A stretch of DNA of 64,000 bases from Cyclobacteriaceae bacterium (GTDB taxonomy: Bacteria > Bacteroidota > Bacteroidia > Cytophagales > Cyclobacteriaceae). Position numbers and translations under genes: made by a program. The stretch covers positions 62,001 to 126,000 of the forward strand of contig JAIBBC010000004.1 in the NCBI GenBank assembly GCA_019694875.1, read 5' to 3'. The stretch's first letter is position 1, and each line of letters opens with the position of its first letter. The notes below the pieces were generated by a model. The model was given only the letters and a program-made list of their open reading frames with translations. It had not been told where the DNA came from and did not search any database. Shown here piece by piece: positions 1 to 64,000 of the stretch.

Positions 1-234
1 GAGATTGTTGACCTGGGCGTTGAACTGAACGTGATACAGAAGTCGGGTTCATGGTTCTCTTACAATGGTAACAAGCTCGGCCAGGGCCGCGATGCCGTGA
101 AGCAACTGATTGAAGATACTCCGGAACTGATGGAAGAACTGGAAGCTAAAATCAAAGCTAGTCTTGACACGGCCAAGGGAATCCTTGAACCGGTGGAAGA
201 CAAGAAGGCTGAAAAAGTAAAAGAGAAAGTCTGA
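1..234 (+). CDS. recA: RecA recombinase, C-terminal fragment (5' end outside window)
   Basis: The open frame enters from the left edge and gives 77 residues beginning [10 protein letters not shown]. The stretch [10 protein letters not shown] followed by LGQGRD and a lysine/glutamate-rich tail is the typical C-terminal domain of RecA, the DNA-dependent ATPase that drives homologous recombination and SOS induction. The ATP-binding core and DNA-binding loops lie upstream, outside the window. The ATG near position 31 is internal, because the frame stays open to base 1. The stop is followed about 100 bp later by a strong terminator, so recA is probably the last gene of its transcript. Recognition is by family memory of the conserved tail. 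Confidence 0.93.
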
Positions 235-332
235 TTCAGCATCTGATTTCTGAGGGGGCGCAGGCACCCGAAGAATCCCCATACTAATCACATGCAATAA
301 ATTGTTAGGTTAGTAAAGTTTTAAGTTAAACG

Positions 333-358
333 AAAAGCCCCGGGTGACCGGGGCTTTT
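333..358 (+). terminator. Intrinsic terminator after recA
   Basis: A perfect 11-bp stem AAAAGCCCCGG / CCGGGGCTTTT with loop GTGA, flanked by A-rich and T-rich sides. It lies between recA (rightward) and the leftward permease gene, and the symmetrical A and T tracts would let it serve both directions. Confidence 0.9.
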
Positions 359-383
359 TAATTTTCTGATATTTAAGTAAGTC

Positions 384-1643
384 TTATGTAGCCCGAATTG
401 CAGCCACCGGATCAAGTCTGGCAGCCAGCGCAGCCGGTACAATTCCGGCAATTAAACCGATCACACTGGAAACCGTTAATCCGAGAACTATATTCTTAAT
501 CGTGAGCGTGACGACCAGATCACCCATCGGAATAAGGGTTATCAGATAAACAAAGAATAACCCGGCAAGCCCTCCAATCATGCTGAGAAAGATCGCTTCA
601 AACAAAAATTGGAAGAGAATAAAATAGTTCTTCGCGCCAAGCGATTTCTGCAAACCGATGATACTTGTTCGTTCCTTCACCGATACGAACATGATGTTGG
701 CAATTCCGAATCCACCCACCAGCATTGAGAAGCCTCCGATCACCCAGCCGGCAATTCCTACAACATCGAACAATTGTCCGATGGCATTGGCAATCGCTTC
801 GGGACGATTCATAACGAAATTATCTTTATCAGTCGGACGTAATCCTCTGCGGGTACGTAAAAATCCGCGAACTTCATTTTCAAGTTCTACAAGGCCCACG
901 TCATAATCATAGCCTTTGATACCGATCCGTGATGCGGTTTCACTCCACAAACCTGTACCGGTTTGATACAAGCGTCTGAAATTGTTGTACGGAACAATAA
1001 CATTGTAGTCGCTGCTGGTGAAGCCCATGAAGCTTTGGCCTTCGCGCTTCACCACGGCAATCACCATGTATTTCAGGTTTTTGATTTTAATATATTGGCC
1101 GATCGGATCTTCATCATTCGGGAACAGTGACTTGGCCACTTCAAATCCGATGATCGCCACGCTTCTTCCGCCTTCCAGTTCTTCGGCAGTGAAATAGCGG
1201 CCCTTTTCAACGTTTACTTCAAAAATTTTGTCGTAGCCCTCGCTTCCGCCAATCAATCGCACCTGACCGATGCTGTTGCTGTTACGCTTGATGATCTGGT
1301 TGCCTTTGCCCGCAAAAATGGCGATGCTCGTGCTGTACTTCAGGTTAGCCTCCAGGAATTTGAACTCGTTATAAGAAGCATGCGGCCTGCGCATGTACTC
1401 CCACCACTTCCATTCGCCATCAGCAATGAACGGCCACTTTTCAACGTAGATCACGCTGCTGCCAAGGAAATTCAGACTGTCTTTAATATTCTTTTCGAGC
1501 GAGTCGACCAGGGTGAGCACCGAGATGATGGCAAAAATGCCGATCGTAACACCCAAAAGCGACAAAATTGTTCTTAACAGGTTTGATTTCAGGGCCTTAC
1601 CCGCAAACCGGAGGCTTTCAAAAATCTGGCGAATCGTATACAT
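384..1643 (-). CDS. MacB/FtsX-type ABC transporter permease
   Basis: This 419-residue protein has the MacB layout: an N-terminal membrane segment after a short cytoplasmic lead (LLRTILSLLGVTIGIFAI), a large periplasmic domain of about 220 residues, and three C-terminal membrane segments containing SVKERTSIIGLQKSLGA, the coupling-helix region typical of the FtsX domain. The end LDPVAAIRAT is also characteristic (usually DPxxALR). Such permeases pair with an ATPase to move lipids, peptides or toxins, or to drive periplasmic mechanics. No ATPase gene adjoins it here, so its partner must be elsewhere. It starts at an ATG and stands alone, divergent from queA. The substrate cannot be inferred. Confidence 0.88.
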   Translation of the reverse strand: MYTIRQIFESLRFAGKALKSNLLRTILSLLGVTIGIFAIISVLTLVDSLEKNIKDSLNFLGSSVIYVEKWPFIADGEWKWWEYMRRPHASYNEFKFLEANLKYSTSIAIFAGKGNQIIKRNSNSIGQVRLIGGSEGYDKIFEVNVEKGRYFTAEELEGGRSVAIIGFEVAKSLFPNDEDPIGQYIKIKNLKYMVIAVVKREGQSFMGFTSSDYNVIVPYNNFRRLYQTGTGLWSETASRIGIKGYDYDVGLVELENEVRGFLRTRRGLRPTDKDNFVMNRPEAIANAIGQLFDVVGIAGWVIGGFSMLVGGFGIANIMFVSVKERTSIIGLQKSLGAKNYFILFQFLFEAIFLSMIGGLAGLFFVYLITLIPMGDLVVTLTIKNIVLGLTVSSVIGLIAGIVPAALAARLDPVAAIRAT

Positions 1644-1784
1644 CAGTACTTCTTAACGGGATTAGTGCTTTTAAGTTTGTCGGCCTGACGGCTGCGTAAT
1701 TACGGAATTTAGACTTAAAACCGCCCTTATTTGTTACATCCGCTAAAATAGCGGGCACAACTTCGCAAATCTCACAGATTGCCT

Positions 1785-1792
1785 TATTTTTG
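1785..1792 (+). promoter_or_regulatory. Putative Bacteroidota -7 box upstream of queA
   Basis: TATTTTTG matches the Bacteroidota -7 consensus TAnnTTTG fully. It lies about 95 bp before queA in the 243-bp divergent gap with the permease gene. No clear TTTG -33 element is seen at the expected distance, so this is a consensus match only. Confidence 0.4.
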
Positions 1793-1886
1793 CAGCCTTA
1801 AAAAAATTTACCCTTCATTGGGCATACTTTGCTTTCAAAAAACGGATCTGTCGCCCGTAAGCGGCAGCTAAGTAAAATCATAACGC

Positions 1887-2933
1887 ATGAAGCTATCCGA
1901 ATTTAAGTTTGAAATCCCCAACAACCTGATCGCCCTCCGCCCTGCCGAAAACCGTGACGAATCGCGGTTGATGGTATTGCATCGGGATTCCGGTAAAATC
2001 GAGCATAAAGTTTTTAAAGACATCGTCAACTACTTCGGTGAAGGCGATATCATGGTCGGAAACGACACGATGGTGTTCCCGGCACGTCTCTACGGCCGCA
2101 AGGAAAAAACAGGTGCTAAAATCGAAGTATTTCTGCTTCGCGAGCTGAATGCCGAAATGCACCTGTGGGATGTGCTGGTTGACCCGGCCCGTAAAATCCG
2201 GGTTGGTAACAAACTTTACTTTGGCAATGGCGACCTCGTGGCGGAAGTTATTGATAACACTACATCACGCGGAAGAACAATCCGATTCCTGTTTGACGGA
2301 GATGCCGATGCCTTCAATAAAGTAATTGAAACGCTGGGCGAGACTCCGCTTCCGAAATACATCAAACGGAAAATTGAACCGGAAGACAAAGACCGTTTTC
2401 AAACCATCTTCGCAAAAAATAAAGGTGCCGTTTCAGCTCCTACAGCCGGACTTCACTTCACCAAACAACTCGTGAAGCGACTTCAGATTAAGGGTGTTGA
2501 CATGTCGTTCATCACGCTGCACATCGGATTGGGCACTTTCCGTCAGGTGGATGTTGAAGATCTGACCAAACACAAAATGGATTCCGAGAATTTTATTGTC
2601 GGACCGGAAGTGGTTGAAAAAGTTAACAAGGCGCTTGATAACAAGAATCGTGTGTGTGCAATCGGTACGACCTCCATGCGTGCGCTTGAATCTTCTGTGT
2701 CAGCCGGCAACCGGTTGAAAGTAAAAGAAGGCTGGACAGATAAATTTATTTTCCCGCCTTACGATTTCAAGATTTGCAACGCGATGGTCACCAACTTCCA
2801 CATGCCTGAATCGACTTTATTGATGATGGCAGCTGCATTTGGCGGATTTGATTTTGTGATGGAAGCATACAAAGTTGCGAAGAAGGAAAAGTACAAGTTC
2901 CTCACCTACGGTGACGCGATGCTGATTCTTTAA
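1887..2933 (+). CDS. queA: S-adenosylmethionine:tRNA ribosyltransferase-isomerase
   Basis: The 348-residue product begins [20 protein letters not shown], a typical QueA start, and contains the conserved blocks [34 protein letters not shown] and [13 protein letters not shown]. QueA transfers and isomerises the ribosyl group of AdoMet onto preQ1-modified tRNA, giving epoxyqueuosine at the wobble position. The length agrees with the family. The gene is single, facing a small leftward membrane-protein gene, with only 13 bp between the two stops. A full TAnnTTTG-type box lies upstream. No other queuosine gene is in the window. Confidence 0.96.
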
Positions 2934-2946
2934 TGGCTAAATCCGG

Positions 2947-3195
2947 TTAACGTTTCTCTACCCAGATCAGGTAGACAAAAAATGAAACAGCCACCGGGTA
3001 CAACAAAAAGTACAACAGATTGGGCGGAATGATCCGGATAAAAAAGGCAAACGGAACAATCAGCAAAATAATACCGGCCGTGATTATCACGGCCTTTTTT
3101 TGTTTCGCCAGCGGCTTGCGCACTACCTCAAAAATTGTGTAGATCAAAAACGTTACTGCAGCCACATTGAAGGCCAGCAAAATGAACCTGATCAT
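2947..3195 (-). CDS. Small three-helix membrane protein of unknown function
   Basis: An 82-residue protein with about three hydrophobic helices: residues 3-23 (LLAFNVAAVTFLIYTIFEVV), about 35-53 (AVIITAGIILLIVPFAFFI) and about 58-77 (LLYFLLYPVAVSFFVYLIWV), separated by short positive loops (RKPLAKQKK). I do not recognise a named family. It is divergent from ispD with just 23 bp between the two start codons, so the promoters must overlap or lie inside the opposite gene. The hydrophobic pattern and clean placement between queA and ispD support it as real. Confidence 0.7.
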   Translation of the reverse strand: MIRFILLAFNVAAVTFLIYTIFEVVRKPLAKQKKAVIITAGIILLIVPFAFFIRIIPPNLLYFLLYPVAVSFFVYLIWVEKR

Positions 3196-3203
3196 AGAAA
3201 TCG

Positions 3204-3211
3204 TATTTTCG
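3204..3211 (+). promoter_or_regulatory. Putative -7 box directly before ispD
   Basis: TATTTTCG (7 of 8 to TAnnTTTG) ends 7 nt before the ispD ATG. If it is used, the leader is almost nil. The site lies inside the 23-bp gap between two divergent starts. Confidence 0.35.
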
Positions 3212-3218
3212 TAAAAAT

Positions 3219-3896
3219 ATGCATTCGAAAGAATATGCCATTATCGTTGCGGGCGGCAAGGGAACCCGCATTAAAAGCGCGCTGCCAAAACAGTTCCTGG
3301 AACTGAACGGTCTGCCGATTTTGATGCATACGATTAACGCTTTTGTGCGTTATTCAAAAGACATCACCATCATTCTCGTTTTACCGGAAGATGACTTTCA
3401 GACTTGGCAAACGCTTTGCGCAAAACACAACTTTAGTAAACCCGTAGTTCTGCAAAAAGGTGGCGACACACGATTTCAATCAGTCAAAAATGGCCTCGAT
3501 AAAATTCAGGGTGATGGATTGGTGGCGATTCACGATGGCGTTCGTCCTCTTGTGAGTGAAGATATTATCGGAGCGTCATACAGGCTGGCGGCTGTTCATA
3601 AGAGTGCAGTTGCGGCTGTTCGTTTGAAAGAATCTATCCGCATGACGGATCAGGATAACACGAAGGCTGTTGATCGGTCGAAGTTCAGGCTCATTCAAAC
3701 TCCTCAAACCTTCGATGTTGCGTTAATTAAGAAAGCCTACCTGATCAAGGATGATCCGGGCCTGACGGATGATGCCAGCGTTGCTGAACGTTCGGGCCAC
3801 ACAATCTCGTTGTTCGAAGGCAGCTACGAAAACATCAAGATCACTACTCCCGAAGATTTGATTGTAGCGAAGGCATTGCTCGATGCCCGCAAATAA
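3219..3896 (+). CDS. ispD: 2-C-methyl-D-erythritol 4-phosphate cytidylyltransferase
   Basis: The 225-residue protein carries the nucleotidyltransferase loop AGGKGTR...LPKQF at residues 11-25, the HDGVRPLV block, and a C-terminal ITTPEDL motif, all hallmarks of IspD. The enzyme joins CTP and methylerythritol phosphate to give CDP-ME in the MEP isoprenoid pathway, cytoplasmic. Length agrees with the family (about 230). dxr, an earlier MEP step, is in this window too but 15 kb away and in another transcript. The ATG at 3219 is preceded closely by a promoter-like box. Confidence 0.96.
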   Translation: MHSKEYAIIVAGGKGTRIKSALPKQFLELNGLPILMHTINAFVRYSKDITIILVLPEDDFQTWQTLCAKHNFSKPVVLQKGGDTRFQSVKNGLDKIQGDGLVAIHDGVRPLVSEDIIGASYRLAAVHKSAVAAVRLKESIRMTDQDNTKAVDRSKFRLIQTPQTFDVALIKKAYLIKDDPGLTDDASVAERSGHTISLFEGSYENIKITTPEDLIVAKALLDARK

Positions 3897-3918
3897 AAAG
3901 TCCCGCGCATGCGGGACT
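3890..3918 (-). terminator. Terminator for the DUF2795 transcript, overlapping the ispD end
   Basis: Stem AGTCCCGC / GCGGGACT (3899-3906 and 3911-3918) with loop GCAT. A run of A lies on the left side of the + strand, which is a T run downstream when read leftward. It is therefore a good intrinsic terminator for the leftward DUF2795 gene and a poor one for ispD, whose stop codon it overlaps. Confidence 0.7.
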
Positions 3919-3979
3919 CAGTCATTTCTTATCGCTAAGTTTTTTGGCTAAAGACTTACGGCTAACGTCTGCGTAATGT

Positions 3980-4201
3980 CTAGTATTCGTCTTCGTTAAA
4001 GAAGAAGTCTTCTTTGGTCGGATAATCCGGCCAAATCTCTTCAATGCTCTCGTAGGGTTGTCCGTCATCCTCAAGTTCCTGCAGGTTCTCCACCACTTCC
4101 AACGGTGCACCGGAACGGATTGAGTAATCGATTAATTCGTCTTTCGTAGCCGGCCAGGGCGCGTCTTCAAGGTAAGAGGCAAGTTCGAGTGTCCAGTACA
4201 T
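3980..4201 (-). CDS. DUF2795-like small acidic protein
   Basis: A 73-residue acidic protein beginning MYWTLELASYLEDAPWPATKDELIDYSIRSG. The pattern (a helix, WPATKDEL, then a hydrophobic helix ending in VVENLQEL) fits DUF2795, a small fold common in Bacteroidota and Actinobacteria with no proven biochemical role. The C-terminus is rich in Asp, Glu and Phe (FFFNEDEY). I chose the ATG at 4201 over an upstream in-frame start because the family begins at this tryptophan-rich segment. It is followed by its own terminator, so it is probably monocistronic. Function unknown. Confidence 0.85.
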   Translation of the reverse strand: MYWTLELASYLEDAPWPATKDELIDYSIRSGAPLEVVENLQELEDDGQPYESIEEIWPDYPTKEDFFFNEDEY

Positions 4202-4413
4202 AGTTAAATCTCCCTTTTCAATTTCCCGCAAAAATAGAATTAATTACACCATAGTCAATACCCGGGATGGGTAAAGACTGGGCTAGCCCGTCCATTGCCA
4301 AATGGCGGAAAAAGTAACCGAACAGGGTGACCGAATATCTATGGACTGTCGGGTAAAAACGCCATATTTGCCCTCCCTGACCGGTTGGCAGGCTCAACTC
4401 GAACAATCGCACA

Positions 4414-6090
4414 ATGGCTGACGAAAAAATAATTTTCTCGATGACGGGGGTGAACAAGATTTACCCGCCCCAAAAACAGGTTCTCAAAAATATCTACCTC
4501 TCGTTCTTCTACGGGGCTAAAATTGGCGTGCTGGGGTTGAACGGATCGGGTAAATCGTCCCTCCTGCGCATCATCGCGGGCATCGATAAAGAGTTCCAGG
4601 GCGAGGTGGTATCCGACCTCAGTTTTTCAGTTGGCCTGCTGGAACAGGAACCGCAGCTCGATAAAACCAAAACCGTTAAGGAAATTGTGGAAGAAGGTGT
4701 TGCCGATGTGGTAAAGCTTCTGAAAGAATTTGAAGCGATCAACGAAAAGTTTGCCGACCCGGACCTCACCCCGGATGCCATGGATAAAATGATTGCGAAG
4801 CAAGGTGAGATTCAGGAAAAGCTTGATGCCGTAAATGCCTGGGAACTCGATAACAAACTTGAACGCGCCATGGATGCATTGCGTTGTCCGCCATCCGATG
4901 CAAAGATTGAATACTTATCCGGTGGTGAAAAAAGACGCGTTGCGTTGTGCCGCCTGCTGTTGCAGGAACCCGATGTTTTATTGCTTGATGAACCTACCAA
5001 CCACCTCGATGCCGAATCGGTGAACTGGCTCGAACAACATTTAAAACAATACAAAGGAACCGTTATCGCGGTAACGCACGATCGTTACTTCCTGGATAAC
5101 GTGGCCGGATGGATTCTTGAGCTTGATCGCGGAGAAGGCATTCCGTGGAAAGGAAATTACTCATCCTGGCTCGATCAAAAACAAAAGCGTTTGATCCAGG
5201 AGGAAAAAACGGAATCGAAAAGACAAAAAGCACTTGAGCGCGAACTTGAATGGGTGCGCATGAGTCCGAAAGGGCGGCATGCAAAAGGTAAAGCCCGCTT
5301 AACTGCGTATGAAAAGCTGTTAGGACAGGAAGGAAGGGAGAAAGAAGAAAAGCTCGAGTTGTACATCCCGCCCGGACCGCGTTTAGGTAATAAGGTTATT
5401 GAAGCCAATGGCGTTGCCAAAGCGTATGGCGATAAACTTCTGTATGAAAACCTGAACTTCCGTCTCCCGCCTGCCGGCATCGTGGGAATTATCGGACCGA
5501 ACGGTGCGGGTAAAACCACACTCTTCAAAATGATCACCGGAAAGGAAAAGCCGGATGCCGGTACATTTGAAGTTGGCGAGACTGTACAGATTGCATACGT
5601 TGATCAGGAACATGACGACCTGAAGCCGGATGATACCGTTTGGCAGGCGATCACCGGAGGTAATGAACTTATCAGCATCGGGGGCAAGGAGATGAACTCG
5701 CGTGCATACGTAAGCAAATTCAACTTTAACGGAACCGATCAGCAGAAAAAAGTAAAAGAACTGTCGGGTGGTATGCGCAACCGCGCTCACCTCGCCATCG
5801 CACTTAAACAAGGCGGCAACCTGTTGTTGCTGGATGAACCTACCAACGATCTGGACGTGAACACACTTCGCGCGCTGGAAGAAGGTCTTGAAAACTTTGC
5901 AGGTTGTGCCGTGATCATTTCACACGACCGCTGGTTCCTGGATCGGGTGTGTACACACATCCTTGCGTTTGAAGGTGATTCACAAGTGTTTTGGTTCGAA
6001 GGAACATTCAGTGAATACGAAGAGAATAAACGCAAGCGGTTAGGTGATGATCAGCCGCACCGGATCAAGTATAAGAAATTGGTGAAGTAA
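4414..6090 (+). CDS. ettA: Energy-dependent translational throttle ATPase EttA (ABC-F)
   Basis: The 558-residue protein has two ABC cassettes without membrane segments: Walker A GLNGSGKSS in the first and GPNGAGKTT in the second, signatures LSGGEKRR and LSGGMRNR, and Walker B LLLDEPTNHLD and LLLDEPTNDLD. The linker between them contains SPKGRHAKGKARL, typical of the EttA subgroup of ABC-F proteins. EttA binds the ribosomal E site and couples early elongation to the ATP/ADP ratio. Length is normal. The gene stands alone; the 212 bp before it hold no convincing gene. Confidence 0.95.
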   Translation: MADEKIIFSMTGVNKIYPPQKQVLKNIYLSFFYGAKIGVLGLNGSGKSSLLRIIAGIDKEFQGEVVSDLSFSVGLLEQEPQLDKTKTVKEIVEEGVADVVKLLKEFEAINEKFADPDLTPDAMDKMIAKQGEIQEKLDAVNAWELDNKLERAMDALRCPPSDAKIEYLSGGEKRRVALCRLLLQEPDVLLLDEPTNHLDAESVNWLEQHLKQYKGTVIAVTHDRYFLDNVAGWILELDRGEGIPWKGNYSSWLDQKQKRLIQEEKTESKRQKALERELEWVRMSPKGRHAKGKARLTAYEKLLGQEGREKEEKLELYIPPGPRLGNKVIEANGVAKAYGDKLLYENLNFRLPPAGIVGIIGPNGAGKTTLFKMITGKEKPDAGTFEVGETVQIAYVDQEHDDLKPDDTVWQAITGGNELISIGGKEMNSRAYVSKFNFNGTDQQKKVKELSGGMRNRAHLAIALKQGGNLLLLDEPTNDLDVNTLRALEEGLENFAGCAVIISHDRWFLDRVCTHILAFEGDSQVFWFEGTFSEYEENKRKRLGDDQPHRIKYKKLVK

Positions 6091-6120
6091 GTTGTTGTCA
6101 GCATTGACGTTGCTTTTATT

Positions 6121-6152
6121 AACGGAAAATGCTTTCACAAACGTTTTCTGTT
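6121..6152 (+). terminator. Weak hairpin downstream of ettA
   Basis: AACGGAAAATG (6121-6131) can pair with CGTTTTCTGTT (6142-6152) over 11 positions using two G-T pairs. No T run follows directly, so termination is only possible, not clear. Confidence 0.35.
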
Positions 6153-6233
6153 TAAACTCGATTTAAACTACAGTTCAAACGCAACTTTGCTGCGTACGAA
6201 CCGTAAACTGTCATTTTCGAATAAACCCCTTGT

Positions 6234-7229
6234 ATGAAAAAAGTTCTCAAGATCACGCTGATCGTGCTCACGGTCATTATTGTCGCCATCACCGGTGTTA
6301 TCGGATACGTAAAAACAGCCTTGCCTGCTGCTAATGTTTCAGACGCATCCGACTTAAAAATCGATTATACTGCCGAACGCATCGACCGCGGTAAGTATCT
6401 GGCCAATAATGTTGCGATGTGTATCGACTGTCATTCCACGCGCGACTTTACCGTTTTCGGGGGACCCTTGATTCCCGGCACGGAAGGAAAAGGCGGTGAA
6501 AAGTTCAGCAAAGAACTTGGCTTCCCGGGAGATTTCTATGCAGCCAACATTACGCCTGCGGCCATTGGCAACTGGACTGACGGTGAGTTGTTCCGCGCCA
6601 TCACAACCGGTGTTTCAAAAGACGGCCACGCGCTATTTCCGGTAATGCCCTATCTCAACTTCGGTAAGATGGATAAAGAAGATATTTACTCCATCATCGC
6701 GTACATCCGAACATTAAAACCGATCGAGAATAAAATCCCGGCTTCAGAGCCCATGTTCCCGGTAAGCATCCTGATCAACACCATGCCGACAGAGGCCACT
6801 TTTAGCAGCATTCCCTCCCAAGAAGAACTTATTCCCTACGGAAAATATTTGTTTACCATGGCGAGTTGCAGCGATTGCCACACACCGATGGATAAAGGCA
6901 CACCCATCGAAGGGAAGTTTGCTGCCGGTGGATTTGAATTCAATCTTCCTGACGGAACTGTGCTGCGTTCGGCAAACATTACACCGGATAAGGCAACGGG
7001 TATCGGCAACTGGACGGAGGAGTATTTTGTATCCCGTTTTAAATCCTTCAGCGATTCAGCGTATGTGGCGCATAAAGTCGGGCCGAAAGAGTTTAAAACC
7101 ATTATGCCATGGCCCGGTTACACGCACATGGACGAATACGATCTGAAAGCTATTTACGCTTACCTGCGAACATTGCCGGCTGTTAATAATCAGGTAATAA
7201 AATTTGAAGAGCGGCAGCAGACCGAATAA
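6234..7229 (+). CDS. Membrane-anchored dihaem cytochrome c
   Basis: 331 residues: an N-terminal membrane anchor or signal (residues 6-24) followed by two homologous cytochrome c domains. Haem sites are CIDCH (63-67) and CSDCH (212-216); the likely distal Met ligands are in FPVMPY (Met138) and IMPWPGY (Met291). Repeated blocks NITP...GNWT in both halves show internal duplication. The fold resembles the cytochrome subunits of periplasmic alcohol or sugar dehydrogenases. No dehydrogenase gene adjoins it, so the electron donor is unknown. It probably passes electrons in the periplasm. Stop and start distances suggest a monocistronic unit. Confidence 0.9.
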   Translation: MKKVLKITLIVLTVIIVAITGVIGYVKTALPAANVSDASDLKIDYTAERIDRGKYLANNVAMCIDCHSTRDFTVFGGPLIPGTEGKGGEKFSKELGFPGDFYAANITPAAIGNWTDGELFRAITTGVSKDGHALFPVMPYLNFGKMDKEDIYSIIAYIRTLKPIENKIPASEPMFPVSILINTMPTEATFSSIPSQEELIPYGKYLFTMASCSDCHTPMDKGTPIEGKFAAGGFEFNLPDGTVLRSANITPDKATGIGNWTEEYFVSRFKSFSDSAYVAHKVGPKEFKTIMPWPGYTHMDEYDLKAIYAYLRTLPAVNNQVIKFEERQQTE

Positions 7230-7259
7230 GGAACGCTTCGGTAGTTAGTGCACTTCGCG

Positions 7260-7267
7260 TACCTTAG
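7260..7267 (+). promoter_or_regulatory. Putative -7 box directly before the DUF486 gene
   Basis: TACCTTAG (7 of 8 to TAnnTTTG) ends 4 nt before the ATG at 7272. It is one of several similar boxes set this close to a start codon in the window. Confidence 0.35.
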
Positions 7268-7271
7268 CGGT

Positions 7272-7640
7272 ATGAAAGCACTGACTACCGTTGTCTTATT
7301 AATTCTCTCCAACACCTTCATGACCTTTGCGTGGTACGGCCATCTCAAATTCAAGGAGATGAGCTGGAGTCAAAACCTGGGTTTGGTTGCGGTTATCTTC
7401 ATCAGCTGGGGAATTGCGTTATTCGAATATGCTTTGCAAGTTCCCGCCAACAGAATCGGTTATTCAGAATATGGAGGACCCTTCTCGCTGGTTCAGTTAA
7501 AAGTAATCCAGGAGGTAATTACACTGACGGTTTTTGTAATTTTTTCGCTGGTGTTCTTTAAGAACGAAACATTCCGCGTCAATCACCTGATTGGCTTCGT
7601 ATTCCTGGTGCTGGCTGTCTACTTCATTTTTAAGAAGTAA
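7272..7640 (+). CDS. DUF486 / DMT-like small membrane protein
   Basis: 122 residues with four hydrophobic helices. The start MKALTTVVLLILSNTFMTFAW...GHLKF and the later blocks ISWGIALFEY, PANRIGY and QLKVIQEVITL are those of DUF486, a family related to small drug/metabolite transporters. The substrate is not known. I chose the ATG at 7272 over a GTG at 7248 because the family begins here and the extra residues lack hydrophobic character. It faces the leftward acyltransferase gene with 6 bp between stops. Confidence 0.88.
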   Translation: MKALTTVVLLILSNTFMTFAWYGHLKFKEMSWSQNLGLVAVIFISWGIALFEYALQVPANRIGYSEYGGPFSLVQLKVIQEVITLTVFVIFSLVFFKNETFRVNHLIGFVFLVLAVYFIFKK

Positions 7641-7646
7641 CAGGCG

Positions 7647-8582
7647 TTAACGGATCTCTTCGCCAGGTTTGGTTTTCCAGCGTTCGTGCATCCACACCCA
7701 TTGCTCCGGATACTTGCGGATTTCACGTTCAGTTGCATCGTTCAACTTTTGAGTGTTGATAATCAGATCGGCCTCTTCGTCACCCGTGAAGGTCATCTCG
7801 ATTTGCGGGTAGCAATTAATCTCAAGCTTGTAGTCTTCCCGCAAGTGCGTAAACATCGGAACAATTGCTGCACCTGTTTTTAGTGCCATTAACGTAGCTC
7901 CGATCGGTGTCGCGCATGGTCGCCCCAAAAAGTTCACAAACCTGCTTTTCACTTTCGTATCCTGATCGATTAGAATAAGCACGGTACCTCCTGATTTTAA
8001 TGTCTTAACAAGTTTAACGGTATCCTTGCCACGCTCAACGGCCGTTGCACCCAGTTTACTCCGCTGGCGTGCGAGCAACTCGTTAAGCTTTTCATCCTTC
8101 ATGCGTGTACCTACAATAAGCGGTTTATATCCTCTGAATGAAAGTTCGGTTGCTGTAAACTCAAAAGCACCCAAATGGCCGGTCAGCAAAATCAAACCTT
8201 TACCTTTTTTATATGCTTCCTCAATGTACTCCGCCCCGTGAATTACCCGGAATTTTTCAAAGTCAGATAATTTCATGATTCTGAAACCCCTGATCACGTC
8301 ACCTGCATTCTTTCCCAGCATCTCAAAAACTCTCCGCGAAAGTTGATCTATTTCTGCGGGCGTCTTTTCTGCGGAGTACACCATGGTCAGATGTTCTTTT
8401 ACCCGTTTTTTGGAATTCGAAGTAAAGAGGGATGAGAACCTGCCCAGCCCTCCGCATATTTTTAGCCAGAGCACGCGGGGCATCAGGTTGGAAACAAAGA
8501 TCATCGTACGCAGCAACGCATAGATCAGGTTATACCGGACCTTTCTGCGGAAGCGTTTGAAGACCTTTTTCCGTTTTGCCAT
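7647..8582 (-). CDS. LpxL/HtrB-family lysophospholipid acyltransferase
   Basis: 311 residues, with a basic N-terminus, a membrane-associated segment (YALLRTMIFVSNLMP) and the acyltransferase catalytic motif H-x4-E in GHLGAFEF (His136, Glu141). Further family blocks are LILIDQDTKVKSRFVNFLGRP and the C-terminal EQWVWMHERWK. Members add a secondary acyl chain to lipid A precursors; in Bacteroidota some homologues acylate other lipids such as ornithine or glycine lipids, so the acceptor is uncertain. I chose the ATG at 8582; a TTG three codons earlier is less likely. It is divergent from sixA with about 46 bp between starts. Confidence 0.88.
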   Translation of the reverse strand: MAKRKKVFKRFRRKVRYNLIYALLRTMIFVSNLMPRVLWLKICGGLGRFSSLFTSNSKKRVKEHLTMVYSAEKTPAEIDQLSRRVFEMLGKNAGDVIRGFRIMKLSDFEKFRVIHGAEYIEEAYKKGKGLILLTGHLGAFEFTATELSFRGYKPLIVGTRMKDEKLNELLARQRSKLGATAVERGKDTVKLVKTLKSGGTVLILIDQDTKVKSRFVNFLGRPCATPIGATLMALKTGAAIVPMFTHLREDYKLEINCYPQIEMTFTGDEEADLIINTQKLNDATEREIRKYPEQWVWMHERWKTKPGEEIR

Positions 8583-8616
8583 GATCGGCAATATAGTATT
8601 TCTTATGCGTTCGTAT

Positions 8617-8624
8617 TACATTGG
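8617..8624 (+). promoter_or_regulatory. Putative -7 box directly before sixA
   Basis: TACATTGG (6-7 of 8 to TAnnTTTG depending on register) ends 4 nt before the sixA ATG at 8629, again implying a very short leader. Confidence 0.3.
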
Positions 8625-8628
8625 ATAC

Positions 8629-9126
8629 ATGAAGACGCTCTATGTTATCCGCCATGCAAAGTCGAGTTGGGACGACCCTTCGCTGGCCGACTTCGACCGG
8701 CCGTTGAATAAGCGCGGCAAACACGATGCTCCAAAAATGGGGAAACGACTGCATCATCGTGAGGTTGTTCCGGATCTTTTGCTTTCAAGCCCGGCTGAGC
8801 GGGCATTCACCACGTGTACCATCCTTGCGGAACAAATCGGCTATCCGCAAAGCAAAATCAAAACCAATCGTAACCTGTATCATGCCGATGACGCCCAGAT
8901 CCTAAGCACGGTTCAGGCACTTGACAATAAGCATAACGTTGTCTGGATTTTTGGGCACAATCCGGGCCTGACTGATTTTGTTAACCTGATTGCAAATGCC
9001 GGCATCGACAACATTCCCACCTGTGGTGTGGTAGCTTGCTCGCTGAACATTTCATCGTGGGATGAAGCCAACGCAAAAAAAGCATCTGTAGTTTTCTTTG
9101 ACTATCCGAAAAAGAAAAAGGATTAG
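8629..9126 (+). CDS. sixA: SixA-type histidine phosphatase
   Basis: 165 residues beginning MKTLYVIRHAKSSWDD. The RHAK tetrad (Arg8, His9) is the phospho-acceptor motif of the histidine phosphatase superfamily, SixA branch; the second histidine is in IFGHNPGLTDF. SixA removes phosphate from phosphohistidine on signalling proteins in E. coli; the target here is unknown. An upstream in-frame extension exists, but the family starts at the ATG chosen. Its stop overlaps the stop of the leftward DUF4421 gene by 4 bp (TTAG). Confidence 0.92.
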   Translation: MKTLYVIRHAKSSWDDPSLADFDRPLNKRGKHDAPKMGKRLHHREVVPDLLLSSPAERAFTTCTILAEQIGYPQSKIKTNRNLYHADDAQILSTVQALDNKHNVVWIFGHNPGLTDFVNLIANAGIDNIPTCGVVACSLNISSWDEANAKKASVVFFDYPKKKKD

Positions 9127-10169
9127 CCGCGATTAAAGAAATCAAAGAAGCGTTTCTTCATAAAACCTTTTTCGCGAAAGCGATATCCTACCAGTAATCT
9201 GAAAACACTGGTTGAATTCTCGAAACGGATATCCTGGAATTTCAGCACGCGCGATTGAACAACAATCCCGGCACCAGTGAAAAACCTGTGCCCGCTGTAG
9301 CCGGTAGCCAAACGTAGTGTATAACTACTATTGAAAATTACATCGTAGTGACCACGGCCATTTTCCGGCCGGTAATAGACCCAGTGATGGGCAGGGCCGA
9401 TTGCAAACGTTCCGTTAAAGAATACCCGCTTCAGAACCAGGTTGTAGGAATAGCCGGGAGCGAGACTGAATGTTGTGTATCGCAAATGAGAAAAATTGGT
9501 GTAGCTGCCGAACTCGGTTTGTTTGTCGGATGAAAGGATAGCGGAATCGGCCGACAGGCTGAATGAATTGATTGTACCGTAAAGGATAAACGATCCGGCA
9601 CTTTTTTTCTGGCGATCAGCATAGTTGTACGATGACCGGATTGAAAACTTGCCATTGTTCCAAACATAAAATGCCGAACCACCCAGGTTGCGCGTTACAA
9701 TATCGGGCCGCAAGGGATAGGATATCCCGGGAGGAATTTTGATGCCTTCGTCATCCTTATAAAATCCGGAATACTTCTGATAGTATAAATCGAGCCCGAA
9801 CGATTTGGTTAGCATGTTGATCTGAAGGTCCGTAGCCTTCGATTCGCCATAAATTGATTTGTCACGAACCGCAATCGGAACAGAGATGGAGACTTCAAAA
9901 CTCAGTTCAAAGAGATAGAACCCTGCACCAAGTTTGAAATCGTTATTTGGATTGAAAACAACGGCAGGTTTTTTTTGATTCTTATCAGAAATACTAAACG
10001 ACAAGGCCCGGTACTTCAGCAACGGCCACACCGAAAAATCGTCCGGAAATTCTTCGATATAAATTGCACGGATTGAATCCCTCCGCTGACGGGCTGCCTT
10101 GTTGTATTGCGAAAAGCACGCGAAGCTCAGCAGTAACAAAAAAAATAAAATGCCGGCCCGCTTGGTCAT
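9123..10169 (-). CDS. DUF4421 exported beta-rich protein
   Basis: 348 residues with a clear signal peptide (GILFFLLLLSFACFSQ) and a long region of alternating aromatic and polar residues, ending in GYRFREKGFMKKRFFDFF. This fits DUF4421, a Bacteroidota family predicted to form an outer-membrane beta barrel. Function is not established. Its start codon shares one base with the stop of hslU (TAATG), so the two are translationally coupled and the order porQ-hslU-DUF4421 is likely one operon. It is the last gene of that run. Confidence 0.82.
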   Translation of the reverse strand: MTKRAGILFFLLLLSFACFSQYNKAARQRRDSIRAIYIEEFPDDFSVWPLLKYRALSFSISDKNQKKPAVVFNPNNDFKLGAGFYLFELSFEVSISVPIAVRDKSIYGESKATDLQINMLTKSFGLDLYYQKYSGFYKDDEGIKIPPGISYPLRPDIVTRNLGGSAFYVWNNGKFSIRSSYNYADRQKKSAGSFILYGTINSFSLSADSAILSSDKQTEFGSYTNFSHLRYTTFSLAPGYSYNLVLKRVFFNGTFAIGPAHHWVYYRPENGRGHYDVIFNSSYTLRLATGYSGHRFFTGAGIVVQSRVLKFQDIRFENSTSVFRLLVGYRFREKGFMKKRFFDFFNRG

Positions 10170-11572
10170 TAAAGAATGTATTCGCTAAGGTCTTTGTTTT
10201 TAACGAGGCCGCTGAGCTTTTGCCTGACCATATCCGCATTGATCGCGATTTTTGCATTCGCCCCGATCTTATCCGGCACATCAAACAAAAATTCATTCAA
10301 TAACTTGCTCATCACGGTGTGCAGTCTGCGGGCACCAATATTCTCAACTTCCGCATTAATCGCGAACGCTGTCTGGGCAATTTCGTGAATGGCATCATCT
10401 GTAAACTCTACCGAAACACCTTCCGCTTCGAACAACGCCTGATACTGGCGCGTCAATGCATTCTTGGGCTCCTTTAGGATGCGCACAAAATCTTCGTGTG
10501 TTAAATTGCTCAACTCCACACGAATCGGGAATCGGCCTTGCAACTCAGGGATCAAGTCAGACGGCTTACTGATATGAAATGCACCTGCTGCCACAAACAA
10601 CACGTGATCGGTTTTAATCACGCCATGTTTCGTGTTTACCGTACTGCCTTCAACAATGGGCAGCAAATCGCGCTGCACACCTTCACGGCTTACGTCAGGG
10701 CCGCCACCACCCTTTCTCGAACCGGATGCAATCTTGTCGATCTCGTCAATAAAAATAATTCCTGCATCTTCCGCTTTGCGGATGGCGATCTCCTTTACTT
10801 CATCCATGTCGATGAGCTTCGAAGCTTCCTCTTCCAGCAAAATAGCTCGAGCCTCGCGAACGGTAACTTTGCGTTTCTTGGGTTTCTTGGGCATCATGCC
10901 TCCGATCATTTCCTGCAGGTTCATCATCGAAACTTCGTCCATCATGCCTGCACCGATCATGCCAATGTTTGAATTGCCGGACGGCTTGATGTGGATGTCG
11001 ATTTTTCTTTCCTCGAGCTCTCCGTTCTTAAGCTTCTCGCGAAACAGCAACCGTGTGCGTTCATTAAGTTCCACATCGCTGGTTGGCGCCTGCTGATTTT
11101 CCTGTTCCTGCTGAGGATTCACAAATCCGGTTTTTGCCGGCTGACGCATGGGCGGTATCAATGCATCGAGAATCATATCTTCAACAATCTGTGCCGCCCG
11201 TTCTTTCACTTCTTCTTTCTTACGTGCCTTCACCATGTTCACGGATTGCTCAACGAGATCACGAACCATACTCTCCACGTCACGACCCACATACCCGACT
11301 TCTGTAAACTTCGAAGCCTCAACCTTTACAAAAGGTGCATCGGCAATTTTAGCAAGCCTGCGTGCGATTTCGGTCTTGCCCACGCCTGTGGCCCCAATCA
11401 TTAAAATATTGTTGGGAATGATTTCATCGCGCATCTCAGACTTCACATTCATTCTTCTCCAGCGGTTGCGCAATGCGATGGCCACATTTCGTTTGGCTTC
11501 ATGCTGCCCGACAATGTACTTATCAAGTTCGGCAACAATTTGTTGAGGCGTCAGATACCCTCCTTCTATCAT
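10169..11572 (-). CDS. hslU: HslU, ATPase subunit of the HslUV protease
   Basis: 467 residues with the HslU pattern: LTPQQIVAELDKYIVGQ at the start, Walker A GATGVGKT (60-67), a long intermediate domain rich in Glu, Lys and Met, Walker B IIFIDEIDKI, and the C-terminal tail PDKIGANAKIAINADMV...DLSEYIL, whose end docks into HslV. The protein unfolds substrates and feeds them to the HslV peptidase. No hslV lies beside it in this window; in many bacteria the two are adjacent. It overlaps porQ by 4 bp (ATGA) and the next gene by one base. Confidence 0.96.
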   Translation of the reverse strand: MIEGGYLTPQQIVAELDKYIVGQHEAKRNVAIALRNRWRRMNVKSEMRDEIIPNNILMIGATGVGKTEIARRLAKIADAPFVKVEASKFTEVGYVGRDVESMVRDLVEQSVNMVKARKKEEVKERAAQIVEDMILDALIPPMRQPAKTGFVNPQQEQENQQAPTSDVELNERTRLLFREKLKNGELEERKIDIHIKPSGNSNIGMIGAGMMDEVSMMNLQEMIGGMMPKKPKKRKVTVREARAILLEEEASKLIDMDEVKEIAIRKAEDAGIIFIDEIDKIASGSRKGGGGPDVSREGVQRDLLPIVEGSTVNTKHGVIKTDHVLFVAAGAFHISKPSDLIPELQGRFPIRVELSNLTHEDFVRILKEPKNALTRQYQALFEAEGVSVEFTDDAIHEIAQTAFAINAEVENIGARRLHTVMSKLLNEFLFDVPDKIGANAKIAINADMVRQKLSGLVKNKDLSEYIL

Positions 11573-12576
11573 AATGTTTTCTTTTTAAATATCATTTTGT
11601 TCAGATCGGCCGCGACCGTAAAACCGTACGAAGCCTGGCTGACGTTGTATCCGGTCCGGCTGATCGCAATATCGAACGCTTTAATTTTAAACGATGCTCC
11701 AAAGGTAATGCCACTGCCATGATTTTCGGTTTTAAGCTCCGTTTGTTTCAAAACGTTGTAGCCGATCAGCACATTTACATTTTTGTGGAATAAAATCTCC
11801 GCTCCGAAGTTAATGTGTTGCATCACTTTACTGATGGTCCCGACATCATCGTCTTCTTCATTCGGATCATCGTACGCATCTCCCGGATTCACTAGGTTGT
11901 AAGCTGTCATGGAAATTCGCAGCGGCATATGCTGCGGCTTGAACGTTACGCCCGCCTGAACATCAAACGGAATTTTAGTTTTGCCTGATTCGGAATAATC
12001 TGAAAGCACAAAGCCAATATTTTTCATCACCAATCCAACGGTCAGGTCGTGGCGCGGATGGCGGAATGTACCGCCTATATCCAAAAGCGCAGCGCTCGAC
12101 CGATAACCCGCAAGGGAAGAAAAAACTCCCTTAAGGTTGACGCCAAGGGTGAACACGCCTATCGTATGACTTTTGGAAACCACCAATGCAGTCTCACCCG
12201 AGTTGAATGAGCCCGTCTCGGAACCCGTTGCATCATATCCCTGAATTTCACCATAGCCTAAATGCTGAACACCGAATGAAATCGTTCCAACAGATTTGAA
12301 GTCGTGTGCATATGCAAACACCGCCTGACCGATATCACCTACATAAAACGTGTATCCGGCAGATGCAAATCCCGCGAGGGAGTCAGTTACCAGTGCCGGG
12401 TTTGAAAAAAAGAAGTTTACATCGCGGTCTGTGAGCGAAACGTTTACCGCACCCAGCCCCGCCATGCGCGCGCTGGAAGGAACGTTCAAAAACTCATACG
12501 AATGCTGACCGCCAAACTGCGCAAGGCATTGAAAGGATATGATGATCCCCGGCAGTATCAGGTAAAGTTTGCGCAC
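11569..12576 (-). CDS. porQ: PorQ-type type IX secretion outer-membrane protein
   Basis: 335 residues: a signal peptide (LYLILPGIIISFQCLAQ), then FGGQHSYEFLNVPSSARMAGLGAVNVS, the hallmark opening of the PorQ/PorV branch of FadL-like barrels, and a long beta-barrel body. PorQ works with PorV, PorU and PorZ in the attachment complex that anchors or releases T9SS cargo at the outer membrane. The start is a GTG, with a promoter-like GATATTGC three bases before it. hslU follows with a 4-bp overlap. A T9SS sorting domain and a PorE-like protein elsewhere in the window support an active T9SS. Confidence 0.88.
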   Translation of the reverse strand: MRKLYLILPGIIISFQCLAQFGGQHSYEFLNVPSSARMAGLGAVNVSLTDRDVNFFFSNPALVTDSLAGFASAGYTFYVGDIGQAVFAYAHDFKSVGTISFGVQHLGYGEIQGYDATGSETGSFNSGETALVVSKSHTIGVFTLGVNLKGVFSSLAGYRSSAALLDIGGTFRHPRHDLTVGLVMKNIGFVLSDYSESGKTKIPFDVQAGVTFKPQHMPLRISMTAYNLVNPGDAYDDPNEEDDDVGTISKVMQHINFGAEILFHKNVNVLIGYNVLKQTELKTENHGSGITFGASFKIKAFDIAISRTGYNVSQASYGFTVAADLNKMIFKKKTL

Positions 12577-12610
12577 GCTGCAATATCGGCTAATTACGCC
12601 TCAGAGGCAA

Positions 12611-15073
12611 TTAGTTAAGCAACGGCTGCCGCACATCGGTAAGTGTGAATGTCACAGGATTTTTAACGCGATCTTTCAGCAACGCGATCTTCAGCACCTC
12701 CCCGACAGATTCCACATAATAGAACGTGAGTCCTTTAATATAGTGCGGCTCGATCTCTTCGATGTCGCGCTGGTTCTTCTTACTGAGGATAATTTCCTTA
12801 ATTCCGCTTCTCTTCGCTGCCAGAATTTTTTCTTTGATTCCGCCTACAGGCAATACTTTCCCGCGAAGCGTGATCTCACCTGTCATCGCCAGCTTCGATT
12901 TAACTTTTCTTTGCGTATAAATGGATGCCAGTGAAGTAAGCATCGTTATCCCCGCAGAGGGTCCGTCTTTTGGGACAGCACCTGCCGGTACGTGGATGTG
13001 CAAATCATATTGCTGAAAAACACGATGATCAATACCAAGCTCTTCCGCATTGGCTTTCAGGTACGATAATGCGGCTACCGCAGATTCTTTCATCACGTCA
13101 CCAAGTTGACCGGAGATGGTAAGATTTCCTTTGCCTTTGTTAAGGCTCGACTCAACAAATAAGATCTCACCACCAACCTGTGTCCACGCCAGGCCGGTTA
13201 CAACACCCGCAACATCATTGCCTTGGTACAGCTCCTCATCAAATACTTCTGCTCCCAGCACTTTGCGTACAGTTTCTTCCGTGATTTCCTTTTCGTACGG
13301 TTCTTCCATTGCCAGCGATTTAGCTATGTTACGAACCACAGTTCCGATTTTTCGCTCCAGGCTCCTAACACCCGACTCACGGGTATAACTTTCGATAATC
13401 TTGGCGATCGCCTTTTTCGAAAACTTTACGTCCGAAGTTTTCAATCCGTGTTCTTTCAATTGTTTCGGAACAAGGTGCCGGACGGCAATTTCGATTTTTT
13501 CTTCCTGCGTGTATCCGCTGATCTCGATGATTTCCATGCGATCGCGCAATGCAGGATGAATGGTATCAAGTGAGTTCGCAGTGGCTATAAACAGAATCTT
13601 AGACAGATCGTACTCTACTTCCAGAAAGTTGTCGCCAAACGTGCTGTTTTGTTCCGGGTCTAACACTTCCAGTAAAGCCGATGACGGATCACCGCGGAAG
13701 TCGGAACGGACCTTATCAATCTCGTCAAGAATGAAAACCGGATTTGACGACTGTGTCTTCTTAATATTCTGGAGGATTTTTCCAGGCATTGCTCCCACAT
13801 ACGTTTTGCGATGGCCGCGGATTTCCGCTTCATCATGAACACCACCCAGCGACATGCGTACGTATTTGCGATTCAGTGCCTTGGCAATGGAACGGCCTAA
13901 CGATGTTTTACCAACACCCGGAGGACCATACAGGCACAGGATCGGACCCTTCATGTCCTGCTTCAGTTTCAGCACTGCGAGGTATTCCAGAATGCGCGTC
14001 TTCACCTTCGTTAAACCGAAATGATCCTTATCGAGCACACGTTTGGCATTCTGCAGATCGAAGTTGTCTTCCGTAAATTCATTCCACGGAAGATCGAGCA
14101 TGAACTCGACATAATTCATCGCTACAGGATATTCCGCTGACGCGGGATTAACACGCATCAGTTTATCAAGCTCCTTATTAAAGTGGGCTGCAGTTTCTTT
14201 CGACCATTTCTTCTGCTCGCCACGCTTGCGAAGTTGTTCTACTTCTTTATCAGGTGTATCGTATCCAAGCTCGTCCTGCAACACCCGAATTTGCTGACGC
14301 AAAAAGTAGTCACGCTGCTGCTGATCAATGTCGGTATGTACTTTCTTCTGAATCTCGCTTTTGATCTCAAGCATCTGCACCTCCTTCAGCATGTACTGAA
14401 GCAACAAAGTACCGCGCTCGCTGATGTTTTCTGTTTCCAGGATTTTCTGCTTCTCGGCTACCTCCACGTTCAAGTTTGAGGACAGGAAGTGCACGAGGAA
14501 TTGCATGCTTTGAATATTATCAAGCGCCACATGTGCTTCCTGCGGAATTTCCGGATTCAACCGTAAAATTTTAGAAGCTGCATCGCGCAACGACTGCGAC
14601 AGCGCTTTTGATTCTTTACTCTTCAGATCGAATGGCGGATCAACGAGTAAATTAATGCGCGCTGTTAAGTAAGGTTCCTCCTGAACAAATTCAGTAATAG
14701 AGAAGCGGTTCTTTCCCTGGATGATGATAGTTGTATTACCATCGGGAAGCACCAGCATTTTAATGATGCGGGCTACCGTTCCGGTTTTATATAAGTCTTC
14801 AATGCCCGGTTCTTCCGATGCATTCTTTTGTGCTACCACACCAATGATGCGATTACCCTGATAAGCCTTCTTGACAAGACGAATTGATTTTTGCCGGCCT
14901 ACGGTAATAGGAATAACCACTCCGGGAAACAGCACAGTATTTTTTATTGGCAGAATAGAAAGTTCTTCCGGCAGGTCTTCTGCCTTCAGATCGCTGTCCT
15001 GTTCAGGGTTGATCATCTGAATCAGGTCATCGGCTTCTTCTCTGGCCATATAAAGCGGTTGCGATTTAAACAT
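12611..15073 (-). CDS. lon: ATP-dependent protease Lon
   Basis: About 820 residues with the three Lon parts: the N-terminal substrate domain ([19 protein letters not shown] type), the AAA+ module (Walker [11 protein letters not shown], Walker [10 protein letters not shown]) and the C-terminal peptidase with the catalytic Ser in PKDGPSAG and Lys in GGIKEK. Lon degrades misfolded and regulatory proteins in the cytoplasm. Start choice is uncertain: a GTG at 15094, an ATG at 15073 (MFKSQPLYM) and an ATG at 15049 (MAREEADDL) are in frame; I took 15073. A small palindrome TGCCATAATGGCA lies just upstream of that ATG. Confidence 0.96.
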
Positions 15074-15243
15074 AGAAAAATGCCATAATGGCACGCTAGG
15101 GAGCTAATTTAACGTTAAAACTTATTGGTAGCCTAACCGGACAATACTGGTGCCAGAACAACCCTGCCCGCTAACCGGCAGGTTGTAAAAGAAGTGAAAT
15201 TGTCTCAACTTTAATTCACACATATTTTTTACGAACCCGTTTT

Positions 15244-17220
15244 GTGTTGAAAAGCCATTTTTTTGCCTGTTTAGTCGTTGTTTTCGTCTTTGTGTGCGTG
15301 AATGTTGTCGCACAAAAGCCTGATAAAAAATTTAAAAAGGGTGGTGTAGTGTCAGTAAATGATAGCCTGACAACTTTTAGTCAGTCTGACATCTTTACGT
15401 TTCCGAACGTGAATAAAATTCCATTTTACCGAGATCAGAAACAGTATAACTATTTGCGGCAACTGGAAGCTTCGTATGCTGATCGTGAACAGTACCGCGA
15501 CCTGAGAAAATATGTAGCCAGCTTTGGCATTGAAAATTTTTCTAAGAATACGCTGATGCTCTGGCAGCTCGCCAAGCTGTCTCAAAAATTTGGCCCGGCC
15601 GGTGAAAGTATTTTGTTGTATAAGCTGGTATTGAAACATCATCGCGAAGACGTTGACGGAAAAAGTGTTCAGTACGAGTATGATACACTTATCCGCAATG
15701 AGAGAGATTATTACGTTCCGTTAAAACAATATTATGATCTCGTTGAATACCGCAAAGAAATCGATACCCTCAGGCCGCCTCAGGGCGTACTCATTAATAT
15801 GGGGCAAACGATTAACTCTTTGAAAGCCGATTACGCCCCTACCATCGGAAACGTGGACACCTTGCTGCTGTTTTCTTCGAAGCGGAATGCACACAATGTC
15901 TCTTTCGATCGCACGTATGATGAAGATTTATTTTACAGCGTTCGCGATATGGGTGTTTGGCTTGACGCAAAAGAATTTAAAAACATCAACACCAGCTATA
16001 ACGAAGGCTCGGCATCCCTGAGCCAGGATGGCAAGTATTTGTATTTCGCACGTTGTAATTCGCCCGATTCGTATGGCAGTTGCGATATTTTTGTTGCAGA
16101 GAACCTGGGAGAAAAAGGCTGGGGAAATGTGCGTAACCTCGGCAAAAGCATTAACTCCACTGCGTGGGATTCACATCCTTCGTTGTCGCATTCCGGAGAT
16201 ACGATATTCTTTACGTCCGATCGGCTGGGGGGCTTTGGCCTTGCAGACATTTACTATTCCATAAAAGATGCGCAGGGCAACTGGCAACCTGCAAAGAACA
16301 TTGGGCCGATCATTAACACACGCAACAACGATGTGAGCCCATTCTTCCATCATAAGTTTAACGTGCTATACTTCAGTTCGAACGGTCAGCCCCTGACATT
16401 CGGCAACTTCGATATTTACAAATCGTATCTGCATGGCAGCATGTGGGAAGAACCGAAGAACATTGGTCCGCTGGTGAATGGCGAGGGCAGCGAATATTAC
16501 TTCACCATCGACTCCGAATCAGAAGAGATCTACTATGCGCGTTCAGAAAGTGATCCAAACGATCTTGATTTGCACTCTTTCCCGGTGCCGATGGAAGCTC
16601 ATCCGGAAGCTGTTATAACCTTGAAGGGAACGTTAAAAGACGCTGCCACGGGAAATCCGATGAAGGGTATCGTTTCTATTATTGACCTCGAAGAGGGTAT
16701 TGAAGTTGCACCCAAATTTCTCCGGCCAGACGGCAGCTACGATTTCAGTCTGATCAACAAGAGAAAGTATTTACTGATCATTCAGGGTGATGATTTTTTC
16801 AGGATCGAAGAAATATTTTTTCTGGATGGAGATATGCAGCTCGACCGCACAGTTGAAAAGATCGAGCCTAAGCTTGCATTCAAGTCGCTGGAGTTTGAAA
16901 ATGGCAAATCTGATATTCTGGAAGCAATGCATCAGGACCTTGACCGGATTGCAAACTTTTTGATTGATCACCCGAAGTACAGTTTGAATATTTCCGGCCA
17001 TACCGATTCGCAGGGAAACAAAGATTCGAATCACAGATTGTCGCAGGCGCGTGCCGATGCCATCAAAGCTTATCTGGTTGAACAGTTTAAGATCGATGCC
17101 GATCGGATTAACGCACACGGCTATGGAAGCGAGAAGCCTTTAGTGGAAGAAAAGACAGAGGAAGATAAGCGGCTGAACCGCAGAGTCGAATTTGAAATTC
17201 TGCACAATGATGCCGATTGA
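15244..17220 (+). CDS. OmpA-family protein with PD40 propeller, PorE-like
   Basis: 658 residues in this order: signal peptide (to about residue 23, VNVVAQ), a helical region to about 190, a PD40/WD40-like propeller with repeats such as GSASLSQDGKYLYFARC and SHPSLSHSGDTIFFTSDR (about 235-455), a short carboxypeptidase-regulatory-like beta domain (ITLKGTLKDAATGNPMKG), and a C-terminal OmpA peptidoglycan-binding domain (ISGHTDSQGN...LSQARADAIKAYL...GYGSEKP...NRRVEF). The architecture and length match PorE of the T9SS, but related PD40-OmpA proteins with other roles exist. The start is a GTG at 15244, or a TTG one codon later. Confidence 0.82.
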   Translation: MLKSHFFACLVVVFVFVCVNVVAQKPDKKFKKGGVVSVNDSLTTFSQSDIFTFPNVNKIPFYRDQKQYNYLRQLEASYADREQYRDLRKYVASFGIENFSKNTLMLWQLAKLSQKFGPAGESILLYKLVLKHHREDVDGKSVQYEYDTLIRNERDYYVPLKQYYDLVEYRKEIDTLRPPQGVLINMGQTINSLKADYAPTIGNVDTLLLFSSKRNAHNVSFDRTYDEDLFYSVRDMGVWLDAKEFKNINTSYNEGSASLSQDGKYLYFARCNSPDSYGSCDIFVAENLGEKGWGNVRNLGKSINSTAWDSHPSLSHSGDTIFFTSDRLGGFGLADIYYSIKDAQGNWQPAKNIGPIINTRNNDVSPFFHHKFNVLYFSSNGQPLTFGNFDIYKSYLHGSMWEEPKNIGPLVNGEGSEYYFTIDSESEEIYYARSESDPNDLDLHSFPVPMEAHPEAVITLKGTLKDAATGNPMKGIVSIIDLEEGIEVAPKFLRPDGSYDFSLINKRKYLLIIQGDDFFRIEEIFFLDGDMQLDRTVEKIEPKLAFKSLEFENGKSDILEAMHQDLDRIANFLIDHPKYSLNISGHTDSQGNKDSNHRLSQARADAIKAYLVEQFKIDADRINAHGYGSEKPLVEEKTEEDKRLNRRVEFEILHNDAD

Positions 17221-17254
17221 CAATTGGGGATTCCAATAGCTTTATTCATCAAAA

Positions 17255-17281
17255 AAAAAGCCCTGATTAACAGGGCTTTTT
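17255..17281. terminator. Bidirectional intrinsic terminator
   Basis: Perfect stem AAAAAGCCCTG / CAGGGCTTTTT with loop ATTAA, between the convergent PorE-like gene and rseP. Both sides carry the A/T tract needed for termination in either direction. Confidence 0.9.
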
Positions 17282-17301
17282 AGTAAGTACAACTCCATCT
17301 C

Positions 17302-18708
17302 TTAATGAAAGAGTTTTGCGATATCGTTATAGAAGACAAACACCATCAGCACAATCAGAATCGCGAAACCGATCTTCAGCGATGTTTCAAAGAATTTCTC
17401 CGATGGCTCACGGCCGGTAATCATTTCGTACAACAGGAACATCACATATCCGCCATCCAGTGCAGGAATCGGCAACAGGTTCATAAACGCCAACACCATT
17501 GATAACAAGCCTGTCATGCTCCAGAACCGAACCCAATCCCAGTTGCCGCCATACGCTTTGGCGATACCAATGGGCCCGGAAAGTGAATTCTTCAGTGATA
17601 TCTGTCCGGAGAAAATTTTCTTGAAAGCCTTCAGCTGAGTCACAATCACTCCGAAGGCACGTCCTGCACCGAGTCCAAGCGATTGTCCGAAGCTATATTT
17701 CACTACTGACAGCTCCTTTTCATCAATGCCTTTCGGCAGATATCCGATCATGTAGTGATTCCTGAAATCTTTGTTGAATGCCAGAACTTCTTCACCGCGT
17801 TTGATCTTGATGGAAATAGAATCACGTTTCTTATCACGAACAGCTTTTAAAACTTCATCCTGGAATTGAATCGGATGACCGTTTACTTCAATCACGCGAT
17901 CGCCCGGTTGAAGGCCAATCTGACCGGCAATGGTCTGCATTTCATTCCCCACGGATTCATGTTTGACAGAATCATAGGCCTTGAACTTCTCCTCGATTTT
18001 ACCAACCACCGGTTCAATGCGGGGCCCGATAAAATTCAGTGAAGCATCTTTCGAATTAAAGTTTTCGATGAAGTCAGACGGAATTGCAACCTTAACCTGT
18101 TCGCCATTGCGCTCAACCGTATAATAAGAGTCCTGTGCGAGTAATGCATCGGGTTGCGAAACTTCCGAGAAGTCATCGAACGACTTTCCGTTTATAGCGA
18201 TAATCTTATCACCGGTTTGTAACCCGATTTTACGGCCGAGTTCGCGGGCTTCAATACCGCCATGCGTGTTTACATATTTGGTTGGGATGTACGTATCGCC
18301 AACAAAATAGGTCAGGCAAATAAAAATGATGATGCCGACAATCACATTCACAATGATGCCACCCAGCATCACGATCAAACGCTGCCAGGCCGGCTTCGAA
18401 CGAAACTCCCAGGGCTGAGGCGCAGTTTTCATCTGCTCTTTGTCCATGCTCTCATCCACCATGCCGGCAATCTTCACGTAGCCGCCAAGCGGAAACCAAC
18501 CCACTCCGAATTCCGTGTCGCCCTTTTTGTATTTGATAAGCGAGAAGTTGGCCACATTCGCCAGCGGGAAAAGGAAATCGAAGAACAGGTAAAATTTTTC
18601 AACACGTATATCAAACATGCGGGCCGCGATAAAATGACCCCACTCGTGTACAGCAATCAAAATAGAAAGGCTCAGCAGAAGCTGGGCCGTCATAATAAAT
18701 CCTTCCAT
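17302..18708 (-). CDS. rseP: RIP metalloprotease RseP (site-2 protease family)
   Basis: 468 residues. The zinc-binding HEWGH (His21, Glu22, His25) lies in the first membrane helix, and the second catalytic site LDGG is in PIPALDGGYVMF near the end. Two PDZ-like domains lie between, visible as GLQTGDKIIAINGKSF and GLQPGDRVIEVNGHPI. It cleaves membrane-embedded anti-sigma factors and remnant signal peptides within the inner membrane. The start ATG shares its A with the dxr stop (TGATG), so the two are translationally coupled, as in many bacteria where dxr and rseP are neighbours. Confidence 0.95.
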   Translation of the reverse strand: MEGFIMTAQLLLSLSILIAVHEWGHFIAARMFDIRVEKFYLFFDFLFPLANVANFSLIKYKKGDTEFGVGWFPLGGYVKIAGMVDESMDKEQMKTAPQPWEFRSKPAWQRLIVMLGGIIVNVIVGIIIFICLTYFVGDTYIPTKYVNTHGGIEARELGRKIGLQTGDKIIAINGKSFDDFSEVSQPDALLAQDSYYTVERNGEQVKVAIPSDFIENFNSKDASLNFIGPRIEPVVGKIEEKFKAYDSVKHESVGNEMQTIAGQIGLQPGDRVIEVNGHPIQFQDEVLKAVRDKKRDSISIKIKRGEEVLAFNKDFRNHYMIGYLPKGIDEKELSVVKYSFGQSLGLGAGRAFGVIVTQLKAFKKIFSGQISLKNSLSGPIGIAKAYGGNWDWVRFWSMTGLLSMVLAFMNLLPIPALDGGYVMFLLYEMITGREPSEKFFETSLKIGFAILIVLMVFVFYNDIAKLFH

Positions 18709-19868
18709 CAGTTAATTAATTCGTATGCTTTAATCCGGGTTTCTTTATCGGTATTCACGTAATCTTCCAGTGTAGGGTTGGGTACAAAATGCATTTTCGC
18801 CATACATTCTTCCACAACGTCAGGCATTTTTAAAAACCCGATCTTGTCTTTTAAAAACGCTTCAACAGCAATTTCGTTCGCTGCGTTTAACACACAGGGC
18901 ATATTTCCGGCCTTTTTAAGTGCCTCAAAAGCGAGTGCAAGATTACGAAAAGTTTCCATATCGGGTTTTTCGAACGTCAGGCTCGGGTATTGGGCAAAAT
19001 CAAACCGCGGAAATGCTGAGGGATAACGATCCGGGTAGCTGAACGCAAACTGGATTGGCAGCCGCATGTCAGGCAATCCCATCTGGGCTTTTATGGAACC
19101 GTCTTCAAATTGAATCATGGAGTGGATTATAGACTGTGGATGCACCACAACGTCAACTTGGTCGACTGTTAATCCAAAAAGCCACTTTGCTTCAATTACT
19201 TCCAGGCCTTTGTTCATCAGCGTGGCTGAATCGATTGTTACCTTTGCGCCCATCGACCAGTTCGGATGCTTGAGGGCCTGAGCCTTGGTTACGCCACCAA
19301 GGGCATCGCGCTTCTTTCCCCGAAAGGGCCCTCCCGAAGCCGTGAGGATGATCTTTTCTATTTTATTATGGAACTCCCCGACCAGACATTGGAAAATGGC
19401 CGAATGTTCGGAATCTACGGGGTAGATGTTAACACCCTTTTCCCGAGCGAGGCGCGTGATCAGGTCACCGGCTACCACAAGCGTTTCTTTGTTTGCCAGT
19501 GCGATGGATTTTCCGGCTTGTATAGCGCTGATGGTAGGCTTGAGGCCAGAATAACCTACCAATGCGGTCAGTACCAGATCAATCGACTCCATCTGTAAAA
19601 CAGACGAAAGTGCATTCTCTCCGGCATAGACTTTTATATCCGTGTCCTTCAGTGCCTGCTTTACCTGTTCATACAGGTTTTCATTTGCGATTACCACCGC
19701 ATTCGGGTTGAACCTTCTTGCCTGCTCAATTAACAAAGCGGCATTGTGGTGGGCAGTCAGCACTTCGGCCTGAAGAAATTCGGGGTGACTGGCGATCACG
19801 TCAAGGGCCTGGACACCTATGGAGCCGGTTGAACCTAAAATGGCGATTTTCTTTTGCGAAGTGTTCAA
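18708..19868 (-). CDS. dxr: 1-deoxy-D-xylulose 5-phosphate reductoisomerase
   Basis: 386 residues. NADPH loop ILGSTGSIGVQ lies at the start; catalytic blocks are VDSEHSAIFQCL, LTASGGPFRG, HPNWSMGAKVTIDSATLMNKGLE and NAANEIAVEAFL. The enzyme converts DXP to MEP, the first committed step of the non-mevalonate pathway. The only in-frame start giving the full Rossmann fold is a TTG at 19868, unusual but plausible. The gene leads a two-gene operon with rseP. The family length of about 385-400 is met. Confidence 0.96.
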   Translation of the reverse strand: MNTSQKKIAILGSTGSIGVQALDVIASHPEFLQAEVLTAHHNAALLIEQARRFNPNAVVIANENLYEQVKQALKDTDIKVYAGENALSSVLQMESIDLVLTALVGYSGLKPTISAIQAGKSIALANKETLVVAGDLITRLAREKGVNIYPVDSEHSAIFQCLVGEFHNKIEKIILTASGGPFRGKKRDALGGVTKAQALKHPNWSMGAKVTIDSATLMNKGLEVIEAKWLFGLTVDQVDVVVHPQSIIHSMIQFEDGSIKAQMGLPDMRLPIQFAFSYPDRYPSAFPRFDFAQYPSLTFEKPDMETFRNLALAFEALKKAGNMPCVLNAANEIAVEAFLKDKIGFLKMPDVVEECMAKMHFVPNPTLEDYVNTDKETRIKAYELIN

Positions 19869-20113
19869 TTTATTGCTTCAGTAGGTTTAACATTTGTTAG
19901 GAAGAGACGGCATTTCGAGCCAATAAAAATAAGATTAACAAATTGTGACTTTTTTCTTCCTGTTGGCTTCTACTCCCAGACGGGTGAGGGTTCACTTGTT
20001 AAAAATCGTTGATATTGTTTAAAGTTCGGTGTAACGTTTCCAAAAAGTATGAAGTGCGTTTTCGAATGTCCAGAAAATTCTGTTTTATTGCCGTTTCGTA
20101 ATATTTTATGAGG

Positions 20114-20137
20114 AATTTCCCTGATTTCGGGGAAATT
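20114..20137. promoter_or_regulatory. Inverted repeat just upstream of the exbB promoter box
   Basis: AATTTCCC (20114-20121) and GGGAAATT (20130-20137) form a perfect 8-bp inverted repeat with an 8-nt spacer, ending 6 nt before a TACCTTTG box. Its place over the -33 to -15 region suits a repressor or activator site. That role is inference. Confidence 0.4.
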
Positions 20138-20143
20138 TTCATG

Positions 20144-20151
20144 TACCTTTG
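20144..20151 (+). promoter_or_regulatory. Putative -7 box of the ExbB-ExbD-TonB cluster
   Basis: TACCTTTG matches TAnnTTTG in full. It would give a leader of about 170 nt. No TTTG -33 element is visible at the usual distance, where the inverted repeat sits instead. Confidence 0.45.
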
Positions 20152-20327
20152 AGGTTATTGCGAGACAAATTTAGGAGAAATCAGGCGCTAACTGCCAAAG
20201 TTAAAAGCCAGCCCTTCTGAATAATACCAGGTAGTAGGACAAAAAAAATCTGTTGATAATTCTTAGCAAATCGAATACTTTTCCAATTAAACTTAAAACT
20301 AAACTTTATAACAATTAAAACTACTGT

Positions 20328-21125
20328 ATGAAAAATTCAAACTCGGGGCTTTTCGCGGCCATCATCATTGTGGTAGAAGTAACCATCGCTATACTCTTTT
20401 ATAAGTTTGTGCTGGGTAACCCTGACAACTTTGTGGGCGGTGATCCGGCCAACCACCCGTTGCAAGGTAACTACTTCGGTATCGTATATAAAGGAGGTTT
20501 CATTGTACCTATCCTGATTGCGATGTTAATGATCGTAATTACGTTCTCTATTGAGCGCCTTATCACCATTGGCCGCGCGAAAGGAAGAGGCAATGTGAAA
20601 ACCTTCGTTCAAAAAATTAAGCACCTGATTGCCAGCAACAATATCACACAGGCAATTGCTGAGTGCGACAAGCAGAAAGGTTCTGTAGCTAACGTGGTGA
20701 AAGCCGGTTTAGTAAAATACAACGATCTGGCTAAAAACTCATCAATCGAGCCAGACAAGAAAGTTGTATTGATCCAGAAGGACATTGAAGAAACAACTCA
20801 GCTCGAAATGCCAATGCTCGAGAAAAACCTCGTAATCCTGGCGACCATTGTATCTATCGCGACACTGTTGGGTCTGTTGGGTACGGTAATGGGTATGATC
20901 AAGGCGTTTGCCGCGCTTGCAACTGCGGGTGCTCCTGACTCAGTGGGTCTTGCAAACGGTATCTCTGAAGCGTTGATTAACACTGCGCTGGGTATCGGTA
21001 CATCAGCATTAGCGATTATTTTCTATAACTATTTCACCAGCGCGATTGACGGATTGACTCACGCGATTGATGAAACAAGCTTTAGCATCATTCAGAATTT
21101 TACAGCCCAAAACAAAGCGGCTTAA
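20328..21125 (+). CDS. exbB: ExbB/TolQ/MotA-family proton channel protein (cluster copy 1)
   Basis: 265 residues. An extra N-terminal helix (FAAIIIVVEVTIAILFYKF) precedes the usual three: FIVPILIAMLMIVITFSIERL, then two in the conserved block from VILATIVSIATLLGLLGTVMGMIKAF to INTALGIGTSALAIIFYNYF. The GTVMGMI turn is the ExbB/TolQ hallmark. These proteins form the pentameric proton channel that, with ExbD, uses the proton gradient to drive TonB or Tol work. It leads a run of same-strand genes with short gaps. The family is certain; assignment to TonB rests on the tonB gene three places downstream. Confidence 0.92.
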   Translation: MKNSNSGLFAAIIIVVEVTIAILFYKFVLGNPDNFVGGDPANHPLQGNYFGIVYKGGFIVPILIAMLMIVITFSIERLITIGRAKGRGNVKTFVQKIKHLIASNNITQAIAECDKQKGSVANVVKAGLVKYNDLAKNSSIEPDKKVVLIQKDIEETTQLEMPMLEKNLVILATIVSIATLLGLLGTVMGMIKAFAALATAGAPDSVGLANGISEALINTALGIGTSALAIIFYNYFTSAIDGLTHAIDETSFSIIQNFTAQNKAA

Positions 21126-21143
21126 TTCTTAACAATTTAGATT

Positions 21144-21779
21144 ATGGCAAACTTTAGAAGTGCACCTCCGATTGACATGACACCCATGGTGGACCTGGCT
21201 TTTCTGCTGGTGACTTTCTTCATGCTTACAGCGACCGCCATCCCCGATGAGCCGATTGCTGTGGATACACCTTCATCAGTTGCAATGGTGAAAATGCCCG
21301 AAACCAATGTTGTTACCCTGACCGTAGATCCTAAGGGCCGGGTATTTTTCAACGTGGACGGACAATTTACCCGCGCAGAGCTGCTGGACATCATGGGAGA
21401 GCGCTATGGCGTAAGGTTTACTCCGCAGGAGAAAAGAACCTTTGCGATCATGTCGAGTGTTGGCGTTCCGGTAGCGAATCTGAAACAGTTCCTTTCGTTA
21501 ACTCCGGAGCAGCGCAAAGAGGTTACTCAACCCGGAATTCCGGTTGATTCAGCTCACAATGAATTGGTAGACTGGATCAACGGAGCCCGTACAGCAAGTC
21601 AAAACAAAGTGCGAATTGCGATCAAGGGCGACAGCGATGCTGACTATAAAACCATCCGCAAAGTTGTGAACACACTTGTGGATCGTAATAAGATCACCAA
21701 GTTCAACCTGATTACCAACATGGAAAAAGGCGCAGACCTTGATGCCATGCTGGCCAACCAGGCGAAGAAAGACCATTAA
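21144..21779 (+). CDS. exbD: ExbD/TolR-family protein, long form
   Basis: 211 residues with one N-terminal membrane helix after IDMTPMVDLAFLLVTFFMLT. Asp17 is the proton-binding residue of ExbD/TolR. The periplasmic part is longer than in classical ExbD (about 140 residues total there) through an insert around SSVGVPVANLKQFLSLTPEQRK...WINGARTAS. Such long ExbD forms beside a short one are usual in Bacteroidota TonB clusters. It lies 18 bp after ExbB. The two ExbD proteins may form a heterodimer; that is inference. Confidence 0.9.
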   Translation: MANFRSAPPIDMTPMVDLAFLLVTFFMLTATAIPDEPIAVDTPSSVAMVKMPETNVVTLTVDPKGRVFFNVDGQFTRAELLDIMGERYGVRFTPQEKRTFAIMSSVGVPVANLKQFLSLTPEQRKEVTQPGIPVDSAHNELVDWINGARTASQNKVRIAIKGDSDADYKTIRKVVNTLVDRNKITKFNLITNMEKGADLDAMLANQAKKDH

Positions 21780-21813
21780 TTGAAAAGACTTAAAACTTTA
21801 ACTACTAAATAAT

Positions 21814-22329
21814 ATGGCAGAATTAGGTGGTGGCGGTGGCGGTGGTAAAAAGAAAGGCGGTAAAGTACGCGTTAAAAAATCCTCTACCCGGATTGACATG
21901 ACGCCTATGGTGGACCTTGCGTTCCTCCTGCTTACTTTCTTTGTAATGACCACAACGCTCAATAAGCCCCAGGCGATGCAAATAAACATGCCTGACAAAC
22001 CCAAGGAGGGCGATGAACAGCCAGAGGTTAATGAAAGAAACGTGCTAACTCTCGTGTTAGGCGAAAACGATAAGATTTACTGGTATATCGGCATTACGGA
22101 CCCGAAAGTTGAAGTAACCAATTTTTCAGCAACCGGAATTCGTAAAGTGCTGCAGGAAAAAAAGGCAGAGAACCCGAAGATCATTGTACTCATCAAATCA
22201 TTGGATGAGGCCCGTTATAAGAACATGGTTGATATCATGGACGAAATGTCCATCAGCAGTATGCAGCGGTTTGCACTCGTGGAAATAACGGATGTTGATA
22301 AGGAGCTCGTAAAAGAATCAGAATTATGA
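21814..22329 (+). CDS. exbD: ExbD/TolR-family protein with glycine-lysine N-terminus
   Basis: 171 residues. The N-terminus is a run of Gly then Lys (seven G, then KKKGGK) before RIDMTPMVDLAFLLLTFFVMTT, whose Asp34 is the proton-binding residue. The basic cytoplasmic tail is typical of the second ExbD in Bacteroidota clusters. The periplasmic domain has the IVLIKSLDEARYKNMVDIMDEM pattern of the ExbD fold. The stop overlaps the tonB start by 4 bp (ATGA), so translation is probably coupled. Confidence 0.92.
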   Translation: MAELGGGGGGGKKKGGKVRVKKSSTRIDMTPMVDLAFLLLTFFVMTTTLNKPQAMQINMPDKPKEGDEQPEVNERNVLTLVLGENDKIYWYIGITDPKVEVTNFSATGIRKVLQEKKAENPKIIVLIKSLDEARYKNMVDIMDEMSISSMQRFALVEITDVDKELVKESEL

Positions 22330-23126
22330 AGACAGAAGGAGTTGTACTTCCCCAAACAACGTGGGACGACATAGTATTCGAGAAAAGAAATAAGGAATAC
22401 GGGGCTTACATTAATCGTAAGAATTACTCGAAGTACGTTTTAATAGCGTTGGGTATTACAGTTGTCGTATTGATTTTGGTTCTGGCGGCACCCGCCATTG
22501 CCAGGTTGCTGGAATCCGTGCGCAGTGCTGAACAGCCCAAGTTAAGAGAGACGACCATATCACTTGATCAGCCGCCTCCAATCACGCCCCAGCCTCCTCC
22601 ACCGGATGTGCGTATCCCGCCTCCGGTAAAAACGGTGATTAAATTCCTTCCTCCGAAAGTAACCGAAAAAGAGGTTGTGGAAGAGGAAGAGATGCCGACT
22701 ATCGAGGAAATCAAAGAAAACGAAACCGGTGCCGTTGCACAGGAAGGAACAGGAGAAGTTGTGTTTGAAGAACCGGCACCTGTAGTTGCCGAAGAAAGTG
22801 ATGACGACAAAATCTTCTATGCCGTTGAACAACAGGCAGAATTCCCGGGCGGTGCAGCAGCGATGTATAAGTTTTTGAACAAGAATCAGAAATACCCTGC
22901 TTCCGCAAGACGCATGGGTGTTGAAGGAAAGGTGTTCGTGAAATTCATCGTTGATAAGGAAGGCGCGATCAGCAACATTGAAATCGTGAAAGGTATCAAT
23001 GCCGACCTTGACAACGAGGCTATTCGTTTGATCAAAATCATGCCACCGTGGAAGCCCGGTAAACAAAACGGACGTTCTGTAAAATCACAATTTGTATTGC
23101 CGGTTTACTTCAAGCTCGAGTCTTAA
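22326..23126 (+). CDS. tonB: TonB, energy-transducing protein
   Basis: 266 residues: a cytoplasmic lead containing the Bacteroidota block FEKRNKEYGAYINRK, one membrane helix (VLIALGITVVVLILVLAAP), a proline-rich then glutamate-rich periplasmic linker (QPPPITPQPPPPDVRIPPPV), and the C-terminal TonB fold beginning EFPGGAAAMYKFLNKNQKYP, with GVEGKVFVKFIVDKEG and a final MPPWKPGKQNG...VLPVYFKL. It carries force from ExbBD to outer-membrane TonB-dependent receptors. No receptor gene lies in the window, so it may serve many distant SusC/D-like systems. Confidence 0.95.
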   Translation: MKTEGVVLPQTTWDDIVFEKRNKEYGAYINRKNYSKYVLIALGITVVVLILVLAAPAIARLLESVRSAEQPKLRETTISLDQPPPITPQPPPPDVRIPPPVKTVIKFLPPKVTEKEVVEEEEMPTIEEIKENETGAVAQEGTGEVVFEEPAPVVAEESDDDKIFYAVEQQAEFPGGAAAMYKFLNKNQKYPASARRMGVEGKVFVKFIVDKEGAISNIEIVKGINADLDNEAIRLIKIMPPWKPGKQNGRSVKSQFVLPVYFKLES

Positions 23127-23156
23127 GCGAGCCGGTTAATTCCAACAATAAACACT

Positions 23157-23193
23157 AAAGGCCATGAAATATTTTAGTATGCTCATGGCCTTT
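23157..23193 (+). terminator. Terminator-like hairpin containing the next gene's start codon
   Basis: Perfect 11-bp inverted repeat AAAGGCCATGA (23157-23167) and TCATGGCCTTT (23183-23193) with a 15-nt AT-rich loop, then ATTTATG. It lies 30 bp after tonB. The ATG at 23164 of the next small gene is inside the left arm. It could end most tonB transcripts, limit translation of the small gene, or both. Confidence 0.6.
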
Positions 23194-23355
23194 ATTTATG
23201 TAGCGCTGGGCATTTTTCTGCTCGTGCAGCAAACGTTCACCCTCGCTTATAAAATCCCTTTAGGAATAATTTTAATTGCCTATGGACTTTTTAGAGCTTT
23301 TAGTAACTACCAAAAATATTTTCGCGACCGCGAAAATCAAGACCGCTATTTATAG
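23164..23355 (+). CDS. Small two-helix membrane protein
   Basis: 63 residues with two hydrophobic helices (about residues 4-23, FSMLMAFIYVALGIFLLVQQ, and 28-45, YKIPLGIILIAYGLFRAFSN) and a charged tail (YFRDRENQDRY). I do not know a named family, but it keeps codon-like composition and its 3' end overlaps the next gene by about 74 bp in another frame, so it probably belongs to the cluster. Starts at ATG 23179 or 23185 are alternatives, since the first ATG sits in a hairpin stem. Function unknown; a small accessory of the TonB machinery is possible. Confidence 0.6.
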   Translation: MKYFSMLMAFIYVALGIFLLVQQTFTLAYKIPLGIILIAYGLFRAFSNYQKYFRDRENQDRYL

Positions 23356-24268
23356 CCTGATTATTCTGGCGTTCGCCAGCGCGTGTACTGAGCGCGACAA
23401 AAAAGGAAACGTTCTCGATCAACCCACCTATGGCACTATTACCATTGCCGTGGATGAATCGCTGAAACCACTCATTGATGCAGAAATCGATACGTTCGAG
23501 GCAACGTATACAAATGCACACATCAACGTAATTTACACCAGTGAAGAAGCTGCGATCCAGGCCATGCTGCAGGACAGTGCAAGGCTTGCAATTGTTACGC
23601 GCAGCCTGACCCCGGAAGAAAATGCCTACCTCGCCAATCAGAAATACGAGTGCAAGGAACAGCCGCTCGCGAAGGGTGCCGTTGCTGTTATCTCTAATCC
23701 GGCCAGCAACTACACTAACTTCAGCATTGCTGACTTGCAGAAAATTCTTTCAGGAACGAATAACCTGAACGAGCTTGACAAGAAGTATCCTTCGACCCCG
23801 GTCGTGGTGGTATTTGATCACCCAAATTCGGGGATCATCCGGTACTTACGCGATTCAGTTCAACAGATCGACTCGCTTCCTTCCTACTGCTACGCAGTAA
23901 ACGGAAATCCGCAGGTAATCGATTACGTGTCTAAAAACCCGCAGGCACTCGGCCTAATAGACGTTAGCTGGATCAGCGATCAGGACGATTCTACCGCAAA
24001 TAGGTTTATGAGTTCAATAAAAGTTATCGGAATCTCGAACAAGGGCGATTATTTCCAGCCATATCAGGCGTATATTGCAGACCGGTCTTATCCGTTAAGA
24101 CGGCAAATTAAGATCTTAAGCAGGGAAGCGCGGATGGGCCTTGGCAGCGGGTTTACAGCTTTTGTAGCCAGCGAAAAAGGCCAGCGCATCGTGTTGAAAT
24201 CCGGCATAGTTCCTGCTACTATGCCAATCAGAATCATAGAAGTGCGTACAGAACCTTTTAAACCATGA
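23282..24268 (+). CDS. PstS-like periplasmic binding lipoprotein
   Basis: About 328 residues. A hydrophobic segment ending in a lipobox (IYSLIILAFASAC) gives a lipidated Cys after about 35 residues. The body has the phosphate-binding-protein pattern: YGTITIAVDESLKPLIDAEID, RLAIVTRSLTPEE, VISNPASNYTNFSIADLQKILSG, and VFDHPNSGIIRYL. PstS normally feeds an ABC phosphate importer, but none is here; such proteins recur beside TonB clusters in Bacteroidota, role unproven. The n-region is long for a lipoprotein, so the true start may be later or non-ATG. It overlaps the small gene upstream and the TPR gene downstream by 4 bp. Confidence 0.82.
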   Translation: MDFLELLVTTKNIFATAKIKTAIYSLIILAFASACTERDKKGNVLDQPTYGTITIAVDESLKPLIDAEIDTFEATYTNAHINVIYTSEEAAIQAMLQDSARLAIVTRSLTPEENAYLANQKYECKEQPLAKGAVAVISNPASNYTNFSIADLQKILSGTNNLNELDKKYPSTPVVVVFDHPNSGIIRYLRDSVQQIDSLPSYCYAVNGNPQVIDYVSKNPQALGLIDVSWISDQDDSTANRFMSSIKVIGISNKGDYFQPYQAYIADRSYPLRRQIKILSREARMGLGSGFTAFVASEKGQRIVLKSGIVPATMPIRIIEVRTEPFKP

Positions 24269-25890
24269 ACCTAAAGACCCCTTTTCTGCTGAGTTTGCTT
24301 GTCCTGGTAGCAACCGTTGCTTTCGGTCAGGATGCAGAAATTAAAAAATCAAAACGACTCATTGCTGTTGATCACGCAGCAGAAGCGATGGCCCCAATCG
24401 AAGCAGCCATCAAGCAGTATCCCGATGAAGCGAATCTGTATTACTACCTCGGGTATGCACAAATCAAAAACAATCAACTTGATGCTGCCGCCAAATCATT
24501 CGATGCCGGCATTGCCAAAGATCCAAAAGAAGCCATCAACTACGTTGGTAAAGGCTATTTGAGCATGCTGCAGAATCGTCCGGCTGATGCCAAGGTAAAT
24601 CTTGATAAAGCATTGGAGATGACGAAATCCAAAAAGGTGCCTGTACTGAAAGCCGTTGCAGAAGCATACCTGACCAGCGCAAAATTTGCCGGTGATGCCG
24701 TTGCGCTTTTGCTGAAAGCTAAAGGCATTAAAGATGATGCAGAGGTGGAAACGTTGTTGGGCGATGCCTACCTGCTTCAAAATCAGGCAGGCTCTGCCGT
24801 AAGCGCGTATGAAAATGCGGCTGCTATGGATCCGAAAAATGGCGAACCCTATTACAAAATCGGTTTGATCTATTCCCGTCCCAACCCTGACGAATCACAA
24901 AAGTATCTGGAGAAGGCAGTATCCGTTGATCCCGAATTCACCTATGCATACGATGAATTGGCTGATATCTATTACCAGCGCAAAGAGGCTGACAAAGCTG
25001 TTGCTGCGGCAGAGAAATTCCGTCAGTTAAGCAGCGACCCTGAAAAAATTAAAATCAGGCTGGCATTCATTTATGTGATGAAGGGGGAGTATACCAAGGC
25101 GAACGAGATCTTTAAAGATGTGATCAAGAAAGACAACGTGAAGCCGATTGTTTACCGTTATTATGGAAAGTCTCTTCAGGCAACAAAGTTGTCTGCTGAC
25201 TCTGTTGAATCTGCCAATGTGTACGAACAATTTTTGGTAAAAAAACCAGCTGATGTAACCATTAAGGATTTGCTGGATCTAGGTAAACTCTACATCGCTA
25301 TTCATAAGGAAGAGCAAGGAATTGCAACGTTGCAAAAGGCTATTCAAATGGATCCAAAAAGCTGGGAAGCAGCTCAAATCAAAGCTGACCTTTTGATAAG
25401 ACAGAAGAAATATAAAGAAGCCGCAGAAGCTTACAGATATCTACTTACTGTCAAACCCAAACCGACACCAAACGATCAGCTTAACTTAGCGAGATGTTAC
25501 ACTTATACCGAACAGTACGCGCAAGCCGATACTGTTTACACAAAACTGGTGGAACAATATCCTAATAACGCTGCTGTTGTGGCACTAGCTGCGGGAGTAA
25601 AATCAAATCTTGATCCGACATCCGAAAAGTTATTGGCTAAGCCTCTTTATGAAAAGGTTTTGGAGATTGCCACTGCGACACCTGACAAGGTTACGAAAAA
25701 AGACTTGATCATGGCATACAAGTACATGGGCTCATTTTACGTAATTCATCAGAACGATCTCAACAAGGGAAAAGAAACCTTTGAAAAGGTTTTGGCCCTT
25801 GATCCAAATGATAAGCAGGCACAGGAAGTTCTTAAAGCTATCAAGGAAGGGCAAATACAGCAACAACAGCAAAAGAAATCAGGTCGCTAA
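24265..25890 (+). CDS. Periplasmic TPR-repeat protein
   Basis: 541 residues: a signal peptide (FLLSLLVLVATVAFGQ), then about a dozen tetratricopeptide repeats along the rest, for example ANLYYYLGYAQIKNNQLDAAAKSF, GEPYYKIGLIYSRPNPDES and DKQAQEVLKAI. The end is glutamine-rich (QIQQQQQKK). TPR arrays are protein-protein scaffolds. It begins with a 4-bp overlap on the PstS-like gene and is followed by a good terminator, so it closes the first part of the cluster. Specific partners are unknown; the envelope context suggests it docks on the ExbBD/TonB or PstS-like proteins. Confidence 0.85.
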   Translation: MNLKTPFLLSLLVLVATVAFGQDAEIKKSKRLIAVDHAAEAMAPIEAAIKQYPDEANLYYYLGYAQIKNNQLDAAAKSFDAGIAKDPKEAINYVGKGYLSMLQNRPADAKVNLDKALEMTKSKKVPVLKAVAEAYLTSAKFAGDAVALLLKAKGIKDDAEVETLLGDAYLLQNQAGSAVSAYENAAAMDPKNGEPYYKIGLIYSRPNPDESQKYLEKAVSVDPEFTYAYDELADIYYQRKEADKAVAAAEKFRQLSSDPEKIKIRLAFIYVMKGEYTKANEIFKDVIKKDNVKPIVYRYYGKSLQATKLSADSVESANVYEQFLVKKPADVTIKDLLDLGKLYIAIHKEEQGIATLQKAIQMDPKSWEAAQIKADLLIRQKKYKEAAEAYRYLLTVKPKPTPNDQLNLARCYTYTEQYAQADTVYTKLVEQYPNNAAVVALAAGVKSNLDPTSEKLLAKPLYEKVLEIATATPDKVTKKDLIMAYKYMGSFYVIHQNDLNKGKETFEKVLALDPNDKQAQEVLKAIKEGQIQQQQQKKSGR

Positions 25891-25912
25891 CGTAGCTAAA
25901 AGACTTTTACAG

Positions 25913-25942
25913 AACGCGTGCTCAAAAGGCACGCGTTTTTTA
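25913..25942 (+). terminator. Intrinsic terminator after the TPR gene
   Basis: Stem AACGCGTG / CACGCGTT (25913-25920 and 25930-25937) with a 9-nt loop, followed by TTTTTATTT. It separates the first TonB cluster from the second ExbB/ExbD pair. Confidence 0.85.
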
Positions 25943-26045
25943 TTTGTAGCAACCAGCCGAAACAACAATGGAGCGATTCTTGCGTTAAGCCTTTGCGGCT
26001 TGCCGATGGTTTTAAAATGTCGAAACAATACCATAAATTTCCCTG

Positions 26046-26714
26046 ATGATAGCATTCCTCGCACAAATAACACCCGAGACTCCTGAATCTTTTGAGGGTC
26101 TTTCGATTGCCGACCTCCTGTTAAAGGGTGGTGTGGTGATGATCCCGATTATTCTTCTCCTGTTCATTGCCACGTACCTGTTCATCGAACGCCTGTTGTA
26201 CATTCGTCAGAAGGCGCGGCAGCAAAAAGATCTCGTTCAAAACATAACCCGGATGATCCGGGATTCCGACATCAAGGCAGCCACCATGTTTGCCGAACGG
26301 GAAACATCCTCTACCGGAAAAATTCTTGCGTCAGGCCTGCAATACATCGGCCGACCGATGAAAGAAATCGAAGGCGTGATGGAATCGACTGCTAATGTGG
26401 AAGTTGGAGAAATGGAAAAAGGCACAGGCTATCTGGGTATCATTGCGGGGATTGCCCCGATGCTTGGGTTTATTGGAACTATCTCGGGTATTATCCGCAT
26501 TTTCTATACAATCTCGCTTTCCGATAATATTAGCATCGGTATCATTGCCGGTGGACTATATGAAAAGATGATTACATCCGGAGCCGGACTGGTTGTGGGC
26601 GTATTGGCATATACCGGATATCACATCCTGAACCAGATGATTCAGAACTTCACTTTGCGCGCACAACGCGATTCGCTTGAATTCATCCGCTACATTATGA
26701 GCCCGGCATCATGA
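26046..26714 (+). CDS. exbB: ExbB/TolQ/MotA-family protein (second copy)
   Basis: 222 residues with three helices: VVMIPIILLLFIATYLFIERL, then LGIIAGIAPMLGFIGTISGII and the following segment with GAGLVVGVLAYTGYHIL. The APMLGFIGTISG turn is the ExbB/TolQ hallmark. It is shorter than the first copy and lacks the extra N-terminal helix, closer to classical ExbB or TolQ. It overlaps the next ExbD gene by 4 bp (ATGA). The pair may act with TonB, or serve as a TolQR-like or gliding-like motor; sequence alone does not decide. Confidence 0.92.
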   Translation: MIAFLAQITPETPESFEGLSIADLLLKGGVVMIPIILLLFIATYLFIERLLYIRQKARQQKDLVQNITRMIRDSDIKAATMFAERETSSTGKILASGLQYIGRPMKEIEGVMESTANVEVGEMEKGTGYLGIIAGIAPMLGFIGTISGIIRIFYTISLSDNISIGIIAGGLYEKMITSGAGLVVGVLAYTGYHILNQMIQNFTLRAQRDSLEFIRYIMSPAS

Positions 26715-27106
26715 AGATTGTCCGTAAGCACAAGTTTGCCGCAGAGGTAGCAACCTCTTCCCTGAACGACATCATGTTTTTCCTGTTGTTGTTCTTCCTG
26801 ATCATCTCAACGGTGACCAACCCGAATGTGATCAAGGTGTTGCTGCCCCAGTCGAAGGCCAGCCAGTCGCTCAATAAGCAGCCGGTTATTCTTACGATCA
26901 CGGAAAACAAACAATTTTACATCAACAAGCGGCCGGTATCAAAAGCTGAACTGGAAGATGGCCTGATGAAAGCCTGCGCCAACCTGGATGAACCCACCGT
27001 GGTACTTCACGCGGCCAGTACGTTAACCATTCAGGATTTGGTGGATGTTATGCAAATCGGCTCTGAGCACAAAATCAAAATGGTGCTCGCTACCAAGCAG
27101 AAATAA
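26711..27106 (+). CDS. exbD: ExbD/TolR-family protein (short, second pair)
   Basis: 131 residues: basic cytoplasmic lead (MKIVRKHKFAAEV), one helix containing SLNDIMFFLLLFFLIISTV with proton-binding Asp20, and a compact periplasmic domain (VILTITENKQFYINKRPVSKAELEDGL). It is typical in length for TolR/ExbD. It is translationally coupled to the ExbB gene before it. It faces the GH3-type gene with 18 bp between stops and no clear terminator. Confidence 0.92.
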   Translation: MKIVRKHKFAAEVATSSLNDIMFFLLLFFLIISTVTNPNVIKVLLPQSKASQSLNKQPVILTITENKQFYINKRPVSKAELEDGLMKACANLDEPTVVLHAASTLTIQDLVDVMQIGSEHKIKMVLATKQK

Positions 27107-27124
27107 AAAACGACCTAGTAAAAT

Positions 27125-28621
27125 TTACAGCTTAAAAGTGTTTAGCGCGTCTGCAATTTTGCGGTCGTTGGCAAGCCTCGGCACTTTATTTTGACCGCCC
27201 AATTTGCCCTGCGATTTCATGTAATCGATGAACGCATTTTTCTTCAGGCTGCTCACGGTAAGTGTACGGAGAATGCTGCCGGTGATCAGGTCATCGTAAT
27301 ACACATTGAGCTTCCGCAGATTGTTATCCAGTTCGAGTTCAAATGCACGCAAGTCAACAGGCATCTTTGTAAACTCAATAAACCATTCGTGATGAGGCAG
27401 GCCCTCAGATGGCGTTACCTGCGGAGCAACGGTGAATTCGACAATCCCCGCTTCCGGGAATTTTTCCATGGTGAACTTCATCGCCTTCTCGACCTCTTCA
27501 CCTATCACATGCTCGCCAAAGGCTGAAATAAAATGCTTGATGCGGCCTGTTACCAGAATGCGATACGGATTTTTGGAAACAAATTTCACCGTGTCGCCAA
27601 TGGAATAACCCCAGAGCCCTGCATTGTTATTGATGATCACCGCATAGTTCTTTCCAAGTTCAACTTCCTCAATGCTCAGCCTAGTTGGGCTTTCGTTGAA
27701 ATATTCATCTGTAGGAATGAACTCGAAAAATATCCCGTGGTTTAGCAACAGCAGCAACCCTTGTTCATGTTGCGAATCCTGGTATGCGATAAAACCTTCC
27801 GATGCAGGATAGGTCTCGATAGAATCAATTTTCTTTCCAATCGATTCAAACAGTTTGGCGCGATACGGTTCAAAGTTCACTCCGCCATACACAAACATGG
27901 AGAAGTTTGGGAACACATCTTTTATTTTTTTGCCGGTTCTGGCTTCGATACGGTCGAAGTACATTTGAACCCAGGGCGGAATACCTGAGATCAGTGTCAT
28001 ATTCGCATGAAGCGTTTCTTCAATGATCGTATCAAGCTTTAACTCCCAGTCTTCAATACAATTGGTTTCGTAACTCGGCTTTTGATTCGTTCTCAAATAT
28101 CCCGGAACGTGATGATTAACAATACCGGAAAGTCGCCCGGTTTTAATGCCTGCTTTCTCGTCAAGCACCGGACTGCCGGAAAGAAAAATCAGATTACCAT
28201 CAAGAAAGTCGGCTTTTCCCGTTTCATGTACATAGCTCAACAATGCGTTGCGTGCGCTGTTGATGTGATAGGGAACGGATTCTTTCGACAGCGGGATATA
28301 TTTCGTGCCGGATGTTGTGCCGGAAGTTTTTGCGAAGTAGGCGGGTTTGCCTTTCCACAACACGTCCGGCTCGCCTTTCGTAACTTTTTCAATATAGGGT
28401 TTCAGCTCTTCGTAGTCTCTTACCGGAACATTTCGCTTAAAGTCTTCATACGACTTTATGGAGCCGAAATTGTGATCTTTCCCGAACGCGGTATGGGCTG
28501 CTTCCCGAACGAGGTACTGTCTCAACCGCTCCTGGTACTCATGCGGGTTTTGTGACCATTTTTTAGTTTCTGCGGCTATATATGCTGCGAACGGCTTTGC
28601 CAGTATTGACCGTATTCCCAT
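27125..28621 (-). CDS. GH3-family adenylating enzyme
   Basis: 498 residues. The phosphate-binding loop AKTSGTTSGTK (about 97-107) and blocks IPPWVQMYFDRIEARTG, YPASEGFIAYQD, NNNAGLWGYSIGD and SAFGEHVIGEEVE are those of the GH3 family, acyl-adenylate-forming enzymes that in plants join amino acids to jasmonate or auxin. Bacterial members are common in Bacteroidota but their substrates are mostly unknown. I chose the ATG at 28621; the frame extends 72 codons upstream but that part overlaps the htrA start region and does not look like family sequence. A box TACCTTGC lies 6 nt upstream. Confidence 0.88.
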   Translation of the reverse strand: MGIRSILAKPFAAYIAAETKKWSQNPHEYQERLRQYLVREAAHTAFGKDHNFGSIKSYEDFKRNVPVRDYEELKPYIEKVTKGEPDVLWKGKPAYFAKTSGTTSGTKYIPLSKESVPYHINSARNALLSYVHETGKADFLDGNLIFLSGSPVLDEKAGIKTGRLSGIVNHHVPGYLRTNQKPSYETNCIEDWELKLDTIIEETLHANMTLISGIPPWVQMYFDRIEARTGKKIKDVFPNFSMFVYGGVNFEPYRAKLFESIGKKIDSIETYPASEGFIAYQDSQHEQGLLLLLNHGIFFEFIPTDEYFNESPTRLSIEEVELGKNYAVIINNNAGLWGYSIGDTVKFVSKNPYRILVTGRIKHFISAFGEHVIGEEVEKAMKFTMEKFPEAGIVEFTVAPQVTPSEGLPHHEWFIEFTKMPVDLRAFELELDNNLRKLNVYYDDLITGSILRTLTVSSLKKNAFIDYMKSQGKLGGQNKVPRLANDRKIADALNTFKL

Positions 28622-28627
28622 AGATTT

Positions 28628-28635
28628 GCAAGGTA
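28628..28635 (-). promoter_or_regulatory. Putative -7 box directly before the GH3-type gene
   Basis: On the minus strand TACCTTGC stands 6 nt before the ATG at 28621. It is the same octamer seen 3 nt before the mutase gene start at 31797. Confidence 0.35.
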
Positions 28636-28742
28636 TGAAAATTTGATGCGAGCCCTGAACAATTTTCCGGTTGGCAGAACAGAATGCCGGTAAAAACGTT
28701 AAACTTTCCAGTGTGCTCGTGCATCGATAGTCGGGAAAAATT

Positions 28743-30170
28743 ATGAAGACAGTTAAAATTATTGTGATCGCAAGTCTGGCAGGGTTTGCCGGAGCGTTTC
28801 TATGTATCAAGCTGATGATCAATCCGGAAGCAGCCAATCAGAACCCCATGAGTTTCCAGCAGGTATCGCTGGAGGGTTCGGGCAATTATTCACCATCAAC
28901 AACCACCACAACAAATGTTATCCCGGAAGCGCCTGTCGATTTCAGTCTCGCTGCTTCACGGGCAATTCCAAGTGTGGTGTACATTAACAGTCTTTCGCAG
29001 GGAGCTTCGTATTCCTATTGGGACATGCTGTTTGGCGGTGGCGGATCACAGACCCGTGTGAGCAGCGGTTCAGGTGTTATTTTTAAGTCGGACGGATACA
29101 TTGTTACCAACAATCACGTGGTGGGCTCTGCCGAAAAAATTGAAGTTGTTTACAACAAGCGTGTGTATGATGCCGAACTGATCGGGACAGACCCGTCAAC
29201 AGACCTGGCAGTTCTAAAAATTAAAGCCAGCAACTTACCGGCTATCACGCTGGGAACATCTCAATCCCTGCAGGTTGGTGAATGGGTTGTAGCTGTCGGA
29301 AATCCGTTTTCGCTTTCATCGACCGTAACGGCAGGTATTGTAAGCGCGAAAGGAAGACGAATCGGTATTCTCGAAGACAAGTTTCCAATTGAATCGTTTA
29401 TTCAGACCGATGCCGCAATTAATCCTGGTAACAGTGGTGGTGCATTGGTAAACAAAAACGGAGACCTGGTAGGAATCAACACAGCCATCCTCTCGCGCAC
29501 CGGAAGCTATACAGGTTATGCATTTGCTGTTCCGGTAGACATCGCCAGGAAAGTTGTTGACGACCTGATCAAATACGGCATCGTTCAAAAAGGATTTTAT
29601 GGCGGAAGCGTAGTCGACTACGACTACCAATACGCACGCAAATACAATCTGGGTGATGTGGTAGATTTTAACGGCATATTCCTGGAAAGCGTGGAAGATA
29701 AAGGTCCTGCTGCTCAGGCTGGATTAAAAGCAGGTGATATTATTACCAAAATAAATGATGTGCCGGTTAACAGCGTGAGCACGTTTGAAGAGGAAATCAG
29801 CTACCGTTATCCGGGCGATAAAGTTTCGATTACCTATTTGCGTAACGGTAAAGCTGCAACTGTTTCGCTCACCCTCGTGAACCGAACCGGAACAACGGAA
29901 AAAGTATCGCGGAAAATTGTGAGCTCGAAAACACTCGGGGCACAGCTTGAAGCCACCGACTATGGCGTTAAGGTATTCAAGATCGATGATGAAGGGTACA
30001 TGAAGCGTTTGGGCGTTCCGGAAAACTACACCATCATTTCAATTAACCGGGTAAAGGTTGACGATCCGGAAGAGGTGATAGAATTCTTCGAGAAATACAA
30101 AGGACGTGTGAGCCTCTATGGCGTGAACGGTGCGCGGGAAGTGATCCCGTACACATTCTTACTGCGTTAA
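28743..30170 (+). CDS. HtrA/DegP-family periplasmic serine protease
   Basis: 475 residues: an N-terminal membrane anchor or signal, a trypsin-like domain with catalytic His125 (NNHVV), Asp154 (STDLAVLKI) and Ser231 (GNSGG), then a PDZ domain (GPAAQAGLKAGDIITKINDVPV) and a second, weaker PDZ-like region (LGVPENYTIISINRVKV). HtrA proteins degrade or refold damaged envelope proteins. The Gly-Ser rich loop at about 98-110 fits the flexible LA loop. It starts 122 bp from the divergent GH3-type gene and ends directly against dnaA, with no base between the stop codons. Confidence 0.94.
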   Translation: MKTVKIIVIASLAGFAGAFLCIKLMINPEAANQNPMSFQQVSLEGSGNYSPSTTTTTNVIPEAPVDFSLAASRAIPSVVYINSLSQGASYSYWDMLFGGGGSQTRVSSGSGVIFKSDGYIVTNNHVVGSAEKIEVVYNKRVYDAELIGTDPSTDLAVLKIKASNLPAITLGTSQSLQVGEWVVAVGNPFSLSSTVTAGIVSAKGRRIGILEDKFPIESFIQTDAAINPGNSGGALVNKNGDLVGINTAILSRTGSYTGYAFAVPVDIARKVVDDLIKYGIVQKGFYGGSVVDYDYQYARKYNLGDVVDFNGIFLESVEDKGPAAQAGLKAGDIITKINDVPVNSVSTFEEEISYRYPGDKVSITYLRNGKAATVSLTLVNRTGTTEKVSRKIVSSKTLGAQLEATDYGVKVFKIDDEGYMKRLGVPENYTIISINRVKVDDPEEVIEFFEKYKGRVSLYGVNGAREVIPYTFLLR

Positions 30171-31583
30171 TCAGTTCATCCGCAGCTTCAGCTTCTTGCC
30201 AAGTTCATCAACCGACAGCTTGAAGTTGGAGTCTGTTTTCATCATGTCTTCCACCGATTCCAGCGCATGGATAACGGTGCTGTGATCGCGGCCGCCAAAG
30301 TTCTCGCCAATCAGCGCAAGCGTTAACTGTGTGTAACGCTTGCAGAAGTACATCGCCACCTGGCGCGGAATTACGATTTCCCGTTTTTTGATTTTGCTTT
30401 TCAGCGATTCGAGATCAACCTTGAAATATTCAGATACGGTTTTCTGAATAAAGTCGACACTTACATCAGACTGGATTTCTTTGATAATGTTTTTCAAAAC
30501 TTCCTTCGCAAGCTCAAGGTCAATATTCTTTTTAAGAAGCGTTGCATGGAAAATCAATGAGTTCAGCACACCTTCCATGTCGCGAAGGTTGGTATCTACA
30601 CTATACGCCAGGTATTCGGCAACTTCTGTTGGAATGTCTATTCCATCAGCCTGCATTTTGCGATGGATGATGGCAAGCTTGGTTTCAAAATCAGGTTCCT
30701 GCAAATCGGCCGTAAGGCCCCACTTGAAACGCGAAAGCAATCTTTCCTGGAAACCCTTCATATCGCGTGGCGGGCAATCGCTGGTCATGATAATCTGCTT
30801 GCCCGACTGGTGAAGCTGGTTGAAAATATGGAAGAAGATTTCCTGCGTCTTTTCGCGACCCGCGAGGAACTGCACGTCATCGAGGATCAGCAAATCAACC
30901 TGCAGGTAAAAATTCTGGAACTCCTGCAGTTTGTGATTCTGAAGCGCGTTCAGGAACTGCGTGGTAAAATCATTCTGATCGACATACAGAACAATTTTAT
31001 TTGGCATGTTATTGCGGATCTCATTTCCAATGGCTTGCACCAGATGTGTTTTACCCACGCCTACTCCGCCATACAACATCAGCGGGTTAAATGAGGTCGT
31101 TCCCGGCTTCTTGGCAACAGCCACGCCCGCAGAACGCGCCAGGCGGTTACAGTCGCCCTCCACGAAGTTTTCGAACGTGTAGGCCGGATTTAGCCGGGAG
31201 TTTACAGTGAGCGGATTTAAGGCCTTAAATTGAAACGGAGAATACTCATCGCCCACCCCGTTGGATTGGCGCTTGCCGCCCATCCCGTTAGGGTAGTGTA
31301 CAGCCACAGGCGGATTTGTGGTATTTCCGCTGTCGACAATCACCGAATATTCAAGACGGCCTGAAGGGCCTAAAACTGTTGTGAGCGCCTTTTTTAAAAC
31401 CGGAACGTAGTTGTCTTCGAGCCACTCGTAAAAGAATTGTGACGGCACCTGAATCGTTAACACATCACCTTCCACCTTTAACGGTACAATGGGTTTAAAC
31501 CAGGTATTAAAATTCTCTTCCCCTACGCTTCCTTTTATAACTTCAAGACAGTCAGTCCAGACGGTTCCGTAGTCTACTTCCAT
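30171..31583 (-). CDS. dnaA: Chromosomal replication initiator DnaA
   Basis: 470 residues with the four DnaA domains: N-terminal helicase-loading domain (DCLEVIKGSVGEENFNTWF), variable linker, AAA+ domain (Walker A GGVGVGKTH at 172-180; Walker B LLILDDVQFL) and the DNA-binding domain with the signature FGGRDHSTVIHALE. It melts oriC and loads the helicase. The gene stands alone; the usual neighbours dnaN, recF and gyrB are absent, and I see no cluster of TTATCCACA-type boxes in the adjoining gap, so oriC is not evident here. Confidence 0.97.
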   Translation of the reverse strand: MEVDYGTVWTDCLEVIKGSVGEENFNTWFKPIVPLKVEGDVLTIQVPSQFFYEWLEDNYVPVLKKALTTVLGPSGRLEYSVIVDSGNTTNPPVAVHYPNGMGGKRQSNGVGDEYSPFQFKALNPLTVNSRLNPAYTFENFVEGDCNRLARSAGVAVAKKPGTTSFNPLMLYGGVGVGKTHLVQAIGNEIRNNMPNKIVLYVDQNDFTTQFLNALQNHKLQEFQNFYLQVDLLILDDVQFLAGREKTQEIFFHIFNQLHQSGKQIIMTSDCPPRDMKGFQERLLSRFKWGLTADLQEPDFETKLAIIHRKMQADGIDIPTEVAEYLAYSVDTNLRDMEGVLNSLIFHATLLKKNIDLELAKEVLKNIIKEIQSDVSVDFIQKTVSEYFKVDLESLKSKIKKREIVIPRQVAMYFCKRYTQLTLALIGENFGGRDHSTVIHALESVEDMMKTDSNFKLSVDELGKKLKLRMN

Positions 31584-31759
31584 TGAGCTTTCGATTTGGT
31601 GGATTTTGCTTCCTTTTTTAGAGAAAGGGAGACAAAGATGTGAAAAAAGGAGTTAACAAATCAATACCATTTCCTATTGATTTTCTCAAAAAAAATCGTG
31701 ACATGGTAAATGATTTTTTAACAGCAAAACACGGTTCAAAAATTTCCGAAACGTGTTGT

Positions 31760-31779
31760 TCAATCGTTTGAACGATTGA
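31760..31779. promoter_or_regulatory. 20-bp palindrome upstream of the fused mutase gene
   Basis: TCAATCGTT-TG-AACGATTGA is a perfect 9-bp inverted repeat with a 2-bp centre, ending 17 bp before the mutase ATG at 31797. The size and symmetry fit a dimeric repressor site, for example TetR- or GntR-type. The regulator is not in the window. Confidence 0.5.
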
Positions 31780-31785
31780 TTTTGT

Positions 31786-31793
31786 TACCTTGC
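31786..31793 (+). promoter_or_regulatory. Putative -7 box directly before the mutase gene
   Basis: TACCTTGC lies 3 nt before the ATG at 31797 and just after the 20-bp palindrome. If it is the promoter, a protein on the palindrome would block polymerase. Confidence 0.35.
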
Positions 31794-31796
31794 GAT

Positions 31797-34700
31797 ATGT
31801 CATCCGGCAGCTCATCCGACAAAATTTTTTCCATTCCAACGCGCGCAGATTGGGTTCTGGCGGCAGCCAAAGAAAATGAAGGAAAAAATCCTGACGAAAC
31901 GCTTAACTGGAAGGTCGAAACAATAGACGGAGGGGCGTACTACGACAAATCCGATCGGCCAAAAAAAGTTTTTCACCTTCCCGTTTCCGGGAATGAGTTT
32001 TTGGGGCCGCGCACATGGCATAACCTGCCACAGATTACAGTTGTAGACTCCCGAAAGGCAAATCAGGTCGCGCTTGATCATCTGAAAAACGGAGCAGACG
32101 GTGTTCTGTTTGATATCCGCACCAGCAAAAGCTTCGATCTGAACGTTTTACTCGAAGCAATCGAATGGCCGTACTGCATGATTGCATTTTTGGCGGGCAA
32201 ACCACAATTGGAATTACTAAAGCCAATCCCGCAACTTGCAAAAAACCGAAAATGGGATGTTCATTCGTTAACCGGATTTATCCTATGGGAGAATGAAGTG
32301 CCCGATGCATCCGGTGATTTCGAAGAGTTAACGCAGTTTAGTGCCTCCGGGATATTTGTCGATGAACCAACCGATGCGATTACCCAACTCAGCCGGGTGA
32401 TTTCAACAGCATCGAAAATAAAAACCGGAAAAAGCATTACCGTGTCGTTGCCGGTTGGCCCGGACTTTTTTCTTGAACTGGCCAAACTCAAAGCTTTACG
32501 CGCATTGTTGGTTGAAAATTCAGCACACAACATTTTTATTCACGCCCGGTCAACAGCCTGGGTTTCCCAATCTTTTCAGCCACATGGCAACTTGTTGAAA
32601 AGCACAACAGCCGCGATGGCTGCAATTGCCGGTGGTTGCGATGCCTTAACGGTTTATGCCGAACAGGAAACCGATGGCATGATGAACCGCATTGCGAGAA
32701 ACGTGTCGAATATTCTTCGCGAAGAATCTTATTTGAACAAAGTGGCTGATGCTACGGCCGGTTCATACTACGTAGATGCATTAACCCAACAGATTATTGA
32801 ACAGGTCAGGGCGAAGCTGACAACCGTTTTAAATAATCAAAGCCTGTCGCACGATTCGAAACAGCTGTCGTGGACCTCGCCTGAAGGAATTGAGATTAAA
32901 CCATCTTATTCAGCAGAAGATACCCAACCCTTAACCCATCTCGATTTTACAGCCGGGCTTCCACCCTACCTGCGCGGGCCGTATGCAACAATGTATACGA
33001 TCCGGCCCTGGACAGTACGTCAATATGCTGGGTTCTCGACCGCGCGCGATTCAAATGCATTCTACAGGAGAAACCTGGCAGCAGGCCAGCGCGGACTTTC
33101 TGTAGCATTCGACCTCGCCACGCACCGCGGTTATGATTCGGACCATGAACGCGTTTCAGGCGATGTCGGAAAAGCAGGCGTTGCCATTGACTCCGTTCTT
33201 GACATGAAGATTCTGTTCGATCAGATTCCGCTTGATAAGATGTCGGTGTCGATGACCATGAACGGAGCCGTGATTCCGATCCTGGCGTTTTACATCGTGG
33301 CTGCTGAAGAGCAGGGCGTAAAACCAGAACAACTGAACGGTACCATTCAGAACGACATCCTGAAAGAATTCATGGTGCGCAACACGTACATCTATCCGCC
33401 AACACCCTCCATGCGAATTGTGTCGGATATTTTTGCGTACACGTCCAAGCACATGCCGAAGTTCAATTCCATCAGCATCAGCGGCTATCACATGCACGAA
33501 GCTGGCGCCCCGGCACACATTGAACTTGCTTACACGCTGGCAGACGGGATGGAATACATTCGCTCTGGCATACAGGCCGGAATTAATATCGATGACTTTG
33601 CTCCAAGGCTTTCATTCTTTTGGGGTATTGGAATGAACTTTTACATGGAGATTGCCAAGATGCGGGCCGGAAGGTTGTTATGGTCGCGGATCGTAAAGCA
33701 ATTCAATCCGAAGAATCCGAAGTCGATGGCGTTGCGCACGCATTGCCAGACCTCCGGCTGGAGCCTGACCGAACAGGACCCGTACAACAACGTAACCCGC
33801 ACGTGTGTGGAAGCTATGGCTGCCGTGCTGGGCGGAACACAATCATTACATACGAACTCACTGGATGAAGCCATTGCGTTGCCAACCGACTTCTCTGCAC
33901 GCATCGCCCGCAATACACAACTCTTCATTGAAAAAGAAACAGGCGTTACGCGTGTAGTTGATCCGCTTGGCGGATCGTATTACGTTGAAACGCTAACCGC
34001 AGAGCTTGCCAGTAAAGCGTGGGAACTGATTGAAGAAGTTGAAAAGCTTGGCGGAATGACAAAAGCAATTGAAAGCGGCATTCCGAAAATGCGCATTGAA
34101 CAGGCTGCAGCCGCGAAGCAGGCCCGCATCGATTCCGGAAAAGATGTAATTGTTGGGGTGAATAAATATCAAACGGATGCTAAGCCCGACTTCGACATCC
34201 TGGAAGTGGATAATCATGCCGTACGTGTTGAGCAGATTGAGCGTTTGCAGAAACTGAAAATCGAAAGAAACAATACTGCTGTTCAGGCTGCGCTGGATAG
34301 TTTAACCGCAGCAGCAAAATCCGGCAACGGAAACCTGCTTGAACTCGCTATTGATGCTGCACGCAAGCGTGCCACACTGGGAGAAATTTCATCCGCGTTG
34401 GAAAATGCGTTCGGCCGATACAAAGCCGCGATCAGATCGATTTCCGGTGTATATTCGGGAGCCATGAAAAACCAGAAGCAGTTCGAGGATGCCCGAAAAC
34501 TTTCCGATGATTTTGCGAAACTGGATGGTCGCAGGCCGCGAATACTCGTTGCCAAAATGGGTCAGGACGGTCACGACCGGGGAGCGAAAGTAATTGCCAC
34601 CAGTTTTGCGGATCTTGGTTTTGATGTGGACATCGGACCTCTGTTTCAAACCCCCGATGAGGTGGCGTTGCAGGCAGCCGAAAACGATGTTCACATTGTG

Positions 34701-34928
34701 GGCGCGTCCAGTCTTGCGGGTGGCCACAAAACCCTTATTCCCGAATTAATTGCTGCGTTGAAAAAAATCAATCGTGAGGACATCATGGTTGTTGCGGGTG
34801 GAGTTATTCCGGCTCAGGATTATGATTTTCTCTACAAATCAGGTGTTTCTTTTATTTTCGGGCCGGGAACTGTGATCGCGGAAGCGGCACAGGAAATTCT
34901 CAAAAAATTAATACGCAATTACGCATAA
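31797..34928 (+). CDS. Methylmalonyl-CoA mutase, small and large subunits fused in one chain
   Basis: 1043 residues in two parts. Residues 1 to about 375 look like a shortened small subunit (MutA type): GSYYVDALT and [13 protein letters not shown] echo the barrel of the large subunit. From about 381 ([22 protein letters not shown]) to the end is a complete large subunit, with the acyl-CoA barrel ([47 protein letters not shown]) and a C-terminal B12 domain with DGHDRG (His926). The enzyme interconverts methylmalonyl-CoA and succinyl-CoA. The small-subunit part has no B12 domain. Order differs from IcmF, which has a G domain in the middle. I start at the ATG 31797; a TTG at 31776 lies in the palindrome. 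Confidence 0.93.
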
Positions 34929-35013
34929 CAGGCCTTAACCAGCGCTGGGTTTTGGGTGTAAATCGTCCGTAAATTCTTACCTTACAAATCAAAATTTTAA
35001 ATCCCATTTTGCT

Positions 35014-38000
35014 ATGAAAGCAATCCGGTTGATGTGTGTGCTCGCGCTTGTGTTATCTCTTGCCGCTTGCGGATCTCTTGACAAAAAACTTACGAAAGTT
35101 GACGCTGCTTATAATTCCGGGGACTACTCTTCTGCCTCATCGGGATTGGCGAAATACAAAAAGAAAGTCACATCAAAATTCGGCCAGAGCAACAAGTTTA
35201 TGCCGGGTTATTATATCCGCGAAGCAAGGATTAATCTTAACTCCGGTTTGTTGTCGGGATTTGAAACCAGCATCACCAATGCAATCAACGCCAGTGCGAC
35301 TGTTTACGGTGAAACGACCGCGAATCACGCACAAACACTGGCTGATGTAGCGGAAACGTATAACCAATACGGCAACTACCGGTTAGCCCGTCAGTATTCT
35401 GAAAAAGCGCGCGACATTGTTAGCGCCATCACTCCTGAAGAGCCTGTTTTAAAGTCACGCATCGAACTTGAACTTGCGGAAGCCATGATCGGCCAGGGTT
35501 CTTACAACGAAGCGCTTGATATCCTTGCCAGCAACGATAAACTTCTTGTGGGCCGCGCGGTAGAGAAAGAAACCTACGTGGAGGATGGCAAGATTAAAAA
35601 TCGGTTTATTTCTGAATCTGAACTCGATACACGTTTCAGTGCTTATGCCAAGCTCCTAACGTTAACTGCTTATGCACACTCCAAGCAGGGCTACATCGAT
35701 GAGGCAGACAGTGAATTCAAAAAAGCGCATGAATGGATCGATAAGAACAAACGCTTCATGAAAAGTACCAATCTAGCATTGGTATATAACGACTTCCTTT
35801 ACCTGGGCATGTTTGTTGAAAATAATAACGGTAAAGTTCCACCACATCTGGAGGAGAAATATCTGGATTACAGTGACCTGTTGAGCAAGCTAAAAGGTCG
35901 AACATCTCCTTCGGTCCCTCTGGGGCACGATATCTACCTGGCTTATCTCGATCAGCTTCAGCGTGAGGAAAGTAACAACCGTTACGCTAACCTGAAATCG
36001 GAATACGACCGCATGCTCGGGAAGTACTTCAACAAATTGAGTTTGATGAACGTAAATCTGAAAGCCATTGAATTCAATTCAAAGCTCAAGAAAGAAAAAA
36101 CGAAATCCCTGGAGGCTGACGCGAACACCGTTTTAGCATCCAGCAATCTTCCGCAGTACTATAAAACCCGTATCCGGACACTTGAATTTCTGGCAGATTT
36201 GTCAGTCCAACTGAAGAGGTATTCAATGGTAGAGAAATACCTGAACGACATTATCGAAATTAAGAAAGAACTTTGCGGTGATAATACAGTCGAGTATCAT
36301 TTGGCACGCATCCAACTTGCAATCTATTACCTCGACTACACTAACAAGATCGATGAAGCGAAGAAAATTTTTGAAGATAGTTACACAAATGTTGTAGCGA
36401 AGCAAATCGCACCGAAGCATAAGGACAAACTCACCATTCTCTTCAGTCTTGCCCGTCTTTATGAACTAACCGACAACTACACTAACGCAAATAATATTCT
36501 AAAAGAGGCAGTGACTACAGCACGGTTTAAGTATAGACGTGACGTGCCGGAATATGCTGCCGCTCTTGATCAGCTTGCTCAAATGGAAATCAAGATCGGG
36601 GACTATTCCGAAGCCCAAGATCACATTGAAGAAGCGCTGCCAATACTTGAAAAAGTTAGAAAAGAAAATGAATGGATAGCCCAGTACATTCATGCTATTG
36701 AAACGCAGGCGAGATTGTATGGAATAAAAGGCATGTTTGATGAAGCCCAGGATAATCTGGATGATTCCCGAAAACTGATCAGAAAAGCCGAGGTACCGAT
36801 TGGCGATGAACTTTCAACAGCCGCTGAGCTTTCATCCTTGTTTATTCAACTCGGCCGCTATGCCGATACCGACCGATTGCTGACAACGCTGATTACTGAA
36901 AATGAAAAACTCTTCGGAGCATCTTCCATCCGGCTGATTGAACCGCTTGTAAACCGTGGTAAAATTCAACTCGCGAAAGGCGACTATACCGAAGCTGAAA
37001 AAACTGCGCAGCGGGCGAACCAGATTGCCGTGAAAACCTATACTGAAAATTCAACCAAAACAGCAGCTACCCAACGCCTTTTAAGCGACATCTACTATAC
37101 GTTGGGTGACTACGATAAGGCTGAGTCGAATATCAAGAAAGCCCTTGTTAGCCAGGAAAAACAATTTACCCGCAAACATGTTGAGGTGGCTAAATCCCTT
37201 TCACAGCTGGGCTTGATCAAGTTTTACAAAGGTGACAGCCGAAAAGACGTTGAGAACATGATGCTGGATGCCCGCAATATTGTGGGCGACAAGCTCGGAA
37301 AAGACAACCCGCTCTATGCGGACATTCTCAAAAATCTGGCGGTGGTTTACATCTCTGAAAAGAAATATGATTTAGCGTTCAACTCGCTGACCATTGCCGA
37401 AGCCATCTGGCGTGCAAAAACCGGAACGAAAAACAACATCAATGCAGCCAGCATTTATACGCTTACCGGTGATGTGTATTATCAGCAAAAAAATTATAAA
37501 AAGGCGGACGAATTCTATTCAAAAGCCAAAAAGCTGTACAAGGACTTCTTCAGCGAATCACATCCGGAATACGTGAAGGTGCTTTCGAAACTGAGCAAGG
37601 TTTACTACATGCAGAAAGACTACAAGGCCGCAAAAGCGAACATCGAACAGTCGCTGAACCAGTACGAAGGATTTATTAAAACCTATTTCCCTGCGCTTAG
37701 CGAGCGTGAAAAAGCCAAGTACTGGAATACCATAAAGGGTGATTTCGAGTTTTACAACACGCTCGCACTCGGTCAACTGGAAGACTTCCGCGACCTGGCA
37801 GGCAAAGTTTATAACTACCAGCTGCTTACAAAAGCTCTCCTGCTAAGTTCGTCTATTAAAATCCGCGAACGCATTCTGAACAGCAAGGATGAAGAGCTTA
37901 AGGCACAGTACAACGAATGGGTTGAGAAAAAAGAACTCATGACACTCGCACTCTCCATGAGCCCGCAACAGCTCGTTGAAAACGAAATTGATCCGGCCGT

Positions 38001-39234
38001 GCTTGCACAGGAGGTGGAACGTCTTGAAAAAGACCTCAGTCAGAAGTCGGAATTATTCGGTCAGAGCTTTGAAAACAAACGTATCACATACGAAGATGTC
38101 ATTAAATCGCTCAAGCCAAATGAAGTTGCGATTGAGATGGTGCGCTACCGGTATTTTAACCACACCTTTACCGATTCCGTTGTGTACGCTGCGTTATATG
38201 TAAAAAACGATTTCAAACGTCCGCGTGCGATTGTGTTAAACGATGGCCACAGGCTGGAGACGCGTAACTTTAAGTATTATAGAAACGCAATCATCGGAAA
38301 AATCCACGATGATATTTCGTATGATGCTTTCTGGGCGCCAATTCAGAAAGAAATCGGCACAGCCGCCACGATTTACCTTTCGCCCGATGGCGTCTACAAC
38401 CAGATCAACCTGGAAGCAATACCGACTCCGGATGGCAAATACATCCTCGACAATTCGAACATCGTTCTTGTTTCAAACACAAAAGACATCTACCTGAAGA
38501 AGATCAAATCGCGCAATGCAGCTGAAAATACTGCCGCCATGTTCGGTAACCCTTCATTTTATCTGACCGGAGCAAGTGAAGCTTCCGTGAGTCAGCTTCC
38601 GGGTACGGAAAAAGAAATTAACCAGATCGATTTCCTGCTTAAGCAGAAGGGGTGGAACACCAAAGTATACGTTGAAAAGTCTGCTACCGAAGAAAGCATC
38701 AAAGATTTGAACAACGAGCGAATTGTGCAGGTTGCGACACACGGTTTCTATAAACCAACAGAAGATGTGACACTGGAGAGCGAACTAGAAAGCAATGAAG
38801 CCCAACTCGCAAAAAATCCATTGATGCGCTCAGGCCTGTTGTTGAAAGGCGCAGGGGACTTGCTCGATAAAACCGACTTCAACTATAATATGGAAAATGG
38901 TATTCTTACTGCATATGAAGCCATGAACCTCAACCTCGACCGAACCGACCTGGTTGTTTTAAGTGCCTGCGAAACCGGCTTAGGACAATTGGAGGCTGGC
39001 GAAGGTGTTTATGGTTTGCAACGTGCGTTTTTGGTGGCCGGTGCGAAAGTGCTGATCATGAGCATGTTCAAAGTGGATGACGATGCCACGCAACGCTTGA
39101 TGCTGAAGTTCTATCAGAAATGGATGAACTCAGGCAACCTGCGCCAGAGCTTCGTAGACGCCAAGAAAGAACTCCGTGCGGATTACCCGGAGCCGATTTA
39201 CTGGGGAGCTTTCATGATGATCGGTTTGGAATAA
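35014..39234 (+). CDS. Giant TPR-CHAT lipoprotein (caspase-like fold)
   Basis: 1406 residues. The lipobox LSLAACGS puts the lipidated Cys at 19. About 1000 residues of TPR-like helices follow (for example TAATQRLLSDIYYTLGDYDKAESNIKKAL is one unit, shown only in part by LGDYDKAESNI). The last 330 residues are a CHAT domain: catalytic His1243 in VATHGFY, Cys1319 in LSACETGLG, and the closing blocks GVYGLQRAFLVAGAKVLIMS and PIYWGAFMMIG. CHAT proteins are clan CD peptidases or inactive relatives; some act in separase-like or defence roles. No toxin or gasdermin gene adjoins it. A TACCTTAC box lies about 30 nt upstream. Confidence 0.88.
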   Translation: MKAIRLMCVLALVLSLAACGSLDKKLTKVDAAYNSGDYSSASSGLAKYKKKVTSKFGQSNKFMPGYYIREARINLNSGLLSGFETSITNAINASATVYGETTANHAQTLADVAETYNQYGNYRLARQYSEKARDIVSAITPEEPVLKSRIELELAEAMIGQGSYNEALDILASNDKLLVGRAVEKETYVEDGKIKNRFISESELDTRFSAYAKLLTLTAYAHSKQGYIDEADSEFKKAHEWIDKNKRFMKSTNLALVYNDFLYLGMFVENNNGKVPPHLEEKYLDYSDLLSKLKGRTSPSVPLGHDIYLAYLDQLQREESNNRYANLKSEYDRMLGKYFNKLSLMNVNLKAIEFNSKLKKEKTKSLEADANTVLASSNLPQYYKTRIRTLEFLADLSVQLKRYSMVEKYLNDIIEIKKELCGDNTVEYHLARIQLAIYYLDYTNKIDEAKKIFEDSYTNVVAKQIAPKHKDKLTILFSLARLYELTDNYTNANNILKEAVTTARFKYRRDVPEYAAALDQLAQMEIKIGDYSEAQDHIEEALPILEKVRKENEWIAQYIHAIETQARLYGIKGMFDEAQDNLDDSRKLIRKAEVPIGDELSTAAELSSLFIQLGRYADTDRLLTTLITENEKLFGASSIRLIEPLVNRGKIQLAKGDYTEAEKTAQRANQIAVKTYTENSTKTAATQRLLSDIYYTLGDYDKAESNIKKALVSQEKQFTRKHVEVAKSLSQLGLIKFYKGDSRKDVENMMLDARNIVGDKLGKDNPLYADILKNLAVVYISEKKYDLAFNSLTIAEAIWRAKTGTKNNINAASIYTLTGDVYYQQKNYKKADEFYSKAKKLYKDFFSESHPEYVKVLSKLSKVYYMQKDYKAAKANIEQSLNQYEGFIKTYFPALSEREKAKYWNTIKGDFEFYNTLALGQLEDFRDLAGKVYNYQLLTKALLLSSSIKIRERILNSKDEELKAQYNEWVEKKELMTLALSMSPQQLVENEIDPAVLAQEVERLEKDLSQKSELFGQSFENKRITYEDVIKSLKPNEVAIEMVRYRYFNHTFTDSVVYAALYVKNDFKRPRAIVLNDGHRLETRNFKYYRNAIIGKIHDDISYDAFWAPIQKEIGTAATIYLSPDGVYNQINLEAIPTPDGKYILDNSNIVLVSNTKDIYLKKIKSRNAAENTAAMFGNPSFYLTGASEASVSQLPGTEKEINQIDFLLKQKGWNTKVYVEKSATEESIKDLNNERIVQVATHGFYKPTEDVTLESELESNEAQLAKNPLMRSGLLLKGAGDLLDKTDFNYNMENGILTAYEAMNLNLDRTDLVVLSACETGLGQLEAGEGVYGLQRAFLVAGAKVLIMSMFKVDDDATQRLMLKFYQKWMNSGNLRQSFVDAKKELRADYPEPIYWGAFMMIGLE

Positions 39235-39257
39235 GTTCCGGATTAAAATAATTTGCA

Positions 39258-39290
39258 AGGCGCGTAAATTCCTACGCGCCTTTTTCTTTT
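39258..39290 (+). terminator. Intrinsic terminator after the CHAT gene
   Basis: Perfect 9-bp stem AGGCGCGTA / TACGCGCCT with a 6-nt loop, followed by TTTTCTTTT. The T tract ends 4 nt before the ATG of the threonine aldolase gene. Confidence 0.9.
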
Positions 39291-39294
39291 CACT

Positions 39295-40317
39295 ATGAAA
39301 GCGTTTGCCAGCGACAATTATTCAGGAGTGCACCCGGAAGTGATTGATGCCTTACTAAAGGCCAATGCGGAGCACATGGGCTCATACGGTAACGATGCCA
39401 TCACGGCACGCACCAAAAAATTGTTTCAGAAATTTTTCGGAGAGGATGCCGAAGTTCTCTTTGTATACAATGGAACGGGTGCTAATGTTGTCAGTTTGAG
39501 TCTGCTCACCAAGTCCTTTAATTCTATTATTTGCTCTGACCTGGCCCATATTAATGTAGATGAATCGACTGCACCGGAGCGCCTGCTCGGCTGCAAGCTG
39601 GTTGATGTTCCTTCGATTCACGGAAAAATTACACCTGAACTTGTTGAACAAAAAATCATCCGCGTGGGCGATCAGCATCACCCTCAGCCCAAGGTTATCT
39701 CGATATCTCAAACTACCGAATATGCTACGGTGTATTCCGTTGACGAAATCAAGGCACTCTCGGTCGTTGCAAAAAAGCATAACATGTATTTGCACATGGA
39801 CGGCTCGCGTATCAGCAACGCGGCTGTAAGCCTTGGAAAAGAATTTCGTGCATTTACACGCGATGCGGGCGTTGACGTTCTTTCCTTTGGCGGAACGAAA
39901 AACGGAATGATGTTTGGCGAAGCGGTTGTTATCTTTAACGCTGAACTCGCGAAAGATGCCTACTATCTGCGCAAGCAGGGCATGCAGCTTCATTCCAAGA
40001 TGCGGTTCATCAGCGCGCAGTTCGAGTGCCTGTTAAGCAACGATTTGTGGAAAAGAAATGCAACGCACTCCAACGCCATGGCCAAACGTCTGGAGCAAGG
40101 ATTGCGTGGAATTCCAAACGTTAAAATAACCCAGTCGGTAGACGCTAATGGTGTTTTTGCCATTTTGCCCCACGGCACTACTGAAGTTTTACAGCAGGAG
40201 ATGTTTTTCTATGTGTGGAACGAGCAAACGAATGAAGTACGTTTGATGTGTTCGTTCGATACAAAAGAAGAGGAGATTGATCGCTTCGTTGCGAAGCTCA
40301 AAGAATTGACGCGTTAG
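39295..40317 (+). CDS. ltaE: Low-specificity threonine aldolase (PLP)
   Basis: 340 residues. The start FASDNYSGVHPEVIDAL, the blocks GSYGNDAIT and VYNGTGANV, HMDGSRI, and SFGGTKNGMM with PLP lysine Lys202 are typical of the fold-type I threonine aldolase family. It cleaves threonine or allo-threonine to glycine and acetaldehyde; related members act on phenylserine. The ATG directly follows a strong terminator, so its own promoter would need to sit in or before that hairpin. Its stop overlaps the leftward T9SS mini-gene by 4 bp (TTAG). Confidence 0.9.
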   Translation: MKAFASDNYSGVHPEVIDALLKANAEHMGSYGNDAITARTKKLFQKFFGEDAEVLFVYNGTGANVVSLSLLTKSFNSIICSDLAHINVDESTAPERLLGCKLVDVPSIHGKITPELVEQKIIRVGDQHHPQPKVISISQTTEYATVYSVDEIKALSVVAKKHNMYLHMDGSRISNAAVSLGKEFRAFTRDAGVDVLSFGGTKNGMMFGEAVVIFNAELAKDAYYLRKQGMQLHSKMRFISAQFECLLSNDLWKRNATHSNAMAKRLEQGLRGIPNVKITQSVDANGVFAILPHGTTEVLQQEMFFYVWNEQTNEVRLMCSFDTKEEEIDRFVAKLKELTR

Positions 40318-40676
40318 CGTTTCAGGAACTTGTAGGTCGATTTGAACTGCAACTGTTCATCGCGAACGGCTATCAGGTAGTATCCCGTAGCCAGATCTTT
40401 CACACGAATCCGAACTTCATGATCGTTTACAGTTTCTTTATCGGTAGGCAGCTCGTTGCCAAGAATTGTATACAACGTAATTTTTGCGGTTGATGCTTCC
40501 AGCGTACTCAACTTAATGTTAACGAAGTCGGTAGCGGGGTTCGGATAAACTGTGATGGACTTGGAGAGGTCGGTTTTCTCAGGGGCGTAAGCCATAATTT
40601 CCTGACTTTGGCCAAATGCCGCGCTGCTCAAAAATAAAAGCAGGAAGAAGGACAATATCAGGCTCAGGTTACGCAT
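40314..40676 (-). CDS. Mini-protein: signal peptide plus T9SS C-terminal sorting domain
   Basis: 120 residues: a signal peptide (LSLILSFFLLLFLSSAAFGQ), a linker of about 18 residues, then a type A sorting domain from about residue 41: SITVYPNPATDFVNIKL, ITLYTILGNEL, VKDLATGYYLIAVRDEQ and FLKR at the end. That domain normally ends large secreted cargo and directs it through the type IX system. Here hardly any cargo remains between signal and tag. It could be a remnant of a longer gene, or a real small secreted protein. The frame is intact and starts at an ATG. Confidence 0.8.
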   Translation of the reverse strand: MRNLSLILSFFLLLFLSSAAFGQSQEIMAYAPEKTDLSKSITVYPNPATDFVNIKLSTLEASTAKITLYTILGNELPTDKETVNDHEVRIRVKDLATGYYLIAVRDEQLQFKSTYKFLKR

Positions 40677-40775
40677 TATGACTTTTTACGCAAAATTCAC
40701 TCCAAAAGTTCGGGGTTTTTAAGGGTTTAGATGCAAAAACTGCCCAAAAGGTTTAAATCCCGACAAAATTATTTG

Positions 40776-42266
40776 TTAGATACGAAATGCTTCGGGCAGG
40801 TAATCCGTGACATCTGACGCAATCAGGCCAACCGGTCCGAGGTGGGCTGCTGCCTTGTCGCCCGCCAAACCGTGCACCCAGCAGCCTATAATTGCCGAAT
40901 CCAGCCCGGAATAGCCTTGGGCGAGCAGTCCGGTAATCACGCCTGTCAGAACGTCTCCGCTGCCTCCGGTGGCCATTCCCGGGTTTCCGGTGTTGTTAAA
41001 GAAAACTCTGCCATCCGGACTGCCTACACTTGAATAAGCACCTTTCACCAGCACTACTGTACCTGTTTTGGCCGCAAACTCAACTTGTTTCTGGAGGCGC
41101 TCAAAATCATTTTTCCAATTGCCCGCCAGACGTTCGAATTCTTTCGGATGCGGTGTTAGTATGGAGCCTTTCGGGATCAAATGAATCAGTTCCCGGTTTG
41201 CGCTTAAAATGTTTAACGCATCAGCATCCAACACCATCGGTTTATCACATGATTCCAGCAGTTTGGAAAGAGCGGCTACTGTTCTTTTATCCTGCCCGAT
41301 ACCGGGCCCGATTCCGATGGAAGCGTAGTTTTTTAAATCCGGGACTGTTGTAAAAAAATTTTCATGTTCATCAACGCTGACCATGGCTTCCGGTACCGAT
41401 GATTGAAGGATCGCATATCCGCATGAAGGCGAATGCAAGGTTAACAAACCTGCACCTGAGCGGAGACATGCGCGGGCACTTAATACCGCAGCTCCAACTT
41501 TACCATGGCTTCCGGCAATCAGCAAAGCGTGACCGAACTTTCCCTTGTGATCAAACTTCAATCGCGGATGAAAAAGATTGCGAATGTCGCTCTGTTCTGT
41601 CAGGAAATAAGTTGAGTGAGCTTCATCAATAAACTTTTGATCAAGGCCAATGTCAAATATTTGCCACTCACCTACCGATGTTCCGCTGCCGGGCAAAAGA
41701 AATGCAAGTTTGGGAAGTTGAAAGGAAACGGTGAAGTCGGCATTAACCATCGCTCCTTCGGAAGGTTTATCGGCCATAACGCCTGACGGAATGTCGACAG
41801 CAATCCGCAAAGCGTTTGTCTTATTGATGCATCCGATAACCTGTCCATAAATTCCTTCCGCAGGACGTGAGAACCCCGATCCAAATACAGCATCAATCAA
41901 CACCTCACGATCGGTAAATAAATTCTGATCAGATTCGGTACGAATTTCAAAAATCGGCAGCTTTCCGCGAATGCGGGAAAGGTTAGTCTTAAAGTCGTCA
42001 CTTTCACTTGCCGAGCCACGGACAATCCAGATTTTTACATCGTAGCCCTGGCTGTATAATAACCGCGCGATGCCCAGTCCATCCCCTCCGTTATTTCCGG
42101 TTCCGCAAACTATGCCAACCGTTTTATCAGGCGTAAACCTGGCTGTGTACCAGAACGCGAAGGCGCGGCACGCACGCTCCATGAGATCGATTGACGCCAC
42201 GGGTTCACGCTCAATAGTTTGAGCGTCCAGTTCTTTAATCTGCGATGATGTCAGAATCTTGAGCAT
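40776..42266 (-). CDS. nnr: Bifunctional NAD(P)HX epimerase/dehydratase
   Basis: 496 residues in two domains. The N-terminal YjeF_N epimerase has GTGNNGGDG at 55-63; the C-terminal ADP-dependent dehydratase has KFGHALLIAGSHGKVGAAVL, ILTPHPKEF and NPGMATGGSGDVLTG, the last giving the catalytic Asp. Nnr repairs NADHX and NADPHX, hydrated damage forms of NADH and NADPH. It starts 22 bp after nuoD on the same strand, so it is probably cotranscribed with nuoABCD. Length is standard. Confidence 0.94.
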   Translation of the reverse strand: MLKILTSSQIKELDAQTIEREPVASIDLMERACRAFAFWYTARFTPDKTVGIVCGTGNNGGDGLGIARLLYSQGYDVKIWIVRGSASESDDFKTNLSRIRGKLPIFEIRTESDQNLFTDREVLIDAVFGSGFSRPAEGIYGQVIGCINKTNALRIAVDIPSGVMADKPSEGAMVNADFTVSFQLPKLAFLLPGSGTSVGEWQIFDIGLDQKFIDEAHSTYFLTEQSDIRNLFHPRLKFDHKGKFGHALLIAGSHGKVGAAVLSARACLRSGAGLLTLHSPSCGYAILQSSVPEAMVSVDEHENFFTTVPDLKNYASIGIGPGIGQDKRTVAALSKLLESCDKPMVLDADALNILSANRELIHLIPKGSILTPHPKEFERLAGNWKNDFERLQKQVEFAAKTGTVVLVKGAYSSVGSPDGRVFFNNTGNPGMATGGSGDVLTGVITGLLAQGYSGLDSAIIGCWVHGLAGDKAAAHLGPVGLIASDVTDYLPEAFRI

Positions 42267-42288
42267 TGCTATGCTCTAAGGTACGGAA

Positions 42289-43509
42289 TCAGCGGTCAAC
42301 TTCACCCATCACCATGTCGATTGATCCGATGATGGCAATTAAATCGGCAACCAAAATGCCTTTACTGATTTCCGGCAGCACCGATAAATTTGAAAAGCTG
42401 CACGACCGGCCCTTGCAGCGAAAAGGAATATCCGATTTTCCATCGGCCCGGAAGAAGAAGCCCAGTTCACCCTTGGGCGTTTCCCCCCGGATGTAAAAAT
42501 CCTGTGCCTGCGGCCGGATCTTCTTCGGAACGAACTCCTGCGGATTAAATTCTTTGGTTCGTTTGTGTTCTCCCTGGAGCTTGTCCAGACATTGCTCCAC
42601 GATTTTTACGGACTCATGAATTTCCAGCATTCGAACCCAGGCGCGATCCCAGCAGTCGCCCATGGTGCCTTTTAAGCCCTCACCTATCGGAACATTGAAT
42701 TCCAGTTCAGGATAGACCGAATAACCGTCCACTTTGCGTAAGTCGAACCGCAAGCCGGAAGCTCTTAACATCGGGCCTGTTACACCATAGTTGATGGCGA
42801 GATTCAAAGGCAGTACGCCTACGTTGGCTGTTCTGCGGATGAAGATGTCGTTCTTCAACAATAAATCTTCAAGCTCTTTTAACTTAGGTTTGATATAACT
42901 GATAAACTCGGAACACTTTTGCTCAAAGCCCACCGGCAGATCATAAAACAAGCCGCCAATCCAAATGTAGTTATACAACAACCGGGCGCCCGAAGCCCAT
43001 TCAAGCAATCGAAGAATATGCTCACGGTCGCGCATGATCCAGAAGAAGGGCGTAAAGGCTCCCATATCCATGCCATAGGTTCCGAGTGCGATAAAGTGCG
43101 AAGCAATGCGATTTAATTCCGCCATCAGCACGCGCACGTATTCGACTCGTTTCGGAATCTGGCCGGCAATGCCAAGCATGCGTTCGACACCCATCGCGTA
43201 AACATGTTCGGAATTCATCGCGGCCACATAGTCCATACGATCAACAAACGGGATGACCTGGTTGTACGGCAGATTCTCGGCATGTTTTTCAAAGCAGCGA
43301 TGGAGGTAGCCCAAATGCGGAACAACATCGCGAATGATTTCACCATCTATTAAAACCTCGAGGCGCAAAACACCGTGCGTGGATGGATGCTGCGGGCCCA
43401 GATTAACGATCATCTCTTCCGACCGCAGGTTTTCCGGGTTGAACTTGTTGGGTTCAGATTCTACCAGGTTACCGGGCTTGTATTGATATTGAATATGATC
43501 GGTCGGCAT
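42289..43509 (-). CDS. nuoD: NADH-quinone oxidoreductase subunit D (49-kDa subunit)
   Basis: 406 residues with the blocks VNLGPQHPSTHGVLR, PHLGYLHRCFEKHAENLPYNQ, WASGARLLYNY, RASGLRFDLRK and the ending GSIDMVMGEVDR, all NuoD hallmarks. It forms the quinone-binding site together with NuoB. Its ATG shares the A of the nuoC stop (TGATG). This is the last nuo gene present here; nuoE onward does not follow, since the next gene is nnr. Confidence 0.96.
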   Translation of the reverse strand: MPTDHIQYQYKPGNLVESEPNKFNPENLRSEEMIVNLGPQHPSTHGVLRLEVLIDGEIIRDVVPHLGYLHRCFEKHAENLPYNQVIPFVDRMDYVAAMNSEHVYAMGVERMLGIAGQIPKRVEYVRVLMAELNRIASHFIALGTYGMDMGAFTPFFWIMRDREHILRLLEWASGARLLYNYIWIGGLFYDLPVGFEQKCSEFISYIKPKLKELEDLLLKNDIFIRRTANVGVLPLNLAINYGVTGPMLRASGLRFDLRKVDGYSVYPELEFNVPIGEGLKGTMGDCWDRAWVRMLEIHESVKIVEQCLDKLQGEHKRTKEFNPQEFVPKKIRPQAQDFYIRGETPKGELGFFFRADGKSDIPFRCKGRSCSFSNLSVLPEISKGILVADLIAIIGSIDMVMGEVDR

Positions 43510-43988
43510 CAGTATTCAACTTTTATGTTCCGGTAATATTCCTGATGCGTGTAATCTTTACGCAACGGATAACCTTGCCAATCCGCGGGCAACAGAATTC
43601 TTCTCAAATCCCGGTGACCTTTGAACTGTATGCCAAACATATCGAAGGCTTCGCGTTCGTGCCAATCGGCAGTTCTCCAGATGGACGTTACCGAATCGAT
43701 CACCGGATTTTCACGCGGCAAAATTACCTTAACCGCTAGCGACACATTGAATGGAATGGAATACAGGTTGTACACGACTTCCATGGTGTTTGCCTGAAGG
43801 CCGTTATCGATGCCTGTCAGGCAGGAAAGCATATCGAAGTACGTTGCCGGATTTTGATGCAGTTCGGTACAAACTTTCGTCAGGCTGCCGGCAGGAATAA
43901 TAACAGCTTTGGGTGACGACTTTTCATCTGATGTAACATCAGGTGAAATGTTCTTAACGATCTCAAGAAGCTGCGGAAAATCAGGCAT
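43509..43988 (-). CDS. nuoC: NADH-quinone oxidoreductase subunit C (30-kDa subunit)
   Basis: 159 residues when started at ATG 43988, overlapping the nuoB end by 8 bp; an earlier TTG start is less likely. The typical C-terminal block is [38 protein letters not shown], of which [11 protein letters not shown] and [10 protein letters not shown] are diagnostic. NuoC is a hydrophilic subunit of the connecting arm of complex I. It is separate from NuoD, not fused as in E. coli. Confidence 0.94.
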
Positions 43989-44508
43989 GCTGTTTTTGAT
44001 TTTCGAGTAAGCGCTCAATCGCTCCGGGTGCTTTCAAGCTCTCGGTACGGATTTTCTCCTGGAGCTTTAAGAATCCACCGATCAATGCCTCCGGTCGTGG
44101 CGGGCAGCCGGGAACATAAATATCTACCGGTACAATGCGATCAACACCCTTCACCACGTGATATCCGTGCTGCCAATACGGACCACCGCAATTCGAACAT
44201 GATCCCATCGAAATTACGTAACGGGGTTCTGGCATTTGTTCGTAGAGCCGCTTGATGCGATCGGCCATTTTAAACGTCACCGTTCCGGCCACAATCATCA
44301 CATCCGCCTGACGGGGCGATGCAAAAGGCGCCATACCGAAACGATCCATATCGTACACCGTAGTTCCGGTGCTCATGAACTCAATCGCACAGCAAGCAAT
44401 GCCGAATGTCATCGGCCACATCGAAGAAAGACGCGCCCAGTTCAGCAGATCGTCTGCTTTCGTGATGATGATGCCGCCATGTTCAAACCGTTTATCCAGC
44501 AACCCCAT
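43981..44508 (-). CDS. nuoB: NADH-quinone oxidoreductase subunit B (N2 cluster)
   Basis: 175 residues. Cluster N2 ligands are Cys39 and Cys40 in FGIACCAIE, Cys104 in MGSCSNCGG and Cys135 in VPGCPPRPE. The start [12 protein letters not shown] and the block [15 protein letters not shown] are typical. It passes electrons to quinone at the arm-membrane junction. The ATG overlaps the nuoA stop by one base (TGATG). Confidence 0.97.
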
Positions 44509-44990
44509 CACTTATAGGTATTATTAATTTTTGTGTACAACTCTTTCGGAACAGGCGATGTGATATCGGGAGTTTTCGAAACCGGATTTATCCAGTCCAG
44601 CAAATCATTTAACCACGCATAGGCCAGCCCGAGTGCCAGAATGAAAATAAAGAGAATCATTTCTATCAAAGAAAACCATCCCCACGCACCATTGGTTTCG
44701 CGAATCAGCTCTTTATTCGCAAAAACGGTTGCCCACGGAAAAAGAAAAACGATCTCGACTTCAAATAAAATAAACATGAGAGCCACGATGTAAAACCGCA
44801 TGTTGAATTGCGACCACGCAGTGCCCAGAGCCTGCTCACCGCTTTCGTAGGTTTCGAGCTTTTGTTCGTTGGGCCGGTTTGGCCGGACCAGCCGGGCTAC
44901 CAAAAACGAGACAGACAGGAACAGCAATCCTCCAATCAGGAAAATCAGAATTTTTCCGAACTCCGATATGCTTTGTGAATTGGTTTCCAT
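44508..44990 (-). CDS. nuoA: NADH-quinone oxidoreductase subunit A
   Basis: 160 residues with three membrane helices, near residues 12-34, 69-88 and 101-124. The blocks [42 protein letters not shown] and the third helix [19 protein letters not shown] are the NuoA pattern. It leads the operon nuoABCD-nnr. The start ATG is [12 protein letters not shown]; 46 bp separate it from the yitT stop. Confidence 0.95.
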
Positions 44991-45036
44991 GGAATCAAAG
45001 ATAGAGAAACGAGTCGCTTTTCTTACTATCGAAAGG

Positions 45037-45948
45037 CTATTCCTGTAGCGGGCGCTTTTTTATCATACCTCCTTTAATATCGCTCACGCTGTTCTCTACC
45101 ATAAAGGCATTCTCGTCAATCTTGGCAACCTCCGTTTTCAGCTTTTGCAGCTCCAGACGGGTGATCACCGAAAAAATAACATCATAGTCTTCTTCCTGGT
45201 GACCGCGTTTGCCAAAGCCGCCCTTTCCCTGCAAGACCGTTACGCCCCGGCCCATGTTTTTGGTGATGGCATTTTTGATTTCTTCACTTTTTTCAGAAAC
45301 AATCATTACGCTGATGTATTCCTCAATACCATGAACAACAAAATCTACCGTTTTGGACGCAACCAAATAGGTAAGAATTGCATAGAGAGCGGTTTCAATG
45401 CTGATCAGGTAAGCCGCCACAGAAAAAATCCCGATGTTTAAAATCAATATAATGTCGCCAACGGTAAGTACAGTCTTTCGGCTTGTGTAAATAGCCAATA
45501 CCTCGGTGCCGTCAATTACACTACCTCCCCGAATGGACAATCCAATTCCAAGCCCGAGGAAAAATCCTCCAAAAAATGATATCAAGAGTTTGTCACTCGT
45601 GATAAATGGAAACGGAACAAATGCCAACAGCACGGCCAGCAGCGCAATCGCGATTAATGTTTTTGCAGCGAAGCTTTTGGAAACCTGCGTGTACGCAATA
45701 ACAATGAATGGAATGTTGATGATCACGACCAAATAAGAAAGATCAAAATCCGTTTGGTTGTGAATCAACAGTGAGATACCCATTACACCACCATCCAAAA
45801 AATGACTGGGCAACAGGAAGCTCTTCAATCCGAATGCTGCCGCAATCACACCCAGCGCGATAAAAATTGCATCCTTAATCATCCGCTCTATGTTTATCCT
45901 TCGGATGCGGAGCGCGTTCAACTGTAAAAAACGTTGATGTGTACTCAT
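45037..45948 (-). CDS. YitT-family membrane protein (DUF161 plus DUF2179)
   Basis: 303 residues: a short basic lead, five or six membrane helices beginning AIFIALGVIAAAFGLKSFLLP, the YitT blocks FLDGGVMGISLLI and RGGSVIDGTEVLAIY, and a C-terminal DUF2179 cytoplasmic domain (AITKNMGRGVTVLQGKGGFG...VITRLELQKLK). Members are common and poorly characterised; one is linked to organic-anion or nucleotide-responsive transport, so I give no substrate. I chose ATG 45948; a TTG at 45966 falls in the T tract of the preceding terminator. Confidence 0.88.
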   Translation of the reverse strand: MSTHQRFLQLNALRIRRINIERMIKDAIFIALGVIAAAFGLKSFLLPSHFLDGGVMGISLLIHNQTDFDLSYLVVIINIPFIVIAYTQVSKSFAAKTLIAIALLAVLLAFVPFPFITSDKLLISFFGGFFLGLGIGLSIRGGSVIDGTEVLAIYTSRKTVLTVGDIILILNIGIFSVAAYLISIETALYAILTYLVASKTVDFVVHGIEEYISVMIVSEKSEEIKNAITKNMGRGVTVLQGKGGFGKRGHQEEDYDVIFSVITRLELQKLKTEVAKIDENAFMVENSVSDIKGGMIKKRPLQE

Positions 45949-45965
45949 GGATGGGTAAGATAACA

Positions 45966-45993
45966 AAAAAGCCCCGGCTATCCGAGGCTTTTT
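45966..45993 (-). terminator. Terminator of the amidohydrolase operon
   Basis: Read leftward, AAAAAGCCTCGG and CCGGGGCTTTTTT pair over 11 bp with one mismatch and loop ATAG, then a T run. It lies between the last amidohydrolase-type gene and yitT, 17 bp before the yitT ATG. Confidence 0.8.
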
Positions 45994-46016
45994 CAGTCGA
46001 TGGAGACTTAAGAGTA

Positions 46017-47315
46017 TTATTTCTGTGACTTGTTTACACCCGGTTCACGTTTCAGGAACTCATCATACAATTGTGTATGACGACTTACCATTGGAATCTG
46101 CCATCCATCTATGAATACATGAACGATGTTTGTTTTTGTTTCAAATGGATCACCATCGCTCACAACAATGTTTGCCATCTTTCCAACTTCAATTGATCCA
46201 AGCTTATCGCTCACGCCAAAAATTTCTGCCGGAACAATCGTAACTGCTTTTAACGCTTCTTCACGACCCATTCCATACGCAGCAGCAAAGCCGGCATTGA
46301 ACAGAAGATTACGCACGTTTTCAGTTTCCGATGTACGCAGTGCAACTTTTACTCCGGCCTTCTTCATCAACCCCGGGTTCGCATAGGCTTTATCGTAGCG
46401 ATCGTAGTCACGGCTCGGGAGTGCCAGCACCGGACCCGTGATTACCGGGAAACCAGCTTTGGCAAGGTCGGCTGCAACGCGCCAGCCTTCGCGACAGCCG
46501 GTGAGCACAACATTCTTAAGCTTGCGTTCTTTGATCCACTTCAATGCTTCGAGAATATCTTTTGCAGCATTCACTTCCAGAAGGATGGCACGCTCTCCTC
46601 TAACTACGCCCAGCATAGCTTCCATTTCAGGATAGTACTCAACGCCTTTACTTTTCGTGGCGGAATCGAGCTTGTGGTATTGAATCGCACGGTCGAACAC
46701 TTCATTGAGCTTCTTCATGGCTTTCTCGCTTGCAGTTTTGATTTCATCATCTGTTCTGCGATCGAAACCACCCCTTCTTCCGGTTGACGGGAAGTTTACC
46801 ACTACTCCTTTGAAGTTTACATACATCTGGTCTGGCGTATAGCCGTGCAGATTGATCAGTGCCGCAGTACCCGGAAACATTCCGCCTACAGGAGCGGTGA
46901 GCACCGTGGTTACTCCGTTTACGCGGGTTACAGGAATCAGTACTGAGTTCGGATTAACCGCAGTCAATGCCTGCATTTGCGGAATAACTTCTCCGATTTC
47001 ATTCAAATCGCGTGTGCGCTGATCCGAGCCTACTTCCGACAAGCCGAGGTTTGTACCACCATCGATGAATCCCGGATAAATCCATTTGCCTTTGCAGTCG
47101 ATTACTTCAGCACCCTGCGGTGCCGTAGTAGCAGCGCCTACGTAGGTAATCTTTCCATTGGAAATTATTACCGTACCGTTTGCGATTGTTCCTTTTGTAA
47201 CGGTTTCAATAGTTGCATTTGTGAGCACGAAGGTACCGTACTTTCCTTTCGGTGATTGAGCAAAAGCCGCAACACCTGCACAAATGAAGAGAAGTATATA
47301 CATTATCTTTTTCAT
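46017..47315 (-). CDS. Exported amidohydrolase-fold protein lacking metal ligands (pseudoenzyme)
   Basis: 432 residues with a signal peptide (YILLFICAGVAAFAQ) and the amidohydrolase layout: an N-terminal beta sandwich (TVIISNGKITYVG), barrel, and the closing GSIEVGKMANIVVSDGDP. At the metal motif it reads GFIDGGTNLGL, where the neighbour has IDAHSHL: both His are replaced (Gly87, Asn89). The later His positions are also lost (LLEVNAAKDI; VLTGCREGW) and the Asp loop is RTSETEN. It is therefore unlikely to hydrolyse by the normal metal mechanism. It is last in a three-gene leftward run, 5 bp after the intact member. Confidence 0.85.
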   Translation of the reverse strand: MKKIMYILLFICAGVAAFAQSPKGKYGTFVLTNATIETVTKGTIANGTVIISNGKITYVGAATTAPQGAEVIDCKGKWIYPGFIDGGTNLGLSEVGSDQRTRDLNEIGEVIPQMQALTAVNPNSVLIPVTRVNGVTTVLTAPVGGMFPGTAALINLHGYTPDQMYVNFKGVVVNFPSTGRRGGFDRRTDDEIKTASEKAMKKLNEVFDRAIQYHKLDSATKSKGVEYYPEMEAMLGVVRGERAILLEVNAAKDILEALKWIKERKLKNVVLTGCREGWRVAADLAKAGFPVITGPVLALPSRDYDRYDKAYANPGLMKKAGVKVALRTSETENVRNLLFNAGFAAAYGMGREEALKAVTIVPAEIFGVSDKLGSIEVGKMANIVVSDGDPFETKTNIVHVFIDGWQIPMVSRHTQLYDEFLKREPGVNKSQK

Positions 47316-47320
47316 GGTGA

Positions 47321-48712
47321 TTAGCGGTTTTTGTCAGCAAATTTCACATTCAGTAAGAACTCGGCATTTTTCATGCACTCATCATGATCGTGCGACAATG
47401 TTTCTTCGAACACAGCATCGGTAATGTCGATGGTCTGTTTCGGATCCACATACAAGCGCTGGTCGTCAGCATCTTTCTCACGATCAAATTTCACAACACC
47501 ATCGATGACGGTGTACATCGGGATGGCATATACTGATAACGGGTGACCTTTGAAGATTACCACATCTCCATCTTTGCCAGGTTCGAGTGAACCGACACGA
47601 TTCTCAATACCCAGTTGTTTCGCAGGATTGATGGTGATCAGTGAAAGCGCTTCCTCATCCGTTAAGCCGCCATATTTTTGAGTCTTGGCTGCCTCGTGAT
47701 ATAAGTGACGGGTAAGTTCGGCATCGTCAGAGTTGATAGATGTTACTACACCGTTGCGTGTGAGGATGGCCGCATTGTATGCGGTTGAATAGTAAACCTC
47801 AAACTTGTACGCCCACCAGTCGGCAAACACCGATGCCATAGCGCCCTGTGCAGCAAGCTCGGGTGCAACTTTGAATCCTTCATTCACGTGCTGAAACACG
47901 AGACGCTTAATCCCGAAATCTTTGCAAACTTTTAACAGCATGTAAATTTCATCGGCCCGGTAACTGTGGCAATGGATGATGATCTCACCACGAAGAATGG
48001 CTGCGATTGTTTCCATGCGCAAATCATACCTGGGTGGAGCACCGCGGAAACCCTTTTGATTTTTAGAAGCGTTGTATTTGTTCCAGCTCTCCATGTACTC
48101 CTTGCCTTCGGAGAATGCCTGACGGATCACAAATTCAACACCCATACGTGTGTTTGGAACAATACCGGCTCCGTTGTTACCGTGCACGCGGGTTGGGTTT
48201 TCACCCAACGCAAACTTGATGGTACGCGGAGCGCCTTCCATCATCAGTACTTTAGGATCAACCGTTCCGTACCGGTGCTTGATCGTTTGACACTGGCCAC
48301 CAATGGCGTTTGCTGATCCGTGCATAGCGTGAGAGATCGTAACGCCTCCGGCCACCGCGCGATACATACCCACATCCAGCGGATCGAGATCATCGCCTTC
48401 CCATACCATTGCAGACACAGGCGTTGTTGCTTCGTTCACGGCATCCAGCGCGAGGTGAGAGTGTGCGTCAATGATTCCGGGCATTACATGATAGCCTGTA
48501 GCGTCAATCACTTTTGCACCCGCGGGTGCCGCCAGGTTTTTTCCGATCTGAGAGATCTTACCATCCTTAATCAATACATCGGTGTTTTCTTTAACTCCTT
48601 GTGTGATCGTAAGCACCGTTCCGTTTTTGATGAGCACAGTACCCCGCTCAACTTGTTGAGCCATGCCGCTGACAGCGATCAGCAAACAGGCTATGATTAT
48701 AAATTTCTTCAT
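47321..48712 (-). CDS. Exported amidohydrolase, metal site intact
   Basis: 463 residues with a signal peptide (IIIACLLIAVSGMAQQ). Metal ligands are present: His84 and His86 in IDAHSHL, His247 and His249 in IIIHCHS, His275 in VFQHVNEGF, and Asp in INSDDAE (about 329-330). The end LEPGKDGDVVIFKGHP is the composite-sandwich return. It resembles imidazolonepropionase- and prolidase-like amidohydrolases of Bacteroidota; the substrate is unknown. It sits between two relatives that have lost these ligands, with 5-8 bp gaps, so all three are probably made together and exported. Confidence 0.88.
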   Translation of the reverse strand: MKKFIIIACLLIAVSGMAQQVERGTVLIKNGTVLTITQGVKENTDVLIKDGKISQIGKNLAAPAGAKVIDATGYHVMPGIIDAHSHLALDAVNEATTPVSAMVWEGDDLDPLDVGMYRAVAGGVTISHAMHGSANAIGGQCQTIKHRYGTVDPKVLMMEGAPRTIKFALGENPTRVHGNNGAGIVPNTRMGVEFVIRQAFSEGKEYMESWNKYNASKNQKGFRGAPPRYDLRMETIAAILRGEIIIHCHSYRADEIYMLLKVCKDFGIKRLVFQHVNEGFKVAPELAAQGAMASVFADWWAYKFEVYYSTAYNAAILTRNGVVTSINSDDAELTRHLYHEAAKTQKYGGLTDEEALSLITINPAKQLGIENRVGSLEPGKDGDVVIFKGHPLSVYAIPMYTVIDGVVKFDREKDADDQRLYVDPKQTIDITDAVFEETLSHDHDECMKNAEFLLNVKFADKNR

Positions 48713-48720
48713 GGTCGTGA

Positions 48721-50502
48721 TTATTTAGGGAGTCTTTTGCCTTCGGTTGGAAAGCTTCCGTATTCTGCCACCGTTGACGTTCCTTTAAAAGTATCGCCTT
48801 CGATTTTAACAGCAACTTCAACTGTGATATCGCTGCCTCCGTAATTGAACGTAAAATTGAAGGTTAATGAATTACCATCAAGCTTCGCATTGTCGATACC
48901 CACTGCAGGGTTAATGCTGCCACCACTCATGGTTCCGGAAATGGTGTTTCCTTCCTTCTTCAGTGTAAGCTTTGATTGTTCAATTCCGTTTGGAGTTTCC
49001 GTAGAGATGTTCCACTCACCCTCGGCCTTTACACCGCTGTCTTTCGAACCTTCGCCTTTTTTGCCATCCTTAGACTCTTTCGAGTCTTTTACTTCGAACT
49101 TGTACATTGTTCCTTCTACAAACACGTAGCGAACTTTTGCTTTTTCATTGAAGTATGGCTTATCGCTGATTACAAGGTTGGCGATTTTGCCGTTGTCAAC
49201 TGAACCCAGGCGATCGGATAACCCGAGCATCTCAGCCGGTGTTGTGGTTAACGAAGCGAGCGCAGCATCTTCCGGCAAGCCAGCCTCGATCATTCTGCGC
49301 AGGTTACCCTGAATGTTGCCCGACTTTGCGCTAAGTGTTGAGAAGCCAAACTTCACTCCTGCCTTCTGAAACGTTGCTGCCTGGCCTACATACTTGGCCA
49401 TGAACTCTGCCTTTCTTTTTTCGAGTGCAGCTTTCTCTTCGGCTGTAGCGGTTTTGGGAGCTTCCTCTCTTTTAGGCTCTTCCTTTTTAGGTTCTTCCTT
49501 TTTGGCTTCGTCTTTCTTGCCTTCTTCCTTTTTTGAATCGTCTTTCTTCTTGTCGTCTTTTTTGTCCTTGTCTTCCGGGAGGTCGAGACTCAGGAACACT
49601 TTGGCATTAGTCGATTTAATTTTATTCACGATGTCCCAGCCTTCTTTCAATTCGGCTAGCATCAGCGAAAATCCAAGATCACTTTGCAGCGTAAGCACAC
49701 GCTGCGCATCTATTACACGCTCGGCTTTGAAAAGCACGGGCTGGCGTTTGTCTACCACAGGAAAAAGTGCCTCAATTACGCGGTCGGTTGCAGGCCGCTG
49801 AATGCCAGCACGATTCGATGCATAACTGTTTTCATACGCACGACTAAGGGCAGCCTGGCGATAGAGTTCACGATACTTGGCCATTACGCCCATCACCGTT
49901 CCCGGATAAACTCCGCGTGCGGGTGACAGCTCGGAATAAAAAGAAGATTTGTTAACGAGTACCATTTCATCGGCCGACTTACCGCCAAGCAAAATGATCG
50001 ATCCGTTACCGGGCATCATTCCCCCATAGGGCACCACATGTGCTGCCGTGAAACCCAGTGCGCGAAGTTCTTCGATTGACTTCTCGCTGGGATTAAGTGA
50101 TACGCGAACATCATTTTGGGGTGTAATGCCAGCCTCTTCCGGTTTCGGATTACCCGGATCTTTCGGTCTTTGGCCGCGCTCTTCATCTTTGGGTTTGTTT
50201 AGCCCGACACGCGAAAGGCCATCTATAAACCCTGCATATACATACATGCTGTCGGCTTTGATGACAATCGCATCAGCGGGGATGGAAACATTTTTTCCAA
50301 CGGAAACGATCAGGCCGTCTTTCATGACAACGGTTCCCATATCAATTTTCCGGCCCGGGGCCTGCACAATGTTAACATTAGTAATGGCGTATGTTCGGGA
50401 AACAGGCGCCAGTTCGTCCTGCGCGAAAAGCATTGCCGGCCAGCAAAAAACCATAGCCGACAGCATCTTTCTCAGCAGAACACTACTGAATAATTTCTTC
50501 AT
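48721..50502 (-). CDS. Exported amidohydrolase-fold pseudoenzyme with KE-rich insert and beta tail
   Basis: 593 residues: a signal peptide (LSAMVFCWPAMLFAQ), beta sandwich, degenerate metal motif GFIDGLSRVGL (His replaced by Leu96 and Arg98), a barrel interrupted by about 40 residues made almost only of Lys, Asp and Glu, the composite-domain return GSVDNGKIANLVIS, then a second charged linker (KESKDGKKGEGSKDSG) and a C-terminal beta domain of about 100 residues (GEWNISTETPNGIEQ...FKGTSTVAEYGSFP). I chose ATG 50502 because it opens the signal peptide; the frame is open 30 codons further. It heads the three-gene run. Confidence 0.82.
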   Translation of the reverse strand: MKKLFSSVLLRKMLSAMVFCWPAMLFAQDELAPVSRTYAITNVNIVQAPGRKIDMGTVVMKDGLIVSVGKNVSIPADAIVIKADSMYVYAGFIDGLSRVGLNKPKDEERGQRPKDPGNPKPEEAGITPQNDVRVSLNPSEKSIEELRALGFTAAHVVPYGGMMPGNGSIILLGGKSADEMVLVNKSSFYSELSPARGVYPGTVMGVMAKYRELYRQAALSRAYENSYASNRAGIQRPATDRVIEALFPVVDKRQPVLFKAERVIDAQRVLTLQSDLGFSLMLAELKEGWDIVNKIKSTNAKVFLSLDLPEDKDKKDDKKKDDSKKEEGKKDEAKKEEPKKEEPKREEAPKTATAEEKAALEKRKAEFMAKYVGQAATFQKAGVKFGFSTLSAKSGNIQGNLRRMIEAGLPEDAALASLTTTPAEMLGLSDRLGSVDNGKIANLVISDKPYFNEKAKVRYVFVEGTMYKFEVKDSKESKDGKKGEGSKDSGVKAEGEWNISTETPNGIEQSKLTLKKEGNTISGTMSGGSINPAVGIDNAKLDGNSLTFNFTFNYGGSDITVEVAVKIEGDTFKGTSTVAEYGSFPTEGKRLPK

Positions 50503-50730
50503 GAACGAAAGGTTTAGGTAAATCTTAAAGGGAGTAATATAACCATGTTTCGGACAGACATTCAAATGAAATTGACAGGTGGTTTGAGGCATTTACTACC
50601 GGATTTTTGGCCCTATCGTGCCGCTTCCTGCAGTTGAATACACCGGTTTAACGGTTCATTACAATACTCTTGGGAAGCGTGAATCCAAAGGCCATGTTTG
50701 CACCGTAAAAGAGTACAAAAACACATTCTT

Positions 50731-52197
50731 ATGACTTTTTCATTCGCCAAACGCATCACTGCCACTTTCGTGGGAATGACTTTGCTGATCCAGCCGCTTA
50801 CCGCGCAGACTACTGCGAGTAATTCATCGAAATCTTCTTCGGTAAGCATTTCGTCCGATTCGCGCGACAATACACACCGTTGGAAGACTTCCAATGGTTT
50901 CGACAATTTTAATGTTGAATACCGCGGGAAGATTGAGATCACGGATGATGATAAAGACATCAAGAGCATGTCGGATGACGGTTACCTGGAAATCAGCAAA
51001 ACGGTGTTCGGAAGCAAGCGTTCGATCGTGATCGAATCGAAAGGCAACGGAAAAATCGTGCGCGAATATTATGAAGGTCGCACACAGGTTAACTGGGATC
51101 CGGCTGGAAAAAATTGGTTATCGGAAATTCTGCCGGAAGTTGTCCGCACCACAACATTGTGTGCTGAAAGTCGTGTAGCACGCTTTTTCCGCCAGGGCGG
51201 AACGAATACAGTTCTAAGTGAAATCGATAAAATGGAGAGTGACTATGTCCGTTCTGCGTATGCAAACTTATTGATGAAGCAGCCTGTGCAGGTAAAAGAC
51301 TATTCTGTTGTCATTAACCGGTATGCCGAAAAAACCGAATCGGATTATTACATGACAGAATTCTTGAAAAACCATACGGCCAAATTCTTACAGAATCCGG
51401 AGGCAACCACTGCGTTATTCTCAGCAACCCGCAAAATGGATTCCGACCACTACAAAACCGTGGTGATCAAAGAAGCACTGCGCGGCCAGATGGCATCCAT
51501 TCAAAACGTGAAAATTATTCTGCAGGCAGCGAGCCAGATGGAATCGGATTACTACATCTCGGAAGTTTTGAGTTCGCTGCTGAAGCAAAGTAACCTGACC
51601 GATGCGGTGGTTGCAGAGATTATTACCACAACAGGTTCGATTGAATCGGATCACTACAAAACGGTTGTTCTTACCGAGGCCATGGAAAAATCCGGTCTCT
51701 CAGCTACCTCTTACAACCGCGTGGTAGAATCGGTTAAAACAATTGAATCCGACCATTACATTACCGTAGTACTGAACGATTTGTTGAAAAACAAACTTAC
51801 GGACGAAGCGCTCAACACGCTGTTAACCATTTTCCCTTCCATTGAATCGGATCACTATAAGACTGAAGTAATTACTTCCCTGTTGAAACGCCAGGATTTA
51901 AAGGAAGAGCAATTTGATAAATTAATGGATGCCTTCGACCGCATGGACAGCGATCACTACAAAACGGTGGTGTTGCAACAGGCAATCGGTTCCAGCAACC
52001 TGAGCGAAGCGAAACTGATAAAAATTATCCAGATGACGAGCGGTATGGACTCCGATCACTACATCACGGAAGTGCTTACCTACGCAGCACCCAAAGTAAA
52101 AGCGGGAAGTGCGAATGTTCAGAGCGCATATCGAACCGCTGCCAAGAATATTTCTTCTGAAACCTATTACGGACGTGCCCTGCGGGCGATTGAATAA
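50731..52197 (+). CDS. Exported protein with nine 34-residue SD(H/Y)Y repeats
   Basis: 488 residues. A signal peptide (ITATFVGMTLLIQPLTAQ) leads to a Ser-rich linker, a beta-rich domain (about 55-130; FNVEYRGKIEITDDDKDI, DDGYLEISKTVFG), the block WLSEILPEVVRTT, then nine helical repeats starting at residues 168, 202, 236, 270, 304, 338, 371, 405 and 439, and a weaker tenth to the end. Consensus: (M/I)(E/D)SD(H/Y)Y(K/I)T(V/E)VL. The layout recalls the extracytoplasmic part of some BlaR1-like M56 peptidases, here without the peptidase; that link is from memory. Function unknown. I chose ATG 50731; a TTG 11 codons earlier is less likely. Confidence 0.8.
   Translation: MTFSFAKRITATFVGMTLLIQPLTAQTTASNSSKSSSVSISSDSRDNTHRWKTSNGFDNFNVEYRGKIEITDDDKDIKSMSDDGYLEISKTVFGSKRSIVIESKGNGKIVREYYEGRTQVNWDPAGKNWLSEILPEVVRTTTLCAESRVARFFRQGGTNTVLSEIDKMESDYVRSAYANLLMKQPVQVKDYSVVINRYAEKTESDYYMTEFLKNHTAKFLQNPEATTALFSATRKMDSDHYKTVVIKEALRGQMASIQNVKIILQAASQMESDYYISEVLSSLLKQSNLTDAVVAEIITTTGSIESDHYKTVVLTEAMEKSGLSATSYNRVVESVKTIESDHYITVVLNDLLKNKLTDEALNTLLTIFPSIESDHYKTEVITSLLKRQDLKEEQFDKLMDAFDRMDSDHYKTVVLQQAIGSSNLSEAKLIKIIQMTSGMDSDHYITEVLTYAAPKVKAGSANVQSAYRTAAKNISSETYYGRALRAIE
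51232..52146 (+). repeat. Nine tandem 34-codon repeats
   Basis: Units of 102 bp (one of 99 bp, the sixth) each open with a codon for Met, Ile or Thr, then E/D-S-D-H/Y-Y. Spacing by residue: 34, 34, 34, 34, 34, 33, 34, 34. The DNA has drifted (GAATCGGAT, GATTCCGAC, GACAGCGAT for the same residues), so selection acts on the protein, not the DNA. Confidence 0.85.
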
Positions 52198-52213
52198 TCT
52201 CAAAAAGCCATAG

Positions 52214-52221
52214 TAACTTTA
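52214..52221 (+). promoter_or_regulatory. Possible -7 box before the sensor kinase gene
   Basis: TAACTTTA (7 of 8 to TAnnTTTG) lies 25 nt before the kinase ATG, with a TTG about 21 nt upstream inside the end of the repeat-protein gene. Confidence 0.3.
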
Positions 52222-52246
52222 GTACGCAACAGCAGTACTGGTTACT

Positions 52247-53350
52247 ATGGTTTCAAAGCTTTCTTATATGGGTTATGCACTCCGCAGAATAGCGCTGAAA
52301 ACCGCAGTTTCGTCCTGCCTCGGGCTTTTCTTCTTCTTTTACCTGCAATACAGCGAAAGCCTTACCGGAACTATTCAGCCGATTGAAAAAACGATTTCCG
52401 GAATTCTGTTAAGCATTTTAATCGCAAATTGTGCGGGATTCGCTGCAGGCTTCCTGAACCAATGGCTCGACCGGTTGTTTCCGTGGCAATCGGGGTTCGC
52501 AGGCCGGTTCTTATTGGGCTACATTGCCCAGGTTATTGGTCTTTCACTTGTTGCGGGCGGAATTTCAGTATTGCTGATTGAATCTTTTGGCCCCGCGATC
52601 TTCTGGAGAGGACTGAGTATAACAGACGAAGATCTTGCCTGGAAATTTTTTATCCTGATTGTTGTAGTCGTTTTTATCTATAAGGTCATTTATACCATCC
52701 TTTATTCTTACCGTCAGTATGCAGTTACACAAATTGAGACGGTACAAAATGAACGGAAACAACTTGAACTGCAGTTCGAAGCATTAAAAAGTCAGCTTAG
52801 TCCACATTACCTATTCAACAGCTTAAACACTATTTCGTCACTCATTTATAATGATCCGCAAACGGCTGAGCAATTTATCCGCAGACTGGCCCTTACCTAT
52901 CAGTACATTCTTTCAACGCAGCAAAAGAAATATGTTACACTTTCGGAGGAACTTGATTTCGTTCAGTCGTATTACTATTTGTTGCGAATCCGGTTTCAGC
53001 AGTCGCTTACGCTGGAGGTTAATCTTCCCAAATCAATCCTGACCAGCCCGATCCCACCCCTCACACTTCAGTTGCTGGTGGAGAATGCAGTAAAGCACAA
53101 CACCATTACTCCCGAAAAACCCCTGTTGATTTACATCAGCGCAGTGGACAACACGCAGCTGAGAGTTACCAACACCAAGAACGAATCCGTGCAGTCGTCC
53201 GCATCTTTCAGAATCGGAATTGAAAACATCCGCAAACGGTACGAATTCTTCACGGCTAAAAAAGTTGAAGTGAAGGACGATGAAAAGTTCATTGTTTCAC
53301 TTCCTGTGCTGCGGTTGCGGGAAACAACGCTTCAAAAATCAATTGCCTGA
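52247..53350 (+). CDS. LytS-type sensor histidine kinase
   Basis: 367 residues: four membrane helices in the first 155 residues (near 24-35, 50-70, 88-111 and 134-154), a coiled stretch (ETVQNERKQLELQFEALKSQ), the His_kinase motif LSPHYLFNSLNTISSL with phospho-acceptor His187, and the ATPase N box LLVENAVKHN (Asn280) with a G box GIENIRKRYEFF. Such kinases phosphorylate LytTR regulators. No large sensor domain is seen, so the signal may be sensed in the membrane. The stop shares a base with the next gene (TGATG). Confidence 0.92.
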   Translation: MVSKLSYMGYALRRIALKTAVSSCLGLFFFFYLQYSESLTGTIQPIEKTISGILLSILIANCAGFAAGFLNQWLDRLFPWQSGFAGRFLLGYIAQVIGLSLVAGGISVLLIESFGPAIFWRGLSITDEDLAWKFFILIVVVVFIYKVIYTILYSYRQYAVTQIETVQNERKQLELQFEALKSQLSPHYLFNSLNTISSLIYNDPQTAEQFIRRLALTYQYILSTQQKKYVTLSEELDFVQSYYYLLRIRFQQSLTLEVNLPKSILTSPIPPLTLQLLVENAVKHNTITPEKPLLIYISAVDNTQLRVTNTKNESVQSSASFRIGIENIRKRYEFFTAKKVEVKDDEKFIVSLPVLRLRETTLQKSIA

Positions 53351-54408
53351 TGAAGAAATACTTTATCTATAGTCCTTTCTTCCGGTTGCTGGCCCCGCCC
53401 GTTTACGGTATCCTTACGTATCTCATTATTTTGCTCATCAACAATTCTTTATTGCAATTGAACGAAATTTTCAGCGGCCAGGAAGTTTACATGTGCATTG
53501 GATTGACGTTTATATGCTTTGAATCTGCCAGGCTCGTAATCATTGGCCTGCACAGGTTTTTAAAAAATAAATTTTCGAAAGCGAGGTTCCTGATCCAGTT
53601 TGTTGCCGGTACAGTATTGCCGACCACGTTGGTGATACTCGTTATATCGCTGTATTTCACGTATGTGATCGGGTACAGCATTGCATTCACACAACTCATT
53701 TTATTCACGATCATTTTTGCGCTTACCGCGATTTTATATAATGCACTCTACGTCAGCAACGACTACCAGCTTCGTGAAAACACGTTGAAGCTAACCACCG
53801 AACGACAGCAGCGTGAAGTGCTGGAAATGGAGATGGATGAGTTCCGCAACGACATTAATCCGGATTTGCTTTACGAGAGCCTGGAGAATGTAATCAGCCT
53901 GATCAACCGCAGGAACAGCGATGCAGAAGAATACATTGATTATCTCGCCAGCGCCTACCGCTATGTGCTCACCAATCGCCAGCAGGAATTGATTTCACTG
54001 CAGCACGAAATAGACGCAGGAAGGAACATCGTGCGGTTACTGAATGAAAAATATTTCGGCCAGGTTAAACTGGAAGCTTCTCTTTCCGATGGCGACATGA
54101 ATCTTCAGTTAATTCCCGGGTCGTTGCCCGTGGCGATTGAATCGATTGTACGGAATACCATCATCTCAGCAAACGATCCGCTGGTTATCAAATGCTACCT
54201 TGAAGATGAGGAATATCTCGTTCTTCAATGCAAGCTGAACGATCGTTTGATCAAACACAGCGAAAGCATCCTGGCGCTCGCGCGGCTGCAAAAGTCATAC
54301 ACCCTGTACAGCGAAAAGCCTTTGATTCAGGTGAAAGCTTACGAGGAGAATTATATTAAATTGCCCGTTCTGCGTCTTGCAGAAGAAGCCCTGACGCACG
54401 AATCATGA
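53350..54408 (+). CDS. LytS-like pseudokinase: catalytic His and Asn lost
   Basis: 352 residues with the same plan as the gene before it: membrane helices, a coiled linker (TTERQQREVLEMEMDEF), then NDINPDLLYESLENVISLI aligned to LSPHYLFNSLNTISSL. The phospho-acceptor His is Asp172, and in the N box IESIVRNTI the key Asn is Ser265. The C-terminal ENYIKLPVLRL matches EKFIVSLPVLRL of the kinase, confirming homology. It probably cannot autophosphorylate and may act as a partner that senses or controls the active kinase. It overlaps both neighbours (TGATG and ATGA), so all three are coupled. Confidence 0.85.
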   Translation: MKKYFIYSPFFRLLAPPVYGILTYLIILLINNSLLQLNEIFSGQEVYMCIGLTFICFESARLVIIGLHRFLKNKFSKARFLIQFVAGTVLPTTLVILVISLYFTYVIGYSIAFTQLILFTIIFALTAILYNALYVSNDYQLRENTLKLTTERQQREVLEMEMDEFRNDINPDLLYESLENVISLINRRNSDAEEYIDYLASAYRYVLTNRQQELISLQHEIDAGRNIVRLLNEKYFGQVKLEASLSDGDMNLQLIPGSLPVAIESIVRNTIISANDPLVIKCYLEDEEYLVLQCKLNDRLIKHSESILALARLQKSYTLYSEKPLIQVKAYEENYIKLPVLRLAEEALTHES

Positions 54409-55178
54409 AGGTACTGATCATTGAAGATGAAATTCCTGCCGCAGAAAAGCTGAGCCGATACCTGGCGAAGTACGATGCTTCTATTGTTGTTATAGCTCAC
54501 CTGACTTCTGTACAGGAGGCGGTGGACTGGCTGCAGGAAAAACAGGACACAGTTGACCTTATTTTCATGGACATCCAGCTTACCGATGGGTTAAGTTTCC
54601 AGATCTTCCAGCAGGTAAACATTCGCAAGCCCGTTATTTTCATTACGGCTTTTAATGAATTCGCGCTTGATGCCTTTAAAGTGAACAGCATCGATTATTT
54701 GCTGAAGCCAATAACGTTTACGGATTTATCCTCAAGTCTTAAAAAGCTCGATAACCTGCGGGAACAATTGCAATGGAATCCTCAAAAAACGGAACAGCTG
54801 CAGGAAACTTTTGTAACACCCAAGACAACTGCATATAAAAACCGGTTTATGGTGAAGCTGGGTGATCACATCCGTTCAATCACAGCCGATCAGATTGCTT
54901 TGTTTTATGCCGATGGCCGCGATGTGTACCTCGTGACAACCCAGAATCGGAAGTTCATTGTCGACTATACACTCGAAACACTGGAGGATTTGCTGGAGCC
55001 GAAAACATTTTTCAGGATCAACCGCACCTACATCCTTAACATCAACTCGATTAAAGATGTGATTGTCTATTCCAACAGCCGGTTAAAAATTACCCTGACG
55101 CAGGAATTCGATAAAGAAATTATTGTTAGCCGTGAGAAAGTGGGGCCATTTAAGGAATGGTTTGACGGCAGTCACTAA
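54405..55178 (+). CDS. LytTR-family response regulator
   Basis: 257 residues: a receiver domain with acidic pocket IIEDE, phospho-acceptor Asp56 in IFMDIQL, Thr in FITAFN and Lys in LLKPIT, then a linker and a LytTR DNA-binding domain (MVKLGDHIRSITADQIALFYADGRDVYLVTT, cut here to its first and last parts: FMVKLGDHIRSI and YADGRDVYLVT; with FRINRTYILNINSIKDV). It is the output of the kinase pair before it. The LytTR targets are unknown; the repeat-protein gene upstream is one candidate. It overlaps the leftward lipoprotein gene by 4 bp (CTAA). Confidence 0.93.
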   Translation: MKVLIIEDEIPAAEKLSRYLAKYDASIVVIAHLTSVQEAVDWLQEKQDTVDLIFMDIQLTDGLSFQIFQQVNIRKPVIFITAFNEFALDAFKVNSIDYLLKPITFTDLSSSLKKLDNLREQLQWNPQKTEQLQETFVTPKTTAYKNRFMVKLGDHIRSITADQIALFYADGRDVYLVTTQNRKFIVDYTLETLEDLLEPKTFFRINRTYILNINSIKDVIVYSNSRLKITLTQEFDKEIIVSREKVGPFKEWFDGSH

Positions 55179-56314
55179 AGCGGGGCAAGCATTGGAATAA
55201 ACTGCCGTTGTGACTGGCGAACATTGGTACCAATTATTTCACGGTACCCTAAGCCTGTAACCAACACGTTACCTTTATTCAAATGCCAATAGTTAGTTTG
55301 ACTTACAAACAGGCCATCGGTCACATAAATACCCATCGCAGGAAGTTCACCGTAGTAGGTATCAACAACTTCATCAAGAGACGTAATCTCATAGATATAG
55401 AATTTTCCCGACTCCGTAAGACCTCCCCATCCATGTTCGAGTTTCGCTTTTGAGGGAACAACATAAAGCGGATCGGCCTGTTCAACGTCTTCTCCTTCAT
55501 CGTAAGTCATGAGATAACCATTGTCTTCAAACCAATAACTATCTCCCTCTCCCCCGGAGAGGTAGCTAAGGTGAACTTTAAAGATATTTTTTGAAGGGAG
55601 CTTACTTTCTACCGTTACTGTCAACTCATCTTCGCCAAAAATTGACGACTCACTGTACGTCCAATAATTCCCGACTTCTAAAAAAGCAAAATCACCGTAG
55701 GTTATTGGCGGGGTAACCCGGGTAGTTGAGGCGGGGTTCCCGGCCACATATCGTACAAGACGCATACTTGCCGTCTCATCTTCAAAATTTCCTGTGCCAA
55801 TCAAGCCCACGGTTGGCGAAAAGTATTGATAGTATGTAGATGATCCCGTTTGTATTTTAACCTTTACAGCATCGGTAATCTCGTTTTGTCCGGTGGTGAT
55901 CGAAACGTTCACCTCGTCAATCGAATAGGTGTAGGTTGCTGTGCCCTTCTTCACTTTCCACGAAGTTCCTTTTGGTTTCCCAAACTTACACTCGATTTGA
56001 TACGCCTCCGGGTCACGTAGCCGGTATGATGTATAGAAGTTTCCGTCCTTCACGGTCCAATACTGCGTAGGGAATACGGTTATGAGATCGGAATAATTTC
56101 TGACGAGAAATGTATCAACCCCAATTTGTTCCTCGATAACGCTCTTTATAGAGTCGTCTCCAAAAAAATTTAGCGCGTAGTAATGATATTCAGTTCCTTC
56201 AGCGAGGAAACTTAGTTCAATTTTCGGACCACCAGAAGTCTCACCGTCATCGCTGCACGAAGACAATAAGGCCATGAATCCAAACAACAAAAAAGAGGCA
56301 ACAAATAATCTCAT
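55175..56314 (-). CDS. Lipoprotein with two homologous beta-rich halves
   Basis: 379 residues. The lipobox ALLSSC ends the signal peptide (Cys20). The rest is beta-rich and looks duplicated: residues about 35-190 match about 200-365 in order, with pairs such as YWTVKDGNFYTSYR / SYWFEDNGYLMTYD, YTYSIDEV / IYEITSLDEV, and FSPTVGLIGTG / LNKGNVLVTGLG. I know no family for it. It would sit on the periplasmic or outer face of the envelope. The next gene upstream, SUI1, is 22 bp away on the same strand. Confidence 0.75.
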   Translation of the reverse strand: MRLFVASFLLFGFMALLSSCSDDGETSGGPKIELSFLAEGTEYHYYALNFFGDDSIKSVIEEQIGVDTFLVRNYSDLITVFPTQYWTVKDGNFYTSYRLRDPEAYQIECKFGKPKGTSWKVKKGTATYTYSIDEVNVSITTGQNEITDAVKVKIQTGSSTYYQYFSPTVGLIGTGNFEDETASMRLVRYVAGNPASTTRVTPPITYGDFAFLEVGNYWTYSESSIFGEDELTVTVESKLPSKNIFKVHLSYLSGGEGDSYWFEDNGYLMTYDEGEDVEQADPLYVVPSKAKLEHGWGGLTESGKFYIYEITSLDEVVDTYYGELPAMGIYVTDGLFVSQTNYWHLNKGNVLVTGLGYREIIGTNVRQSQRQFIPMLAPL

Positions 56315-56336
56315 ATTAATTTTTTTTTGAGGCAGA

Positions 56337-56684
56337 TCAACCTACCCGCTTCGCTTTATATCCTTCTTTCAGTAAAAGCTGAACAATCTTATCGCGGTGG
56401 TCGCCCTGAATAAGTATCTCACGATCTTTCACCGAGCCACCAACTCCACATTTGGTTTTAAGAAGCTTGCCCAACTCTTCAATCTCGCCTGTCTTGCCCG
56501 TAAACCCTGCAACAAGCGTAACCTGCTTTCCAGCCCGCATGCTTTTGTCAAGCATTACTTTTAAATTCTGTTGTTTTGCAGGAACATCATTTTCATTTTC
56601 CTCCTGCTGATATTGATAATTGAAATCACTGTTGGTGGAGTACACTACACCCTCGCGATTCTTCCAGTCGTTCTTCTTGGCCAT
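56337..56684 (-). CDS. SUI1/eIF1-like translation factor (YciH family)
   Basis: 115 residues from ATG 56684. The C-terminal SUI1 fold reads KQVTLVAGFTGKTGEIEELGKLLKTKCGVGG, of which VTLVAGF and LKTKCGVGGSVKD are diagnostic, and the end IQGDHRDKIVQLLLKEGYKAKR. YciH proteins resemble eukaryotic eIF1 and may affect start-codon choice on the ribosome. The N-terminal 55 residues are Gln/Asn-rich and variable. It begins 2 bp after the J-domain gene stop, so the two are in one transcript. Confidence 0.92.
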   Translation of the reverse strand: MAKKNDWKNREGVVYSTNSDFNYQYQQEENENDVPAKQQNLKVMLDKSMRAGKQVTLVAGFTGKTGEIEELGKLLKTKCGVGGSVKDREILIQGDHRDKIVQLLLKEGYKAKRVG

Positions 56685-56686
56685 AC

Positions 56687-57460
56687 TTAAAACATTAATA
56701 CCAGTGTAAAAAACAGCGCGAATCCCGTAAGTACGCACAACCCGAACCTGAATTCTTCATTGTCGCGCATCAGCAGGCAAATTAACGCTGTGATAAATAC
56801 AATTATAGGCACGAATTTAAACGTTCCGTAAACGCTTCCAAACGTTGTAATTGCGTTGGCGCCATCCAGCGTTCGGATTTCGATAATTTTACGCAAGAGG
56901 CGCGATTCCACAAGTTCCACCTGTGTTACGTCTTCAAAAGACCGGAATTCTTCTTGCAGAACCGGAATGTATCGCCCTTCAAAAAAAAGATAGTCGGTAC
57001 CTGCCCGATAATCGATCGTGATTGAAACCGTGCGGTGTATGTGGGGCAAATTATAATCGATCAACAGGATCAGGCATACCACTAACCCGGAAACACAAAC
57101 TTTTTTGACATAATGAAAATAGCGCAACACCAGATCGTATTGTGTAGGCCTCCTGAAAACCGGACGAAAACCTCTCCGCTTGAAATACGGATCGCGGTTC
57201 CTGAGCGGTGAAGGCTCTTCAGGTTGTTGCTGTTGGGTATAAGTTTGATACGGATTGACAAGGCGATAGTCGTACTCAGATTTTTTCACTGAGTCGCTTA
57301 ACACATCGTAAGCCTCGTTGATCTCCCTGATAAGCTCAGCCGCCTGCGGGTCGGGGTTCACATCGGGGTGATACCGTTGAACCAGCAGGCGGTACGAGCG
57401 TTTAATGGTTTGAATATCGGCACTTCGGCTAACGCGAAGAATGGCGTAGTAATCTTTCAC
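56687..57460 (-). CDS. Membrane-anchored J-domain protein
   Basis: 257 residues. Residues 1-65 are a J domain with the HPD motif (QRYHPDVN) that activates Hsp70 ATPase. A Gln-rich and basic linker follows, then one membrane helix (VSGLVVCLILLIDYNLP), a soluble segment of about 70 residues, and two more helices at the end (FVPIIVFITALICLLMR; FGLCVLTGFALFFTLVLMF). It could recruit DnaK to the membrane. The start is a GTG. It lies between usp upstream (34 bp) and SUI1 downstream (2 bp). Confidence 0.88.
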   Translation of the reverse strand: MKDYYAILRVSRSADIQTIKRSYRLLVQRYHPDVNPDPQAAELIREINEAYDVLSDSVKKSEYDYRLVNPYQTYTQQQQPEEPSPLRNRDPYFKRRGFRPVFRRPTQYDLVLRYFHYVKKVCVSGLVVCLILLIDYNLPHIHRTVSITIDYRAGTDYLFFEGRYIPVLQEEFRSFEDVTQVELVESRLLRKIIEIRTLDGANAITTFGSVYGTFKFVPIIVFITALICLLMRDNEEFRFGLCVLTGFALFFTLVLMF

Positions 57461-57494
57461 AGCTACGGTGCCGCTAATTAAATTTTACAGGGAA

Positions 57495-58349
57495 TTACTT
57501 CTTGATCACATACGTGAGTACCGGGCGCTTGCTGTGGCCCACCACATCTTCCGCTATGCTTCCCGCCAGCACATGCGCAAATCCGGTGCGGCCATGGGTA
57601 GCCATCGCAATCATATCGGCATTGATGCTGTCGGCAAAATAAATGATACCCTCCTCTTCGCGCAGGTCATTGAAGATGTTGATGGTGTATTTCTTCAGCA
57701 TCTGCTTTTTGGCGAACTCCTGCATCTGTTTTTTCACAACCACATCGCGCTGGAAGTTTCCCGGTGTGTTCACACGAACGAGATGAACAACCGAATCTTC
57801 GTACAGCCCCTGCATTTCCTTCAACACTGCTGCAAAAGGTTCTTCGTCTTTACTCAACGCTGTTGCGTACACAATATTTTTAAATTCCGTTTTTGAAGGT
57901 TTTTTCTGAACCGTTAGCACGGGGCACTTTGCGTGACGGACAACTTTTTCCGTGTTCGTACCGATGATCATTTCCTGCATCTGGCTGTGACCGGCTGTTC
58001 CCATTACCACCAGATCAACCTTATTTTCGGTAATGATGGTGCGCATACCGTGAAAAGGTGTGCCTACCCGCAATTGAGATCTCACTTTAACACCTGCCAG
58101 TTGCGGACTGTTTAACAATGCCTCCATCTGTTTTTTTGATTTCTTGATTAAGGCCATCGTAAACAATTTTTCTTCCATGCTACCATCCAGGTCCATCTGC
58201 CCTTCTACGTTGAACGACCCTCCGGTAACTTCTTCAATAACATGCAAAAACGTAATCTCAGCACCGGCTTTTTTAGCGATATCAGCAGCAACATCAACGG
58301 CTATCTGCGCAGGCTTCGAAAAATCGGTTGGAACAAGAATTTTTTTCAT
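57495..58349 (-). CDS. Tandem universal stress protein
   Basis: 284 residues formed by two UspA domains. Each ends with an ATP-binding-type loop: GTAGHSQMQEMIIGTNTEKV in the first and ATHGRTGFAHVLAGSIAEDV in the second, each followed by CPVLTV or RPVLTY. The start MKKILVPTDFSKPAQIAVD is typical. Such proteins bind ATP and help survival in stress. It probably heads the leftward run usp-J protein-SUI1. Confidence 0.92.
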   Translation of the reverse strand: MKKILVPTDFSKPAQIAVDVAADIAKKAGAEITFLHVIEEVTGGSFNVEGQMDLDGSMEEKLFTMALIKKSKKQMEALLNSPQLAGVKVRSQLRVGTPFHGMRTIITENKVDLVVMGTAGHSQMQEMIIGTNTEKVVRHAKCPVLTVQKKPSKTEFKNIVYATALSKDEEPFAAVLKEMQGLYEDSVVHLVRVNTPGNFQRDVVVKKQMQEFAKKQMLKKYTINIFNDLREEEGIIYFADSINADMIAMATHGRTGFAHVLAGSIAEDVVGHSKRPVLTYVIKK

Positions 58350-58497
58350 AACACGGGGATTAAATAGAGTTCTAAATTAAGAAAAAAACGATGTGAAACA
58401 GGTATGATTTATATCAGTTAAAAAGCCGATTGAAGTCAGTTTGAAGAAAAGAAAACGATTACCTTAAGGTCTCTAAAAGTAAGTTAACCCTTTATTT

Positions 58498-59178
58498 ATG
58501 AAGAACTTATTCATTCCTTTTGTCTTACTCGTTACTACGTTTGGTTATGGCCAAATTAGCAGAGGCACTATCTTCCTGGGCGGAAGCGTCAATGTTGCAT
58601 TTGATCAAGTCGATTCCGATAAGCCTGATGATTTAGTATCAGCCTCCGATCTTAAACGTTTCTCTACAACCATTCAACCTTATGTAGGCATCTTCCTATC
58701 AGAGAAATGGCAGATTGGAGGCGGATTGGCTTTTAATTATTCAGCAACCAATATTATAAACTATTTTCCGTTTGCTGACGGTGGACACTACAGGCGTGAT
58801 GATCGGGAGAGCACACACATCTATTCAATCGATTTATTTGCCACGCGTTATATCCGCTTGACGGAAAAACTATTTTTTACAGCAACGTTGGATATTAGCG
58901 GTGGGAAAGAAAACAGTTTGTATGAACGGGAAGGGTATGACGATTTGGACTATAAATCAACATTGTTAGGTATTGATTTGTCGCCCGGACTAACCTATTT
59001 TTTCTCGGACCGTTGGGCAGTGGTGACAAACTTCGGAAGAGTTTTTGCCGACTTTCGGTGGAGAAAAGACTCCGATCCCTATCCTGCCAGTACTGTGAGC
59101 AGTTTTGGCGTCAATATGAAAGCCAATACCTTTTCAATTGGAGTTCAGTACTACTTAAATAATGGTTCATCGGAATAA
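58498..59178 (+). CDS. Outer-membrane beta-barrel protein
   Basis: 226 residues: a signal peptide (LFIPFVLLVTTFGYGQ) followed by alternating hydrophobic and polar strands with aromatic girdles, for example TIQPYVGIFLSEKWQIGGG, YSIDLFATRYIRLTEKLFF, and the C-terminal strand TFSIGVQYYL ending in NNGSSE. This fits the general OmpW/OMP_b-brl class of Bacteroidota. The specific role is unknown. A promoter-like TACCTTAA lies 33 nt before the ATG. Confidence 0.8.
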   Translation: MKNLFIPFVLLVTTFGYGQISRGTIFLGGSVNVAFDQVDSDKPDDLVSASDLKRFSTTIQPYVGIFLSEKWQIGGGLAFNYSATNIINYFPFADGGHYRRDDRESTHIYSIDLFATRYIRLTEKLFFTATLDISGGKENSLYEREGYDDLDYKSTLLGIDLSPGLTYFFSDRWAVVTNFGRVFADFRWRKDSDPYPASTVSSFGVNMKANTFSIGVQYYLNNGSSE

Positions 59179-59208
59179 TGCGCAGCGCTGAAATCGTCAG
59201 ATTTACGT

Positions 59209-59670
59209 ATGTACACCCGCGAGCAAGCTTCACACCTTCGGCATGAATTCTGGACTACGTTCGGGAAATACATGAGCCCGGTGCCCTCGGCTGAAGGCTT
59301 GCGCATCAACTGGATAAACTATCATACGCGTGTCCGCGATGTTTACTTCCGCATGAATGCTGGAACAAAAGAAGCGGTTATCGCGATTACGCTTGAACAT
59401 CGCGATGCCGGAATACGGGAACTTTACTTCGAACAGTTTCTTGAACTCAGGGATCTGCTTCACAACACCCTGGAAGAAGAATGGAACTGGGAAAAACAGG
59501 TAATACTTCCGGATGGCCGTGAAATTTCAAGAATTGGTAAAACACTTTCCGGAGCTTCAATCTTTAATAAAGATCAATGGCCCGACCTGATCTCATTCTT
59601 CAAGCCGCGCATCATTGCACTCGACAGCTTTTGGGAAAACGCCCGGTGGAGCTTTGAAGAATTGCGATAG
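59209..59670 (+). CDS. DUF4268 protein
   Basis: 153 residues beginning MYTREQASHLRHEFWTTFG, with INYHTRVRDVYFRMNAG, ITLEHRD, and FFKPRIIALDSFWENAR. This pattern is DUF4268, frequent in Bacteroidota, with a fold distantly like restriction-endonuclease accessory domains in some longer proteins. Stand-alone forms have no known role. It is cytoplasmic, with no signal or membrane helix, 30 bp after the beta-barrel gene and possibly cotranscribed. Confidence 0.82.
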   Translation: MYTREQASHLRHEFWTTFGKYMSPVPSAEGLRINWINYHTRVRDVYFRMNAGTKEAVIAITLEHRDAGIRELYFEQFLELRDLLHNTLEEEWNWEKQVILPDGREISRIGKTLSGASIFNKDQWPDLISFFKPRIIALDSFWENARWSFEELR

Positions 59671-59722
59671 TGTTGCACCTGCAACAACATTGCGATATAT
59701 CGATAAAAATAATTTTCCGGTT

Positions 59723-59730
59723 TACCTTTC
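59723..59730 (+). promoter_or_regulatory. Putative -7 box directly before the CDF gene
   Basis: TACCTTTC (7 of 8 to TAnnTTTG) ends 3 nt before the ATG at 59734. Confidence 0.35.
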
Positions 59731-59733
59731 GGC

Positions 59734-60639
59734 ATGGGGCATCATCACCATCACGGACATGATCACGCACATGATCATCATCACAGTACCGATAACATCA
59801 AGTTAGCATTCTGGCTTAATTTGGGATTTGCGTTGCTGGAGTTTGTTGGTGGTCTTTACACAAACTCGGTTGCCGTTCTTTCAGATTCCCTTCACGACCT
59901 CGGTGACAGCCTTTCGCTCGGAACTTCCTGGTATTTCCAAAAGAAAGCCCAAAAACATCGCGATCAGCATTTCACCTACGGCTACCGGAGATTTTCGTTG
60001 CTGGGCGCATTCATCAACAGTATCGTATTAACAGTTGGCTCGATATTCATTATCGCAGAGTCTGTTGAACGGATCGTAAGTCCTGCACAACCCGATGCCA
60101 AAGGCATGCTTATTTTAGCGGTGATCGGTATCGGGGTTAACCTGCTCGCGATGCTGCGATTGAAAAAAGGAAAATCAATTAACGAGCGCGTAATCTCACT
60201 CCATTTCCTGGAAGATGTATTAGGCTGGGCAGCGGTTTTGGTGGGCAGCGTTGTTATGATGTTTTATAACGTACCGATTCTTGACCCACTCCTTTCACTG
60301 GGGATTGCAGCTTTTATCCTATTCAATGTTTACCGGAACATGAAGTCGGTGTTTCAGATCGTTTTGCAGGGTGTGCCCGAAAATATGTCGGAAGAAAAAA
60401 TAAAAGAAACTGTGGCTTCACTCCCTGAGGTGAAAGGCCTCCACGATATTCATGTTTGGTCGATGGACGGCAATTACAACATCGTTACCCTGCATGTAGT
60501 CGTTTCAAACACATTAACAGTCGATCAGCGCGAAGCGCTAAAAACCAGAATCAAAGAAACACTTGGGAAAATGTCGTTGCAGCACACCACCGTTGAGCTT
60601 GAAACCGAGGGCTACCCGTGTGCGAAGCCGGAAGTTTAG
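59734..60639 (+). CDS. Cation diffusion facilitator, His-rich N-terminus
   Basis: 301 residues. The N-terminus is a metal-binding tail with 12 His in the first 17 residues (MGHHHHHGHDHAHDHHH). Six membrane helices follow. Metal-site residues appear in LSDSLHDLGDS (helix 2) and SLHFLEDVLGW (helix 5), the CzcD/ZnT pattern. The cytoplasmic domain has VKGLHDIHVWSMDGNYNIVTLHV. It exports zinc or similar divalent metal in exchange for protons; the exact metal cannot be read. The stop overlaps the menA stop by 4 bp (TTAG). Confidence 0.94.
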   Translation: MGHHHHHGHDHAHDHHHSTDNIKLAFWLNLGFALLEFVGGLYTNSVAVLSDSLHDLGDSLSLGTSWYFQKKAQKHRDQHFTYGYRRFSLLGAFINSIVLTVGSIFIIAESVERIVSPAQPDAKGMLILAVIGIGVNLLAMLRLKKGKSINERVISLHFLEDVLGWAAVLVGSVVMMFYNVPILDPLLSLGIAAFILFNVYRNMKSVFQIVLQGVPENMSEEKIKETVASLPEVKGLHDIHVWSMDGNYNIVTLHVVVSNTLTVDQREALKTRIKETLGKMSLQHTTVELETEGYPCAKPEV

Positions 60640-61529
60640 AAGGCGACCAACTGCCCGACACCAAATAAAATTACAAAAAGCAGAGTCGACAAGGCCATGA
60701 ACTTCAGGTAAGGATCGAGTTCATGCGATGGCTTTACCTGAATGTTGCGGCTGATTACTAAAAATGCCGGTGCACTCAGAATAAAAAGAAATTGTAGTGC
60801 CGATTCAAAATGCGCTGCGACAAAAGCGACCGCGCTTCCGAGGCCTACAATCACCAAACTCCAGTGATACAAAGCAGCATTTTGTTTGCCGATCCGCACA
60901 GGAATCGAAAATTTGCCAGCCTTCCGGTCTGAATCGATATCGCGAATATTGTTGATGTTCAAAACACCTACGGCAAATACTCCGCAGCTTATGGCCGGCC
61001 ATATGTATTGCCACGATAGTTGATGTGTAAAAAGATATAACGAACCCATCACGCCAACCAATCCGAAGAAAATAAAAACAGAGATGTCACCGAGGCCCGC
61101 ATAGCCGTAAGGCCTTTTGCCAACCGTGTATCCGATCGCAGCAAGAATGGAAAGCACGCCAAGCCCCAGAAAAAAGAATATCGCGCTCCAGTTCAAACCG
61201 AAGGAAGTGAACAGCAAGCCGATTCCACTAACCAAACTCAGCAAAACAAAGACAAGAATACCCGCCTTCATCTGCGCAGGTGATATGCGGCCGCTTTGCA
61301 CTGCGCGTGACGGACCTTTGCGATCAACACTATCGGCACCATGTACTGAATCACCGTAATCATTCGCGAGGTTGGAAAGAATCTGGAGAAAGATGGTGGT
61401 GGCGATGCAGAGTAAAAAAATATCCCAGCGAAACACTCCGGCAGCGGCAGCCAAAAATCCACCCATCATAATAGAAGAGAGTGCGAGTGGTAACGTGCGG
61501 AGGCGGAACGCGCTAACCCAATGTTTCAT
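60636..61529 (-). CDS. menA: 1,4-dihydroxy-2-naphthoate polyprenyltransferase
   Basis: 297 residues, eight or nine membrane helices, with two Asp-rich motifs: NLANDYGDSVHGADS and NINNIRDIDSDRKAGK. The start MKHWVSAFRLRTLPLALSSI is typical of MenA. It joins a polyprenyl tail to DHNA, forming demethylmenaquinone for the respiratory chain that nuoABCD feeds. Its ATG overlaps the stop of the upstream glutathione peroxidase by 4 bp (ATGA), an unusual partner, so their expression is coupled. Confidence 0.95.
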   Translation of the reverse strand: MKHWVSAFRLRTLPLALSSIMMGGFLAAAAGVFRWDIFLLCIATTIFLQILSNLANDYGDSVHGADSVDRKGPSRAVQSGRISPAQMKAGILVFVLLSLVSGIGLLFTSFGLNWSAIFFFLGLGVLSILAAIGYTVGKRPYGYAGLGDISVFIFFGLVGVMGSLYLFTHQLSWQYIWPAISCGVFAVGVLNINNIRDIDSDRKAGKFSIPVRIGKQNAALYHWSLVIVGLGSAVAFVAAHFESALQFLFILSAPAFLVISRNIQVKPSHELDPYLKFMALSTLLFVILFGVGQLVAF

Positions 61530-62038
61530 ACAATCTTATCAAGTATCTTTTTATCGAGTGGTTCTACCCGTGCGTTAAAAAAGCCGGTAACATTGCCTGA
61601 TTTGTCGATCAGGTATTTACAAAAATTCCAACTGGGCTTTTCTCCTGATTTCAATTGCAGCCACCTATAAAGCGGATGCTGATGAATGCCCTTCACCGAA
61701 ATTTTCTCAAACATCTGAAAACTCACACCGTAGTTAACCTGGCAAAACTCTTCAATGTTTTTATTCGAACCTGGTTCCTGCCATAAGAAATTGTTTGCCG
61801 GGAATCCGAGCACCGTGACTTTGTCACCATATTGTTCGTGAAGTTTCTGCAGGCCTTCGTACTGGTACGTATATCCGCACTTCGAAGCCGTGTTTACGAT
61901 CAGCAGATTCTTTCCGATAAATTGCGAAAAGTCAACCTCCTTGCCGGTCAACGACTTCATTTTAAAATCATAGATCGAAACAGGAATGTCGGTGCGATGG
62001 AATCCGAAAATCCGGCTGATCAGTGAACGCAAACCCAT
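61526..62038 (-). CDS. Glutathione peroxidase-family protein, cytoplasmic copy
   Basis: 170 residues without a signal peptide. Catalytic Cys54 lies in NTASKCGYTYQYEGL; the Gln-equivalent and Trp sites lie in LGFPANNFLWQEPG and PSWNFCKYL. Cys, not selenocysteine, fills the active site, and these enzymes usually take electrons from thioredoxin. It is about two-thirds identical by eye to the exported copy just upstream, from which it is separated by 15 bp. The stop overlaps menA. Confidence 0.93.
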   Translation of the reverse strand: MGLRSLISRIFGFHRTDIPVSIYDFKMKSLTGKEVDFSQFIGKNLLIVNTASKCGYTYQYEGLQKLHEQYGDKVTVLGFPANNFLWQEPGSNKNIEEFCQVNYGVSFQMFEKISVKGIHQHPLYRWLQLKSGEKPSWNFCKYLIDKSGNVTGFFNARVEPLDKKILDKIV

Positions 62039-62053
62039 TTTAAACTATCCGAA

Positions 62054-62554
62054 TTAAAGAGCTGCAGTTATCTTTGGATCAAGCGGATTGACTTTCGAAG
62101 GGAAGAATGTGATCGTTCCGTCAGGTTTAACAAGATACTTGCAGAAATTCCAGGTGGGCTCTTGTCCGGTTTTTTCTTTCAGGAACTTATAGAGCTCATG
62201 CTGATCACTGCCCTTAACCGAAATTTTTTCAAACATCTGGAAGGTCACGCCATAATTCTTCTGGCAGAACTCCCCGATCTCTGCGTTTGTTCCGGGTTCC
62301 TGCGCACCGAAGTTGTTAGCCGGAAAACCAAGGATGGTTATTTTATCTCCGAACTGCTCATGCAACTTTTGCAGATCAGCATATTGCGGGGTGTAGCCGC
62401 ATTGCGAAGCAGTATTTACAATCAACAGTGTTTTGCCCTTGTATTGTGAGAAATCGATCAGTTTACCATCAAGCGAGTTAACCTTAAAATCATAAACCGA
62501 ACTGGCAGAAAACATCGACAAACCAACCATAGCAATCATAGCAAGTATTTTCAT
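62054..62554 (-). CDS. Glutathione peroxidase-family protein, exported copy
   Basis: 166 residues. An N-terminal hydrophobic segment (ILAMIAMVGLSMFSASS) predicts export to the periplasm. Catalytic Cys52 is in NTASQCGYTPQYADL, with GFPANNFGAQEPG and PTWNFCKYLV. I chose ATG 62554, which opens the signal; an earlier in-frame start adds 14 residues with no clear role. It is first in the run gpx-gpx-menA. The pair is a recent-looking tandem duplication with different destinations. Confidence 0.9.
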   Translation of the reverse strand: MKILAMIAMVGLSMFSASSVYDFKVNSLDGKLIDFSQYKGKTLLIVNTASQCGYTPQYADLQKLHEQFGDKITILGFPANNFGAQEPGTNAEIGEFCQKNYGVTFQMFEKISVKGSDQHELYKFLKEKTGQEPTWNFCKYLVKPDGTITFFPSKVNPLDPKITAAL

Positions 62555-62581
62555 AGCGAAAGATTTGAGTGTAAAGTAAAC

Positions 62582-62655
62582 AAAAAAAGCCGTCATATTG
62601 TTCGCGCGATAAACCCCGAATAAGAGTCCCTCGCAACGTCAACATGACGGCCTTT
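62582..62655 (-). terminator. Long composite hairpin, terminator of the M16 gene and REP-like element
   Basis: Arms GCCGTCATATTG (62589-62600) and CAACATGACGGC (62640-62651) pair with one mismatch around a 39-nt apical part that can itself fold (GCGA/TCGC and ACTC/GGGT on the minus strand). Read leftward a run of seven T follows, so it should end the M16 transcript. The long, structured apex is unlike a simple terminator. Confidence 0.65.
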
Positions 62656-62670
62656 TAAAACTCAGTTTAT

Positions 62671-64000
62671 CTACTGATTAGGCTGTTCGAGGTTAATTTT
62701 CTCTTGTTTTTCGTAGCCGAAAAGCTCATCCAGCGTAAGCTGCTTCACCGTTCCGTACTTTTCCAGATCTTTAAAATTAATCTTGTCCTTGCTGCCAATC
62801 AGGACTACGTTGTATTTGCTGTTCTTCAGATTCTCCTGCTGGAATTTCTCAACATCGGCCAGCGTAGCGGTCTGAACTTTCTCATAAATATCCTTCCGCA
62901 CATCATGATCCAGTCCGCGCTTGCGTGCCGTTTCGTAGTTGAACAGAATTCCGGCTTTCGTTACCCGCTGACTTTCGATCTGGTTCATGATCGCATTTTT
63001 GGCTACCACGAAACCATTCTCGGATTTCGGAAAATTCTGAAGCAGATCAAGCATGGCTTTCATAGCTTCGGGCTGCTTGTCGGCTTGCGTACCGATGTAC
63101 GCGTAAAAGGAATCATTGTCTTTATTTTTGCCGGCAACCCCGTAGTTCGCAAACGCTGAATATGCCAAACCTTGCGCTTCACGAAGCTCCTGGAAAACAG
63201 GCGAGCTCATGCTGCCGCCAAAATATTCATTAAACAATCTGGCCATCGGCATTTGCTCAGCACTAAACTCTTTTCCTTTCGACAAGAACATAATCTCAGC
63301 CTGCACCATGTCGTAGTCGGCCCAGTACACATTTGGTTTAGTGACGTCCTGCATCTTGAACTCTACAGGTGTCGGTACCGGGTTCAGCTTTTCCGGCAGA
63401 ATATGATACTGGTTAAGCGATGCAATAACTTCATTTTCCTTTTTCGGGCCATAGTATAATACCCTGTGTTCGGTTTTTGTGAAATTGTGGATAATGTCGA
63501 TCAGCTCTTCCGATTTCAACTCATTCAGATCTTTATTTGTTACCACATTCGTGAAGGATGACTTCGGCCCGTACAAACCGTAGTTCATCAACCCGCTGAA
63601 CATGATCGCGCTCTTGTCTTTCTTCACGTCATCGCGCTTTTTGAAAATACCATCGATCATTTTCTTTTTAGCTTCCTCATCGCCTTTCGCATTAGCAAGA
63701 AGTTTTTCGAAAAGCTGGATCGACTTGTCCATATTTTCATTCAAGCCTTCCAGGTACACGTACGTCTGCTCACCCGATGCAAACACGTTAAAGGTTGTGC
63801 CGAGCTTGTAGAATTCTTTCTGAATCTCCTCAGCCGACATGTCATCTGTACCTACATATTCGAGATACTCAACCGCCACATCCATTTTCGGGTTGTTGTT
63901 GGTGCCAACATCCGACAAATAATAAAGCGTGAACAGGTCATTTTCCTTGTTTGGCGTGTACAATACTTCCACATCCTTGTTCATCTTTGTCTTTACAAGG
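62671..64000 (-). CDS. M16-family zinc peptidase, C-terminal part (5' end outside window)
   Basis: The frame is open through the right edge, giving 442 residues. The content (AQGLAYSAFANYGVAGK type block near the middle, here EAQGLAYSAFANYG; RLFNEYFGGSMSSPVFQELRE; KYNVVLIGSKDKI) is the second, non-catalytic half of a two-domain M16 peptidase of about 950 residues, the R/Y-type half. The catalytic HxxEH would lie further right. The end is ELFGYEKQEKINLEQPNQ. Such proteins are usually periplasmic in Bacteroidota. An internal ATG at 63984 is not taken as a start. Confidence 0.9.
   Translation of the reverse strand, partial: LVKTKMNKDVEVLYTPNKENDLFTLYYLSDVGTNNNPKMDVAVEYLEYVGTDDMSAEEIQKEFYKLGTTFNVFASGEQTYVYLEGLNENMDKSIQLFEKLLANAKGDEEAKKKMIDGIFKKRDDVKKDKSAIMFSGLMNYGLYGPKSSFTNVVTNKDLNELKSEELIDIIHNFTKTEHRVLYYGPKKENEVIASLNQYHILPEKLNPVPTPVEFKMQDVTKPNVYWADYDMVQAEIMFLSKGKEFSAEQMPMARLFNEYFGGSMSSPVFQELREAQGLAYSAFANYGVAGKNKDNDSFYAYIGTQADKQPEAMKAMLDLLQNFPKSENGFVVAKNAIMNQIESQRVTKAGILFNYETARKRGLDHDVRKDIYEKVQTATLADVEKFQQENLKNSKYNVVLIGSKDKINFKDLEKYGTVKQLTLDELFGYEKQEKINLEQPNQ

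Follow-up and report, generated by a model that had tools for sequence, protein, structure and literature searches.

The gene at 50731..52197 of the window, the 64,000-nucleotide stretch of a Cyclobacteriaceae bacterium contig that was analysed here, encodes a repeat protein with a predicted solenoid fold. Because its relatives examined sit beside signalling genes, the protein probably forms the exterior portion of a signalling system of the envelope that has not been described before. As the best explanation, at a probability of roughly 0.55, we propose that this solenoid is the extracytoplasmic member of an envelope signalling operon of four genes and acts through a pseudokinase, HK2. Three elements are new: the recurrent operon of solenoid, kinase, pseudokinase and LytTR regulator, the redeployment of the module alongside other regulators, and what appears to be a concerted switch of the repeat motif. 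The gene and its parts are as follows.

50731..52197, plus strand: solenoid gene, 488 amino acids, product probably exported, homologues found
50731..50808, plus strand: signal-peptide-like N-terminus, residues 1-26 (ending in LTAQ), without Cys, by reading of the sequence
50842..51225, plus strand: N-terminal domain (N-domain), residues 38-165, antiparallel beta sheet plus helix, by predicted model and conservation
51232..52194, plus strand: repeat array, residues 168-488, nine SD units and a degenerate tenth, by sequence and model

The initial annotation had described a solenoid behind a signal peptide and a beta-rich domain. The predicted model agreed with this layout, and the start of the protein is signal-peptide-like, from which export may be inferred. 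A 19-residue hydrophobic N-terminal segment above the hydropathy cut of 1.5 was detected in 12 of 17 aligned family proteins, and the segment of the window protein was one of the five below this cut. The N-domain (residues 38-165) was among the best conserved parts of the protein. No peptidase family match was observed for the window protein, in line with the annotated absence of a peptidase domain, and for PF05569 in particular no row was obtained at E<=10.

By recount, the nine SD(H/Y)-type motifs start at residues 168, 202, 236, 270, 304, 338, 371, 405 and 439, as counted from the M, I or T preceding the acidic residue. The period is 34, and the one-residue break noted before is the single 33-residue step from 338 to 371. 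The core of the units reads (M/I/T)(E/D)SD(H/Y)(Y/V); the (M/I) start given earlier holds for most units, but unit 2 starts with T. After S-D, His is present in six of the nine units and Tyr in three. A degenerate tenth unit (ISSETYY) is located at about 474, with a helix that begins two residues past its Ser in the predicted model. The 34-residue periodicity is far above chance: the BLOSUM62 autocorrelation for residues 156-488 was 225 at lag 34, and the best shuffle gave -46 (2000 shuffles, lags 20-71). The codon differences within the core were also found again, Ser being TCG, TCC or AGC in different units. The description as near-perfect 34-residue repeats applies to the core but not to whole units, because pairwise identity over 34 residues was 15-41% among the eight units compared, the unit with ESDYV at 169 falling outside the search pattern. 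The units are thus near-identical in the short core only, and have diverged outside it.

The predicted structure (pLDDT 88.5) was a solenoid with two main helices in each of the nine units. In this model the core Ser of all nine units occupies the N-cap position, one residue before the predicted helix start, and for this reason the S-D of the core looks largely structural. The initial annotation had set the repeats apart from HEAT-like units by their conserved polar surface. This contrast is left unsupported, because a helical-hairpin solenoid is predicted whose structural matches include HEAT/ARM proteins, and because the invariant S-D at N-cap and N1 may account for much of the conservation. 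The earlier reading of a binding surface was only partly right, and the interpretation as a whole is partly supported. The two-helix repeat fold is shared with the HEAT, ARM and TPR families at the level of the predicted model, and the Pfam search of the window protein listed none of their models up to E<=10, HMMER filters dropping weak matches in such a search. The two best Foldseek matches were designed repeat proteins, and the TM-scores of the top three to the query were 0.09, 0.11 and 0.37. Generic solenoids of many functions at such low scores, together with the regular position of Ser before the helix start, are also what would be seen for an ordinary helical repeat protein carrying no special surface, in which the motif is a helix cap only. 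We regard this simpler view as rather unlikely; it has to be weighed against the behaviour of the motif across relatives, described below.

Three genes follow the solenoid gene and, together with it, nearly touch or overlap (52197/52247, 53350/53350 and 54408/54405).

52247..53350, plus strand: HK1, LytS-type histidine kinase (PF06580, 8.1e-23)
53350..54408, plus strand: HK2, LytS-type pseudokinase (PF06580, 1.1e-10)
54405..55178, plus strand: LytTR response regulator, RR (PF04397, 3.3e-20; PF00072, 4.4e-14)

HK1 has four hydrophobic segments and retains both the H-box (SPHYLFN) and the N-box (ENAVKHN). HK2 also has four hydrophobic segments, its phospho-His is replaced (NPDLLYESLE) and its N-box is unrecognisable. 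PF06580 kinases and a PF04397 regulator are likewise the components of LytS/LytTR systems, and the window operon holds the phospho-His motif in HK1 and a LytTR regulator with a receiver. The operon differs from such systems in having two kinases, one of them without the phospho-His, plus the probably exported solenoid. A neighbourhood with LytTR genes, which the initial annotation had raised for checking, was thus observed. We then compared 26 loci (the window, L002-L010 and L042-L057), in which genes were clustered by blastp and read downstream of the solenoid. The order solenoid, HK1, HK2 and LytTR-type regulator was found in 20 of them (the window, L002, L003, L005-L010 and L042-L052), where the kinases and regulators of relatives are assigned by clustering with those of the window and the Pfam matches refer to the window genes. 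Several of these loci are closely related (L006-L008), and the 20 do not count as 20 independent cases. The six remaining loci are a contig edge (L004), two M56/BlaI loci (L053 and L056), two loci with a sigma gene (L054 and L055) and one of fragments (L057). In L009 (11866-12781), two reading frames of 156 and 109 amino acids together make up the LytTR-type regulator, a split that may be an assembly error.

The phospho-His was present in HK1 at all 20 operon loci and in HK2 at none, its place in HK2 being taken by Asp (16 loci), Glu (2), Val (1) or Ser (1). The ENAVKHN N-box gave the same result (20/20 for HK1 and 0/20 for HK2), with ENA retained in the HK2 of L047. A search of the window's own genome with the HK1 profile (E<=1e-5) gave ten places, of which nine carry the P-H motif, HK2 being the one exception. 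Judged from the sequences, HK2 is not decaying, because its dN/dS was 0.050-0.069 in five pairs; this was slightly higher than that of HK1 in each pair, with dS near or beyond saturation. Conservation was then measured separately for the two halves of the kinases at 13 matched loci. The membrane half was better conserved in HK2 (0.39) than in HK1 (0.25), and the cytoplasmic half less so (0.35 for HK2 and 0.50 for HK1). This pattern would fit HK2 as the receiver of a periplasmic state and HK1 as the enzyme. By hydropathy, the gaps between predicted hydrophobic segments of the window kinases are at most 31 residues, too short to hold an extracytoplasmic domain; the number of such segments in kinases of relatives ranged from 2 to 5.

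Taken together with the gene order, we propose the following scheme. In the periplasm, the N-terminal beta domain and the solenoid would encounter a ligand or partner, and they would relay this state to the membrane part of HK2. HK2 would pair with the active HK1 and set its activity, and HK1 would phosphorylate the LytTR regulator. The repeats, the predicted fold, the recurrent gene order, the missing phospho-His of HK2 and the co-occurrence come from computation, and what we infer is the role of the solenoid as input rather than target, the pairing of HK1 and HK2 as a heterodimer and the direction in which the signal flows. For FasBCA of streptococci, a heterodimer with divided labour between two sensor-kinase-like proteins has been reported (PMC12675982). 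FasBCA, like the window operon, combines a single regulator with two membrane proteins that resemble sensor kinases, a likeness drawn here from their description, and an exported solenoid is not mentioned in the part of that report at hand (PMC12675982). Adjacency of the genes leaves the direction of the signal unfixed, and the solenoid could be a regulated product or an inhibitor. As an inhibitor or scaffold in the periplasm, it would keep the kinases inactive and release them once damage to the envelope draws it off. This possibility, to which we give a minor share of belief, overlaps with the proposed sensor role and differs from it in the sign of the signal; it agrees with an apparently soluble and exported solenoid that is always accompanied by membrane kinases lacking an obvious sensor domain, and the results here suit an inhibitor as well as a positive sensor. 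If the proposed sensor role is correct, a conserved histidine pseudokinase, its partner and its probable input gene are all encoded within a single operon, and signalling by the heterodimer is therefore directly testable.

Nine solenoid loci were found in genome contigs, those closest to the window protein being L002 and L003 of Cyclobacteriaceae MAGs. In the set of relatives, 11 of 59 genomes matched the solenoid, the own genome counted. HK2-profile scores of at least 437 bits were obtained for 10 of these 59 genomes (own included), the next score being 167, and the same ten genomes carry the long solenoid match. The eleventh match, G025 (L057), holds no more than a piece of the N-domain, spread over two frames, and a short HK2 remnant; these pieces (4297-7311) are apparently what is left of a copy of the system that was lost. 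The family is patchy, as matches were found in 12 of 395 and 13 of 394 genomes of two phylum samples. Among the 12 matching genomes of the 395-genome sample, the kinase operon accounts for six, M56/BlaI and the sigma gene for two each, and a short protein of the N-domain only for the last two. Matches without a repeat array were those of G416, G432 and G267 (short proteins), G314, G466 (109 amino acids) and G487 (M56 plus N-domain). Lipoprotein-like proteins of 121-126 amino acids with the solenoid N-domain only were also noted in genomes of one genus (L110, 4169-4534; L111, 4271-4645; L112, 4490-4870).

A second context was found at four loci (L053, L056, L106 and L107), where a BlaI-type repressor and an M56 protein with C-terminal repeats are followed by a stand-alone solenoid. 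For these loci in the same order, the M56 proteins matched PF05569 at 3e-30, 5.6e-26, 1.9e-29 and 6.3e-24, and the BlaI-type proteins matched PF03965 at 1.1e-32, 1.6e-31, 1.4e-35 and 1e-30. The fused part in the M56 proteins of L053 and L056 matches the repeats and not the N-domain. In L108 (G487), the M56 protein (PF05569, 2.5e-17) has an N-domain match at residues 316-439, beside which no match to the repeats was detected. Solenoid-family parts are thus located C-terminal to an M56 peptidase as repeats in four proteins and as the N-domain in one. Past the N-domain match, the L108 protein (2274-4169, minus strand) continues in a charged, coiled-coil-like stretch, and its reading frame runs to the contig end. 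A third context is represented by L054 and L055, where the solenoid lies behind a small sigma-70-family gene (PF08281, 1.7e-09 and 5.6e-18) and two more conserved small genes.

Because relatives adjoin BlaI and M56 proteins ending in repeats of the same type, the resemblance to BlaR1-like M56 proteins that the initial annotation had pointed out is real, extending to the one M56 protein that bears the N-domain rather than repeats. Neither M56 nor BlaI was present among the scanned genes called beside the solenoid of the window. Regulators frequently adjoin their targets, and the solenoid is the first gene of its run and has a sequence without a membrane anchor; these points would suit an output of the LytTR regulator, such as a structural or adhesive protein of the envelope, encoded beside its regulator. 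We consider such an output role unlikely, since members of this one family adjoin regulators of three unlike kinds (kinase/LytTR, BlaI-M56 and sigma-70 family), and the repeats or the N-domain are fused C-terminally to M56, which, as far as the part of the source at hand describes it, is the position of the BlaR1 sensor (PMC7593790). The sensor of BlaR1 itself is there said to resemble class-D beta-lactamases (PMC7593790). The solenoid family thus has relatives with BlaI and M56 as in BlaR1/MecR1, but in none of our searches did the solenoid show the class-D beta-lactamase likeness that this source describes (PMC7593790).

The motif was then compared across relatives, using eight units per protein; unit 1, whose N3 stays V or I, was left out. 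The alignment of 17 proteins comprises 14, including that of the window, that are of SDHY type, and three (L017, L018 and L019) of SDYE type. For the SDHY type, Ser at N-cap and Asp at N1 were invariant (112/112 units each), N2 was His in 97, Tyr in 14 and Asn in one of the 112 units, and N3 was Tyr in 110. For the SDYE type, 22 of the 23 units that have letters carry Glu at N3, and none of the three proteins, which share the same operon, has His at N2 in its eight aligned units. Units of other relatives are mostly SDHH (L049), SDYY (L050 and L051) or SSGD (L053 and L056). The invariant Asp, the frequent His and the mostly SDHH units of L049 could be taken as a ladder of metal sites made of Asp, His and Tyr. 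The metal role of the core His is weakened, however, by the Tyr replacement in SDHY-type units and by the SDYE-type relatives without His, and Ser and Asp fit helix capping; such a ladder is therefore considered very improbable.

At non-motif positions, window unit i against unit i of L014, L016, L017 and L018 beat all 20000 permutations on average, the diagonal mean being only just above the best permutation for L017 and L018. For L019 the diagonal mean was reached by 21 of 20000 permutations. The best single match was on the diagonal for 8/9 units of L014, 6/9 of L016, 6/9 of L017, 5/9 of L018 and 1/9 of L019, in a test for which the alignment itself is biased towards the diagonal. The units thus stay orthologous while N2 and N3 differ together between lineages, weakly so for L019. 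It appears from these comparisons that, in an ancestral array, every unit but the first underwent a change at the same pair of positions. Helix capping alone does not require such joint change of orthologous units, which argues against the view of the motif as a cap and nothing else. In the solenoid tree the three SDYE proteins were grouped with a support of 1.000. A single switch event is likely but not proven, because the partner tree (HK1, HK2 and RR) joins the SDHY-type L052 with the SDYE-type L048 at a support of 0.538. The concerted switch offers a case for how repeats change together and yet keep unit identity. A bolder and quite doubtful extension is that the N-domain plus solenoid, each of which also occurs fused to M56 peptidases, form a portable extracytoplasmic sensor on three transduction routes (kinase/pseudokinase/LytTR, M56/BlaI proteolysis and sigma-70-family control). 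Its ladder of identical motifs would read a ligand that is itself repetitive, and a change of ligand would oblige all motifs to change together. If this is true, two-component systems, proteolysis of the BlaR1 type and control by sigma factors have one class of sensor in common.

Among known families, the solenoid repeat is distantly like DUF4476 (PF14771), as far as profile matches indicate. The relative L018 scored 29.0 bits, above the curated cut-off of 22.5, with the best stretch at residues 259-322; the window protein scored 14.7 bits, or 17.0 as a DNA match, below the gathering cut-off of 22.5. Eight of the 17 aligned solenoid-family proteins matched at E<=1. The PF14771 model has 91 positions, compared with 320 residues of the solenoid array. 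The DUF4476 protein of the own genome carries FSSDR...FEDQR at roughly unit spacing. In this genome, L078 (C4:1009732) is a large protein with several similar beta-type repeats and a C-terminal DUF4476 domain with solenoid-like units.

Downstream of the regulator, a lipoprotein-like gene of 379 amino acids is located at 55175-56314 on the minus strand, with no Pfam match above cut-off and no counterpart in the other 25 loci. Upstream, and divergent from the solenoid gene, three tandem amidohydrolase-like genes, so labelled by reading of the sequence, occupy 46017-50592 on the minus strand. The same three-gene cluster is also located upstream in L002, L003, L042 and L043, and one further member of the cluster is present in L051.
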